From assembly GCA_002084705.1 (NCBI GenBank), contig NBLX01000004.1, positions 1-43,971 of the forward strand: a DNA stretch of 43,971 nucleotides, in the 5' to 3' direction. This document shows, one piece after another, positions 1 through 43,971 of the stretch. The DNA is from Desulfobacteraceae bacterium 4572_35.1 (lineage in GTDB: Bacteria > Desulfobacterota > Desulfuromonadia > Desulfuromonadales > Desulfuromonadaceae). The notes beneath the pieces were generated by a model. It saw only the letters and a program-made list of their open reading frames with translations, made no database searches and had not been told where the DNA came from. The position numbers and the translations under genes are program-made. How positions within the stretch are numbered: the stretch's first letter is position 1; every line of letters begins with the position of its first letter.

Positions 1-396
1 GTAAGTTTTCTCTATCAGCCGCTTACTGAACAATCCAGCATAAGCGCTGCGTGTCTGCGGATTTGTGGAAAACATTACCAGCCCAGCGGTGTGACGATCA
101 ATGCGATGTAGTGGCACAATATTGTCATTACCTGTAGCTGCACGCAAACGATACACCAAACATTGTTTAACGAAGCGTCCGCCGGGAGTTACCGGCAAAA
201 AGTGCGGTTTACACGCCACCAACAAGTGATCGTCACGATATATAACCTCCTCCTGAAACGGTATCACCACTTCATCTATAATTTCACGGAAATAAAATAT
301 AGTCTGCTGGGGGAGATAAAGACAATCTGCTTCGAGAGGACAAGGTGTCGCCACCTGGGGCAACACCAGTTTGGATGGATATTCAGCTATAGACAT
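1..396 (-). CDS. RluA-family RNA pseudouridine synthase (N-terminal part, cut by window edge)
   Basis: The minus-strand frame from the ATG at 396 stays open to the first base of the window, giving 132 residues of an incomplete protein. It contains HRIDRHTAGLVMFS near residues 98-111, which matches the catalytic HRLDRxTSGL loop of RluA-type synthases, with the catalytic Asp at the D of RIDRHT. Before it is the usual IYRDDHLLVACKP strand and a PVTPGG turn. The family isomerises uridine to pseudouridine in rRNA or tRNA; the target cannot be told from this fragment. It starts 12 bases after the selenoprotein gene, so the two are probably cotranscribed. Family membership is secure; the subfamily and the C-terminus are unknown. 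Confidence 0.85.
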   Translation of the reverse strand, partial: MSIAEYPSKLVLPQVATPCPLEADCLYLPQQTIFYFREIIDEVVIPFQEEVIYRDDHLLVACKPHFLPVTPGGRFVKQCLVYRLRAATGNDNIVPLHRIDRHTAGLVMFSTNPQTRSAYAGLFSKRLIEKTY

Positions 397-407
397 GGCA
401 CCATTAG

Positions 408-668
408 TCACTCAGCAAGTTTTTCATCCAGAAACAGTCTCATCTTCTCTTTGTCCGTCGCCACATCAATTGGCAGCGCAACTTGTTCAAAAAGAACATT
501 TGTCGAACTTCTGAAATCATATTTTTGTGCCTGGGGTGAATCTGTGGTGTAAATATTCAACTCAATCTTCTCACCAAATATTTTTTTCATCTCTTCGGCT
601 ACAACTATAGCCTTACGACATGAAACTCAGTTAGGATTTCCACTGTGAAAAACAACTAGCTCTGCCAT
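408..668 (-). CDS. Thioredoxin-like selenoprotein with UxxC motif, TGA read as selenocysteine
   Basis: Reading starts at the ATG at 668, 7 bases after a GGGGG ribosome-binding site. Codon 14 is TGA (629-627), and the same frame continues to a normal stop at 408, for 86 residues. The context is SGNPN-U-VSC-RKA: Sec14 and Cys17 form a UxxC redox motif placed between a hydrophobic strand (ELVVFHSG) and a helix, as in thioredoxin folds. Further on, a strand (IELNIYTTD) and a VALP segment fit the beta-3 and cis-Pro region. A two-stem hairpin directly after the TGA looks like a bacterial SECIS element. A conventional call would start at the ATG at 590 and lose the redox motif. The gene lies between panE and rluA; its substrate is unknown. 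Selenoprotein status is inferred from frame continuity, motif and hairpin; the thioredoxin-like fold is inferred from the strand and motif order. Confidence 0.82.
585..629 (-). promoter_or_regulatory. SECIS element following the in-frame TGA codon
   Basis: In the minus-strand RNA the TGA (629-627) is followed at once by TTTCAT (625-620), which pairs with ATGAAA (590-585). Inside this lies an internal loop, then a perfect 5-bp stem GGCTA/TAGCC closed by the six-base loop TAGTTG (612-597). A lower stem beside the UGA, an internal loop and a small apical hairpin with G and U in the loop, about 17 bases downstream, is the layout bound by bacterial SelB. The structure was found by eye and its energy was not computed. 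Confidence 0.75.
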
Positions 669-725
669 TTTAGCCCCCTTTTCGTTGTTAAAAAGTCTGT
701 CAAAATCTATTCAGCACCTCTCGCA

Positions 726-755
726 GTTGACACGTGCGCATCATACAAGTTACAT
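726..755. repeat. Short intergenic repeat, copy A
   Basis: About 30 bases here (gttga, cacgtgc, catcatac, ttacat) reappear with two small gaps and two substitutions at 22669-22701. Both copies lie at the 3' end of minus-strand genes (panE here, cbiC there) and carry a CACGTG palindrome. Only two copies are seen in this window, so a repeat family is unproven. Confidence 0.4.
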
Positions 756-758
756 CCA

Positions 759-1667
759 TCATTCTCCAATATCGAGGAGTGCAAAGAGCATCTCCACGCG
801 GGGCATGCTGACACCTGACTGACGAGCATATTGCAACGGAACAGCATAAATTGCTTCCAGCTCCAGCGCCCTACCCTCCGCACGATCAATCATCATACTT
901 GGCCGATAATGGTCCATCTCCTCGGTAAACTCGATCAATTGCTGGCTGAATTGTGCGGCGTCTATGGGGATATCAATAGTTTGTGCATTAGCCGCGGCAA
1001 TCACCTCCAACATTAGTTCTCTGACCAGGTCGTTACTCCATGGATGGCTTAAAATTTCGGTAACATCTTTTCCCAGCAGAGCAGCCAAGCCGTTAAAAGG
1101 GATATTCCATACCAGTTTTTCCCACCGAGCACGGCGCAAATCGGCAACAGCTTCACACTGCACTCCGGCGTTGTTGAACATCGTCGCCAAATCTTTACTT
1201 CGCTGACTTAGGCCGCCATCGTACTCGCCTAAACGGATCTCGCCAGCACCTAAATGGTGTACATTGCCCGGCTCGCCACGGTTGCTGCACAAAAAGGCAA
1301 CGCCACCAAGAACGCGTTCGGCACCAAATTCCTCTGCCAGCAATTCTTCATTACCCAGCCCGTTCTGCAAGGTCAAGATAGCTGTTGAGTCTCCGATCAG
1401 CGGGCGCACCAGATCAAGCATATACTGATTAGAAATAGTCTTCAACCCCACCAGCACCAGATCAACTTCACCTATTTCGCCAGTATCACGATAAGCGGAC
1501 AGTGTTGGTAGATGAAAATCACCATTACAGGAATGCACATATAAACCGCCAGTGCTAATCGCCAAGTAATCACGGCGCAGCAAAAAGTGAACATCCTGAC
1601 CACTACGCTGCAGCAGCGCTCCATAATACAAGCCAAGGGCTCCGGAACCAACAATGCCGATTTTCAT
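759..1667 (-). CDS. panE: 2-dehydropantoate 2-reductase (ketopantoate reductase)
   Basis: The protein reduces 2-dehydropantoate to pantoate with NADPH in coenzyme A biosynthesis, in the cytoplasm. It opens with MKIGIVGSGALGLYYG, the N-terminal dinucleotide-binding GxGxxG. It carries VGLKT and a QNGLGNEE loop typical of the ketopantoate reductase N-domain. The C-terminal helical domain contains RWEKLVWNIPFNGL, with the Lys and Asn of the catalytic site. I chose the ATG at 1667 (302 residues) because GAGGGGG lies about 8 bases upstream; a longer reading from 1712 would add 15 unrelated residues. The gene follows the SH3-domain protein by 25 bases. Relatives of this family act on other 2-keto acids, so the exact substrate is likely rather than certain. 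Confidence 0.88.
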   Translation of the reverse strand: MKIGIVGSGALGLYYGALLQRSGQDVHFLLRRDYLAISTGGLYVHSCNGDFHLPTLSAYRDTGEIGEVDLVLVGLKTISNQYMLDLVRPLIGDSTAILTLQNGLGNEELLAEEFGAERVLGGVAFLCSNRGEPGNVHHLGAGEIRLGEYDGGLSQRSKDLATMFNNAGVQCEAVADLRRARWEKLVWNIPFNGLAALLGKDVTEILSHPWSNDLVRELMLEVIAAANAQTIDIPIDAAQFSQQLIEFTEEMDHYRPSMMIDRAEGRALELEAIYAVPLQYARQSGVSMPRVEMLFALLDIGE

Positions 1668-1692
1668 GAAATAAACCCCCTCGCCCGACCAT

Positions 1693-2352
1693 CTAGAAAC
1701 TTCCCAGACCACGCTTCTTTTTACGCGAAAACTTACCGGCTACCCAACCCAGGAACAACACTCCGCCACCGGCTACAAACCATTTAATCATGGCAGTTTT
1801 CAGCATAGCTGCATTATCATTACGCAGTTGGGTTAGCTCCCCATTAGCGGCACCGAGTTCCTCTTTTAACCGCTGCCGTTCCTCATCGATCAACATCACA
1901 TTTTCGGCTTTAACCTGTAAATCTTTCAGTTCAACTTTGGTTGATTCAAGGAGCTGTTCTGTCATGGCAACAGTTTTTTTTGCTTCAACAAGTTGCTGTT
2001 GCAATTCATTCTGCCCCTTCAATTGAGGCTGCAACTGCGCCAGTTCGTTTTGTAAGCGTTTAATCGTGAACGATTTTGGTGTAGCACGCGAAACATACTG
2101 TTTGAGCACATATCCCTGAGTACCATCGGACAACTTCACATACAGATATTGCCCCTGAGCTGACAAAACCTCCATAGATGTGTCTGTTTTGAGAGTTCTT
2201 ATTACCCGAAATTGATTACCCATCCCCTCTCGCAAAGTGATAACCAGTTGATCAGACACATAACGGGTATCCGGGGCGGCTACTGCACTAGTTAACATCC
2301 CCAGAAAAAACAACTCAAGAAACAGTGCCATAACGATAAAGCGCATTTTCAT
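1693..2352 (-). CDS. TIGR04211-type bacterial SH3 domain protein, membrane-anchored
   Basis: The 219-residue protein has a signal peptide (residues 1 to about 25, ending in VAA), an SH3b-like domain (about 28-95, from TRYVSDQLVITLREG to GYVLKQYVS), a long coiled coil rich in Gln, Glu and Leu (about 98-185), a single membrane helix (about 190-207) and a short RKKKR tail that would stop on the cytoplasmic side. This order matches the YgiM-like SH3 family, whose members sit in the periplasm tethered to the inner membrane. Cell-wall binding is the usual suggestion, but the function is not established. It is the first gene of the panE, selenoprotein, rluA run. Confidence 0.75.
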   Translation of the reverse strand: MKMRFIVMALFLELFFLGMLTSAVAAPDTRYVSDQLVITLREGMGNQFRVIRTLKTDTSMEVLSAQGQYLYVKLSDGTQGYVLKQYVSRATPKSFTIKRLQNELAQLQPQLKGQNELQQQLVEAKKTVAMTEQLLESTKVELKDLQVKAENVMLIDEERQRLKEELGAANGELTQLRNDNAAMLKTAMIKWFVAGGGVLFLGWVAGKFSRKKKRGLGSF

Positions 2353-2410
2353 CTTCTAGCTCCTATACAATCTCCGATGTAATATCCTGAAGTAATAAAC
2401 TAATGCTGGA

Positions 2411-2432
2411 CTCGCAAAAACGAATTAGATGG
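2411..2432. repeat. Dispersed CTCGCAAAAACGA repeat, copy 1
   Basis: The block CTCGCAAAAACGA, two variable bases, then TAGATGG recurs at 30879-30905 and 31359-31385 in the same orientation. This copy overlaps the stop codon and last codons of the radical SAM gene ending at 2425. It is a short dispersed repeat of unknown role. Confidence 0.55.
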
Positions 2433-3777
2433 GCCAGTCGTGTTCGTAACCATCGGGGTAAAAATTATCCTTGGTTCGATTGAAATAACCATATTGTATT
2501 TTTGGCACCCGCTCTTTTACTTGATGGAGCATTTTTTTCATACCTATTGCCCCTGCACTATCAACCATATTATCTGCATGTGCCCGCTCCATAGCCTGAT
2601 AATACATCACTGGATCCAGACACAGGTTGCGCATCTGAATTAAATCTACCTGTTCATTTTCTATAACTTTCACCAAGGCATCAATCTCACGCTGTTGATC
2701 GGTGACCCCTGGAAACACCAGATAATTGAGCATAACAAACAATCCATTATCTTTTGCACACCTGATTGATTCAAGCACATCGGCAAACTGATAACCGCGA
2801 GGGCGATAGTAGGCACTGTAAAGCGGTTCCTGCAACGAATTAAGAGACACACGTACGGAATCCAGACCCGCCTTGCACAATTTATCAATTTTATCGGGCA
2901 TGGAACAGTTTGAATTGAAATTGATAGTACCGCGAGATGTTTTCCGGCGCATCTCAGCAACAGCTGCACAAATAGTATCTGACTGAAGAATAGGATCTCC
3001 CTCGCACCCCTGGCCAAAGGAGACAATCGCATTTTCTGCCTGCTCCAGATGAGGGATTGCGGTTTCACACAGCTCCTGCACCGTGGGCACAAAAGTTAAT
3101 CTCTCCTGACTTGAGGGACAGCACTCATTTTCAGCGCTTTGATATGAGAGGCAACCTAGGCAACGAGCATTACACACCGGTGAAGTGGGCAACGGACCCT
3201 CCCATCGACCCAAAAACAGATTCTTAGCTGCAAAACAGTGATAGTCGAGAGCACAGCGCGACAACTGCTGCAACAACCTGTTGTCTGGATATTTAGCCAG
3301 ATACTGCTCTACTCCCGGAGCAACTTCGCGATCATCGAAACGCTTGGGCTGCCACTGTTCATTACGATCAACCTGCTGGGCTGCCACATAAAAACGTTCC
3401 TCTTCAACACACCAACCCACAGCAGTGTAAGCCCACAGGGGCAAAGTTTCCCGTTTTTTCTTGTATGCTGCTGCCGGAAGCAATGTGCGGGTAAAAGCTG
3501 GTGCCATAAAAGCGCATACAGCCTCAACTTTATCGCCGCCCCAACTGCGCGGCAAATACTCCGCGGTGGTAAATTCCCCCTTATCAGAATCGAACCCAAT
3601 GGGAGGCGTATTGGGGAGGGTAAACAGCCGGCTCCCTTCGGGTAAAGGTATAAGTTCATCTCGTTCAGGCTGACATACTGTCATTCCATTCATCCCCGCC
3701 ATCAACAGCTGTGGATGCTCAAAAACCTCACCATTGGCAGTGGCTACCACTGTATAAATTGTTTTTTTTGCGTTCAT
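2425..3777 (-). CDS. Radical SAM protein of unknown function
   Basis: The 450-residue protein has an unassigned N-terminal region of about 200 residues, then a radical SAM core. The 4Fe-4S cluster motif is CNARCLGC (CxxxCxxC), followed by SFGQGCEGDP, which resembles the GGE-like strand, then a barrel with RVSLNSLQE and NYLVFPGVTD. Extra cysteines follow the motif (ENECCPS), so further cluster or metal ligands are possible. I prefer the ATG at 3777 (MNAKKTIYTVV); in-frame upstream alternatives are an ATG at 3819 and a GTG at 3828. The gene is divergent from a second radical SAM gene at 3988, with a hairpin between them. The reaction is unknown. Confidence 0.8.
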   Translation of the reverse strand: MNAKKTIYTVVATANGEVFEHPQLLMAGMNGMTVCQPERDELIPLPEGSRLFTLPNTPPIGFDSDKGEFTTAEYLPRSWGGDKVEAVCAFMAPAFTRTLLPAAAYKKKRETLPLWAYTAVGWCVEEERFYVAAQQVDRNEQWQPKRFDDREVAPGVEQYLAKYPDNRLLQQLSRCALDYHCFAAKNLFLGRWEGPLPTSPVCNARCLGCLSYQSAENECCPSSQERLTFVPTVQELCETAIPHLEQAENAIVSFGQGCEGDPILQSDTICAAVAEMRRKTSRGTINFNSNCSMPDKIDKLCKAGLDSVRVSLNSLQEPLYSAYYRPRGYQFADVLESIRCAKDNGLFVMLNYLVFPGVTDQQREIDALVKVIENEQVDLIQMRNLCLDPVMYYQAMERAHADNMVDSAGAIGMKKMLHQVKERVPKIQYGYFNRTKDNFYPDGYEHDWPI

Positions 3778-3862
3778 TATTCTAAATTCCTGTATAGAAT
3801 TACTGCAACTATTAAGCATGATGAGCACGTAATCCCCACATAAATGGACATGCCCAACTGGA

Positions 3863-3893
3863 GAGGTACTACATACCGTGGGTATGCTACCTC
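3863..3893. promoter_or_regulatory. Near-perfect inverted repeat between two divergent radical SAM genes
   Basis: The arms GAGGTA..CATACC and GGTATG..TACCTC pair with only a small asymmetric bulge around a short GTG loop. The repeat lies in the 210-base gap between the divergent starts at 3777 and 3988. There is no T-tract on either side, so an operator is more likely than a terminator. The function is inferred from position only. Confidence 0.45.
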
Positions 3894-3987
3894 AATTTTC
3901 AACGGAGCAACACGATTTATTCTATATAATTAGTCATTTTAACAATTTCATTTCACACAGCAGCAACTCTTCGCTAAACTGGTCACT

Positions 3988-5721
3988 ATGAAAACTATAC
4001 TGACAACCCTGCACAGCAAATATATCCACCCCAGCTTAGCACTGCCATATCTAGCATCGTTCTGCGCGTCAGAACAATGCGGAGATATCATCATCCGCGA
4101 ATTCACCATTCATGAACCACGCGAAAACATTATTGCCGAATTGATGGACGAAGCTCCAGACATCATCGCCTTCTCTGTTTACCTGTGGAACCGCGCTGCC
4201 ACATTAGAACTGGTCGATGCACTACACGTTATCGATCCACAACTACGCATAATTCTCGGTGGCCCAGAGGTAAGCTTTGAGAACGATAAGATATGGGAGC
4301 AACATGGCGGCATAACGGCCATCATTCGCGGTGAAGGGGAGCAACCATTACGCGAGCTGTTACAACTATGGCAACAAGCACAACCGGATCAAATCCCAGA
4401 TGGATACACGCCCCCCCCCATCGCTCGCGTTGATCGACGCTGCGAAAATAACATGATTTGGGGTGACGACAGTGAGCCGTTAGCAGAGCTTGACGCCATC
4501 CCATCCCCTTTTCAAAACGGGCTCATGGATTGTAACCGAGGTTTCGTCTATTATGAGACCAGCCGCGGCTGCCCCTATCGTTGTGTTTTCTGCATGAGTT
4601 CTCTGGACAAGCGAGTGCGTTCGTTTTCCATGGCACGTATTGAACGCGACCTGCTCTGGCTCATGGAGCACGATATTGCCAAAATCAAGCTGGTTGATCG
4701 CACATTTAACTACGACCCTGGGCGTGCACGCCACATTTTTGAATTTATCCTGCAGCATAACCGCAGCAGTCACTTTCATTTTGAAATCGGCGCCCACCTC
4801 CTCGACGAGGAAACCTTGAAATTACTCGAAAAGGTACCGGCAGGGATGTTCCAATTCGAAATCGGGGTCCAATCGGTTGTACCCGAGACCCTAAAACTTA
4901 TTAAACGTACCAGCGATATAGAATTACTTGAACACAATGTGCGCTACTTGATCCTGCACAGTAACATCCACCTCCATCTTGACCTCATCGCAGGGCTACC
5001 CGGCGAAAATTTCGTACAAATGCTGCGAGGAATTGATCGAGTTATGGATTTAAACCCACCTCATTTACAAATAGAAACCGTGAAACTGCTACCGGGAGCC
5101 CCACTGCGCCGCCAAGCAACACAATCGGGGATAATCTTCGACCCAAATCCACCCTATCGAGCTGTGCAAACTCCCAACATGACTTTCGCCGAACTCGAAC
5201 GGGTACGCGGCATCAGCCGTCTGCTGGATATCACATGGAACAACAACCGCGCCCATAATTTTGTAGTAGAACTTGGTTTGCACTACGGCAGCATGGCGAT
5301 AGCTATTGCTGAGATCGAATCGTTCTGGCATAACGATAGCTTATTTCGTTTTCCATTAGGTCAAAAAGAGATTTTTGAACATCTGGCTCGTTTTGTTCGC
5401 TTCAGTTTCAGCACCGAACACAGCAATAAACTCCTCGATATCCTTGCACGCGATTACGCCCTAAGCGAAAGGTTAACCCTTCGCAATGTTCCCGATTTTT
5501 TCAACATTGAGTTGCTACCAGCTGAACAACAACAGGTCAAAAACAAGATAAAGTTGCAAATTGAACAAATAAAAGGTCAGGGGGTAAAATTACAACACCT
5601 GGCGGTCTGCTTTCAACATTTGAATACACCATCAACACGACAAATACATCTGTTTTGTTATTTAAGTGCTACGGGAAAAAAGATGAAAATCATAGAACAT
5701 ATTTTCAGTAAAAACGACTAA
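3988..5721 (+). CDS. B12-binding domain radical SAM protein (DUF4080-like)
   Basis: The 577-residue protein begins with a cobalamin-binding-like Rossmann domain (about 1-130: IIAFSVYLWNR, ILGGPEVSF, IIRGEGEQPL). The radical SAM core follows, with cluster motif CPYRCVFC at about residue 195 in the context YYETSRGCPYRC. Later elements are FQFEIGVQS and DLIAGLPGE. A C-terminal region of about 190 residues is characteristic of DUF4080-type proteins. The overall order is that of class B-like enzymes acting on unactivated carbon or tRNA, but the substrate is not known. The first domain lacks an obvious DxHxxG motif, so cobalamin binding is uncertain. The Shine-Dalgarno signal before the ATG is weak. 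Cobalamin made by the neighbouring cluster could in principle serve it. Confidence 0.82.
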   Translation: MKTILTTLHSKYIHPSLALPYLASFCASEQCGDIIIREFTIHEPRENIIAELMDEAPDIIAFSVYLWNRAATLELVDALHVIDPQLRIILGGPEVSFENDKIWEQHGGITAIIRGEGEQPLRELLQLWQQAQPDQIPDGYTPPPIARVDRRCENNMIWGDDSEPLAELDAIPSPFQNGLMDCNRGFVYYETSRGCPYRCVFCMSSLDKRVRSFSMARIERDLLWLMEHDIAKIKLVDRTFNYDPGRARHIFEFILQHNRSSHFHFEIGAHLLDEETLKLLEKVPAGMFQFEIGVQSVVPETLKLIKRTSDIELLEHNVRYLILHSNIHLHLDLIAGLPGENFVQMLRGIDRVMDLNPPHLQIETVKLLPGAPLRRQATQSGIIFDPNPPYRAVQTPNMTFAELERVRGISRLLDITWNNNRAHNFVVELGLHYGSMAIAIAEIESFWHNDSLFRFPLGQKEIFEHLARFVRFSFSTEHSNKLLDILARDYALSERLTLRNVPDFFNIELLPAEQQQVKNKIKLQIEQIKGQGVKLQHLAVCFQHLNTPSTRQIHLFCYLSATGKKMKIIEHIFSKND

Positions 5722-5925
5722 CTTCACACCATATTTTGCGTGCAGCAGATAGGCAAACGCAATCCCCAATTGTTTCAGGCGTAGCGCATCACCATCTACC
5801 TTGCCAACGCAAAAAACAACCAACGGATAACAAAGGCGGTGGCAGAAAATCCGCGCCTCACGCACTACCTGTATCTGCTGGGGAAAAAGCTGATCAGCCC
5901 AAAACAGATCAGGCAGGCGGCATAA
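5722..5925 (+). pseudogene. Possible decayed small coding region after the DUF4080-like gene
   Basis: The frame of the upstream gene continues after its TAA into protein-like sequence interrupted by one TAG at 5782-5784 and ending at a TAA at 5923. The later part reads like a helical protein (RITIYLANAKNN, KAVAENPRLTHYLYLLGKKL, ISPKQIRQAA). No start codon with a ribosome-binding site is visible. It could be a relic of a C-terminal extension or of a separate small gene; it could also be chance. I do not recognise a family. Confidence 0.25.
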
Positions 5926-5970
5926 AAGACATGGTGCTATGGGTGTTGTCCCCGGGGAGAGATAGCAGAG

Positions 5971-7623
5971 CTAATCTAACTTTATAATCAGACCACCGAT
6001 ATACTCCGGCGTTACATCCTCACGAGCCAGGGAGCAAAACTCCTGTTCCCATATATCGAGACAGAAGTTGGCAAAAATACCGGTACCGCTAAAGCTACTC
6101 TCCAACCAGTCGTGGGTCTGGCTGCGCAACGCAGCAAAACCATCTGGAGTCAAACTGACCTTCTCGTGTAACACCAGCAACTCGGCAACCGCAATAGGCT
6201 GAGGATAAAAATCCCTTCCCATCAGACGATTAGCAAGGGCTGTCAAAAACAATTCTGACAGAGTTACCTCACTAGCCTGCTCTGGCAAACAGCCAGTCAA
6301 ATCAAGCTGATCCGGTGTCGGCAAACTGAACACTCCAGTGGCACTGAACAGCTTGGGCAATATTTCTATGCATTCCAGCTCTTTCTGCACTTGCACCACC
6401 TCAGCCCAAGTGTGAAAGCTGCGCATATCGGCCCTGGTAACATCGACGAGTCCATTAAAAAACTGCGGTTTATCCTGAGACAATGCATTAATTAATGCAG
6501 CATCAGGACCATCAAGATATGGTCCAATACTGGAAGCGGTGATCTTATCTGCTCGGCTTCGCAGTTCCACTGTCAAGCTAAAACCAAGCTGATACAACGT
6601 GTGTACATATACCTCTCGCAAGAATTGTTCTGCCTTATCTAGGTCGGCACCAGCTAAATAACCCAGAGCAACATTTAAAGTGTGGTAAACATCTTCTAGA
6701 ACTCGGGCAACATCATTAGGATCACCAAAATCTACCTGTTCGGCACTAAGAGCACGATTAAGTAAAAAACTAAACTCATAAGCAAGTTCCTGACTCAACC
6801 CCGTCGACAACAACTCTCCAAGAAGATCTTGCGGCTGTGCCAAGCTGAGCATAAAATCTGGCGTTGCCAAGCCAATATTCCGGTCATCAACCACAAATGT
6901 GGAAAAACTTTCTTTGCGGTACTTTTCGGGGGTAAAGATTGCGGGATCAATATAGTTAAACAGGGATCGAGCTTCAAATTGATCGACAAAGCCTAGATCT
7001 CCAAGCCTGCCACCACGCGCCTCAAATACTGCCTCCTGCAAACCTAAATCGAACTCATGGCGCACAGCTTCCATTAAACGTAAAAATAGCTCTTGGCGTT
7101 CCCGAAACAAAACATCCTGAAAGTTACTCATCAGTTTTTCAACTTCACCATTTCGATACTCGCAGTCGTAGACCTGATCAAAACGCTTACGCGTCGCCAT
7201 CAAATCCTCATCGTCTTTTAACGATTCAAGACCACTGATAATAGTAAGCTGTTTTTTTACCATCACCACCAACAGCTCAAAATCCAGTCCATCAATTAAA
7301 CGGAGAAAATCTTCCTCTTTTTGACAAAGTAACATCTGCAACCACTGCAGTGATTCCTCATCATCAAGCTCATCGCCACTCCAGCAATCCATATCCACAC
7401 ACAAAGTGATCTGCTCTGGTGTTGCCATACCAATAAGATCACTAACATCCAGAAAACCAACCTCTTTGATTAACAAAAACAGCTCCTGCGGTGCTAAGCT
7501 TTGAACCAACTCAATACTATTCTCAGCCTCTATCAAATAATGATATTTTCGCCGCCCACCTAAACTACGCAGAGACTTTAGTTGTCGCTCAAGATCAGAT
7601 ATTTTCAACTGTTTTTCAGACAC
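5971..7623 (-). CDS. DUF6178-like hypothetical protein
   Basis: This is a 550-residue acidic, largely helical soluble protein without signal peptide or membrane segments. The start is GTG at 7623, with GGAGG about 9 bases upstream. The opening (SDLERQLKSLRSLGG) and the later APQELFLLIKEVGFLDVSDL, ATPEQITLCVDMDCW pattern agree with what I remember of DUF6178 proteins, which are found mainly in deltaproteobacteria and have no known function. It stands alone, convergent with the DUF4080-like gene and divergent from the nitroreductase gene. The family name is from memory and should be treated as probable. Confidence 0.65.
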   Translation of the reverse strand: MSEKQLKISDLERQLKSLRSLGGRRKYHYLIEAENSIELVQSLAPQELFLLIKEVGFLDVSDLIGMATPEQITLCVDMDCWSGDELDDEESLQWLQMLLCQKEEDFLRLIDGLDFELLVVMVKKQLTIISGLESLKDDEDLMATRKRFDQVYDCEYRNGEVEKLMSNFQDVLFRERQELFLRLMEAVRHEFDLGLQEAVFEARGGRLGDLGFVDQFEARSLFNYIDPAIFTPEKYRKESFSTFVVDDRNIGLATPDFMLSLAQPQDLLGELLSTGLSQELAYEFSFLLNRALSAEQVDFGDPNDVARVLEDVYHTLNVALGYLAGADLDKAEQFLREVYVHTLYQLGFSLTVELRSRADKITASSIGPYLDGPDAALINALSQDKPQFFNGLVDVTRADMRSFHTWAEVVQVQKELECIEILPKLFSATGVFSLPTPDQLDLTGCLPEQASEVTLSELFLTALANRLMGRDFYPQPIAVAELLVLHEKVSLTPDGFAALRSQTHDWLESSFSGTGIFANFCLDIWEQEFCSLAREDVTPEYIGGLIIKLD

Positions 7624-7840
7624 GTCTTCTAGCCTCCAAATTTAAAAAATTACTTCGTTTACCTAAAAAGGTTCTGAGATATAGCCAAAGAGAACACCAA
7701 CGCAATTACAGCAAAAACACAGACATCATTTACTGCAATCAGTTGCCCTTTTTTTTAACTACACTCCATGCTATTTTAACAGATATCACAGATGCAGCCA
7801 GCATAAACTACCCTTTAAAACTCCCATTAACGAGGTAAAA

Positions 7841-8386
7841 ATGGATCTATTTGAAACATTAAAAAAAAGACATAGCTACCGTGGCTCAATGACCAAACAA
7901 AAGGTTCCCAGAGAAGATCTACGCACCATCGTTCAGGCCGGCATTATGGCTCCCTCTGGGAAAAATGCCCAGACAACTGAATTTATAATTATCGACAAGC
8001 CTGATCTTATCGACAAGCTCAATAAGCTTCATCCGGTCAATACTGCCATGCAGCAGGCACAAGCGATGATCGCCTGCATTATAGATAAAGAACCAGAAAA
8101 AATATACTCAGGCTACGATTTTCAGCTGGAAGATTGTGCCGCCGCAACAGAAAATATGCTTCTGGCAATTACAGCACTCGGTTACGCCAGCGTCTGGATC
8201 GATGGCTGGTTACGCATGGACAAACGTGCCGACACCATCAGCGCATGGCTTGATTTGCCACCTAGCAAGAAATTGCAGATTTTACTTCCCATAGGCAAAC
8301 CGCTAGAATCATGGGCACAAAAAGAGAAGAAAACATTTAAAGAAAGAGCACGCTTTAATTCTTACACTTGTACTGAGGTGAACTAA
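7841..8386 (+). CDS. Nitroreductase family protein (FMN oxidoreductase)
   Basis: The 181-residue protein has the nitroreductase start RHSYRGSMTKQKVP (equivalent to the RRSxRxF phosphate-binding part of the FMN site), APSGKNAQTTEF (the APSxxNxQPW motif), and ENMLLAITALGYASVWIDGW in the dimer-forming C-terminal half. Enzymes of this family reduce nitro compounds, quinones or flavins with NAD(P)H; the substrate here is unknown. GAGGT lies 7-8 bases before the ATG. Its stop codon directly abuts the ATG of the thioredoxin gene, so the two are cotranscribed. Confidence 0.88.
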   Translation: MDLFETLKKRHSYRGSMTKQKVPREDLRTIVQAGIMAPSGKNAQTTEFIIIDKPDLIDKLNKLHPVNTAMQQAQAMIACIIDKEPEKIYSGYDFQLEDCAAATENMLLAITALGYASVWIDGWLRMDKRADTISAWLDLPPSKKLQILLPIGKPLESWAQKEKKTFKERARFNSYTCTEVN

Positions 8387-8833
8387 ATGAAAAAAACTCG
8401 ACGCATAATTATTATTGCACTACTGTTGTTTCTTCCCACATTAAGCGTTGCGTTGGATACAAATTGGGGAGATGACCTAGATCACGCAAAAATTGAAGCC
8501 AAAAAAAGTGGCAAACATATATTCATCAATTTCAGCGGTTCGGATTGGTGCCACTGGTGCATAAAATTAGAAAAAGAGGTGCTGAACACAGACGAATTTA
8601 AACAGTTCGCTCAGGACAATCTGGTTCTGGTAAATATAGATTTTCCTAAAAGGAAAAAACTGCCAACCGAACTGGCACAACGTAACGATGACCTTGCCAG
8701 CCATTACCGTGTCCGCGGATTTCCTACAGTGATAATTCTTAACCCCAGCAGCGAGATTGTCACCAAAACCGGCTATCGCAAAGGTGGGGCCGCAGCATAC
8801 ATCAAATATCTGAGAAAGATAATTTCCCAATAA
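8387..8833 (+). CDS. Periplasmic thioredoxin-like protein (thioredoxin_7 type)
   Basis: The 148-residue precursor has a lysine/arginine-rich start, a hydrophobic stretch and a cleavage-like LSVAL site near residue 23, so it is exported. The mature part has DLDHAKIEAKKSGKHIFINFSG, then SDWCHWCIKLE with a CHWC redox motif, and a cis-Pro segment GFPTVIIL near residue 117. It probably acts as a thiol-disulfide oxidoreductase or as an electron donor in the periplasm. It starts immediately after the nitroreductase stop, with GAGGT within the end of that gene serving as the ribosome-binding site. Confidence 0.88.
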   Translation: MKKTRRIIIIALLLFLPTLSVALDTNWGDDLDHAKIEAKKSGKHIFINFSGSDWCHWCIKLEKEVLNTDEFKQFAQDNLVLVNIDFPKRKKLPTELAQRNDDLASHYRVRGFPTVIILNPSSEIVTKTGYRKGGAAAYIKYLRKIISQ

Positions 8834-8876
8834 CTTTTCCAACAATGTTGAGTTAAGATAAACCCACCATCACCTG

Positions 8877-8912
8877 GTTGCAGCTCTCTACGTAACGATA
8901 GAGAGCTGCAAC
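8877..8912. terminator. 14-bp perfect hairpin between convergent genes
   Basis: The arms GTTGCAGCTCTCTA (8877-8890) and TAGAGAGCTGCAAC (8899-8912) pair without mismatch around an eight-base loop. It sits between the thioredoxin gene (plus) and the porin gene (minus), so it could end transcripts from both sides. There is no T-tract on either strand, so it may act in a Rho-linked or RNA-stabilising way. Confidence 0.55.
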
Positions 8913-8952
8913 TGCATTGAGGACAGTGTTGAATTTACTTAAAAAAACGGTC

Positions 8953-10209
8953 TTAAAAATTCAAATTCACCCGCACCTGCGCACGTTGGTAATCCCAATC
9001 GGTAGTGGCACTATGTTCTTTATCATCGCTCACCACATAAACAGCGTCCACTGACCAGCTATCGTTTATAACGTATTCGACATAAAAATCATGCTCGTCA
9101 ACTTCAGCGTCGGCGGTTTTATCCATGGGATCTGTACCCCCCTGATAGTTACCGTAAGTATAACCAATACTTAACCCGTCAATGCCTGTTGCGCCAAAGT
9201 CATAACCAATGCACAGGGTGTAGGAATCAGCGTCCTGACCTGCAGCAAACTCGTTGGCTACCAGGGTGTCGATATTGGTGAAGAACGGACCGCCGCCAAA
9301 ACCGCCAAACAGGGCCTCTCCTGCATCTATCTCAGCATGATCGTAAGCTGCGCCGATGGTTACTCCGGCAATAGCGAACTCTGCCATAGCTCCGTATAGC
9401 TCCCCTTCAACTTTTGAACCCATTGCAACATAGGTGTTACTGCCGGTGCTGTCATTCTGAGCGCTAACTTGAACACCAAGTGTTAAACTCATATTGTCAT
9501 TGAAATTGATGGGTGCTACCGCGTCAACATAAAAGAGATCTACCACATCATCTATGACGTAAAACCAAGCGTTGGCTTCGATGGTATCGTTGCTGTAAGT
9601 GGCACCAAGCATAAAAGTACCATCACTGTCTTCCACCAAGTCGTCAAAATCGGCATCATCTGGGTAACCGGCATCCACCCCCTGCCACGCGCTAAGGTAG
9701 CCACCCTTAATTAAGATATCATTAATTGCATAACTGGCAACCAAGGCTTCGAAGGTGTGTGGCGTCATGCGACAATCATCGCTATCGACAAAAGGGGTAT
9801 CGAGCAACTGGCGTCCGGCAGTAATAGTGAATCCGTCAACGGCATAAGTGATATATGCTTCCGCCAACAGATCATAATGCTGTTCACTTGAAGACAGCTC
9901 ATCATTGTAATCTTCTTCATCTGGCTGCGTTAAGCTGTGTGATGTATAAAATGCCGCCCCCAAAGAAATTCCATACAGGGGAGCTGTAACAAATTTCAAT
10001 TGACCTCCGAGAGCCAGATCATAACTTGAGTTGACGTTACTTTCATCTGGGTCAAGGCTGATATAACCTGAGCGGATCTGCCCACTGGGTGTCCCCTGTT
10101 TGAAGGCAGCGCTCAACGACTGGGGTTGAACACCGGTTTGCGCTTGGCCTACACCGCAAAATACCATGCTTGCCAAAATTGCCATTATAGTCAATTTTCT
10201 AATTATCAT
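8953..10209 (-). CDS. Outer-membrane porin (Opr/OprD-like), downstream of cbiK
   Basis: The 418-residue precursor has a signal peptide (residues 1 to about 23, ending GVGQA), then alternating polar and hydrophobic strands rich in Gly, Tyr and Asp, and ends in NLNF with a C-terminal Phe, the outer-membrane insertion signal. Segments such as FTITAGRQLLDTPF and GLSIGYTYGNYQGG are like OprD/Opr-type porins of anaerobic proteobacteria. It follows cbiK by 57 bases on the same strand, behind the same cobalamin riboswitch. That suggests B12-repressed uptake of cobalt, a corrinoid or a tetrapyrrole; the substrate is inferred from context only. Confidence 0.75.
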   Translation of the reverse strand: MIIRKLTIMAILASMVFCGVGQAQTGVQPQSLSAAFKQGTPSGQIRSGYISLDPDESNVNSSYDLALGGQLKFVTAPLYGISLGAAFYTSHSLTQPDEEDYNDELSSSEQHYDLLAEAYITYAVDGFTITAGRQLLDTPFVDSDDCRMTPHTFEALVASYAINDILIKGGYLSAWQGVDAGYPDDADFDDLVEDSDGTFMLGATYSNDTIEANAWFYVIDDVVDLFYVDAVAPINFNDNMSLTLGVQVSAQNDSTGSNTYVAMGSKVEGELYGAMAEFAIAGVTIGAAYDHAEIDAGEALFGGFGGGPFFTNIDTLVANEFAAGQDADSYTLCIGYDFGATGIDGLSIGYTYGNYQGGTDPMDKTADAEVDEHDFYVEYVINDSWSVDAVYVVSDDKEHSATTDWDYQRAQVRVNLNF

Positions 10210-10266
10210 CGTCAGTTTCTTTCTCCTGTTGAAATAAATAATAATTTTGCAAAACAGAGCATCAAA

Positions 10267-11247
10267 CTATTTCAGTGCAATCCCAGCATCAGCGGCAGCT
10301 TCAGCAGCATGCCGAATATAGATCGCCGCAACCTCGTCGTTTTCACCCATACCATGCAGATAGGGTTCTACGGAAATCCCCTCCTTTTCCAATAAAGATT
10401 TCCACGAATCCTCATCAGAACCTGCCATATCATTAGTTGCATGGTCACCAGCAACAATCATAAATGCGCGAATGACAACATTTTTCACCCTTTTTTCCTT
10501 CAACGTTTTAATCACCTCATCAACCGGCGGATAACCCTCGACCGTACCAACAACCGTAAGAACCTCGGGATAAGTCTGATTCATTTCGTGAGCAAACTGC
10601 ATATATACGCCACCGGAAGGGAAATGGTCATTGCCGTGCCCCATATAAACCAGTGCCGCACCGGCTTTCTTCGCTCTATCAATATCCTCTTTCATAGCTT
10701 TGACAGCGACAGTGATATCTTCAGCATATGGATGGGTCACGCCAAAAGTCCCCAGCATCGGCCGGCCAACAACCAACGCATTAAAAGGCTTAAATTTTCC
10801 TTTGATAGTGTCAATAGAAGCCAAGGCATTAACATAAGAGCTCAGGTCTAAAAATTCTTCCGCAGATGCAACGTGGGTCGGTTGAACAATAATGTTGTCG
10901 TAGCCATCATCCTGAAAATTGGCTATTGTTGCCAATGGTCCTTGAACATGAAGAATCTCTGTTGGAACTTCGACATGGGTCTTGATGTAAGCTGGATCTG
11001 CAGCCCGTTTTTGCCAGATTTTGCGAATAATATTAGAAGTAAAAGCGATCCGCACCGGCGTATGAGGATACTCTTTTTCCATTTTCTCTTTGATGTTGAG
11101 CAGCCCCTGTAGGGCCGGCTCAACAGTTGTCCCGAACATTGCCAGAACGATACCATTTTTGTGTTCCATTTTATGCTCCTCCGCAGTTGCAAATTGAGTT
11201 GATAGCATAAGAACAAACATGAGTGTAAGGACAAGCGACCTCTTCAT
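10267..11247 (-). CDS. cbiK: Exported sirohydrochlorin cobaltochelatase, CbiK type
   Basis: The enzyme inserts Co2+ into sirohydrochlorin at the start of the anaerobic cobalamin pathway. The 326-residue protein opens with a signal peptide (KRSLVLTLMFVLML, cleavage near FATAEEH), so it should be periplasmic, as known for CbiKP of Desulfovibrio vulgaris. The chelatase core has GIVLAMFGTTVEPA, QPTHVASAEEF, YMGHGNDHFPSGG and VAGDHATNDMAG; the His residues of the last two segments correspond to the metal-binding catalytic pair of CbiK. I chose the ATG at 11247, preceded by GGAGG. It is the first gene behind a cobalamin riboswitch with a terminator. A haem-binding His, known in the Desulfovibrio protein, was not assigned. 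Confidence 0.9.
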   Translation of the reverse strand: MKRSLVLTLMFVLMLSTQFATAEEHKMEHKNGIVLAMFGTTVEPALQGLLNIKEKMEKEYPHTPVRIAFTSNIIRKIWQKRAADPAYIKTHVEVPTEILHVQGPLATIANFQDDGYDNIIVQPTHVASAEEFLDLSSYVNALASIDTIKGKFKPFNALVVGRPMLGTFGVTHPYAEDITVAVKAMKEDIDRAKKAGAALVYMGHGNDHFPSGGVYMQFAHEMNQTYPEVLTVVGTVEGYPPVDEVIKTLKEKRVKNVVIRAFMIVAGDHATNDMAGSDEDSWKSLLEKEGISVEPYLHGMGENDEVAAIYIRHAAEAAADAGIALK

Positions 11248-11274
11248 AAAACCTCCGATTCTGCGATCTGAAAT

Positions 11275-11311
11275 AAAAAAATCCCAGACCAATTAAAGTA
11301 ATTGATCCAGG
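11275..11311 (-). terminator. Riboswitch-controlled intrinsic terminator in the cbiK leader
   Basis: On the minus strand CCTGGATCAATTA pairs over 13 positions, including G-T wobbles, with TAATTGGTCTGGG around a CTT loop, and is followed by ATTTTTTTATTT. Its left arm CTGGATCAAT is exactly complementary to ATTGATCCAG in the riboswitch (11407-11398), so an antiterminator can form instead. This fits B12-dependent transcription termination before cbiK. Confidence 0.85.
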
Positions 11312-11379
11312 ATGCCCTTTTCTTTCCCAGAATCTGTCTATATTTCGGTCTTGTGCCGTAAAACCGAAACTCACTTTTC

Positions 11380-11545
11380 AGGCAGGTCTTCTGACTTCTG
11401 GATCAATCAAATCATTGCGCCTTCCCATCCAAACTTCAAACAGTGGCATTATGCAATAATTGTCCCCAGTTACAGCGGCGGGCCCGTTCCGGATTTACAC
11501 CGGATTCCCTTTTCATCCGCTCAAAGCGGACACCTGAAAAAATTC
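11380..11545 (-). promoter_or_regulatory. Cobalamin riboswitch controlling cbiK and the porin
   Basis: The minus-strand RNA has the conserved order of cobalamin riboswitches: GGGAATCCGGTGTAAATCCG, then the core GGGCCCGCCGCTGTAACTG, GCCACTG, GGGAAGGC and the B12 box AGTCAGAAGACCTGCC ending near 11381. A terminator lies between it and the cbiK start, so binding of a cobalamin should reduce expression of cbiK and the porin. Boundaries are approximate. Confidence 0.93.
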
Positions 11546-11550
11546 ACGCC

Positions 11551-11579
11551 ACCCTACAAAGAGTAACGGTCAATGTCAA
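11551..11579 (-). promoter_or_regulatory. Sigma-70-type promoter for the cbiK-porin unit
   Basis: On the minus strand TTGACA (11579-11574) and TAGGGT (11556-11551) are separated by 17 bases, placing the transcription start near 11544 at the 5' end of the riboswitch. The -35 box overlaps the stop codon of cobA. This gives cbiK and the porin a transcript separate from the upstream cobalamin genes. Confidence 0.65.
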
Positions 11580-12340
11580 GATGTTAGCCTTTGCTTCACC
11601 ATCAACAATTGTTCACGTAAGTAAACAATATCACCTATCACAATCACCGAGGGCGATTTTAACTGGGGCAGATAATTATCCAACTCACTCAAAGTGAAAA
11701 TATCAACGTGCTGATTCTCACATGTAGCTCGATAGATAACAGCAATCGGTGTTGTTTCGGCATAACCTGAAACAGCCAGCAATTGATCAACTAGTGAACG
11801 TAAGCGGTAAATCCCCATCAGAATCACCAGATTGCCCGACAACTTTTCCCAATTAATTTTTGACGTACTATGTTTCGACTCATGCCCCGTCATAATCGTT
11901 ACACTGGCATTGATTTCACGGCTCGTCAGGGGAATCCCCGCGATTGCCGGACCCGCCAATGCCGAGCTGATACCGGGGACAACGACAAAATCAACCTCAT
12001 GGCGGCACAAAAACAACGCCTCTTCGGCTCCACGACCGAACAACATCGGATCACCACCTTTAAGTCTTACGACCCGTCGGTATTTTTGTGCATACTCCAG
12101 CAGCAATGTATTGATTTCATCCTGACTCTTGTAATGACGACCGCAGCGCTTACCAACATAGTGGCAGACGCAATTCTCGCTAGCATGATCAAGCAATTGG
12201 ACATTCACCAGATCATCATAAATGATCGCATCTGCTTCCTGAATCAAGCGCAGCGCTTTTAATGTAAGCAATTCAGGGTCTCCTGGACCCGCCCCCACTA
12301 AATAAACGGTTGTCTCAATATTATGCCTATTTTGCTTCAT
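11576..12340 (-). CDS. cobA: Uroporphyrinogen-III C-methyltransferase (SUMT)
   Basis: The enzyme uses two SAM molecules to methylate uroporphyrinogen III at C2 and C7, giving precorrin-2, the branch point to sirohaem and cobalamin. The 254 residues show the class III methyltransferase signatures: VYLVGAGPGDPELLTLKA at the start, RLKGGDPMLFGRGAEE at about 90, VVPGISSALAGPAIAGIPLT at about 125. There is no fused HemD or CysG domain. I use the ATG at 12340, with GGGGAGG about 10 bases upstream; a GTG at 12349 sits too close to that site. It overlaps the upstream cbiL-like gene by 14 bases and its stop overlaps the cbiK promoter. Confidence 0.93.
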   Translation of the reverse strand: MKQNRHNIETTVYLVGAGPGDPELLTLKALRLIQEADAIIYDDLVNVQLLDHASENCVCHYVGKRCGRHYKSQDEINTLLLEYAQKYRRVVRLKGGDPMLFGRGAEEALFLCRHEVDFVVVPGISSALAGPAIAGIPLTSREINASVTIMTGHESKHSTSKINWEKLSGNLVILMGIYRLRSLVDQLLAVSGYAETTPIAVIYRATCENQHVDIFTLSELDNYLPQLKSPSVIVIGDIVYLREQLLMVKQRLTS

Positions 12341-13100
12341 TCCAAACACGCCTCCCCGTATGAATAATCATCGTTGTCATATAGTTGAGCGCTACGGGCT
12401 GCCAATCCTCAAGGTTGTCAAGAATCAATTCATCATCTCGCTGATCAACACCGCTAATAAGCCGGGCATGACTTAAAATATTTCGTTGTCGCAGCAACTT
12501 AATCAATTCATTTATCACCGCTCCTGCCTTGTAAAGAATCAGTGTCTCGCAGTGTTCAAGAGCTCCGGCAACAGCAGACAAATCGGTTGCCGACATCAAC
12601 GTCATACGATCCTCCTGCAGCGTTAATGGTTCACCAAAGCGGCTGGCTCCGGCTTGAAATGCACTGACACCTGGAACGATATGAATATTCCCCTCCGGCA
12701 TATAAGCCGTTAATTCGGCCAACAGATAGGAGCTAGTCGCGAAAATAAGCGGATCGCCAAGAGTCAGTTGCACCACTGATCGCTGACGACGGCAGTTTTC
12801 ACTCACTGTTTCTGCCAGCTTCTGCCAGCGCTGCTGCGTCACCTTATTATTACGGCTCATGGGATAGTTAACACACACAACTTCCTGCTGATCGAGAAAT
12901 GGCTGTACCACCTCCAAAGCCAAGCTACGAGCACTACCTTTGGCCTGCGGCGAGATCACCTGATCAGCCGAAGAGATAATCGCGGCCGCCCGCAAAGTAA
13001 GCAGATCGGCACATCCAGGTCCTACGCCGACAGCATAAAAGTGACCTGGCTGTGCCTTAATACTGCAACCCAGCAAGCATTTATGGTTCTGATCAATCAA
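12327..13100 (-). CDS. Second precorrin-2 C20-methyltransferase-like protein (CbiL/CobI paralogue)
   Basis: The 257-residue protein belongs to the tetrapyrrole methylase family and resembles CbiL/CobI: HFYAVGVGPGCADLLTLRAA, LTLGDPLIFATSSYLLAEL and IVPGVSAFQAGASRFGEPL. It differs clearly from the CbiL gene at 20186 and has an N-terminal extension of about 20 residues with two Cys. The GPGDP motif is changed to GPGCA. The start is TTG at 13100 overlapping the TGA of the binding-protein gene, with GGAGAA upstream. It lies between the importer genes and cobA, whereas the other CbiL sits in the main methylase run. It probably methylates C20 of a cobalt-precorrin-2; why two copies exist is open. 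Confidence 0.75.
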   Translation of the reverse strand: MIDQNHKCLLGCSIKAQPGHFYAVGVGPGCADLLTLRAAAIISSADQVISPQAKGSARSLALEVVQPFLDQQEVVCVNYPMSRNNKVTQQRWQKLAETVSENCRRQRSVVQLTLGDPLIFATSSYLLAELTAYMPEGNIHIVPGVSAFQAGASRFGEPLTLQEDRMTLMSATDLSAVAGALEHCETLILYKAGAVINELIKLLRQRNILSHARLISGVDQRDDELILDNLEDWQPVALNYMTTMIIHTGRRVWNEAK

Positions 13101-13879
13101 AACTGTTCTCCGGAAAAATAGTTATTTAGTTTGACAACATTGTCAAAGCTGTTGGTATTGGCGCGGGAAAACTGCAGCTCATCCACTCGCAAAAAGCGCG
13201 CAGCCAAACGGCTGAAGCAATCTCTTTTCCCCGGCGGCTGCGGATTCTTGTTCATAGGTCCAACCTGATAAATATAGATATCAGGCTGACTAGCAAGGAT
13301 CGCTTCTATGTTGTAACGCACAAGTTTACGCCTGGCCGGCGCGATCAATTCCCCACCGGCCTGTTTGATAATATCACTAACAATATGCCGTTGACCCGCA
13401 ACCAGTAGCGGAACTGCCGTCACCTCAAACACTAGCTTGGGACAATGTTCAATGGATTTCAAATGTTCCAGCTTCTGCCACTGTCTGGCAATCAGGACCT
13501 CTGCTTCAGCACGTTTTCCTAGCCGCGCAGCTAACCTGCCAATCTGTTGTACAATTTCATCAAGGGTATGGGGGTTATAGTAAAACACTTCAGTATCCAC
13601 AGCATCCGCCATCTCTTTAGAGAAAAAGTGGTTTGACGAAATAATCAACAGATCAGGATCCAATGATCGTATAATTTCAACATTAGGACGGATATGGGAC
13701 CCTACCTGTGTCGCTGAAGCAAAACCTTCCACATTGCGAGTCACCCCGACGACCAAATCTTCTGCAGTAAGCTTGTGGATAATATCGCCTGCCGCCGGCG
13801 ACAGCAGCACAATCCGCTGGATACACCAAGCGTCAGCGCTGAAATTCAAAAGCAGCAGTACCAATAGTAACCTGTACAT
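13097..13879 (-). CDS. BtuF/FhuD-type ABC transporter substrate-binding protein
   Basis: The 260-residue precursor has a Sec signal peptide (YRLLLVLLLLNFSADA) without a clear lipobox. It is followed by the PF01497-type fold: RIVLLSPAAGDIIHKL, VGVTRNVEGF, IRSLDPDLLIIS and later ILASQPDIYIYQVG. Such proteins deliver cobalamin, haem or ferric siderophores to FecCD-type permeases. The ATG at 13879 is preceded by GGAG and the gene overlaps the ATPase gene by 47 bases. The position in a B12-regulated cluster favours a corrinoid or cobalt chelate as ligand; this is inference. Confidence 0.82.
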   Translation of the reverse strand: MYRLLLVLLLLNFSADAWCIQRIVLLSPAAGDIIHKLTAEDLVVGVTRNVEGFASATQVGSHIRPNVEIIRSLDPDLLIISSNHFFSKEMADAVDTEVFYYNPHTLDEIVQQIGRLAARLGKRAEAEVLIARQWQKLEHLKSIEHCPKLVFEVTAVPLLVAGQRHIVSDIIKQAGGELIAPARRKLVRYNIEAILASQPDIYIYQVGPMNKNPQPPGKRDCFSRLAARFLRVDELQFSRANTNSFDNVVKLNNYFSGEQF

Positions 13880-14570
13880 TGTATGTCTCCGCAAGCAATT
13901 CGGGGGTAACATCGTTGCGTATCACATCGGCAAGGAGCACTCCCTGTTTAAGAAAAAGAAAACGATCAAAAAAACGATGGGCTAAATTGATATCGTGAAC
14001 CGATGAAATCAATGTTTCACTGCGTAGCGTCAGCAATCTGAAGATATCCATAGTATGACGAATATCAAGACTGGCGTTCGGCTCGTCCATATAAATAATC
14101 TGCGTTTGTTGGTTTAGGACCCGCGCCAACATCGTCCGTCGTTGCTCTCCACCGCTGAGCTGATTGAAATGGCGATCTTTAAGCTCAAGAAGATCGAGTC
14201 GTTCCAGCAAATAAAGTGACTGCTCTTCATCCTCGGCACTGAAACAGTTGGCAGTACAATGGGGAAACCGACCAAACAACACCACTTCATACACACTAAA
14301 CGGGAATATCACCTCAGCAACCTGCGGCAACAAAGAAAACAGCTCGGCTCGCTTCGGCATTGGAACCATTGTCAAATCCGTACCAGAATAACTTATTGTT
14401 CCAGCGTCGGGCGTTAACAAACCGCACAACAACTGCAGCAATGTACTTTTGCCGCAACCGTTTTCCCCCATTACAGCAATTTTTTCACCACTTTTCACCC
14501 ACAGCGACTCAATGTGCAGGGAAAAATCTCCCCGGTTAAAATGGAGGTTTTCAACCTGCAAATCAGCCAT
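13833..14570 (-). CDS. BtuD/FepC-type ABC transporter ATP-binding protein
   Basis: The 245-residue ATPase has Walker A GENGCGKST at about residue 37, Q-loop SLLPQVAE, signature LSGGEQRR, Walker B IIYMDEPNAS and the switch His in SSVHD. It powers the FecCD-type permease encoded just upstream. Its ATG overlaps the permease stop (ATGGCTGA), so translation is probably coupled, and its own end overlaps the binding-protein gene. The Walker B motif has Asn where Thr is usual (DEPNAS), which is not known to impair activity. Confidence 0.88.
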   Translation of the reverse strand: MADLQVENLHFNRGDFSLHIESLWVKSGEKIAVMGENGCGKSTLLQLLCGLLTPDAGTISYSGTDLTMVPMPKRAELFSLLPQVAEVIFPFSVYEVVLFGRFPHCTANCFSAEDEEQSLYLLERLDLLELKDRHFNQLSGGEQRRTMLARVLNQQTQIIYMDEPNASLDIRHTMDIFRLLTLRSETLISSVHDINLAHRFFDRFLFLKQGVLLADVIRNDVTPELLAETYNVQVTIGTAAFEFQR

Positions 14571-15513
14571 GCCAGAACCTTTCCCGCCGAGTTTGCAATA
14601 AATAGAGGAAAAAAATACCACCAAGCAGAGCCGTGATTATCCCCACCGGCAACTCAGCGCCACCGGGGATAATCACCCGTGCCACAGTGTCGGCAGATAC
14701 CAATAGCAACGCCCCCAGCAACGACGAATAGAGGAGATTACGACGCATATCGCTGCCAAACAAACTACGGGCGATATGAGGGACAATCAAGCCGACGAAA
14801 CCTATAATCCCGGTATAACTGACAGCAATTCCTACCAATAATGTTGCCGCAACAAAAGCAAGGCTGCGCAAACGGTGGACATCTACCCCCATCGTCTGTG
14901 CCGAGTATTCATCGAGAGCAAGAAGATTAAGTTGTAATGCCCGCTGGCGAAAAAACAAATAGATCAGCAGAAAAACCACCGAGCATACTGTAAGGCGCCC
15001 CCAACCAACAATAAAGAAACCACCCATCAGCCAGAAAACAATAGATGAGATAGACTCTTCAAAATAGTATTTGGAAAAACTGATAACCGCAGAAGCAACA
15101 ATATTCATCACGATCCCAGCTAGTATCATAGTCACGGGGTTAATAAAACCAGCGGTAATCGACAGGCGATAAACCAGCGTCAGACCAGCAATACCAGTTG
15201 CCAGCGCGAAGACTGGAACCAGCGCTGACGGTGCGCCTAAAGCAATAGCCAAAATGGCTCCGAGAGCCGCAGATGAAGCCGCGCCGGTGGTAAAACTATC
15301 GGCCAGTGGATTTTTCAGCGTCAACTGGTAAACGCTCCCAGAAAGACCAAGCATGGCACCGATCACAGCACTAAATAAAACCCGCGGCACGCGCAAATCG
15401 AGGAGAATATTACGCTCAACCGGTGACATCTGCAGCGGGTTGATGGCCGTGGCTCCCACCAGACATGAAACGCACAGCACAACAATAAACAAAACCCACA
15501 GCCAGTGCTTCAT
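14563..15513 (-). CDS. BtuC/FecCD-type ABC transporter permease
   Basis: The 316-residue protein has about 9-10 hydrophobic membrane segments. It shows the FecCD landmarks RVPRVLFSAVIGAMLGLSG near the start and GIIGFVGLIVPHIAR near residue 235, the loop that contacts the ATPase. With the following ATPase and binding protein it forms a complete importer for B12, a siderophore or haem. It overlaps the upstream ABC-2 permease remnant by 4 bases (ATGA) and the ATPase gene by 8. Confidence 0.9.
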   Translation of the reverse strand: MKHWLWVLFIVVLCVSCLVGATAINPLQMSPVERNILLDLRVPRVLFSAVIGAMLGLSGSVYQLTLKNPLADSFTTGAASSAALGAILAIALGAPSALVPVFALATGIAGLTLVYRLSITAGFINPVTMILAGIVMNIVASAVISFSKYYFEESISSIVFWLMGGFFIVGWGRLTVCSVVFLLIYLFFRQRALQLNLLALDEYSAQTMGVDVHRLRSLAFVAATLLVGIAVSYTGIIGFVGLIVPHIARSLFGSDMRRNLLYSSLLGALLLVSADTVARVIIPGGAELPVGIITALLGGIFFLYLLQTRRERFWHG

Positions 15514-16207
15514 ATCTGCACTCGATTCACCACTCGCATGGAAATCACGAACAACACCAGCAACATCAAACCCAAAATCGGAAACAGCCTGCTATTGATA
15601 TTCATGCCAGGAATCAATGTCGCCCTGATCAATTGAGTCGAATAGGTCAATGGTGACAAAGCGGCAACAGCACGGATAAATCCCGGCATTTTCTCTACTG
15701 GGAAAAAAGTCCCAGAAAGAAACATCATCGGCGTTATCAGAAAAGCATTCATCATCGCCTGATCGCTGTGACTGCGTACCAGCAAAGCAGTAATCAGCCC
15801 AAGGATGGAAAAAATTGCCAAATGGAGCAACAACGCCACAAAAAACAGTGGGGTAACAATCAAATGGACACCACACAGCAAACTGTACAGACCAATAACA
15901 GCCACCGGAATTAATCCCCTGGTCATGCCGTACAACATCTCTGCAACAACAATTTCCCAGCGCCGCAGCGGTGCCAGAAGATACTCCTCAAAAACTTTGA
16001 AGTAAAAACGGGAGATATTAATCTCGGTTGCAATTCCATAGCTCTGATTCATACTTGACCATTGACTTGGACGCCACGACCAACTCCGTAGCCAAAGGCG
16101 ATCAGAAACAACCCAGGAGAAACAGCCGAAGCTAGAAAAGTTTTCACCAGCTTCCCACGCAAAATCAGCGTTTCACGCAGATAAATACCACGAACACCAT
16201 TAAGCAT
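15510..16207 (-). pseudogene. ABC-2 type transporter permease, broken by frameshift and apparent deletion
   Basis: Two frames together make one ABC-2 permease. The first starts with the ATG at 16207 (overlapping the ATPase stop) and encodes 52 residues up to a TGA at 16051-16049, ending GYGVGRGVQVNGQV. The second starts with an ATG at 16052 and encodes 180 residues beginning MNQSYGIATEINISRF. In intact relatives these two pieces are joined by roughly 15 residues (a FLVPGL-like membrane segment), which are missing here. So the gene seems to have lost about 50 bases and its frame. Either it is a pseudogene, or the sequence has an error, or the two overlapping frames are translated separately. 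Confidence 0.7.
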
Positions 16208-17072
16208 CGCCCATGATCCTTTTGCCGGTTAGTTGCAAAAAAACATCTTCCAAGGTAGTTTCCCGGATGCGCACAGACAATTCCAACTGCTCCAATCGTT
16301 GCATCGCCGTTGTTCGATCGATAAAAAACTCGTTCTCCAGATTACCGTCCTCGTAGATATCAAGAACATAGTGACCGACACGCTGCTTCAGCTCATTTGG
16401 AGTTCCTGAAGCAATTATCTTTGCTCTATCCATAATCATAACCCGTTGTGCCAGACTTTCTGCCTCTTCAATATAATGAGTTGTAAGGAAAACTGTACAT
16501 TGCTGCTCAATGTTAATGCGTCGCAAAAACGCCCACATACAACGCCGACTGTGAGGATCAAGCCCCACAGTAGGCTCATCAAGAAAAAGGATTTTCGGCT
16601 GATGAAGTAACGCCCTGGCAATAACTAATTTCCGTTTCATCCCGCCAGAGAGTTTACCTGCCGGAGTATGGCGCTTTGCATACAAATCAGCAAAATCGAG
16701 GCAAAAATTGATGCGTTCATGAAGCATCTGCCCGCGCAATCCAAACAGCACACCATGAACCCGCAAGTTTTCAGCAACCGTTAGCTCCTTATCAATATTA
16801 TTGTGTTGCGGCACCACACCAATCATCTGTTTTACCGCCAGCCGAGCTGGATCAAACAGTTCCCCGCGATAACTAACCTCACCACTGTCGGGAATCAACA
16901 ACCCAGTCAACAAATTAATCGTCGTCGTCTTCCCTGCGCCATTAGGGCCAAGAAATGCGAACAGTTCGCCCCGATACACCTGAAAGCTAATCCCAGCAAC
17001 CGCCAGTTTCGTGCCAAAACTGCGCGTCAGATCCGCCACATTGATTTCTAAAATCGGTGCTAACAAAGTCAT
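16200..17072 (-). CDS. ABC-2 type transporter ATP-binding protein
   Basis: The 290-residue ATPase has Walker A GPNGAGKTT at about residue 43, signature LSGGMKRKL, Walker B ILFLDEPTVGLDP, and switch His in TTHYIEEAE, followed by a C-terminal domain typical of exporter ATPases (TTLEDVFLQLTGK). AAGGA precedes the ATG. The gene pairs with the adjoining ABC-2 permease, which is broken here, so the exporter may be inactive. Its place between cbiJ and the importer genes suggests a role linked to cobalamin or metal handling, but no substrate is evident. Confidence 0.88.
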   Translation of the reverse strand: MTLLAPILEINVADLTRSFGTKLAVAGISFQVYRGELFAFLGPNGAGKTTTINLLTGLLIPDSGEVSYRGELFDPARLAVKQMIGVVPQHNNIDKELTVAENLRVHGVLFGLRGQMLHERINFCLDFADLYAKRHTPAGKLSGGMKRKLVIARALLHQPKILFLDEPTVGLDPHSRRCMWAFLRRINIEQQCTVFLTTHYIEEAESLAQRVMIMDRAKIIASGTPNELKQRVGHYVLDIYEDGNLENEFFIDRTTAMQRLEQLELSVRIRETTLEDVFLQLTGKRIMGDA

Positions 17073-17122
17073 TCCTTTTAATGCGCCATAAACAAAAAAG
17101 GTTCGTAAAACTCCAGAAAGAG

Positions 17123-17929
17123 TTATACAGACCTGCCGTTTTCAAGTCTTATCACGTCTAAAAACAATGATCTGCTCACGCCAGCAACCAATTGTCCGAC
17201 ATCTTCAAAAACCTGACAAAATCCCGGCGCTACACTAGGTCGCCGAACAACAATCACCTGACAGTTTTCCCGTCGCGCTGCACTGATTTTTTCCACAACA
17301 CCACCGCGAATGCCACTATCTTTGGTAACCAGCAGCCCAATTTTTTTATTACGTATCAGGTTGCGATTCTCCGTTTCACTAAATGGACCACGGCCAACAA
17401 TCCGCGACTCAACCGGCAAACCTGCTCGTTCGCAAAGCTGCTCCGATTCACAATACGGAAGTACCCTGGCATAAAGAGGGATGTGATGTTTTTTAAGTAA
17501 TTCGACATAAGGATCAAGTTGTCGTGAACCGATGGTCAACAACACTGGCACGGCAAACTTAACGGCCAGAGCCGCCGCCGCAAAGTGATCTGCGACAAAA
17601 CAGATCCCCTCTTCCTCAGCAATGGCGGTCATTTGTCGTTGATAGCGAAAACAAGGAACCTGCGCGCGTTGAGATGCTGCAGCAACACTCGCATGAAGTT
17701 GAAGCGCATATGGATGACTGCCATCGACCACAACACGAATCGATTCCGCCACGATCAGAGCAACAATGCCGTCTCTATCAAGTCGGCCACAACGCCGCCG
17801 AATCGCCGGATGAACACCGACATCAAGGGGAGCATCGGTCGCCGTTGAGACTAGAACAGGGTGACCACTCTGTGCCAAAGCCATCGCTAAACCGGCCGTT
17901 TCACTGGTGCCACCGAAAACCAAAATCAC
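17123..17929 (-). CDS. cbiJ: Cobalt-precorrin-6A reductase
   Basis: The enzyme reduces the macrocycle of cobalt-precorrin-6A with NAD(P)H. The 268 residues open with ILVFGGTSETAGLA, the GGTxE/S start of the CobK/CbiJ family, then VVDGSHPYALQLHASV, the family's D(A/G)(T/S)HP(Y/F)A motif, RIVGRGPFSETENRNLI and VTKDSGIRGG. The start is GTG at 17929, overlapping the cbiH stop by 4 bases. A 50-base gap separates it from the ABC ATPase gene. Confidence 0.92.
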   Translation of the reverse strand: MILVFGGTSETAGLAMALAQSGHPVLVSTATDAPLDVGVHPAIRRRCGRLDRDGIVALIVAESIRVVVDGSHPYALQLHASVAAASQRAQVPCFRYQRQMTAIAEEEGICFVADHFAAAALAVKFAVPVLLTIGSRQLDPYVELLKKHHIPLYARVLPYCESEQLCERAGLPVESRIVGRGPFSETENRNLIRNKKIGLLVTKDSGIRGGVVEKISAARRENCQVIVVRRPSVAPGFCQVFEDVGQLVAGVSRSLFLDVIRLENGRSV

Positions 17930-18717
17930 TTGTAATATCCCCGAGGTGTCACCATTTTGCCATGGATCATCTGAGTAGAGCTGTTACCAATAATCACCAA
18001 TGAACGCATGCCGATCTTTTCATCAAGAAAGTTGTCCAGATCGGAATAAACAATCTGTTGTGATTCTTCACTAATCGCCGTAACGATTCCCACTGGAGTC
18101 ATTCCAGGACGATGACGACGTATAATAGTCGCTGCATCATCAAGCTGATGTATCCGCTTGCTACTGCGAGGGTTGTAAAGAGAGAGCACCATATCAGCCG
18201 CAGCAACAGCTTCCAACCGTTTAACTATCATCTCCCATGGTACCAGCAGATCACTCAGACTAATAGTCGCCGAATCGAGCATCAGCGGCGCGCCTAATTG
18301 AGCAGCAGCAGCATTGGCAGCACTCACTCCTGCAACCACTTCAATATTGACATCACAGTTTTCGGCTGCCGCCATTTCGAATGCCAGCCCCGCCATACCG
18401 TAAACTCCGGCATCACCGGATGAAATCAGCGCAACAGTTTCACCCAGTAAGACCCGCTGCAAAGCAACACGGCAACGCTGCGACTCTTTACGCATCCCCG
18501 AAGTTATAACTTCTTTCCCGCCACACAAATCGGCAATCGACGCAATGTAAGGGTCGTAACCGACGACAACAGAACTGGCAAAAATTGCCGCCTCGGCGCG
18601 GCGAGTACGGTCTAAACGGTTTCCGGGACCGATGCCAACGACAAACAGTTTTCCTGCGCCACTGCGATGGTGATTCCCTGACACGCCTGTTTCTGAACTA
18701 TTAATGATGTCCTCCAC
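17926..18717 (-). CDS. cbiH: Cobalt-precorrin-3B C17-methyltransferase
   Basis: The protein carries out methylation at C17 and ring contraction using SAM. After an extended N-terminus of about 22 residues come GKLFVVGIGPGNRLDRTRRA, VVGYDPYIASI, ALISSGDAGVYGMAGL, VVAGVSAANAAAAQLGAPL and SLYNPRSSKR, all CobJ/CbiH landmarks. The reading uses a GTG at 18717 and overlaps cbiG by 106 bases; a second in-frame GTG at codon 12 would shorten the overlap to about 73. The true start is uncertain but no ATG is available closer to the core. Confidence 0.9.
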   Translation of the reverse strand: MEDIINSSETGVSGNHHRSGAGKLFVVGIGPGNRLDRTRRAEAAIFASSVVVGYDPYIASIADLCGGKEVITSGMRKESQRCRVALQRVLLGETVALISSGDAGVYGMAGLAFEMAAAENCDVNIEVVAGVSAANAAAAQLGAPLMLDSATISLSDLLVPWEMIVKRLEAVAAADMVLSLYNPRSSKRIHQLDDAATIIRRHRPGMTPVGIVTAISEESQQIVYSDLDNFLDEKIGMRSLVIIGNSSTQMIHGKMVTPRGYYK

Positions 18718-19412
18718 CCTGCCAAAAGTGCTGCCGGTTCGGCAACAGCTGGCAGGTTTACCTGTTGTTCAACAAAAACTGATGACTGAAAATTACGCTG
18801 GCAGTCACGGATACGCTCACTACTGATAATACGTAATGGAATATTTAATTGTTTAGCAGCGGCACAAAGTCCAGCTTCTTCGGCCTTAACATCAGCCGTT
18901 GCCAGATAACGGACCCGTTCGAGAGGAAGAGATTTCTCATCGAGAACCGAATTGACGGCAACAAGAATATCGTTTCCCGTTTTGCCCTTACGGCAGCCGA
19001 TACCAACAATCAGATCTTTAACCGCCTCTGTCGTGGTCGAAACCATCGGTTCGGCATCAAGGATATTGCCCACCCGCACCGCCAAATCATTCGCTCCCCC
19101 TTCGTGACCACTAAGAAGACTGATTGCTGTACGACCACCAACATCAACCACGATAACTGCCGGGTCAGAAAGCTTACTCTGTACCGATGAGGCAATGGAA
19201 CGAATCACCAACCCAGCGGGCGCGACAAAAATCAAACCTGCATACTGCGTAAAAATTTCCGGTACCAACACCATCACCTTTGAAAATGAGATAGTCTCAT
19301 CCAACCTAGGCAAGGCTTCATGAAGATAAAGATCTAGACCATCCAAAGACTGTTTTAACTGCTCACAAACCAGTACCCCTTGCGGTGAAAAAGTGATTGC
19401 TGCCAGTTTCAT
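18612..19412 (-). CDS. cbiG: Cobalt-precorrin-5A hydrolase
   Basis: The enzyme opens the delta-lactone of cobalt-precorrin-5A with release of acetaldehyde. The 266-residue protein has the CbiG N-terminal region (AGLIFVAPAGLVIRSIA, VVVDVGGRTAISLLSGHEGGANDLA) and C-terminal domain (LIVGIGCRKGKT, RYLATADVKAEEAGL). The GHxGGAN segment is diagnostic. It overlaps cbiF by 4 bases (ATGA) and cbiH by about 106 bases; the overlapped tail beyond ITIAVAQ lies outside the conserved domain. Confidence 0.92.
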   Translation of the reverse strand: MKLAAITFSPQGVLVCEQLKQSLDGLDLYLHEALPRLDETISFSKVMVLVPEIFTQYAGLIFVAPAGLVIRSIASSVQSKLSDPAVIVVDVGGRTAISLLSGHEGGANDLAVRVGNILDAEPMVSTTTEAVKDLIVGIGCRKGKTGNDILVAVNSVLDEKSLPLERVRYLATADVKAEEAGLCAAAKQLNIPLRIISSERIRDCQRNFQSSVFVEQQVNLPAVAEPAALLAGWRTSLIVQKQACQGITIAVAQENCLSLASVPETV

Positions 19413-20185
19413 TTTTGACCAGCCACAGAACTATCCTCAGCCTGCCGGTAACCGTGGCTAAAATGACGATGGTAAAGTTTTGATACCGGAATATCCCGCG
19501 CCAGAGCCGGTCCAACGACAATCATTGCCGTTTTTTTGATCTGCGCAGCATCGACCTTAGCGGCAATATCGGCCAAGGTCGCTGAAATCACAACTTCATC
19601 GGGCCATGACGCATGAAATACCACCGCTGCCGGGCAGTCGCTGCCATACCAATTTGCCAGTTCAGCTGTAACATCAACCACTTTATGAACTGAAAGAAAC
19701 AAACAGAGAGTCGACTGGGTGCGCGCCAGATGCTCCAGCTCCTGTGCCGCAGGCATCGGAGTGCGCCCGGATGTTCGGCTAAGAATAATCGTCTGGGCAA
19801 TTTCAGGAGCTGTCAATTCGGTTTTTAAACTTGCAGCGGCCGCTTGAAAAGAGCTGATTCCCGGGACAATCTCGTAATCAATATCATGGCGGTCGAGGAT
19901 ATTCATCTGCTCACGAATCGCCCCGTAAATCGATGGATCACCGGTATGCAGGCGGATCAAATCAATATCGCGCTGCTGCGCCTGCTTGAATACCTCTTCT
20001 ATCTCCTCCAGCGTCATCCCTGCCGAATCATACAAATCAGCAGTTTCAGGAACTATAGCAACAACCTCAGGACTCACCAGCGAACCAGCATAAATACAGA
20101 TCTGACAATGGCTTAATACGCGCTGCGCCTGAACAGTTAAAAGGTCGGGATTCCCCGGTCCAGCACCAACAAAAATAACCTTCAT
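19409..20185 (-). CDS. cbiF: Cobalt-precorrin-4 C11-methyltransferase
   Basis: The enzyme transfers a methyl group from SAM to C11. Of its 258 residues the start KVIFVGAGPGNPDLLTVQAQ, IYAGSLVSPEVV, IRLHTGDPSIYGAIREQM and IVPGISSFQAAAASL are CobM/CbiF signatures. The stop codon directly abuts the downstream face of cbiL (20186), and cbiG begins within its last codon. The C-terminal 20 residues are poorly conserved. Confidence 0.93.
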   Translation of the reverse strand: MKVIFVGAGPGNPDLLTVQAQRVLSHCQICIYAGSLVSPEVVAIVPETADLYDSAGMTLEEIEEVFKQAQQRDIDLIRLHTGDPSIYGAIREQMNILDRHDIDYEIVPGISSFQAAAASLKTELTAPEIAQTIILSRTSGRTPMPAAQELEHLARTQSTLCLFLSVHKVVDVTAELANWYGSDCPAAVVFHASWPDEVVISATLADIAAKVDAAQIKKTAMIVVGPALARDIPVSKLYHRHFSHGYRQAEDSSVAGQK

Positions 20186-20908
20186 TCAACTTTGCTCCAT
20201 AGATGTGTCAACCAAGATAATTGCCAGATTTCCTGCAGATGGATCGGCCTCTTGCAATCTGGTCAGATCGGTTTCAATCCGCTGATCGGGCAGCCCGGCT
20301 CTGGCAACAAACACGGCGTGTTCCAGCAAGTTAAACTCCACCAACAGATCGAGTATCTGGGCTAAACGCTTGCCAATCTTCATCAGCACCAGCGTCCCCC
20401 CTTTTTTGATAGCTGCACGCAAAGAATCCCGATCCATCACCGTCGGCAAAATCGTCACCGACTGATCGCCCTCTCCCACGGCAAATTCGGTCAAAGCTGC
20501 AGCATGGGCGTAAGCACTGACTCCAGGAATAACCGTCACAGGAATCTCGTACCATTGTTGTCGTAACGCCCGCAACAGATAAATGCTGACGGAATACAAC
20601 AGCGGGTCACCAAGAGTAACAAAAGCGACATCTTTCCCCTGCTTTATCTCATCAATGATAACCCCGGCAACCTGCTGCCAATGATCCTGCCGTTGCTGGG
20701 AGTTTATACCAAGAGAAAACTTGACGGTATGCACTATGCAATTTTCTGCGGCATAGGATTGAACCACATCAGCTAACCAGCTCTGACGACTTAAAGGTGA
20801 AGTTGGGATATAAATAACTGCTGCTTGCTGTAGTGATCTGACCGCTTTAAGCGTCAACAACTCCGGATCGCCAGGACCAACACCCACTGCGTAAAACATT
20901 CCGCTCAT
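20186..20908 (-). CDS. cbiL: Cobalt-precorrin-2 C20-methyltransferase
   Basis: The enzyme methylates C20 of cobalt-precorrin-2. The 240 residues contain MFYAVGVGPGDPELLTLKA, FVTLGDPLLYSVSIYLLRAL, VIPGVSAYAHAAALTEFAV and LVLMKIGKRLAQILDLL, matching CbiL/CobI closely and with intact GPGDP. It is therefore the better candidate for the housekeeping activity than the paralogue at 12327. It overlaps cbiE by 4 bases. Confidence 0.92.
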   Translation of the reverse strand: MSGMFYAVGVGPGDPELLTLKAVRSLQQAAVIYIPTSPLSRQSWLADVVQSYAAENCIVHTVKFSLGINSQQRQDHWQQVAGVIIDEIKQGKDVAFVTLGDPLLYSVSIYLLRALRQQWYEIPVTVIPGVSAYAHAAALTEFAVGEGDQSVTILPTVMDRDSLRAAIKKGGTLVLMKIGKRLAQILDLLVEFNLLEHAVFVARAGLPDQRIETDLTRLQEADPSAGNLAIILVDTSMEQS

Positions 20909-21537
20909 AGCAATAAATCCCGTCTCAGCAACAGCAGGACAGTACGCGCAGGGAAAACCGCTTGACGCAATTTATCAGCACTATAAAACGGGCGAATTGT
21001 TTCATTTTCAAAAGTCAGATTTTCACAGCTGACCACCTGATAAGCCTCGCCGAGCTCAACTAATCGATCGGCGACCCAGGCAATAGCCACTGTATCCCCT
21101 GCCAGCAATGCAATGCGATCATACTGAGCAAGGCATGCGGTCGTTTCTTTAGGGATACGCCCATGCGCACTGATGAGCAAAGCCGAGTTCCAACTCAGAG
21201 CCAATCGGGAAAACGCCACCTGTATCGAGCTGACACCCGGAATTACACGACAATTTTTCCGTCCGAAACGACGGACAACCAATTGTGCCAGACTGAACAA
21301 GCCGCTATCGCCAGAAACCAACAAGCAGATATTACGCTTCCGCAATAGCTCCAATTGATCGAGAATAACGGACATTGATCCGCGCACCTCAATCCGTTGA
21401 GAACCAACCTCGGGGAACAGGGCTAACAAATGCCCCGCTCCGACCAGCACATCAGCCTGCTCAACGCTATGACGAGCCACAGGGGCAAGATAGTCGACAT
21501 GACCAGGACCACAGCCGACAATATCAATCGGTCTCAT
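20905..21537 (-). CDS. cbiE: Cobalt-precorrin-7 C5-methyltransferase
   Basis: The 210-residue protein starts with RPIDIVGCGPGHVDYLAPVA, followed by VLVGAGHLLALFP, LLVSGDSGLFSLAQLV and VIPGVSSIQVAFSRLALSW, characteristic of CbiE. It methylates C5. In many bacteria CbiE is fused to or followed by CbiT, which methylates C15 and decarboxylates; here the protein stops at CbiE length and the next gene is cbiL, so CbiT must be encoded elsewhere or replaced. Overlaps with cbiD and cbiL are 4 bases each. Confidence 0.9.
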   Translation of the reverse strand: MRPIDIVGCGPGHVDYLAPVARHSVEQADVLVGAGHLLALFPEVGSQRIEVRGSMSVILDQLELLRKRNICLLVSGDSGLFSLAQLVVRRFGRKNCRVIPGVSSIQVAFSRLALSWNSALLISAHGRIPKETTACLAQYDRIALLAGDTVAIAWVADRLVELGEAYQVVSCENLTFENETIRPFYSADKLRQAVFPARTVLLLLRRDLLL

Positions 21538-22589
21538 TTTTTCACCACGGGGGCAAAATTGCCCGACTGCCCAATAATCTGTCGTTTAAGATTGATCAAC
21601 ACCACTGCAATCTGCGGCAGTTGGCGGTAAGTTCGCTCAATTTGGTAACGCACAGCAGTCGCAACGCGGTTCCCAAGTTGCAACCGCTGATCCACATCGA
21701 GAAATTCCATAAACACCTCTTCTACGGTGTTCACCTGAGACAACTCCTGATCAAACAACTTCTCAGCCAGTCCGCTGACATAAGGAACAGCACTGTCTGA
21801 TTGAGCCGAATGAGTTTGCCACTGTCCTTGAGCCAGTTTAGCAAGTTTACCGGGGTGTCCCACCACCAAAATATGTTCGAATTGATGCTTCGCAGTTTCT
21901 GCCAGCATATAGCCCCATTCGTTACCGACATCAACGATCTGTTCCGGCCCCACAGTAAAATAGCGCTGTGCCGCCTTGTTACCCATATGTCCCGGCACCA
22001 AAACCAGTTTTTTGATCTGCGCTGCAACCGCGACATCGAGAGAACATTTCAACGCATCGCGCAAAGCCGGAGCACTGAACGGTCGTACCCGTCCACTGGT
22101 TCCTAAAATTGAAATTCCGCCAACAATTCCAAGACGGGGATTAAATGTTTTTTCAGCCAACTCTGTTCCTGCAGGAACAGACACGGTGACATCAAAACCA
22201 CCATCACTCACTTCTGCAAGTGCTGCCCGAATCATTTGACGTGGTCCAGGATTAATGGCCGCCTCCCCCGGGGGAATCGCCAAGCCAGCTCGGCTGACAA
22301 TACCAACCCCATCACCGGCTAAAAAGCGAATATCGTGCAAATCATTCGCTTTAACTGTCACCAAAATATCGGTACCGTGGGTTACATCGGGATCATCACC
22401 GGCATCCTTGACAACTGTCGCCGTAGCCTCCGAAGAATCGCCAGACAGGGCAGAAATCATGTAACTTAAACGGGTACCATCAGGCAGTGGTACCACTACT
22501 CTTTCTCGCCGCTCACCTTCTAGCAACAGTAATGCTGCTGCTTTCGCCGCCAATGCTGCACAGGTTCCTGTCGTAATCCCACCCTTCAA
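21534..22589 (-). CDS. cbiD: Cobalt-precorrin-5B C1-methyltransferase
   Basis: The enzyme methylates C1 in the anaerobic pathway. The 351-residue protein has GGITTGTCAALAAKAAAL at the start (GxTTGTCAxAA is the family hallmark), VKDAGDDPDVTHG, GVGIVSRAGLAIPPGEAAINPGPR and VVGHPGKLAKLA. The start is read as TTG at 22589, with AAGGGG about 7 bases upstream; no ATG or GTG lies between the upstream in-frame stop and the conserved motif. Some 95 bases separate it from cbiC. Confidence 0.92.
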   Translation of the reverse strand: MKGGITTGTCAALAAKAAALLLLEGERRERVVVPLPDGTRLSYMISALSGDSSEATATVVKDAGDDPDVTHGTDILVTVKANDLHDIRFLAGDGVGIVSRAGLAIPPGEAAINPGPRQMIRAALAEVSDGGFDVTVSVPAGTELAEKTFNPRLGIVGGISILGTSGRVRPFSAPALRDALKCSLDVAVAAQIKKLVLVPGHMGNKAAQRYFTVGPEQIVDVGNEWGYMLAETAKHQFEHILVVGHPGKLAKLAQGQWQTHSAQSDSAVPYVSGLAEKLFDQELSQVNTVEEVFMEFLDVDQRLQLGNRVATAVRYQIERTYRQLPQIAVVLINLKRQIIGQSGNFAPVVKK

Positions 22590-22668
22590 TGGAAACCCCT
22601 TCCCCTCATGAAAAACAGTCTTGATTAAGAGACTTGTACTATATAATTCCGGTAGTAGTTAGCTCTGA

Positions 22669-22701
22669 GTTGAGCACGTGCACATCATACTGAAATTACA
22701 T
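22669..22701. repeat. Short intergenic repeat, copy B
   Basis: This is the counterpart of 726-755, with the same gttga, cacgtgc, catcatac and ttacat blocks. It overlaps the stop codon and the last codons of cbiC. A shared role, for example in mRNA ends, is speculative. Confidence 0.4.
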
Positions 22702-23374
22702 TCTGCTCAGCGATAACAGATAAGGCATGCAGTGTCGCCACAGCCAATGGGCTACCCCCGCGCCGTCCATTCAAGACAATGTAAGATAGCCCCGTTGTTA
22801 TCAGTTCATCTTTACTTTCAAGAACATGCACAAAACCGACCGGCATCCCAATAACCAACGCCGGACGAATGTTATCTTCAACCGCCATACGGTTAAGTTC
22901 AAGCAATGCCACAGGAGCATTGCCGATCAGCACAATCGCCCCATCCAGTTTTTTCCCCGCTTTGCGAATAGCAAACAGTGAACGGGGTAAACCCTCCCGC
23001 TTTGCCTCGGCAACAACATCTTCATCAGCAACATAACAAAGGATGCTCTCCCGCTCATAGGCAGGGTTGAGTTTTTTCAGGCGGGCGACAGATAATCCTG
23101 AACGAATCATATTGCTATCAGCGTAGATAGGTGCTCCACTTCGCAGCGCCACCCCAGCAGCGGCAATCGCCTGAGGAGAAAACTTGACCAACCCGCACAT
23201 TGCAAAGTCGGCAGTGGTGTGAATGAGCCGTCGCACCACCTGCCATTCCTGCGACGAATAACCGTGTGCAGGAGCCTCTGCATCAATAGCAGCAAAGGAA
23301 CGATCCTCAATCTGCTGTCCAGTGATCGGGTTTTCCAACAAAGAGTAAATCAACGGTCGACTAATTTTTTTCAC
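22685..23374 (-). CDS. cbiC: Cobalt-precorrin-8 methylmutase
   Basis: The enzyme moves the methyl group from C11 to C12, forming cobyrinic acid. The protein has ENPITGQQIEDRSFAAID at the start, VVRRLIHTTADFAM with the catalytic His, FSPQAIAAAGVALRSGAPIYADSNMI, and IGNAPVALLEL and IGMPVGFVHVLESK near the end. I place the start at GTG 23374 (229 residues) because CAGGAG lies six bases before it; longer in-frame readings from 23389 or 23458 add residues outside the family. It follows cbiA by 43 bases. Confidence 0.92.
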   Translation of the reverse strand: MKKISRPLIYSLLENPITGQQIEDRSFAAIDAEAPAHGYSSQEWQVVRRLIHTTADFAMCGLVKFSPQAIAAAGVALRSGAPIYADSNMIRSGLSVARLKKLNPAYERESILCYVADEDVVAEAKREGLPRSLFAIRKAGKKLDGAIVLIGNAPVALLELNRMAVEDNIRPALVIGMPVGFVHVLESKDELITTGLSYIVLNGRRGGSPLAVATLHALSVIAEQNVISV

Positions 23375-23417
23375 AAAAAACTCCTGCATCACATCAAAAG
23401 AATACGAATCGTGGATT

Positions 23418-24842
23418 TCATTCTGCACTATCCTCAGAAAAACTCTCAAGCCGAGCATTCTGCAGTTTTGCTAAAAAACATTGCAACGCTTCTGGTCGTG
23501 AGGCCAAATGGAGATGGGCATAACTTGCCAGCACACGCTCTTTTTGATAACCCTCAGGATAAGAATTGCCGCTGCGATTTTGCTTTAGCTGGTAAACAGC
23601 GCGCCAACCATCCTTTCCCTGAGGATCATCAATCAGCTCCGAATAGTGGAATTCGTGACCACGGAAAACATCCCCCTGCTGTCCAAACAATGAATCATCC
23701 AGGAGTGTCACCTCGACATAACCCAGAGCCTTACGGTTTTGCAACATTTTTGCCCACACCGGTAAAACTCCAACGAGAGGAACCCGCTCATCTGCCTGTT
23801 CAATCCCTTGGGTCAGATAGATCAAGCCGCCACATTCGGCATAGACAGGCTTACCACGGTTACAAAAAGCGTTGACCTCTTCAATCATTAAGCGGTTCTC
23901 TGCCAACTGACGGGCATAGACTTCTGGATACCCGCCCCCAAGATAGAGCCCATCGATCTTTTCGGGCAAACTCTTGTCACGCAGTGGTGAAAAGAAAACT
24001 ATTTCACATCCCTGCTGTTTGAGGGCAACAAACAGATCGGCATAATAAAATTGAAACGCCTCATCGTACGCCACAGCGAGGCGCAAATTATCATTCTCTT
24101 TAACGATAGTTGCCGTATCTGGCGATACAAGAGATGCTGCTTCGTTGGCTTGGCGCAACAATAAATCGAGATCAATCTGCTCCTCAGCCGCATCAGCCAA
24201 CTGACTGACTATTGCCGCATCAAGATGTTGCTCACTTGCCGAAACCAACCCCAAATGACGACTAGACAGTGAAGGCAAGCTGTCACGGCAAAGTGCCCCC
24301 AACAGTGGCGCTTGACCGGCATTTTCCAATGCTGTTTTGAGTAAAGCAACATGCGATGCTGTACCGCAGCGATTTGCTAAAATCCCAGCGAGATGCACAT
24401 CGTCTTCAAACTCATTGTAACCTTTTACCAATGCGGCAATACTGCGAGCCATACCATGGCTGTTAACAACCAGGACCACCGGCACCTGTAACCAGGCTGA
24501 AATCTCAGCACTGCTGCCACACAAATCCTTACTGCTGCTACCATCAAACAACCCCATCACCCCTTCAATAAGACTAATATCGGCGGTAGCAGAAACGGTG
24601 TAGAACAACTCCCGCACATAGCCCTCTTGGCTCATCCAACCATCGAGGTTATAACAGGGTCGCGCCGAAACCTGGGTCAAATGTCCGGGATCAAGATAAT
24701 CCGGTCCAACTTTAAAAGTTTGAACCGTAAGCCCCCGCCGCCGTAGTGCTGCCACCAATGCCAAAGTGATAGTCGATTTACCAACTGCGCTGTGAACTCC
24801 GGCGATCATCAGTCGCGGTCGATTACAATCTAGCACCGACAT
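23418..24842 (-). CDS. cbiA: Cobyrinic acid a,c-diamide synthase
   Basis: This is the glutamine-dependent amidotransferase that amidates the a and c side chains using ATP. The 474 residues have an N-terminal P-loop-like segment VHSAVGKSTITLALVAAL, TFKVGPDYLDPGHL and SLIEGVMGLFDG, and a C-terminal class I glutaminase-like domain with GLYLGGGYPEVYA and the nucleophile Cys in YAECGGLIYL near residue 340, plus GHEFHYSEL. The ATG shares a base with the stop of cobO. Confidence 0.94.
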   Translation of the reverse strand: MSVLDCNRPRLMIAGVHSAVGKSTITLALVAALRRRGLTVQTFKVGPDYLDPGHLTQVSARPCYNLDGWMSQEGYVRELFYTVSATADISLIEGVMGLFDGSSSKDLCGSSAEISAWLQVPVVLVVNSHGMARSIAALVKGYNEFEDDVHLAGILANRCGTASHVALLKTALENAGQAPLLGALCRDSLPSLSSRHLGLVSASEQHLDAAIVSQLADAAEEQIDLDLLLRQANEAASLVSPDTATIVKENDNLRLAVAYDEAFQFYYADLFVALKQQGCEIVFFSPLRDKSLPEKIDGLYLGGGYPEVYARQLAENRLMIEEVNAFCNRGKPVYAECGGLIYLTQGIEQADERVPLVGVLPVWAKMLQNRKALGYVEVTLLDDSLFGQQGDVFRGHEFHYSELIDDPQGKDGWRAVYQLKQNRSGNSYPEGYQKERVLASYAHLHLASRPEALQCFLAKLQNARLESFSEDSAE

Positions 24843-25363
24843 TAAAATTCTATCCCCTCCCGTGCCGGAATGCCTGATTCAAGTGCGTGTTTATGGGGAA
24901 CCATTTCAGTCACGGTATCGGCCATCTCAATCATTGCCGAGGTTGCGTTGCGCCCGGTCAAAACAATATTCAAATCATCGCGGGAAGCTGCCAGAGCATC
25001 CAGCAACTGCTGTTCCGAGACCAGTTCGGCAGCAACAGTGCCGCAGATTTCATCCAGAATAAGCAGATCAAAATCACCGCTTTGCATTGCCTCACAGGCT
25101 GTCGCAAATGCTTTTTGCGCCGCTTCTTTGTGTGCAGGATATTTGGGGCTGTCAGGTTTCGGCACAAAACCAAGACCAGTCTGGCGCACATCGATCCCTA
25201 ACTTGTCGCGTAAAGTTGCCAGCTCACCGGTACTGTTGTCCGACTTCATGAACTGCAAAATCAGAATTCGCTGCCCATGCCCGGCGGCACGTACTGCCAT
25301 GCCAAAAGAAGCCGTTGACTTGCCCTTACCGTTACCAGTAAAAATCAGAATATTTTTTGCCAT
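24842..25363 (-). CDS. cobO: Cob(I)yrinic acid a,c-diamide adenosyltransferase
   Basis: The enzyme transfers the 5'-deoxyadenosyl group of ATP to the cobalt. The 173-residue protein has the CobA/CobO/BtuR P-loop FTGNGKGKSTASFGMA near the start, ILQFMKSDNSTGE, LLILDEICG and VLTGRNATSAMIEMAD. The ATG at 25363 is preceded by a GAGG-type site. It lies 80 bases after cbiB; no separate promoter was found in that gap. Confidence 0.93.
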   Translation of the reverse strand: MAKNILIFTGNGKGKSTASFGMAVRAAGHGQRILILQFMKSDNSTGELATLRDKLGIDVRQTGLGFVPKPDSPKYPAHKEAAQKAFATACEAMQSGDFDLLILDEICGTVAAELVSEQQLLDALAASRDDLNIVLTGRNATSAMIEMADTVTEMVPHKHALESGIPAREGIEF

Positions 25364-25443
25364 ATTTCACCTCAAAATTGGACATTATTCTCTCAAGCAC
25401 CCGTAATACTGGGTAAACAGCTGTTACATTAAATTTTGCCCCT

Positions 25444-26385
25444 TCACAAAATCCAGCTCAACACGCCAGCCATTATAACGAAGACAAATGACACCACAAG
25501 CATCAGGTTAACCGCCTGCTTAATATGAAATGGCTGTAACACTTGCCCAGCATCACCCATCAGTGGTCTGTTTGATTCCACGTCGGCGTAACAGTTAAGT
25601 CCACCCAGCCTAACTCCCAGCGCTCCGGCAAAAGCGGATTCGCTTTGTCCACCATTGGGGCTAGGATGGTTAAGGCGATCGCGCAGAAAAATCTGCCACG
25701 CCTTAGCCCCATCCAGCTTGATCAGCCACGCAGCAATCGGGATTAATATCCCGGTCAGGCGGGCCGGCAAGAAATTTATCAGGTCATCAAAACGCGCCGC
25801 TGCCCAGCCAAACTGGAGATAACGCTTATTTTTGTAGCCAAAGGTCGAATCGAGGGTATTGACAGCTTTATAAAACATCGCTCCCGGTGCGCCGGCAACA
25901 AAAGCAAACAGCAGCGGAGCAGTAACTCCGTCTACCGTATTTTCAGCAACACTTTCAACCACAGCACGGGTTACCTCAGCCTCATCGAGTTTGTCAGTAT
26001 CCCGTCCAACCAGCATTGCCACCTGTTTTCGTGCCGTTTCCACATCACCTGCAACAAGGGGTGTATAAACAGCCAGTGCATGATAACGCAAATCGTGTAC
26101 AGCAAAACAACTGTAGAGCATAATTATCGTTACCAGGTCACCCAGGAGGGGATGAAACATTGCGGCAATAACGCAGACCCCCCAAGTCAAAACGGTACTG
26201 ATTGCCACAACCACTACAACAGCAACGATACCCGCAATCCGAGGTGAACACCGGTGTCGCAACGGCTCTTCAATAGTGAGGGCAAGCCAACCGATCCCTT
26301 TGACCGGATGAGGAAACCAACGCGGATCGCCGCACAGCGCATCGAACAGCAGTGCGATAAGGATCTGAACAAACAGCGGTATCAC
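25444..26385 (-). CDS. cbiB: Adenosylcobinamide-phosphate synthase
   Basis: This inner-membrane enzyme joins the aminopropanol (or its phosphate) to adenosylcobyric acid. The 313-residue protein has the family start LFDALCGDPRWFPHPVKGIG, several hydrophobic helices, ESVAENTVDGVTAPLLFA (the ENxxDxxxxP signature) and SPNGGQSESAFAGALGVRLGG near residue 250. The GTG start overlaps the stop of the cobD-cbiP fusion by 4 bases. Confidence 0.93.
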   Translation of the reverse strand: MIPLFVQILIALLFDALCGDPRWFPHPVKGIGWLALTIEEPLRHRCSPRIAGIVAVVVVVAISTVLTWGVCVIAAMFHPLLGDLVTIIMLYSCFAVHDLRYHALAVYTPLVAGDVETARKQVAMLVGRDTDKLDEAEVTRAVVESVAENTVDGVTAPLLFAFVAGAPGAMFYKAVNTLDSTFGYKNKRYLQFGWAAARFDDLINFLPARLTGILIPIAAWLIKLDGAKAWQIFLRDRLNHPSPNGGQSESAFAGALGVRLGGLNCYADVESNRPLMGDAGQVLQPFHIKQAVNLMLVVSFVFVIMAGVLSWIL

Positions 26386-28973
26386 AATTCAAGTATCCGA
26401 TAGATTCTGTCCATATCGAGGAAAGCCCTAACATGATCAGCCAGCCGATCGAGGGCAGGCTCCAGATCGTAACAACAATTCCTTGTCTCCAGAGGCGACC
26501 ACCCCTTGCGCAGCCGTAAACGATCAAGAAACCAACGACGAAAACCATCAGCGTCAAAGATGCCGTGAAGGTAAGTTCCCCAGAGATGCTCCCGTCCATC
26601 GGCACAGTGACCGATAACAACGCCATCCTCACGTTTTATCATTGCCTGCAACCCCTCGCCTAGGCTGGTACCGTGGTGAATTTCGTAACCAGATACGGTT
26701 TCACCAGAAGACAGATGTGCTGCCCGACAGCGCGTTGTCGTTTTACTTGGCTGAAGAGTTGTTTTCATTGGCAACAGCCCCAACCCGCGGCAACACTTCC
26801 CCGACGATTCAATTTTATGTGGATCATTAATTAACTCCCCCATAAACTGATATCCACCGCAGATACCGATAATTTCAGTCATAGTACCACTGACAAGGCA
26901 ACCATTAGCCAGACGACAAATTTCCGCTGCCAATCCAGACGCGGCAAGATAATCAAGATCGGAGATAACATTTTTGGTTCCCGGCAAAATAATCGCGTCG
27001 GGAGTACCTAGTTCATCAAGACAACATACCCGACGCAGCACTACATCATCTTCAATCCGCAGAGCATCAAAATCGGTGAAATTAGAGATATGGGGTAAAT
27101 CAATCAGGGCGATATCAAGAGCTTCATCTCTATTTACCCCACTGTCCAGCAACCCATCCTTGAAGTCGACCGAATCTTCTTCGGGCAATCCAAGCTCAGG
27201 AAGAAACGGGACAACCCCGTAAAACGGTTTCCCTGTGTGGAACGTGGTAAGATCAAGAGCATCGCCAAGCAACGATTTATCCCCGCGGAAGCGATTAATA
27301 ACAAATCCATCCACCAACTTTCGTTCACATTCGTTAAGCAACTCAAGTGTCCCAACAAATGAGGCGAATACCCCGCCCCTGTCAATATCACCCACCAGTA
27401 AAACATGGGCATCGGCATAGCGAGCCATATTCATATTGACGATATCACGCGACTTCAGATTAATCTCGGCTGGGCTCCCTGCCCCTTCAAGAATCATCAC
27501 TTGATGCTCATTGGCAAGACTGTCATAACATTGCTGAACCTGGGTAAAGATTTTTCCCCGCCGTTTGGCATAATCACAAAAATCCATCGTTTCGAGCACC
27601 TTGCCACAAACAATCACCTGCGATCCAGTAGCACTGCTTGGTTTCAACAGAACCGGATTCATCCGCACATCAGCATCGAGACGAGACGCCTGTGCTTGCA
27701 GCAGTTGCGCACGTCCCATCTCGCCGCCTTGAAAAGTGATCCCCGAGTTAAGTGACATATTCTGTGCCTTGAACGGTGCGACCGAAACGCCATCCTGATA
27801 TAAAATCCGACACAGTGCCGCCGTCATAATACTTTTACCCGCGTTGGAACCGGTTCCTTGAAACATGATGGCAGGTATTTTCCTTTTTGATTTTGTCACC
27901 ACCTTCGGAGCAAGAATATTCCGCAGTTCATGACACAAGCGCTGTTGTTCTTCGCCGGAGCGAACGGCAACGCGGAAGTAGCTCTCATCAAGTCCATCAA
28001 AACTTCCACACCGACGAATAATTATCCCTTTTTTCAACAACGAATCATATATTTGCGAAACTGACACATGCGGATGGTTATTCGCTACAAGAAGAAAATT
28101 TGCATCACTTGGAAACGGTGACAATCCGGTAATTGAGTTGAGAATCTCGAACAGTTCCCGCCGCCGCTCAGCGACATAGTCACGGCTTTGTAACAGGAAT
28201 TGATCATCCTGTAGTGCCCTGATGCCGACTGCCTGCGCCAAAGTATTGACCGTCCAATCAGCACGCAGGCTGTTCAATGCCGCAACAATTTTCGCATCAG
28301 CAAGAGCATACCCCAGACGCAAACCGGGAATAGCCCACGCTTTTGTCATAGATTGAACAATAATCAGATTTTCCGGTCGCTGGCTGCGCAAAGAAAAATC
28401 GGGCGAGGCAAAATCAATAAATGATTCATCAACAATAAAATAATTATTTGGATAATCGTTGACAACCTTTTTCAAGGCAGCGATATCACACAGTTTTCCG
28501 GTAGGATTATTGGGATGACCAAGAACAATGAGATGCTCAGCCGTTATTCGACAAGCGAGCTGGTCGACATTAAGTTGAAAATCGTCTTCAGCAAGTAATG
28601 ATAAGCGATCTATTGCCATTCCGGCACTTTGTGCTAGTACCGCATAATCACTGTAACTGGGAACGGGAACCAAAAGACGCCTACAGTTTAAAACCCGCGG
28701 CAACAGATACAACAACTCACTGGCACCATTACCGACAACAACTTCGACAGCATCAATATGATGGAAGCGGGCAATGGCTTCTATCAACCCCGCGGCATTG
28801 GGGTCTGGGTAGTGAGCCAGGTTGCTTATTTGAGAGCTAATCAGAGGACGCAACCAATCGGGAAAACCACGGGGATTGATACTAGCGGAAAAGTCTAGCA
28901 ACTCCCCTTGAGGGATTCCACTTTCTTCACTTGCCCAACGTAAATTACCGCCGTGTTTCTGAATAGCTGTCAT
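26382..28973 (-). CDS. Fusion of threonine-phosphate decarboxylase (CobD) and cobyric acid synthase (CbiP)
   Basis: One continuous frame encodes two cobalamin enzymes. Residues 1 to about 355 form a PLP-dependent CobD-type aminotransferase fold: DFSASINPRGFP, VGNGASELLYLLPR, VLGHPNNPTGKL and SMTKAWAIPGLRLGYA with the PLP lysine. It would make aminopropanol phosphate from threonine phosphate. After a short basic linker (TKSKRK), residues from about 365 form CbiP: FQGTGSNAGKSIMTAALCR, VAPFKAQNMSLNSG, ILEGAGSPAEINL and a C-terminal glutaminase domain with IIGICGGYQFMG, YEIHHGT and GTYLHGIFD. CbiP amidates b, d, e and g side chains. I use the ATG at 28973 (863 residues), which overlaps the cobS stop; a GTG three codons upstream is also possible. 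Confidence 0.92.
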   Translation of the reverse strand: MTAIQKHGGNLRWASEESGIPQGELLDFSASINPRGFPDWLRPLISSQISNLAHYPDPNAAGLIEAIARFHHIDAVEVVVGNGASELLYLLPRVLNCRRLLVPVPSYSDYAVLAQSAGMAIDRLSLLAEDDFQLNVDQLACRITAEHLIVLGHPNNPTGKLCDIAALKKVVNDYPNNYFIVDESFIDFASPDFSLRSQRPENLIIVQSMTKAWAIPGLRLGYALADAKIVAALNSLRADWTVNTLAQAVGIRALQDDQFLLQSRDYVAERRRELFEILNSITGLSPFPSDANFLLVANNHPHVSVSQIYDSLLKKGIIIRRCGSFDGLDESYFRVAVRSGEEQQRLCHELRNILAPKVVTKSKRKIPAIMFQGTGSNAGKSIMTAALCRILYQDGVSVAPFKAQNMSLNSGITFQGGEMGRAQLLQAQASRLDADVRMNPVLLKPSSATGSQVIVCGKVLETMDFCDYAKRRGKIFTQVQQCYDSLANEHQVMILEGAGSPAEINLKSRDIVNMNMARYADAHVLLVGDIDRGGVFASFVGTLELLNECERKLVDGFVINRFRGDKSLLGDALDLTTFHTGKPFYGVVPFLPELGLPEEDSVDFKDGLLDSGVNRDEALDIALIDLPHISNFTDFDALRIEDDVVLRRVCCLDELGTPDAIILPGTKNVISDLDYLAASGLAAEICRLANGCLVSGTMTEIIGICGGYQFMGELINDPHKIESSGKCCRGLGLLPMKTTLQPSKTTTRCRAAHLSSGETVSGYEIHHGTSLGEGLQAMIKREDGVVIGHCADGREHLWGTYLHGIFDADGFRRWFLDRLRLRKGWSPLETRNCCYDLEPALDRLADHVRAFLDMDRIYRILEL

Positions 28974-29731
28974 CACATCCACCCCATATGGACCAGCACC
29001 ACCACAGCAAGAAGCGGCACCATTTCAACAAGCTCACAGGTTGCCCCCAAGGTATCTCCGGTAAAACCACCAATTTTCCGACGGCTGTAACGACCCAGTA
29101 ACCAGATCGAAACGACCACGAATCCAAAAACAACAACGCCAGCCGACCAACCCATAAGAATAAACGCCACAAACAACATAACCGCCAAGGAGATCGGCAA
29201 ACGGAAACTATTTTTCTGTTTCTCGCTAAATTTTGCTGTTCCGCTATGGCGAGAATAAGGGAGCCAGCTACTAACCAGCGCCAAAGAGCAACGACCGCAC
29301 AACGGCATCAAAAGAAGCACCTGCCAACGCCATGCAGAGGGCAACGCAATCAGCAGCATCAATTTCAGCAGTAAAACCAAAACAATCGCCGTGACCCCCA
29401 TCGGCCCCGAGCGACTGTCTTTCATGATCTCCAACATTTGTTCACGACCCCGGCTGCTAAAAAAAGCGTCGGCGCTATCGGCAAGACCATCGAGATGGAG
29501 CGCCCCTGAAACCGCTATCATCGCAACCAGCAGCAGCACGTTGACAACAGAAAGCGGCAACAACCAGCGCAGCACCATGTCAAGTAGCACCAAAAACAAA
29601 CCAAGGCATAAGCCGACCAGCGGATACCAGTCGGGGCTGCGATAAAAATCATCTTCATCACCACACCACGATTCGGGAATCGGGACAATGGTGAGAAAGC
29701 GTAATGCTGAAAAAAATGGTTTCAAATTCAT
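28973..29731 (-). CDS. cobS: Adenosylcobinamide-GDP ribazoletransferase (cobalamin synthase)
   Basis: This membrane enzyme joins adenosylcobinamide-GDP and alpha-ribazole. The 252-residue protein has the family start FFSALRFLTIVPIP, then DWYPLVGLCLGLFL, GALHLDGLADSADAFFSSRGREQML with the DGxxDxxDA acidic motif, SRSGPMGVTAIV, and several hydrophobic helices. KIGGFTGDTLGATCELVE near the C-terminus is also diagnostic. It follows cobT by 55 bases and overlaps the fusion gene. Confidence 0.93.
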   Translation of the reverse strand: MNLKPFFSALRFLTIVPIPESWCGDEDDFYRSPDWYPLVGLCLGLFLVLLDMVLRWLLPLSVVNVLLLVAMIAVSGALHLDGLADSADAFFSSRGREQMLEIMKDSRSGPMGVTAIVLVLLLKLMLLIALPSAWRWQVLLLMPLCGRCSLALVSSWLPYSRHSGTAKFSEKQKNSFRLPISLAVMLFVAFILMGWSAGVVVFGFVVVSIWLLGRYSRRKIGGFTGDTLGATCELVEMVPLLAVVVLVHMGWM

Positions 29732-29786
29732 GCTATATTATGGAGTTACGTGACAATTCATTGCCAACAAACTCGTCCCCTTAACG

Positions 29787-30851
29787 CTACTGATTTGCCT
29801 CGGTAACGGCAGCCTCACTGAAAGTTGCCATCTCGGTAAGAATAGCCACGGCACCTTCAACCAGATTCATGGCAACTGCAGCTCCAGTCCCCTCACCCAA
29901 ACGGAACTGCAGATCAAGCAGCGGTTCCTTGCCCAGATCGGCAAGGGCAGCCATATGCCCTCTTTCGACACTCTTATGCGCACAGATCATGTATTCCTTA
30001 CTCGCTGGCGCAAGACGACCGGCAACAACCGCCCCCGCTGTTGAGATAAAACCATCGACAACAATCGGCTTTTTCAACGCAGCTGCTCCGAGAATCAAAC
30101 CGGCAATTCCAGCAATTTCATAGCCACCCACCTTGCTTACAACATCAATAGGGTCAGCTGCATCGGGTTGATTAAACGCCAGACCTTTTCCCAAAATCGC
30201 TATTTTATTTTTCAGCTGAGCATCATCAAGACCTGTCCCGCGACCTACCATTTCAGCGACCGGCAAGCCGCAAAAGGTAGCAATCATAGCACTACTGGGG
30301 GAAGTATTGCCGATGCCCATGTCACCGGTGCCAAAAAGATCAACTTCATCAGCAAACTCATTTGCAACACAAATCCCCGCTTCAATGGCACAAACTGCCT
30401 GTTCTCTAGTCATGGCAGCACCATCAGCAAAACTGTTTGTGCCTGGCGCAATTTTGCGATCGATAATGGCATTCTCTGTGATCAAATCAGACAAATCACC
30501 GGCGACGCCAATATCAACAACCTTGACATGCGCCCCAGCTTGTTTAGCCAGAACATTGATTCCGGCAACTCCAGCAACAAAACCACGCACCATCTCTACC
30601 GTCACCTCTTTAGGAAACAAACTGACTCCCACATCGGCAATACCATGATCACCCGCCATAACAACAATCATTTTCCGCTTAACATCAGGTGTTATTGTCC
30701 CACAAATCCCTGCTAAGTCGAGGGCAAGATCCATCAGTTTGCCCAAAGCCCAGTGTGGCATAATCAACTGATCAAGCCTATCCTTTGCCTGAGCCCTTGC
30801 CTCTTGGTTCTGTCCTGAAATTGAGGCGAGTGTTTTATTCAACACATCCAT
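29787..30851 (-). CDS. cobT: Nicotinate-nucleotide-dimethylbenzimidazole phosphoribosyltransferase
   Basis: The enzyme activates the lower ligand base as alpha-ribazole phosphate. The 354 residues have the CobT signatures LMDLALDLAGICGT, VVMAGDHGIADVGVS, DLFGTGDMGIGNTSPSSAM and VVDGFISTAGAVVAGRLAP, with the catalytic Glu in FRLGEGTGAAVAMNL. It is the first gene behind the upstream riboswitch, after a long leader of about 400 bases that carries a terminator and two repeats. Confidence 0.95.
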   Translation of the reverse strand: MDVLNKTLASISGQNQEARAQAKDRLDQLIMPHWALGKLMDLALDLAGICGTITPDVKRKMIVVMAGDHGIADVGVSLFPKEVTVEMVRGFVAGVAGINVLAKQAGAHVKVVDIGVAGDLSDLITENAIIDRKIAPGTNSFADGAAMTREQAVCAIEAGICVANEFADEVDLFGTGDMGIGNTSPSSAMIATFCGLPVAEMVGRGTGLDDAQLKNKIAILGKGLAFNQPDAADPIDVVSKVGGYEIAGIAGLILGAAALKKPIVVDGFISTAGAVVAGRLAPASKEYMICAHKSVERGHMAALADLGKEPLLDLQFRLGEGTGAAVAMNLVEGAVAILTEMATFSEAAVTEANQ

Positions 30852-30878
30852 CCTGTTATCCTTTCAAATCATAAAAGA

Positions 30879-30905
30879 TGGTCTCGCAAAAACGAGATAG
30901 ATAGC
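30879..30905. repeat. Dispersed CTCGCAAAAACGA repeat, copy 2
   Basis: The 27 bases from TGGTCTCGCAAAAACGA onward match the copy at 31359-31385 with two differences. The copy lies in the cobT leader about 30 bases upstream of the start codon, within the transcribed region. No protein or pairing role is evident. Confidence 0.6.
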
Positions 30906-30961
30906 TAAGTAAAAAACTTCGTACCCCAAGGCGTAGTGGTTGATCTAGGGTGAAGGCATAC

Positions 30962-30993
30962 GTAGAGACAGACGTTGCATGCAACGTCTCTAC
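30962..30993. repeat. Palindromic repeat with GACGTTGCATGCAACGTC core
   Basis: An 18-base perfect palindrome GACGTTGCATGCAACGTC is extended by GTAGAGA and TCTCTAC, with two unpaired bases on the left. The same GTAGAGACGTTGCATGCAACGTC pattern is, from memory, a common small palindromic repeat in several unrelated bacterial groups. Here it lies in the cobT leader, downstream of the terminator and so read only when transcription passes. Confidence 0.7.
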
Positions 30994-31045
30994 AGATTAA
31001 ACATACACTACAACGCAGGTGGCGGACTTTTTGCGGCGCCATCAT

Positions 31046-31082
31046 AAAAAAAATCCCGGAGCAAATACAAAAGCTCCGGGAT
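31046..31082 (-). terminator. Intrinsic terminator in the cobT leader
   Basis: On the minus strand ATCCCGGAGC pairs perfectly with GCTCCGGGAT across a 10-base loop and is followed by eight T residues. It lies about 25 bases after the riboswitch and 195 bases before cobT, the expected place for a B12-controlled stop. Confidence 0.9.
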
Positions 31083-31104
31083 ACCGTATATTATCCATGG
31101 ATAT

Positions 31105-31252
31105 GACCACCCGAATTCATACTCCGCGAAATTCAGATGGTTTTGACTTTAAGGGAAAGAGTATCTGACTTCCGAAATAACTTCCGGTCACAGTGGCGGG
31201 TCCGCGATGGTTTTGCACCATCTTCCTCTAATCTCCTGTCGATTTAATAATT
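31105..31252 (-). promoter_or_regulatory. Cobalamin riboswitch controlling the cobT-cobS-cbi operon
   Basis: The minus-strand RNA has GATGGTGCAAAACCATC, then GCGGACCCGCCACTGTGACC and the box GGAAGTCAGATACTC. An ATACTC/GAGTAT helix follows. The shortened layout, lacking the GGGAAGGC segment of the other riboswitch, resembles class II adenosylcobalamin riboswitches. The terminator at 31046-31082 is its likely expression platform. Boundaries are approximate. Confidence 0.88.
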
Positions 31253-31258
31253 TCGATC

Positions 31259-31287
31259 ATTAGAAATGAAAAAGTCTTATACTGCAA
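31259..31287 (-). promoter_or_regulatory. Candidate promoter for the cobalamin operon
   Basis: On the minus strand TTGCAG (31287-31282) and TCTAAT (31264-31259) are 17 bases apart, just upstream of the riboswitch. The match to the sigma-70 consensus is moderate, and neighbouring A/T-rich sequence offers alternatives. Confidence 0.4.
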
Positions 31288-31358
31288 GGAAAAATCGGCA
31301 ACCATTCATCGTTTTCTCCAGAAAGTGGTAGAAAATTTAGAACAAAACGAATAAATGG

Positions 31359-31385
31359 TGGTCTCGCAAAAACGATATAGATGGC
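31359..31385. repeat. Dispersed CTCGCAAAAACGA repeat, copy 3
   Basis: This copy matches the one at 30879-30905 in 25 of 27 bases and shares the core with 2411-2432. It lies upstream of the cobalamin promoter in the gap before yebC. Confidence 0.6.
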
Positions 31386-31656
31386 TTTTTACACCACAGG
31401 TCAAAAAAGCTAAATAACTATCTGCGAAACAGTCTCCTGGCACTGACCAATATCCAGAATCGAGTGGTCACCAACATTCATCTTCCATGCAGAGCTTTGC
31501 AGTTTCACTGCTCCAAGGTTTTGGACGATATTAACCTATATTTGGGATAAGATGTCGTTGTTTTGTTGTCTGAATTTCAAACTACAAAATGCCGTTTTGT
31601 AGCGATTGGATGAGATTGTTAAAGCCTATCGCGGATTTGGGGGGGCGACATTGCCC
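31386..31656. other. Non-coding gap between the cobalamin operon and yebC
   Basis: No gene is seen in the 271 bases here. The only structure noticed is an 8-bp inverted repeat CTACAAAA/TTTTGTAG at 31582-31602 with a five-base loop. It has no following T-tract and may be an operator or a chance palindrome. Confidence 0.5.
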
Positions 31657-31686
31657 TTGCCGCCGCTTTTCTCTTCATGTTATATT
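31657..31686 (+). promoter_or_regulatory. Candidate sigma-70 promoter for yebC-ruvCAB
   Basis: TTGCCG (31657-31662) and TATATT (31681-31686) are separated by 18 bases, with a start expected near 31693, about 70 bases before the yebC ATG. Confidence 0.5.
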
Positions 31687-31762
31687 CAGCCGATTTTTCT
31701 AAAACATCCTTTTTAATATCGATTTAACAATAATTATTAATTACAAAACCCGGGAGGCGGCA

Positions 31763-32509
31763 ATGTCTGGACATAGCAAGTGGGCCAACATAAAACATCG
31801 CAAAGGTGCTCAGGATGCAAAACGTGGCAAAGTTTTTACCAAATTAATCAAGGAAATAACTATTGCAGCCAGAATTGGTGGCGGTGACCTTGAGGCTAAC
31901 CCACGACTGCGCACTGCTGTAGACAAAGCCAAGGCTGGCAACATGCCTAAAGACACCATTGAGCGTGCGATAAAAAAGGGAACTGGTGATCTCGATGGTG
32001 TTAATTATGAAGAGGGAACTATGGAGGGTTACGGTCCCGGCGGCGTAGCTGTGCTTGTTGAAATATTGACCGACAATCGCACCCGCACCGTAGCTGATGT
32101 ACGCCACTGCTTCACAAAGCATAATGGCAGCCTCGGCGTTGATGGATCGGTATCCTTCCTATTTAACCGCAAGGGAATAATCACCTTCAGCAACGATGTT
32201 GATTTCGATACGATATTTGAAATCGCTCTGGAAAACGGGGCTGAAGATGTTAAAGACGAGGGTGAAAACTACGAGGTAATCACTGCGCCGGGAGACTTCA
32301 TCTGCGTACGCGATGCCTTGGTAGAAAAAGGTCTCGAATTCACCTCTGCGGAACTCATCATGCTACCTCAAAACCAAGTTGATCTCGACATCAGAAAGGC
32401 AGATCAGATGCTTAAATTGATGGAAAAACTTGAAGACAACGATGATGTCCAAAATGTTTACACCAATGCCGATTTCAGTGATGAGGTTATGGCCGAGCTC
32501 CTCGGATAA
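31763..32509 (+). CDS. yebC: YebC/PmpR family protein
   Basis: The 248-residue protein opens with [18 protein letters not shown] and contains [27 protein letters not shown]-type sequence ([13 protein letters not shown]) and [11 protein letters not shown], all hallmarks of the YebC family. Members are described as transcriptional regulators, and more recently as translation factors that relieve ribosome stalling. GGGAGG precedes the ATG by 5 bases. It is followed nine bases later by ruvC, a common arrangement in proteobacteria. Confidence 0.95.
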
Positions 32510-32518
32510 TTACACCAT

Positions 32519-33049
32519 ATGCGCATTTTGGGCATTGACCCCGGCACCAGGATCACCGGCTATGCAATAATAGAAAAATCTGGCAACAGACTTCGCCACG
32601 TTGATAATGGTGCCATCTATACCCACAGTACGGATGAACTGCCACACCGTCTGAAAATTATTCATGATGGTCTGGTGGAAATAATCGATAAATATCAGCC
32701 GGATGAAATGGCAATTGAGCAAATATTTATGGCAAAAAACGCCATGTCTGCCCTGAAACTGGGGCAGGCACGGGGTGCGGCTATCGTAGCCAGCGTAAAT
32801 GCCCAGCTACCAGTTGCCGAATACAGCGCGTTACAGGTTAAAAGTGCCGTTGTTGGTTATGGCAAAGCCGGAAAAGCGCAGGTACAGCAGATGGTGAAAG
32901 CATTAATGAAACTGCCGGAGATCGCTCAAGAGGACGCCTCGGATGCGCTGGCCGTTGCAATTTGCCACGCTAACAGCTGCCATCTTTCGGGGCGTCTGCA
33001 ACAAGCTATCGCCAAACAAAAAGCAGGCAAAAAGGGAGAGCGTCGATGA
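32519..33049 (+). CDS. ruvC: Holliday junction resolvase RuvC
   Basis: This endonuclease cuts Holliday junctions in recombination. The 176 residues have the four acidic catalytic positions in [15 protein letters not shown] (Asp7), DEMAIEQIF (Glu) and [13 protein letters not shown] (two Asp). The [17 protein letters not shown] segment is typical. Its end overlaps ruvA by 4 bases (ATGA). The C-terminus is short and basic ([11 protein letters not shown]). Confidence 0.96.
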
Positions 33050-33642
33050 TAGCCCTGTTAACCGGCCAACTGGCCAGCAAAACAACCGAGCGGATCATCC
33101 TTGACGTCAACGGAGTTGGATATCAGGTTGCCATCCCCCTATCCAGCTTTTATAGCCTTCCAGACGAGGGCAACACAACGCTGCACATCTATACCCACGT
33201 ACGCGAAGACAGCCTGCTATTATTCGGGTTTTTAACACTACTTGAAAAAGAGATGTTTATCCTGCTGTTGTCAATTTCGGGAATAGGCCCCAAGGTTGCG
33301 CTTAACATCCTCTCCCACATGTCCTGCACCGATTTGCATGCTGCACTCACAAACGGGGATGCCAAGCGTTTAGCTACCCTGCCGGGGATAGGCAAAAAAA
33401 CTGCACAACGTCTGGTACTCGAATTGCGTGATAAAATTGGCAAACTATCCAACACAGAAGAGCTGAACTCAGAGCAACAAATCACCTACAACAACGACAG
33501 CAGTGATGACATTCTGTCGGCCCTTATTAATTTAGGCTACAAAGAGAAGCAAGCAGCAGCAGCCATCGCCAAAACGACCATAAGTGCCGATGACAGTATG
33601 GAAACAATACTTAAAGCCACACTAAAACACCTTATTCGATGA
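33046..33642 (+). CDS. ruvA: Holliday junction branch migration protein RuvA
   Basis: RuvA binds Holliday junctions and loads RuvB. The 198 residues show the N-terminal OB-like domain ([33 protein letters not shown]), two helix-hairpin-helix motifs ([15 protein letters not shown] and [19 protein letters not shown]) and a C-terminal domain ([17 protein letters not shown]) that contacts RuvB. It starts within the end of ruvC. Confidence 0.96.
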
Positions 33643-33661
33643 TTCTACAGGGCATTAACAT

Positions 33662-34696
33662 ATGAGCGAGCGCTTGATATCACCAGACATTTGCGCCGAT
33701 GATGGCAACAAAGACAACCCATTGCGTCCACGCTCTCTGGCAGAATATATCGGTCAGGAAAAAATCAAAGAAAACCTGCACATATTTATGCGCGCAGCGT
33801 TACAGCGTAGCGAAGTTCTGGATCATGTTTTATTTTATGGTCCGCCGGGTCTGGGTAAAACGACGCTTGCCAACATCATCGCCAGTGAGATGGGGGTCAG
33901 CATAAAAAGCACCTCGGGTCCCGTTATCGAGAAAGCTGGTGACCTAGCCGCGATCCTCACCAACCTTGAAGATGGGGACGTGCTGTTTATTGATGAAATA
34001 CATCGATTGTCGCCAGTGGTGGAGGAGATACTCTACCCTGCCATGGAGGATTTCCAGATTGATATCGTCATTGGACAAGGGCCATCGGCACGCACCATAA
34101 AACTCGACATCCCCCACTTCACCCTGGTAGGGGCAACAACGCGCGCCGGGTTGCTGTCGTCACCACTGCGCGACCGTTTCGGAATATTGTCGCGGCTACA
34201 ATTTTATACCGTGGAGGAACTGGCAACAATTGTTCAGCGCAGCGCTGACATCCTCAAAACTCCAATCAACAGTGACGGAGCTCTTGAAATTGCCCGCCGC
34301 AGTCGAGGAACACCACGTATCGCCAACCGTCTGTTGCGACGAGTACGTGATTTTGCCCAAATCGAACATGACAGCCATATCTGCGCCACCATAGCCGACA
34401 CAGCTCTTACCCGTCTTGAGGTTGACCACAGTGGTTTCGACCACATGGATTGCCTGATGCTTAAGACCATTATCGACAAATTCGGTGGTGGTCCCGTTGG
34501 GCTTGACACTCTGGCGGCAGCTATAGGCGAAGAAAAAGATACTATTGAAGAGGTTATCGAGCCATTCCTGCTCCAGCAAGGTTATATAAACCGCACCCCA
34601 CGGGGACGAATGGTTACGGAACTGGCGTATCAACATTTTCACCACACCAAACCACATGCTCAATCAACAATGTTTGACAGCAATAACAACAATTGA
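33662..34696 (+). CDS. ruvB: Holliday junction branch migration ATPase RuvB
   Basis: RuvB is the AAA+ motor that drives branch migration with RuvA. The 344 residues have [18 protein letters not shown], Walker [15 protein letters not shown], Walker [11 protein letters not shown], sensor 1 [18 protein letters not shown] and the arginine-containing [20 protein letters not shown], with a winged-helix C-terminal part ending in [15 protein letters not shown]. It follows ruvA by 19 bases. Confidence 0.97.
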
Positions 34697-34710
34697 CTGA
34701 CGACCACTAA

Positions 34711-36723
34711 ATGGACAACAACACACACAGCAGTTTTTTGCGCCAACTGTCACTGTTGGCTACAAAGCATATCGCCTCGGGCACTTCACCATTTCGCAAG
34801 ACTCAAATCCGCCCTAGAATAATAAGCCGCAGCGGCATCCAGTTTCCGGATCTGGTGTTCTGGATCAATAAGGATAGCTTTGTCGCCGGAGGGTTTGTTC
34901 TGTGCGTAGACGAAGACAGCTTGGTTTTAAACGATGCCCAGGCATGCGCCCACGCTTTGGGTGTAAGTTACTTTGCCACTTGGAGTTCCAGTAAAATTGT
35001 ATTCTGGGAAGCAAAAACACTAACTCCATGCAATGAAATTACATCTCCAGGTACGAACGATGATGCAGACAATGGGCAAAAAATAGATCTATTTGAAGAC
35101 ACTCTGATTCAAACAATGAATCAATTTCGTACCTTGGCAGTTCTTGGCACCTGTCCACCGCAGAAATTATCCTACTGGCACTTAACCAATTTGTGCTTAG
35201 CGCTGGCAACCAAAGCACAGGCAACCCTAAGCAATCATCTGCGCCTTAAGGGGTACAAGTCGAACCCACTTCAGCTGCAAAGTCTGGCACGGCACAAGGT
35301 CAACCTCTGCATAGCACGCATCTTTGTTCTGGAATACAGCGATCTAATGCCCCACAATCTGCAACCAGACAATCTGGATCATGCTCTGGCTTACTGCGTA
35401 AACAGCTTGGCTTCTGAGCAGTTCAGCCATCTTAATCCGACTACAAACGAACCACAATTAGACGAACGTAGCGCTATCATCTTACATCATCTACTGCACC
35501 GACTAGGGCAAGTTGCGCTCTTCGAAAACAGAAAAAGAGCCAGCAAACTAGTACAGCAATTACTGTTGCACTCCGATCCCCTCGGTGCTGACACACCAAC
35601 AGCTCAAGCCATTAACGTTGACACATCTATTTACAGCAACACAATCCGCACAACAAAAACAAAGAACAACAAATTTATTGAAATTGATCTGCCAGTACGT
35701 CTGGTCTATAAGCAGTTGTTGTGTGAACTGTTGGGATGGTCCAAGGCCGACCAATACAGCTCAACTGTCTTCGCTATAAAAAAAGAGCCCCAAGCTACAG
35801 CGATAAATGGCATACTTTTCGATACACAAACCCCAGAGACAAGCTATCGCAACAATTGGTTAACCAATATCCGCCTAGTATGGCCAGGAATAAACTTTTC
35901 CCTTCCTCGCTCTACACCAATTTGGGCATATGAATTTATCTACTTACTCGGGGCATGTTCGGCAGGCAGCAAATTAGACTTAACAGTACCAACTCAGTTA
36001 TTATCCAGCCCTTTCAGTGCTACGCTGTTCAAGTTGCTACAGGACAATTTCACCCTGCACAACGTTGATTTATGCCAAAACATCACTGTGCGTATCAACG
36101 GGATAAAGGCTCACGACAACACGGTTGAAACCACCACTAAACTTAACTATGCAATATCAACAGTAACGGATAAAAAAAACGACAGCAAGACAACTGATAA
36201 AAAGGACAGATCACGCCGGAAGATTGCATATAAACAATTAATTGAGCAAATAGCACACTCAATAAAGAGCGATGGAATCCCCTGCTTCCCCGATCAATAC
36301 CTGTACGATTTCTATCGACCACAATTAGTTAGCTACCCTAACAATGATGGGCATTGGCAGATTGGCACTGAATTCATGGGGAGCTTCCAACTTAACAATG
36401 CTTCACTTGGCGCAGATGCGGCAAAATTGACCGTCGACAACGAGTTTTTAGCCTTCGCCATAGTTCTTGCATCATATTGTGGCAACGAATTTAAGCTGCC
36501 TAAAGACACCATCATTGTTACCACCATTGTTACCCGCTATCTTAATGACTTAGCCAAGCTACACAACACCATATGGCGCTCAACCCACGCAGCGCTGCAA
36601 CAAAACAAAGCCGCAAATCGGCTGTTTACCAAAACCTGGGATGCTCTTGAATTGCCTCCGCGCAAACAAACAGAAAGCATCTTGAAGCGTTTCGGCATAT
36701 TGCTGCAATCTGAGCGCAAATAG
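34711..36723 (+). CDS. Unrecognised 670-residue protein downstream of ruvB
   Basis: I do not recognise a family. The protein is soluble, without signal peptide or convincing membrane helices. Residues about 28-115 (FRKTQIRPRIIS, GIQFPDLVFWINKD, FVAGGFVLCVDEDS, ALGVSYFATWSSSKIVFWEAK) have the strand order of PD-(D/E)XK restriction-like folds, as in N-terminal domains of type I restriction subunits, but the usual E-x-K pair is not evident. Residues about 150-290 are helix-rich. Residues about 395-480 look alpha/beta (WAYEFIYLLGACSAGSKLDL). A Lys/Asp-rich linker lies near 490-505. The start is 15 bases after ruvB, so it probably shares the operon. A link to DNA processing is inferred from position only. 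Confidence 0.75.
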   Translation: MDNNTHSSFLRQLSLLATKHIASGTSPFRKTQIRPRIISRSGIQFPDLVFWINKDSFVAGGFVLCVDEDSLVLNDAQACAHALGVSYFATWSSSKIVFWEAKTLTPCNEITSPGTNDDADNGQKIDLFEDTLIQTMNQFRTLAVLGTCPPQKLSYWHLTNLCLALATKAQATLSNHLRLKGYKSNPLQLQSLARHKVNLCIARIFVLEYSDLMPHNLQPDNLDHALAYCVNSLASEQFSHLNPTTNEPQLDERSAIILHHLLHRLGQVALFENRKRASKLVQQLLLHSDPLGADTPTAQAINVDTSIYSNTIRTTKTKNNKFIEIDLPVRLVYKQLLCELLGWSKADQYSSTVFAIKKEPQATAINGILFDTQTPETSYRNNWLTNIRLVWPGINFSLPRSTPIWAYEFIYLLGACSAGSKLDLTVPTQLLSSPFSATLFKLLQDNFTLHNVDLCQNITVRINGIKAHDNTVETTTKLNYAISTVTDKKNDSKTTDKKDRSRRKIAYKQLIEQIAHSIKSDGIPCFPDQYLYDFYRPQLVSYPNNDGHWQIGTEFMGSFQLNNASLGADAAKLTVDNEFLAFAIVLASYCGNEFKLPKDTIIVTTIVTRYLNDLAKLHNTIWRSTHAALQQNKAANRLFTKTWDALELPPRKQTESILKRFGILLQSERK

Positions 36724-36831
36724 TATATATCAACCACCCCTTAATCCCCTATTTACATCTCAATCTCTTTCGTTTCTTCTTCTGTTTTTCTGCACATAGA
36801 TGGCAATGGCGCTACCAGCATCGCTAACCGT

Positions 36832-36859
36832 TTGAATCCTGAGCACAACATGTTATTAT
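36832..36859 (+). promoter_or_regulatory. Candidate sigma-70 promoter for the phasin-like and UbiB genes
   Basis: TTGAAT (36832-36837) and TATTAT (36854-36859) are spaced 16 bases apart in an A/T-rich gap, with a start expected near 36866 and the ATG at 36906. Confidence 0.45.
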
Positions 36860-36905
36860 TCACGTTGACTTTATTACTAACTCAAGCAAAAAAAGGAGAA
36901 CATTC

Positions 36906-37208
36906 ATGCTCGAAATTGTTGAAAAAACTCTTTTAACAGCTTTAGGTGCTGCGTCCCTCACCCAAAGAAAAGCTGAAGATCTTGCCAATGAACTCAAGCA
37001 GCGTTTTGACCTCAGCGAAGAGGAAGGTAAGGAGCTTATAGACAAACTCCAAGCCAAAGTATCCGACCGCCAAAGCGCATTGGAAGAACAAGCAACTCAA
37101 GAAGTATTGAAGGCATGCGAACGTATTGGATTAGTCTCCAATCAGGAATTCGACAAACTAAAAGATCGGGTGGCAACGCTGGAACAAGCCATTCTGGCAC
37201 AACAATAG
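36906..37208 (+). CDS. Phasin-like small helical protein
   Basis: This 100-residue protein is almost entirely helical and charged: TLLTALGAASLTQRKAEDLA, LKQRFDLSEEEGKELIDKL and a C-terminal leucine-spaced coil (FDKLKDRVATLEQAILAQQ). It resembles the PhaF/PhaI-type and related short proteins that often precede an ABC1 kinase gene in deltaproteobacteria. AAAAGGAG gives a strong ribosome-binding site. It is followed eight bases later by the UbiB-type gene. Possible roles are a granule-associated phasin or a partner of the kinase; neither can be decided here. Confidence 0.7.
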   Translation: MLEIVEKTLLTALGAASLTQRKAEDLANELKQRFDLSEEEGKELIDKLQAKVSDRQSALEEQATQEVLKACERIGLVSNQEFDKLKDRVATLEQAILAQQ

Positions 37209-37215
37209 CGGAGCA

Positions 37216-38907
37216 GTGTTACCACTGATAAATATCAATAGAAACCTGCGCTCACTCAATCGTTACCGCGAAGTGCTAGGAGTATTGGTTACTCACGGTT
37301 TTGGTCAGATAATAGAGCAACTTAATCTGGATTATTATCTGGAAATGGGTAAACGCATAATAACCCGCAATCCGGAGGCGAAACATATTGAGCGCCTGCC
37401 AGCACCGGTGCGTTTGCGCATGGTCATGGAAAAGCTGGGACCAACATTCATTAAACTCGGACAGATGCTCTCAGCCCGTCCCGATATTCTCCCTGATGCG
37501 TATCTGCTTGAACTGAGAAAACTTCAAAACGAAGTTCCACCTTTCAGTGCTGCTGAAGTCGAAAAACAGATAAAAAAAGAATTAGGCGCCCCTGCCAGCG
37601 AACTGTTTGATAAATTCTATCCCCAACCGGTTGCAGCGGCATCCATCGCTCAAGTCCATAAAGCCTCGCTACATGACGGAACAGAAGTTGCGATAAAAGT
37701 GCGCCGTCCGGGGATAGAAAAGATCATCGAAACAGATCTCGATATTTTGCGTGCTTTAGCTATGCTGCTAGAAAAACACGGTGGCCTTGGCAACCTGTGT
37801 TCACCAAGTGAAATAGTCCAGGAATTTAATCGCACCATCTACCGTGAACTGGATTTCACCAAAGAAGGACACACCTTTGGACGTTTTCGTAGCAACTTTA
37901 CCGACAACGATCATGTATACATTCCACAAATCTTCTGGGAGTACAGCACTGAAGCCATTTTAACCATGGAATTTGTTGATGGCATCAAGATCTCAGAAAC
38001 AAAACAACTGGAAAATGCCGGTTATAACCTGCAGCATATAGCAGACATCGGTGCTCAGGCTTTTCAGGAACAATTTCTCAGCCATGGTCTGTTTCATGGC
38101 GACCCCCATCCGGGAAACGTCATGGTTGTCGGTCCGGAAACCATCTGCTTTCTGGATTTAGGTATGGTGGGCAGCATCAGCGATGATCTTAAACAACAAT
38201 TATCTGATTTATTGTTGGGCATCTACCGGCGGGATACCGAACGGATAGCCGCGGTAATGCTAACCGCACGAGAAAAGCACAAAGAGATCAACATTGCTGC
38301 ATTAAAACGGGATATAACTGAGTTTATAGACGACTACTATCAAGTTCCGTTATCTAGAATAAATTCCAGCAAACTAATCAATGAATTCATCTATATGATG
38401 AAAAAACATCACATCAAGTTTCCATCTGATTTGATGTTATTGGCAAAGGCTATAATAACCATCGAGGGCATTGGACGGCAGCTAGACCCAGATTTCAACA
38501 TAATCGAACACATTGAACCGGCTGCCACCGAATTGATCAAACAAAGGATTTCTGGGGCAAAGATACAAAAAGAATTGGGGCTAATAGTACATGCCTACGC
38601 CGATTTAGCAAAAACCCTGCCCCGCGACATAAAAGAACTTTTGTATCAGGTAAACAACAACAATTTCAAGATAGACCTAGAACATCGTGGGCTAGAAAAA
38701 GTCATTTGTGATCTGGACAAATCCAGCAACCGCATCTCATTCAGCTTTATAATAGGATCACTGATTATCGGCTCATCTATAATCATGCAAGCGGACAGCG
38801 GACCACACATTTTCGGTATTCCAGCATTAGGGATGCTTGGCTACACTATAGCCGGGGCTCTTGGTCTGTGGCTGGCAATAGGGATTTTACGTTCAGGTCG
38901 CCTCTAA
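37216..38907 (+). CDS. ABC1/AarF/UbiB-family atypical kinase
   Basis: The 563-residue protein has the family KxGQ motif in GPTFIKLGQMLSARPDILP near residue 80, AAASIAQVHKASLHDG and VAIKVRRPGIE for the nucleotide-binding lobe, the catalytic HGLFHGDPHPGNVMV and metal-binding CFLDLGMVGSI. Two C-terminal hydrophobic segments (about 515-530 and 540-557) anchor it in the inner membrane. UbiB-type proteins support quinone biosynthesis or lipid transport; in an anaerobe a menaquinone or lipid role is likely. The start is a GTG at 37216 with GGAG close by. No terminator was seen after it. Confidence 0.92.
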   Translation: MLPLININRNLRSLNRYREVLGVLVTHGFGQIIEQLNLDYYLEMGKRIITRNPEAKHIERLPAPVRLRMVMEKLGPTFIKLGQMLSARPDILPDAYLLELRKLQNEVPPFSAAEVEKQIKKELGAPASELFDKFYPQPVAAASIAQVHKASLHDGTEVAIKVRRPGIEKIIETDLDILRALAMLLEKHGGLGNLCSPSEIVQEFNRTIYRELDFTKEGHTFGRFRSNFTDNDHVYIPQIFWEYSTEAILTMEFVDGIKISETKQLENAGYNLQHIADIGAQAFQEQFLSHGLFHGDPHPGNVMVVGPETICFLDLGMVGSISDDLKQQLSDLLLGIYRRDTERIAAVMLTAREKHKEINIAALKRDITEFIDDYYQVPLSRINSSKLINEFIYMMKKHHIKFPSDLMLLAKAIITIEGIGRQLDPDFNIIEHIEPAATELIKQRISGAKIQKELGLIVHAYADLAKTLPRDIKELLYQVNNNNFKIDLEHRGLEKVICDLDKSSNRISFSFIIGSLIIGSSIIMQADSGPHIFGIPALGMLGYTIAGALGLWLAIGILRSGRL

Positions 38908-39017
38908 CTAAATTGTGGCTTTAACACCACAACAATCTTGCAACAACACTACAGCATCTAATCTACCACAATCATAAAACCCCCACAATTTCAACAAGTT
39001 CTACGCATGCACAATGC

Positions 39018-39033
39018 TGGCACGCATTGTGCA
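39018..39033 (+). promoter_or_regulatory. Sigma-54-type promoter upstream of lpxC
   Basis: The sequence TGGCACGCATTGTGCA has the conserved GG (39019-39020) and GC (39031-39032) with exactly ten bases between them, and matches the consensus TGGCACGnnnnTTGCA at all but one defined base. Transcription would start near 39044, about 63 bases before the lpxC ATG. It also lies within a 10-bp inverted repeat (39008-39033). The sigma-54 activator NtrX is encoded 3.4 kb downstream on the same strand. Confidence 0.65.
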
Positions 39034-39106
39034 AACTAAGCCCTCATACAATAAAGCTCGCTGACATACGGATAAAAACTACAACAAAAGATGAGGTTAA
39101 AATTTC

Positions 39107-40036
39107 ATGATCTGTCAATGCACAATCAGCAAACCCAGTAAAATAAGCGGCATAGGGCTACACACCGGCAACAACATTACCATGCGCTTACACCCTGCCC
39201 CTGCGAACACCGGGGTCATCTTTCACAAAACCGACGGAGAACACACTCAATCCATAAAAGCCACCTCTGCCAACGTAGTTGATACTAAAATGGCAACCGT
39301 TATCGGTGCTAACAACGTGAGCGTATCAACAATTGAACACTTTATGGCCGCATTAACTGCCTGCCATATCGACAACCTCCATGTTTACATCGACGGACCA
39401 GAGGTACCAATAATGGATGGCAGCGCTGCTCCATTCATAAATTTACTACAAAAAACAGGTGTATCGCGCCTGAATACCAGCCGCAAAATGCTGGTAATAA
39501 ACAAACCGATTAAGCTAGTTGAGGGAGACAAACAGATCAGCATAATCCCTTCGCGCTTTTTCAAAATAAGCTTCAGTCTCTCCTTTAATCACCCTTGTGT
39601 ACGGGAACAACATCGTTCAGTCAACCTAACACCAGAATCTCTGCGCCAAGAGGTTGCCTCAGCACGTACTTTTGGTTTTTATGAAGAGGTCGAATATTTA
39701 AAATCGATCGGTCTGGCTCGTGGTGGTTCTCTGCAGAATGCTGTTGTGATCGGCAAAGACAAAATTATTAATCCAGAAGGACTGCGCTACCACGATGAAT
39801 TTGTTCGGCACAAAATCCTCGACACCATCGGTGATTTCAGCCTGTTAGGTTATAATATTCTCGGTCACATCAAATCAGACAAATCCGGTCATGACCTAAA
39901 TCACAAAATGGTTGAAAAAATTCTGGCCACCCCTGACAGTTGGCGGATAGTAGAGTTCTCGGAAGCCGACCTCAATGAAGCAATTAAGCTTCCCGTTCAG
40001 CAATTGCAACCAGATTTTGCTTGGGCAAAATCATAA
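39107..40036 (+). CDS. lpxC: UDP-3-O-acyl-N-acetylglucosamine deacetylase
   Basis: This zinc enzyme performs the committed step of lipid A synthesis in the cytoplasm. The 309 residues have SGIGLHTGNNITMRLHPAP at the start, VSTIEHFMAAL with the metal-binding His and catalytic Glu, GPEVPIMDGSAAPF, SARTFGFYEEVEYLKSIGLA and HKILDTIGDFSLLG with the His and Asp zinc ligands. The gene is solitary, with an intrinsic terminator after it and a sigma-54-like promoter before it. The Shine-Dalgarno sequence (GAGG) is a rather long way from the ATG. Confidence 0.95.
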   Translation: MICQCTISKPSKISGIGLHTGNNITMRLHPAPANTGVIFHKTDGEHTQSIKATSANVVDTKMATVIGANNVSVSTIEHFMAALTACHIDNLHVYIDGPEVPIMDGSAAPFINLLQKTGVSRLNTSRKMLVINKPIKLVEGDKQISIIPSRFFKISFSLSFNHPCVREQHRSVNLTPESLRQEVASARTFGFYEEVEYLKSIGLARGGSLQNAVVIGKDKIINPEGLRYHDEFVRHKILDTIGDFSLLGYNILGHIKSDKSGHDLNHKMVEKILATPDSWRIVEFSEADLNEAIKLPVQQLQPDFAWAKS

Positions 40037-40067
40037 AAGCATCGCAACAAGTATATATTTTCCTACT

Positions 40068-40092
40068 AAGGCAACCATAGGTTGCCTTTTTT
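40068..40092 (+). terminator. Intrinsic terminator after lpxC
   Basis: AAGGCAACC and GGTTGCCTT form a 9-bp stem with a three-base loop, followed by a run of T. It separates lpxC from ntrY. Confidence 0.9.
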
Positions 40093-40119
40093 ATTGAGCA
40101 TTGCACCAATATTAAATCC

Positions 40120-42414
40120 ATGCAAAGATGGGACATCTATAAACACTGTTCCCACACAACAAATATGCCCAACACAAACAAACAACCAGAAATACGCAAA
40201 CGCCGCCGTGAATGGATCCTCATCCTTGTCATAGTTGCACTCATTGCCGCCTTCCCTTTTTTTGAAAAGCAGCTATATCAGCAAGCGTCACAGGTACATT
40301 TGTCCGATAACATCATGGTACTGGCGCTAATCAACATCAATATTCTGCTCATTATTCTGTTTTTATTTCTTATTATTCGCAACCTTTTTAAACTAATTTT
40401 AGAACGTAAAAAAAACATTCCCGGAGCCAAACTACGATCTAAACTGGTTCTTACCTTTGTTTCATTATCGTTAATCCCCACCATGTTGCTATTTTTTGCC
40501 TCGGCAGCCTTCATCACAAAGTCAATAAACAATTGGTTTAACACAGAAATTGAAAATTCATTAACAGAGTCTTTGGCTGTCGCCCAGACGTACTACAAGA
40601 ATTCTGCCACTAACGCCCTCTATTATGCTGACCAATTGGCAACACGGATAAAAAACAACAAACTATTAAACGAGGATCAATTAGCAAATCTACGTACCTT
40701 GATCAGCGACAAACAAAAAGAATACAACTTAGGGATTGTTGAAGTTTTCTCATCGACACACGAGGAATTGGTTCGGGTTTCAAATCCGGCAGTTCCACTA
40801 GCTGAGTTTACCAACCCAACCTCTGATGTAATTCAAGAAGCATTGCATGGCAAACGCTTAACACGGATAACTCCAACAGGGAAAGCCGACCTGATACGAG
40901 GCATTGTCCCTGTAAGATCTAACTGGAATGCAAAAGATATTGTCGGGGTAGTCGTAGTTAACTATCACGTCCCCTACTCACTGGTTAGCAAGATGCAGGA
41001 GATCTCATCATCATATCAACAATACAAGTCTGCACAACAACTCAAGGGCAAGGTTAAGCAAAGCTATATTGCAATTCTGCTCCTTATTGCTTTAGTTATA
41101 ATCTTCCTTGCCACCTGGTTTGGTTTCAGATTGGCTCGCAGCATCACAGTGCCACTGCAAGAATTGGTAATTGCCACAAAAAAAATTGGCACTGACAACC
41201 TTGATGTAATATTGCCAGCTCCTAGCAATGACGAACTTGGTGTTTTAATCGACGCATTTGATAAGATGACAACAGAATTACGCCAAGAAAAAGCCAGAAT
41301 ACATCATGCACACAATGAACTGCAGAATTCTAATATTGAACTTGATCAACGTCGCCGCTACATGGAGATTGTCTTAAAAAACGTTACCGCTGGAGTCATA
41401 TCTCTAGACAGCGAGGGCATTATAACTACAATCAACAAGTCTGCAGAAAATATGCTGAAAATAAAAGCTAACAATGTATTAACTAAAAACTATCGTGAAG
41501 TTGTCAACGCTGAACAGCTACATATAATCAAGGGATTTCTTGTGGAGCTTCTGCGCTCAGGAAAGGAATCAATCCGCCGCCAAATATCACTTAGCGTGCA
41601 GGGACAACAGCTCACCCTCCTTCTCAACATCACCAGCCTACTTGACGAAAACAAGCAATTCATGGGCACTGTTATTGTTTTCGATGACTTAACCCAGCTA
41701 CAAAAAGCCCAACGAATGGCTGCGTGGCGTGAAGTTGCCCGTAGAATTGCCCACGAGATCAAAAATCCACTCACTCCGATTCAGCTATCAGCTCAGCGTT
41801 TACGCCGCAGATATCTGGCACAATTTTCTACTAACGATGATATTTTTGACGAATGTACCAAAATGATTGTCACCCAAGTTGATGATTTAAAGAACTTGGT
41901 AAATGAGTTCTCAAGTTTTGCCCGCATGCCAGCGAGCAACCCTTCTGACCAAGATTTGAACAATATAATCAATGAAACATTAGTATTATACCAACAGGGG
42001 CATAGAGATATCACCTTCAACTTTGATCAACATCAACAACTGCCATCTATGAAACTAGATAGAGAACAAATTAAAAGGGTAATAATAAACTTACTAGACA
42101 ATGCCATACATGCCGTCGAAGAGGTGGACAGGAAAGGAGAAATATCCATTAATACCGACATTATTGAAGAGCTACAAATGGTCACCTTAACCGTCAGTGA
42201 TAATGGATGTGGGATCAACGATGAAGATAAACCGCGACTGTTTGAACCATATTTTTCAACCAAGAGCACCGGCACCGGATTAGGTCTGGCGATTGTCGCA
42301 ACAATTATTTCCGACCACAATGGCTATATCAGAGTAAAAAACAGTCATCCATACGGAACCAAAATAATAATTGAACTACCTATAAACTTAGGTACAGGTT
42401 CACAGTATAGCTAA
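40120..42414 (+). CDS. ntrY: NtrY-type sensor histidine kinase
   Basis: The 764-residue inner-membrane kinase has N-terminal membrane helices at about 31-48, 66-88 and 107-130, an extracytoplasmic loop region of about 180 residues, a further helix at about 312-333, then a HAMP linker (RSITVPLQELVIATKKI), a PAS domain (about 405-510), the phosphoacceptor His in ARRIAHEIKNPLTPIQLSA, and an ATPase domain with NLLDNAIHAVEEV, DNGCGIND and GTGLGLAIV. The order is that of NtrY. Starts at 40120 or 40165 (MPNTNKQPEIRK) are both possible; neither has a clear ribosome-binding site. It is followed 32 bases later by ntrX. Confidence 0.9.
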   Translation: MQRWDIYKHCSHTTNMPNTNKQPEIRKRRREWILILVIVALIAAFPFFEKQLYQQASQVHLSDNIMVLALININILLIILFLFLIIRNLFKLILERKKNIPGAKLRSKLVLTFVSLSLIPTMLLFFASAAFITKSINNWFNTEIENSLTESLAVAQTYYKNSATNALYYADQLATRIKNNKLLNEDQLANLRTLISDKQKEYNLGIVEVFSSTHEELVRVSNPAVPLAEFTNPTSDVIQEALHGKRLTRITPTGKADLIRGIVPVRSNWNAKDIVGVVVVNYHVPYSLVSKMQEISSSYQQYKSAQQLKGKVKQSYIAILLLIALVIIFLATWFGFRLARSITVPLQELVIATKKIGTDNLDVILPAPSNDELGVLIDAFDKMTTELRQEKARIHHAHNELQNSNIELDQRRRYMEIVLKNVTAGVISLDSEGIITTINKSAENMLKIKANNVLTKNYREVVNAEQLHIIKGFLVELLRSGKESIRRQISLSVQGQQLTLLLNITSLLDENKQFMGTVIVFDDLTQLQKAQRMAAWREVARRIAHEIKNPLTPIQLSAQRLRRRYLAQFSTNDDIFDECTKMIVTQVDDLKNLVNEFSSFARMPASNPSDQDLNNIINETLVLYQQGHRDITFNFDQHQQLPSMKLDREQIKRVIINLLDNAIHAVEEVDRKGEISINTDIIEELQMVTLTVSDNGCGINDEDKPRLFEPYFSTKSTGTGLGLAIVATIISDHNGYIRVKNSHPYGTKIIIELPINLGTGSQYS

Positions 42415-42446
42415 ATGAGCACGAAAAATAGCCCTAAGAGGAGACC

Positions 42447-43808
42447 ATGAAACAAATCCTTATCATAGACGATGAAAAAAACATTCGCGAAAGTCTAATG
42501 GGAATCCTACAAGATGAAGGATTTTCTACACGCAGCGCAGAAAATGGCACAGAAGGGATCCTCGCAGCACAAGAGGAAAAACCCGACTTAGTTCTGTTGG
42601 ACATCTGGATGCCTGGCATGGACGGCATTGACACCCTGAAAAAATTACGCTCAATCTACCAAGATCTACAAATAATTATGATGAGTGGTCACGCAACCAT
42701 TGAAACAGCGGTAACAGCTACCAAGCTCGGAGCTTACGATTTCATAGAAAAACCTCTTTCGCTGGATAAACTTCTTTTATGTATACAAAACGGCTTAAAG
42801 GTGCACGACTTAGTTGAAGAAAACAAGAGCCTAAAAGCTAAAATATCCAGAGATTATGAAATAATAGGAGATAGCCCAGTAATCCGTGAATTAAAACAAC
42901 AGATCAATATAGCCGCACCTACCTCGGGATGGGTACTCATCACGGGAGAAAATGGCACTGGAAAAGAACTTGTAGCTCATGCTATACACCGCCTGTCAAA
43001 ACGGAGTAACAAACCATTTATAGAGGTAAACTGTGCAGCAATACCTGAAGATCTAATTGAATCAGAATTATTCGGCCATGAAAAAGGGGCATTCACCGGC
43101 GCAACCAACAAACGCAAAGGGAAATTTGATCTGGCCAACGAGGGCACACTATTTCTGGATGAAATTGGGGATATGAGCCTGAAAACCCAGGCGAAAATCT
43201 TACGAATCCTACAGGAGCATAAATTTGAACGGGTAGGTGGACAAAAAACAATAGAAGTAGACGTACGGGTTATAGCCGCAACAAACAAAAGCCTGGAAGA
43301 AGAGATACAAAATGGTAATTTTCGCGAGGATCTCTTTTATCGACTTAACGTCCTCCCTTTTCAGGTTCCGCCCCTGCGAAAACGGAAAGAAGATATCCCG
43401 ACATTGAGTGAACATTTCCTTAAGTCATATTGCGAAAAGGAAAATACCGAGAGCAAAATCTTCGACCCATCCGCACTAGAAATCATGCAGCATTACCATT
43501 GGCCAGGCAATGTCCGTGAGTTAAAAAACCTCATCGAACGACTGGTCATTATGACCCCAGGCAACGTAATAACGGAAAAATCCTTGCCAGCAGAAATGAG
43601 AAACCTGAAAGAAAAAGATTTCACTATTTGCACAAGTAATACAACCGACAATTACAAAGAAGCAAAAGAGGAATTTGAACGGGAATTTATCCGCAACAAA
43701 CTGGCAGAAAATGACTGGAATGTATCTAAAACAGCAGAGGCAATCTCTATCGAAAGATCAAACCTGCACCGTAAAATAAAAAATTACGGCATTGATATTA
43801 ATAAATAA
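42447..43808 (+). CDS. ntrX: NtrX-type sigma-54-dependent response regulator
   Basis: The 453-residue regulator has a receiver domain with the phosphorylated Asp in LVLLDIWMPGMDG near residue 52, an AAA+ domain with Walker A TGENGTGKELVAHA, the sigma-54 contact loop EKGAFTGATNKRKG, LFLDEIGDMSL and VRVIAATNKSLEE, and a C-terminal Fis-type helix-turn-helix (WNVSKTAEAISIERSNLHRK). AGGAG precedes the ATG. It is the partner of the NtrY kinase. A terminator shared with the 5S rRNA gene follows. Confidence 0.93.
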   Translation: MKQILIIDDEKNIRESLMGILQDEGFSTRSAENGTEGILAAQEEKPDLVLLDIWMPGMDGIDTLKKLRSIYQDLQIIMMSGHATIETAVTATKLGAYDFIEKPLSLDKLLLCIQNGLKVHDLVEENKSLKAKISRDYEIIGDSPVIRELKQQINIAAPTSGWVLITGENGTGKELVAHAIHRLSKRSNKPFIEVNCAAIPEDLIESELFGHEKGAFTGATNKRKGKFDLANEGTLFLDEIGDMSLKTQAKILRILQEHKFERVGGQKTIEVDVRVIAATNKSLEEEIQNGNFREDLFYRLNVLPFQVPPLRKRKEDIPTLSEHFLKSYCEKENTESKIFDPSALEIMQHYHWPGNVRELKNLIERLVIMTPGNVITEKSLPAEMRNLKEKDFTICTSNTTDNYKEAKEEFEREFIRNKLAENDWNVSKTAEAISIERSNLHRKIKNYGIDINK

Positions 43809-43870
43809 TAGGATTATCTTGCTCTTCAGTATGCCCCAAGATTTGGGGATATTCGAGGATTTTACAAAAT

Positions 43871-43901
43871 AAAAAAGGATCCACTGCTGTGGATCCTTTT
43901 T
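43871..43901. terminator. Bidirectional terminator between ntrX and the 5S rRNA gene
   Basis: AAAAAAGGATCCAC and GTGGATCCTTTTT form a long stem with a short loop, with T-runs on both strands. It can end both the ntrX transcript and the rRNA operon arriving from the right. Confidence 0.88.
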
Positions 43902-43912
43902 CGGTAAAAATT

Positions 43913-43971
43913 CGGCGGCGACCTACTTTCCCACATAGTCTCCCATGCAGTATCATCGGCGCAACAGAGCT
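43913..43971 (-). rRNA. 5S ribosomal RNA, 3' part, cut by window edge
   Basis: The minus strand reads AGCTCTGTTGCGCCGATGAT at the edge, then TGCATGGGAGA and GGGAAAGTAGGTCGCCGCC, which is the characteristic 3' half of bacterial 5S rRNA. The 5' half lies outside the window. The rRNA operon therefore ends here and faces ntrX. Confidence 0.93.

Follow-up and report, generated by a model that had tools for sequence, protein, structure and literature searches.

The window, by which we mean the whole 43,971 nucleotide stretch of Desulfobacteraceae bacterium 4572_35.1 DNA analyzed here (contig NBLX01000004.1), carries a small minus-strand gene, tsoX, whose reading frame is crossed by an in-frame TGA (Table 1). 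Upstream lies a gene resembling those for 2-dehydropantoate 2-reductase (panE) and downstream a fragment of an RluA-type pseudouridine synthase gene. An earlier sequence-only reading had drawn attention to this frame, and its coordinates stand: the frame opens with the ATG at 668, meets the TGA as codon 14, and continues for 72 further residues. The good ribosome-binding site proposed ahead of this ATG is also present, as a Shine-Dalgarno site within AAAAGGGGGCTAAA, the letters preceding it. The 'normal stop' claimed for the frame holds in that a stop codon ends it, but that codon is itself a TGA. Elsewhere in the window, two cobalamin riboswitches score over the gathering threshold (11364–11552, minus strand, 124.9 bits; 31143–31267, minus strand, 38.9 bits).

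Table 1. Features of the tsoX locus and its two neighbors, in window coordinates.
Feature	Position	Strand	Basis or remark
RluA-type pseudouridine synthase fragment	1..396	-	downstream neighbor, cut by contig end; TIGR00005 52 bits, cut-off 192.7
tsoX	408..668	-	86 residues, Sec at position 14; translation, NF045809 score, alignment
Stop codon TGA of tsoX	410-408		
UxxC of TsoX (Sec14, Cys17)			
bSECIS apical hairpin GGCUAU-AGUU-GUAGCC	597..612	-	folding, pair counts, published bSECIS rules
In-frame TGA (selenocysteine)	627..629	-	TGA kept in 28/29 copies; selenium machinery in genome
Shine-Dalgarno-like AAGGGGGCT	672..680	-	upstream of ATG 668, read from sequence
2-dehydropantoate 2-reductase-like (panE)	759..1667	-	upstream neighbor, ATG taken at 1667; NF004887 387.5 bits, cut-off 360

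The window (44 kb) contains 42 frames of at least 86 codons that have an ATG start and cross exactly one TGA. Because frames of this kind are so common, the bare pattern proves nothing, and we rejected it as evidence for recoding. The 668–408 frame rises above chance because its family match runs across the TGA, the TGA is conserved in other genomes, and a hairpin follows it. We conclude that 668–408 is a genuine small gene, with its internal TGA almost certainly read as selenocysteine.

The family search that the sequence-only reading had called for identified the 86-residue read-through protein as a match to NCBIfam NF045809, 'HSGNPxU motif (seleno)protein TsoX' (134 bits, cut-off 52, E 1.2e-39). 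This match, which exceeds the curated cut-off, spans the Sec codon and covers profile positions 2–82 of 82. The motif in the window copy reads HSGNPNUVSC – that is, HSGNPxU plus a later cysteine that completes UxxC. A Pfam scan of the protein gave no meaningful match, the best hits being to unrelated families (best E 0.08). A 2026 review (PMC13188914) lists TsoX under NF045809 with the UxxC motif; it gives Haft & Tolstoy 2025 as the source and spells out Tso as 'three selenoprotein operon'. Since TsoX is already catalogued, the find is not new in kind: the window gene belongs to a described family and adds a member to it.

Searching genome contigs with the single protein returned one relative, a 61% identical copy in a Desulfobacteraceae MAG (L024) that was retrieved by plain sequence similarity; profile searches were richer. 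A phylum sample yielded TsoX above the cut-off in 21 of its 395 genomes and a class sample in 7 of 277 (own genome counted in both), giving 26 different genomes together. All 27 members of the resulting alignment match NF045809, an agreement that is partly by construction because 25 of them were retrieved with that model. Two genomes of the window's class encode two TsoX copies each: G531 (L079, 869–1147 and 14214–14480, plus strand) and G589 (L080 and L083, on contigs C23 and C13).

Among the 29 copies read, which count the window and L024, the Sec codon is TGA in 28 (27 of 28 outside the window) and TTA in the remaining one. An ATG stands exactly 13 codons before the Sec codon in 25 of the 29 copies and a GTG in one, though the script that assigned starts favored the start nearest this distance and the other three copies have an unclear or cut-off start. 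Phe7, His8, Gly10, and Cys17 are invariant in the 27 aligned rows, and Pro66 is nearly so. Homologs do not begin at the internal ATG at 590, an arrangement that the sequence-only reading had named as refuting its case: they have (V/L)FH(S/T)G in common upstream of that position, along with the Sec codon. The same reading had proposed a search for homologs with cysteine at position 14, and here it found nothing, as none of the 29 copies over the family cut-off is a Cys version (28 TGA, one Leu). Four thioredoxin-like proteins from the phylum sample (L046–L049) do have cysteine at the site, at 21.5–23.5 bits and thus below the cut-off. The TTA (Leu) copy, L075 155–412 (plus strand), retains the hairpin and comes from a genome with selA; its TTA means either that Sec was lost recently or that the sequence is in error.

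We observed the machinery for selenocysteine insertion in the same genome (2.33 Mb in 166 contigs, 87% complete, 4.8% contamination). A tRNA-Sec on contig C71 scores 68.5 bits, over its cut-off, and SelA (611 bits), SelB (386), and SelD (368) are each represented by one match over the curated cut-off, their genes lying in a row on contig C143. Binning assigns C71, C143, and the window to one organism. The sequence-only reading had made its proposal depend on these genes, and tRNA-Sec, selA, selB, and selD are all there. The selD gene, which follows selA and selB (L084 6764–7828, plus strand), has an in-frame TGA of its own (SAGU), a usual Sec-containing form of SelD. SelA is also present in 23 of the 25 other TsoX-carrying genomes; it was not found in G581 (94% complete, 7% contamination) or G435 (90% complete).

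The SECIS-type hairpin that had been proposed right after the TGA is borne out by folding and by covariation. In the window it consists of a 6-bp stem and a 4-nt AGUU loop with G at loop position 2, the loop lying 20 nt past the TGA, and its minimum free energy (MFE) is −16.3 kcal/mol, a value that none of 200 dinucleotide shuffles reached (z −5.06). Published bSECIS rules, as printed in the review, specify a loop of 3–9 nt, an upper stem of 4–16 bp, a G among the first two loop nucleotides, a loop 16–37 nt after the UGA, and an MFE of at most −7.5 kcal/mol (PMC13188914). The window hairpin falls within all of the constraints printed there. A predicted loop at +20 that has a G among its first two bases was recovered for 23 of 30 rows. 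In the other seven (L057, L065, L071, L076, one L079 copy, L077, and L082) the predicted fold places the loop elsewhere; four of these (L057, L076, the L079 copy, and L082) contain the same stem letters and favor a rival fold. L024, L064, L065, and L075 fold more weakly than the published −7.5 kcal/mol rule.

The hairpin 20 nt past the TGA covaries. With 27 distinct sequences compared, 96.3% of the pair cells are formed, and sliding the partner by 1–3 columns lowers pairing to 18–54%. Two-sided changes occur in 9 cells against a shuffled mean of 1.7, with none of 500 shuffles reaching 9; the number of pairs with a two-sided change is 2, a value reached by 59 of 500 shuffles. These covariation numbers are inflated by the relatedness of the sequences. 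In the best covarying pair (columns 21–30), which has 7 two-sided changes, both partners are third codon positions.

To describe the fold, we used an AlphaFold2 model built on the 27-row alignment with Cys substituted for Sec (pLDDT 95.5, pTM 0.85). The model comprises a strand (2–8), a helix (15–34), two further strands (35–41 and 56–60), and a C-terminal helix – a beta-alpha-beta-alpha-beta core whose first helix has the redox pair at its N-terminus, as in a thioredoxin fold. Its nearest PDB folds are thioredoxins or thioredoxin fusions or complexes, with a TM of about 0.7 over the query. In alignments made with the family profile, position 14 falls on residue 32 of E. coli thioredoxin variants, at modest E-values (best 2.8e-5); residue 32 is the attacking cysteine of E. 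coli thioredoxin. Modeled strand 2–8 and this alignment agree with the earlier proposal that the residues before the TGA supply the first strand and that the TGA supplies the first redox position. The natural reading is that TsoX would act as a Sec-x-x-Cys oxidoreductase.

One locus points to an electron donor. In L077 (6597–7808, plus strand; genome rated 93% complete, 9% contaminated), the TsoX frame runs into a thioredoxin-disulfide reductase with no stop except the Sec TGA. The TsoX part scores 92 bits and the reductase part 385 bits to TIGR01292 (cut-off 343; open frame 432). A trxB-like ORF also lies within about 2 kb of tsoX in L058 (a 161-residue partial ORF) and in L081 (on the opposite strand), so that TrxB-like genes are near or fused to tsoX at only 3 of 27 loci. 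The L077 fusion and the nearby genes in L058 and L081 suggest that thioredoxin reductase (TrxB) is the electron donor of TsoX.

Our computations show that the protein belongs to the family, that its Sec codon is conserved, and that a SECIS-type hairpin and the machinery genes are present; they also supply the modeled fold and the active-site register. We hold with considerable confidence that TsoX is a thioredoxin-fold selenoprotein with a Sec-decoded UGA and a Sec-x-x-Cys center, most likely reduced by TrxB, a step inferred from the L077 fusion and the trxB-like genes in L058 and L081. The product would be an 86-residue, presumably cytoplasmic protein. With the downstream hairpin as guide, tRNA-Sec and SelB would decode UGA codon 14 and so place a Sec-x-x-Cys redox center where helix 1 begins, in lieu of the Cys-x-x-Cys of thioredoxin. 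By the chemistry expected of such a center, Sec14 would attack an oxidized or electrophilic substrate, Cys17 would resolve the adduct as a selenenyl-sulfide, and the Sec14/Cys17 pair would then be reduced, most likely by TrxB.

We next considered what the surroundings of tsoX say about its role. We analyzed 27 neighborhoods – 26 stretches of other genomes plus L024, several on short contigs and with the window excluded – counting a neighbor if the middle of its ORF lay within 4.5 kb of the motif. Of the 27, 9 have ArsR/SmtB-type genes and 10 have methyltransferases, followed by DnaJ-type genes (5), TsoA-like genes (4), PNP-type phosphorylases (4), TsoY-like genes (2), and MbdU-like genes (2). 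When individual neighbors were scanned with family models, one TsoY passed (417 of 250), one TsoA and one MbdU – both partial ORFs – fell below the cut-off (132 of 170 and 356 of 600, respectively), and two of seven ArsR-type neighbors passed the TsoR cut-off. Because ArsR/SmtB regulators, methyltransferases, TsoA/TsoY, and MbdU lie near some tsoX genes, one might speculate that the substrate of TsoX is connected with metal(loid) or organo-metal stress.

The same neighbors could be read differently: TsoX would not be a thioredoxin-type reductase but would bind or carry metal(loid)s or organo-metals through its selenium and sulfur, working alongside the neighboring methyltransferases and ArsR-type regulators. 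The frequency of those two gene types is consistent with such a role, as are the two neighborhoods with genes resembling MbdU, named as a metal-binding double selenoprotein, even if the one scanned is below its model cut-off. We nevertheless regard a ligand or carrier as unlikely, given the thioredoxin fold, the Sec and Cys at redox positions, the nearly invariant Pro66, and the natural fusion frame to thioredoxin reductase; both genes adjoining the window tsoX are, moreover, of other kinds.

Around the window tsoX we did not encounter a Tso-gene neighborhood, which is not known to be a defining feature of the family. Searches of its genome (87% complete) for TsoA and TsoY gave no match, and control genomes gave none either; a search for TsoB reached 59 bits against a cut-off of 805. 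Within the window, 8384–8752 (plus strand) is a weak match to the TsoB C-terminal part (41 bits, well short of the cut-off) and has one TAA inside, a likeness that perhaps reflects general thioredoxin-fold resemblance.

We did not find tsoX in the nine same-genus and four other same-family genomes searched, some of which are incomplete. The neighboring panE is common to eight of the nine same-genus genomes (60–65% identical) and was not found in the ninth, G003, or in the four other same-family genomes. Its presence in those eight speaks against the contig being a contaminant, a possibility we had considered. In a tree built on an alignment of only 88 columns, the rows nearest to the window copy by path are L061 (family f65), L024, and L068 and L067 (both f65); the window copy joins the last two at a support of 91/71, short of the mark for strong support. 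A clade of the window and own-class copies without L078 was rejected (p-AU 0.0008), in a test that was somewhat favored because L078, an own-class copy also placed elsewhere, was dropped after the first tree. The tree position of the window tsoX suggests lateral acquisition, which is the likeliest reading of these sequence comparisons. A more tentative proposition, to which we give slightly less than an even chance, is that TsoX serves as a dedicated selenol thioredoxin with TrxB as its reductant and can also function away from the Tso operon, as in this genome, in the form of a laterally mobile module that stands on its own.

The window copy could alternatively be decayed, with the locus no longer translated. 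This would accord with the missing tsoX in the nine same-genus genomes, with the position of the window copy at a contig end without Tso-type neighbors, and with the TTA at the Sec codon of L075. Against decay, the frame, ribosome-binding site, UxxC, and hairpin are all intact in the window, the family score is high, and the genome retains Sec machinery, leaving this reading quite improbable. Hardly credible is a gene confined to the 60-residue ORF from ATG 590, with the codons and TGA upstream untranslated: a plain table-11 ORF list does give this ORF for the locus and it scores 80 bits by itself with the TsoX model, but it covers only profile positions 26–82 and lacks strand 1, as the sequence-only reading had said of it, and the UxxC center, whereas the residues before ATG 590 are conserved in 27 aligned copies (including L082, which a contig end truncates), with the TGA in this stretch as widely kept as Table 1 records.

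In its main points the sequence-only reading is correct. These results confirm a recoded gene, which a plain table-11 ORF list gives in truncated form, as 60 residues. The expectation that automated calls would truncate or miss it is right for that list and wrong for the curated NCBIfam model, which recognizes even the truncated ORF. For the TsoX family, our analyses add a modeled fold, the register of the active site, and a SECIS-type hairpin that covaries. Beyond family membership, the useful additions are the TsoX–TrxB fusion, which makes thioredoxin reductase a testable electron donor for the family, and the free-standing window copy.

Among known systems, the window protein is closest to TsoX itself (NF045809), with which it shares the full-length match, HSGNPxU/UxxC, Sec at residue 14, and the SECIS-type hairpin. 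Some TsoX relatives have Tso-type neighbors; the window copy is instead flanked by panE and the RluA-type fragment. Two other thioredoxin-like families match weakly and far below their cut-offs: the HUIPC motif thioredoxin-like (seleno)protein NF047660 (E 0.009, 16 of 105 bits) and the MJ0307 family thioredoxin TIGR00411 (E 0.003, 18 of 92.75 bits). The letters around the TsoX Sec, GNPNUVSC, differ from the usual thioredoxin active-site letters. Compared with E. coli TrxA (2trx and variants), TsoX is shorter, is about 22% identical, and has Sec for the first Cys; the modeled TsoX fold matches that of thioredoxin at a TM of about 0.7, and Sec14/Cys17 of TsoX are in register with residues 32/35 of TrxA.
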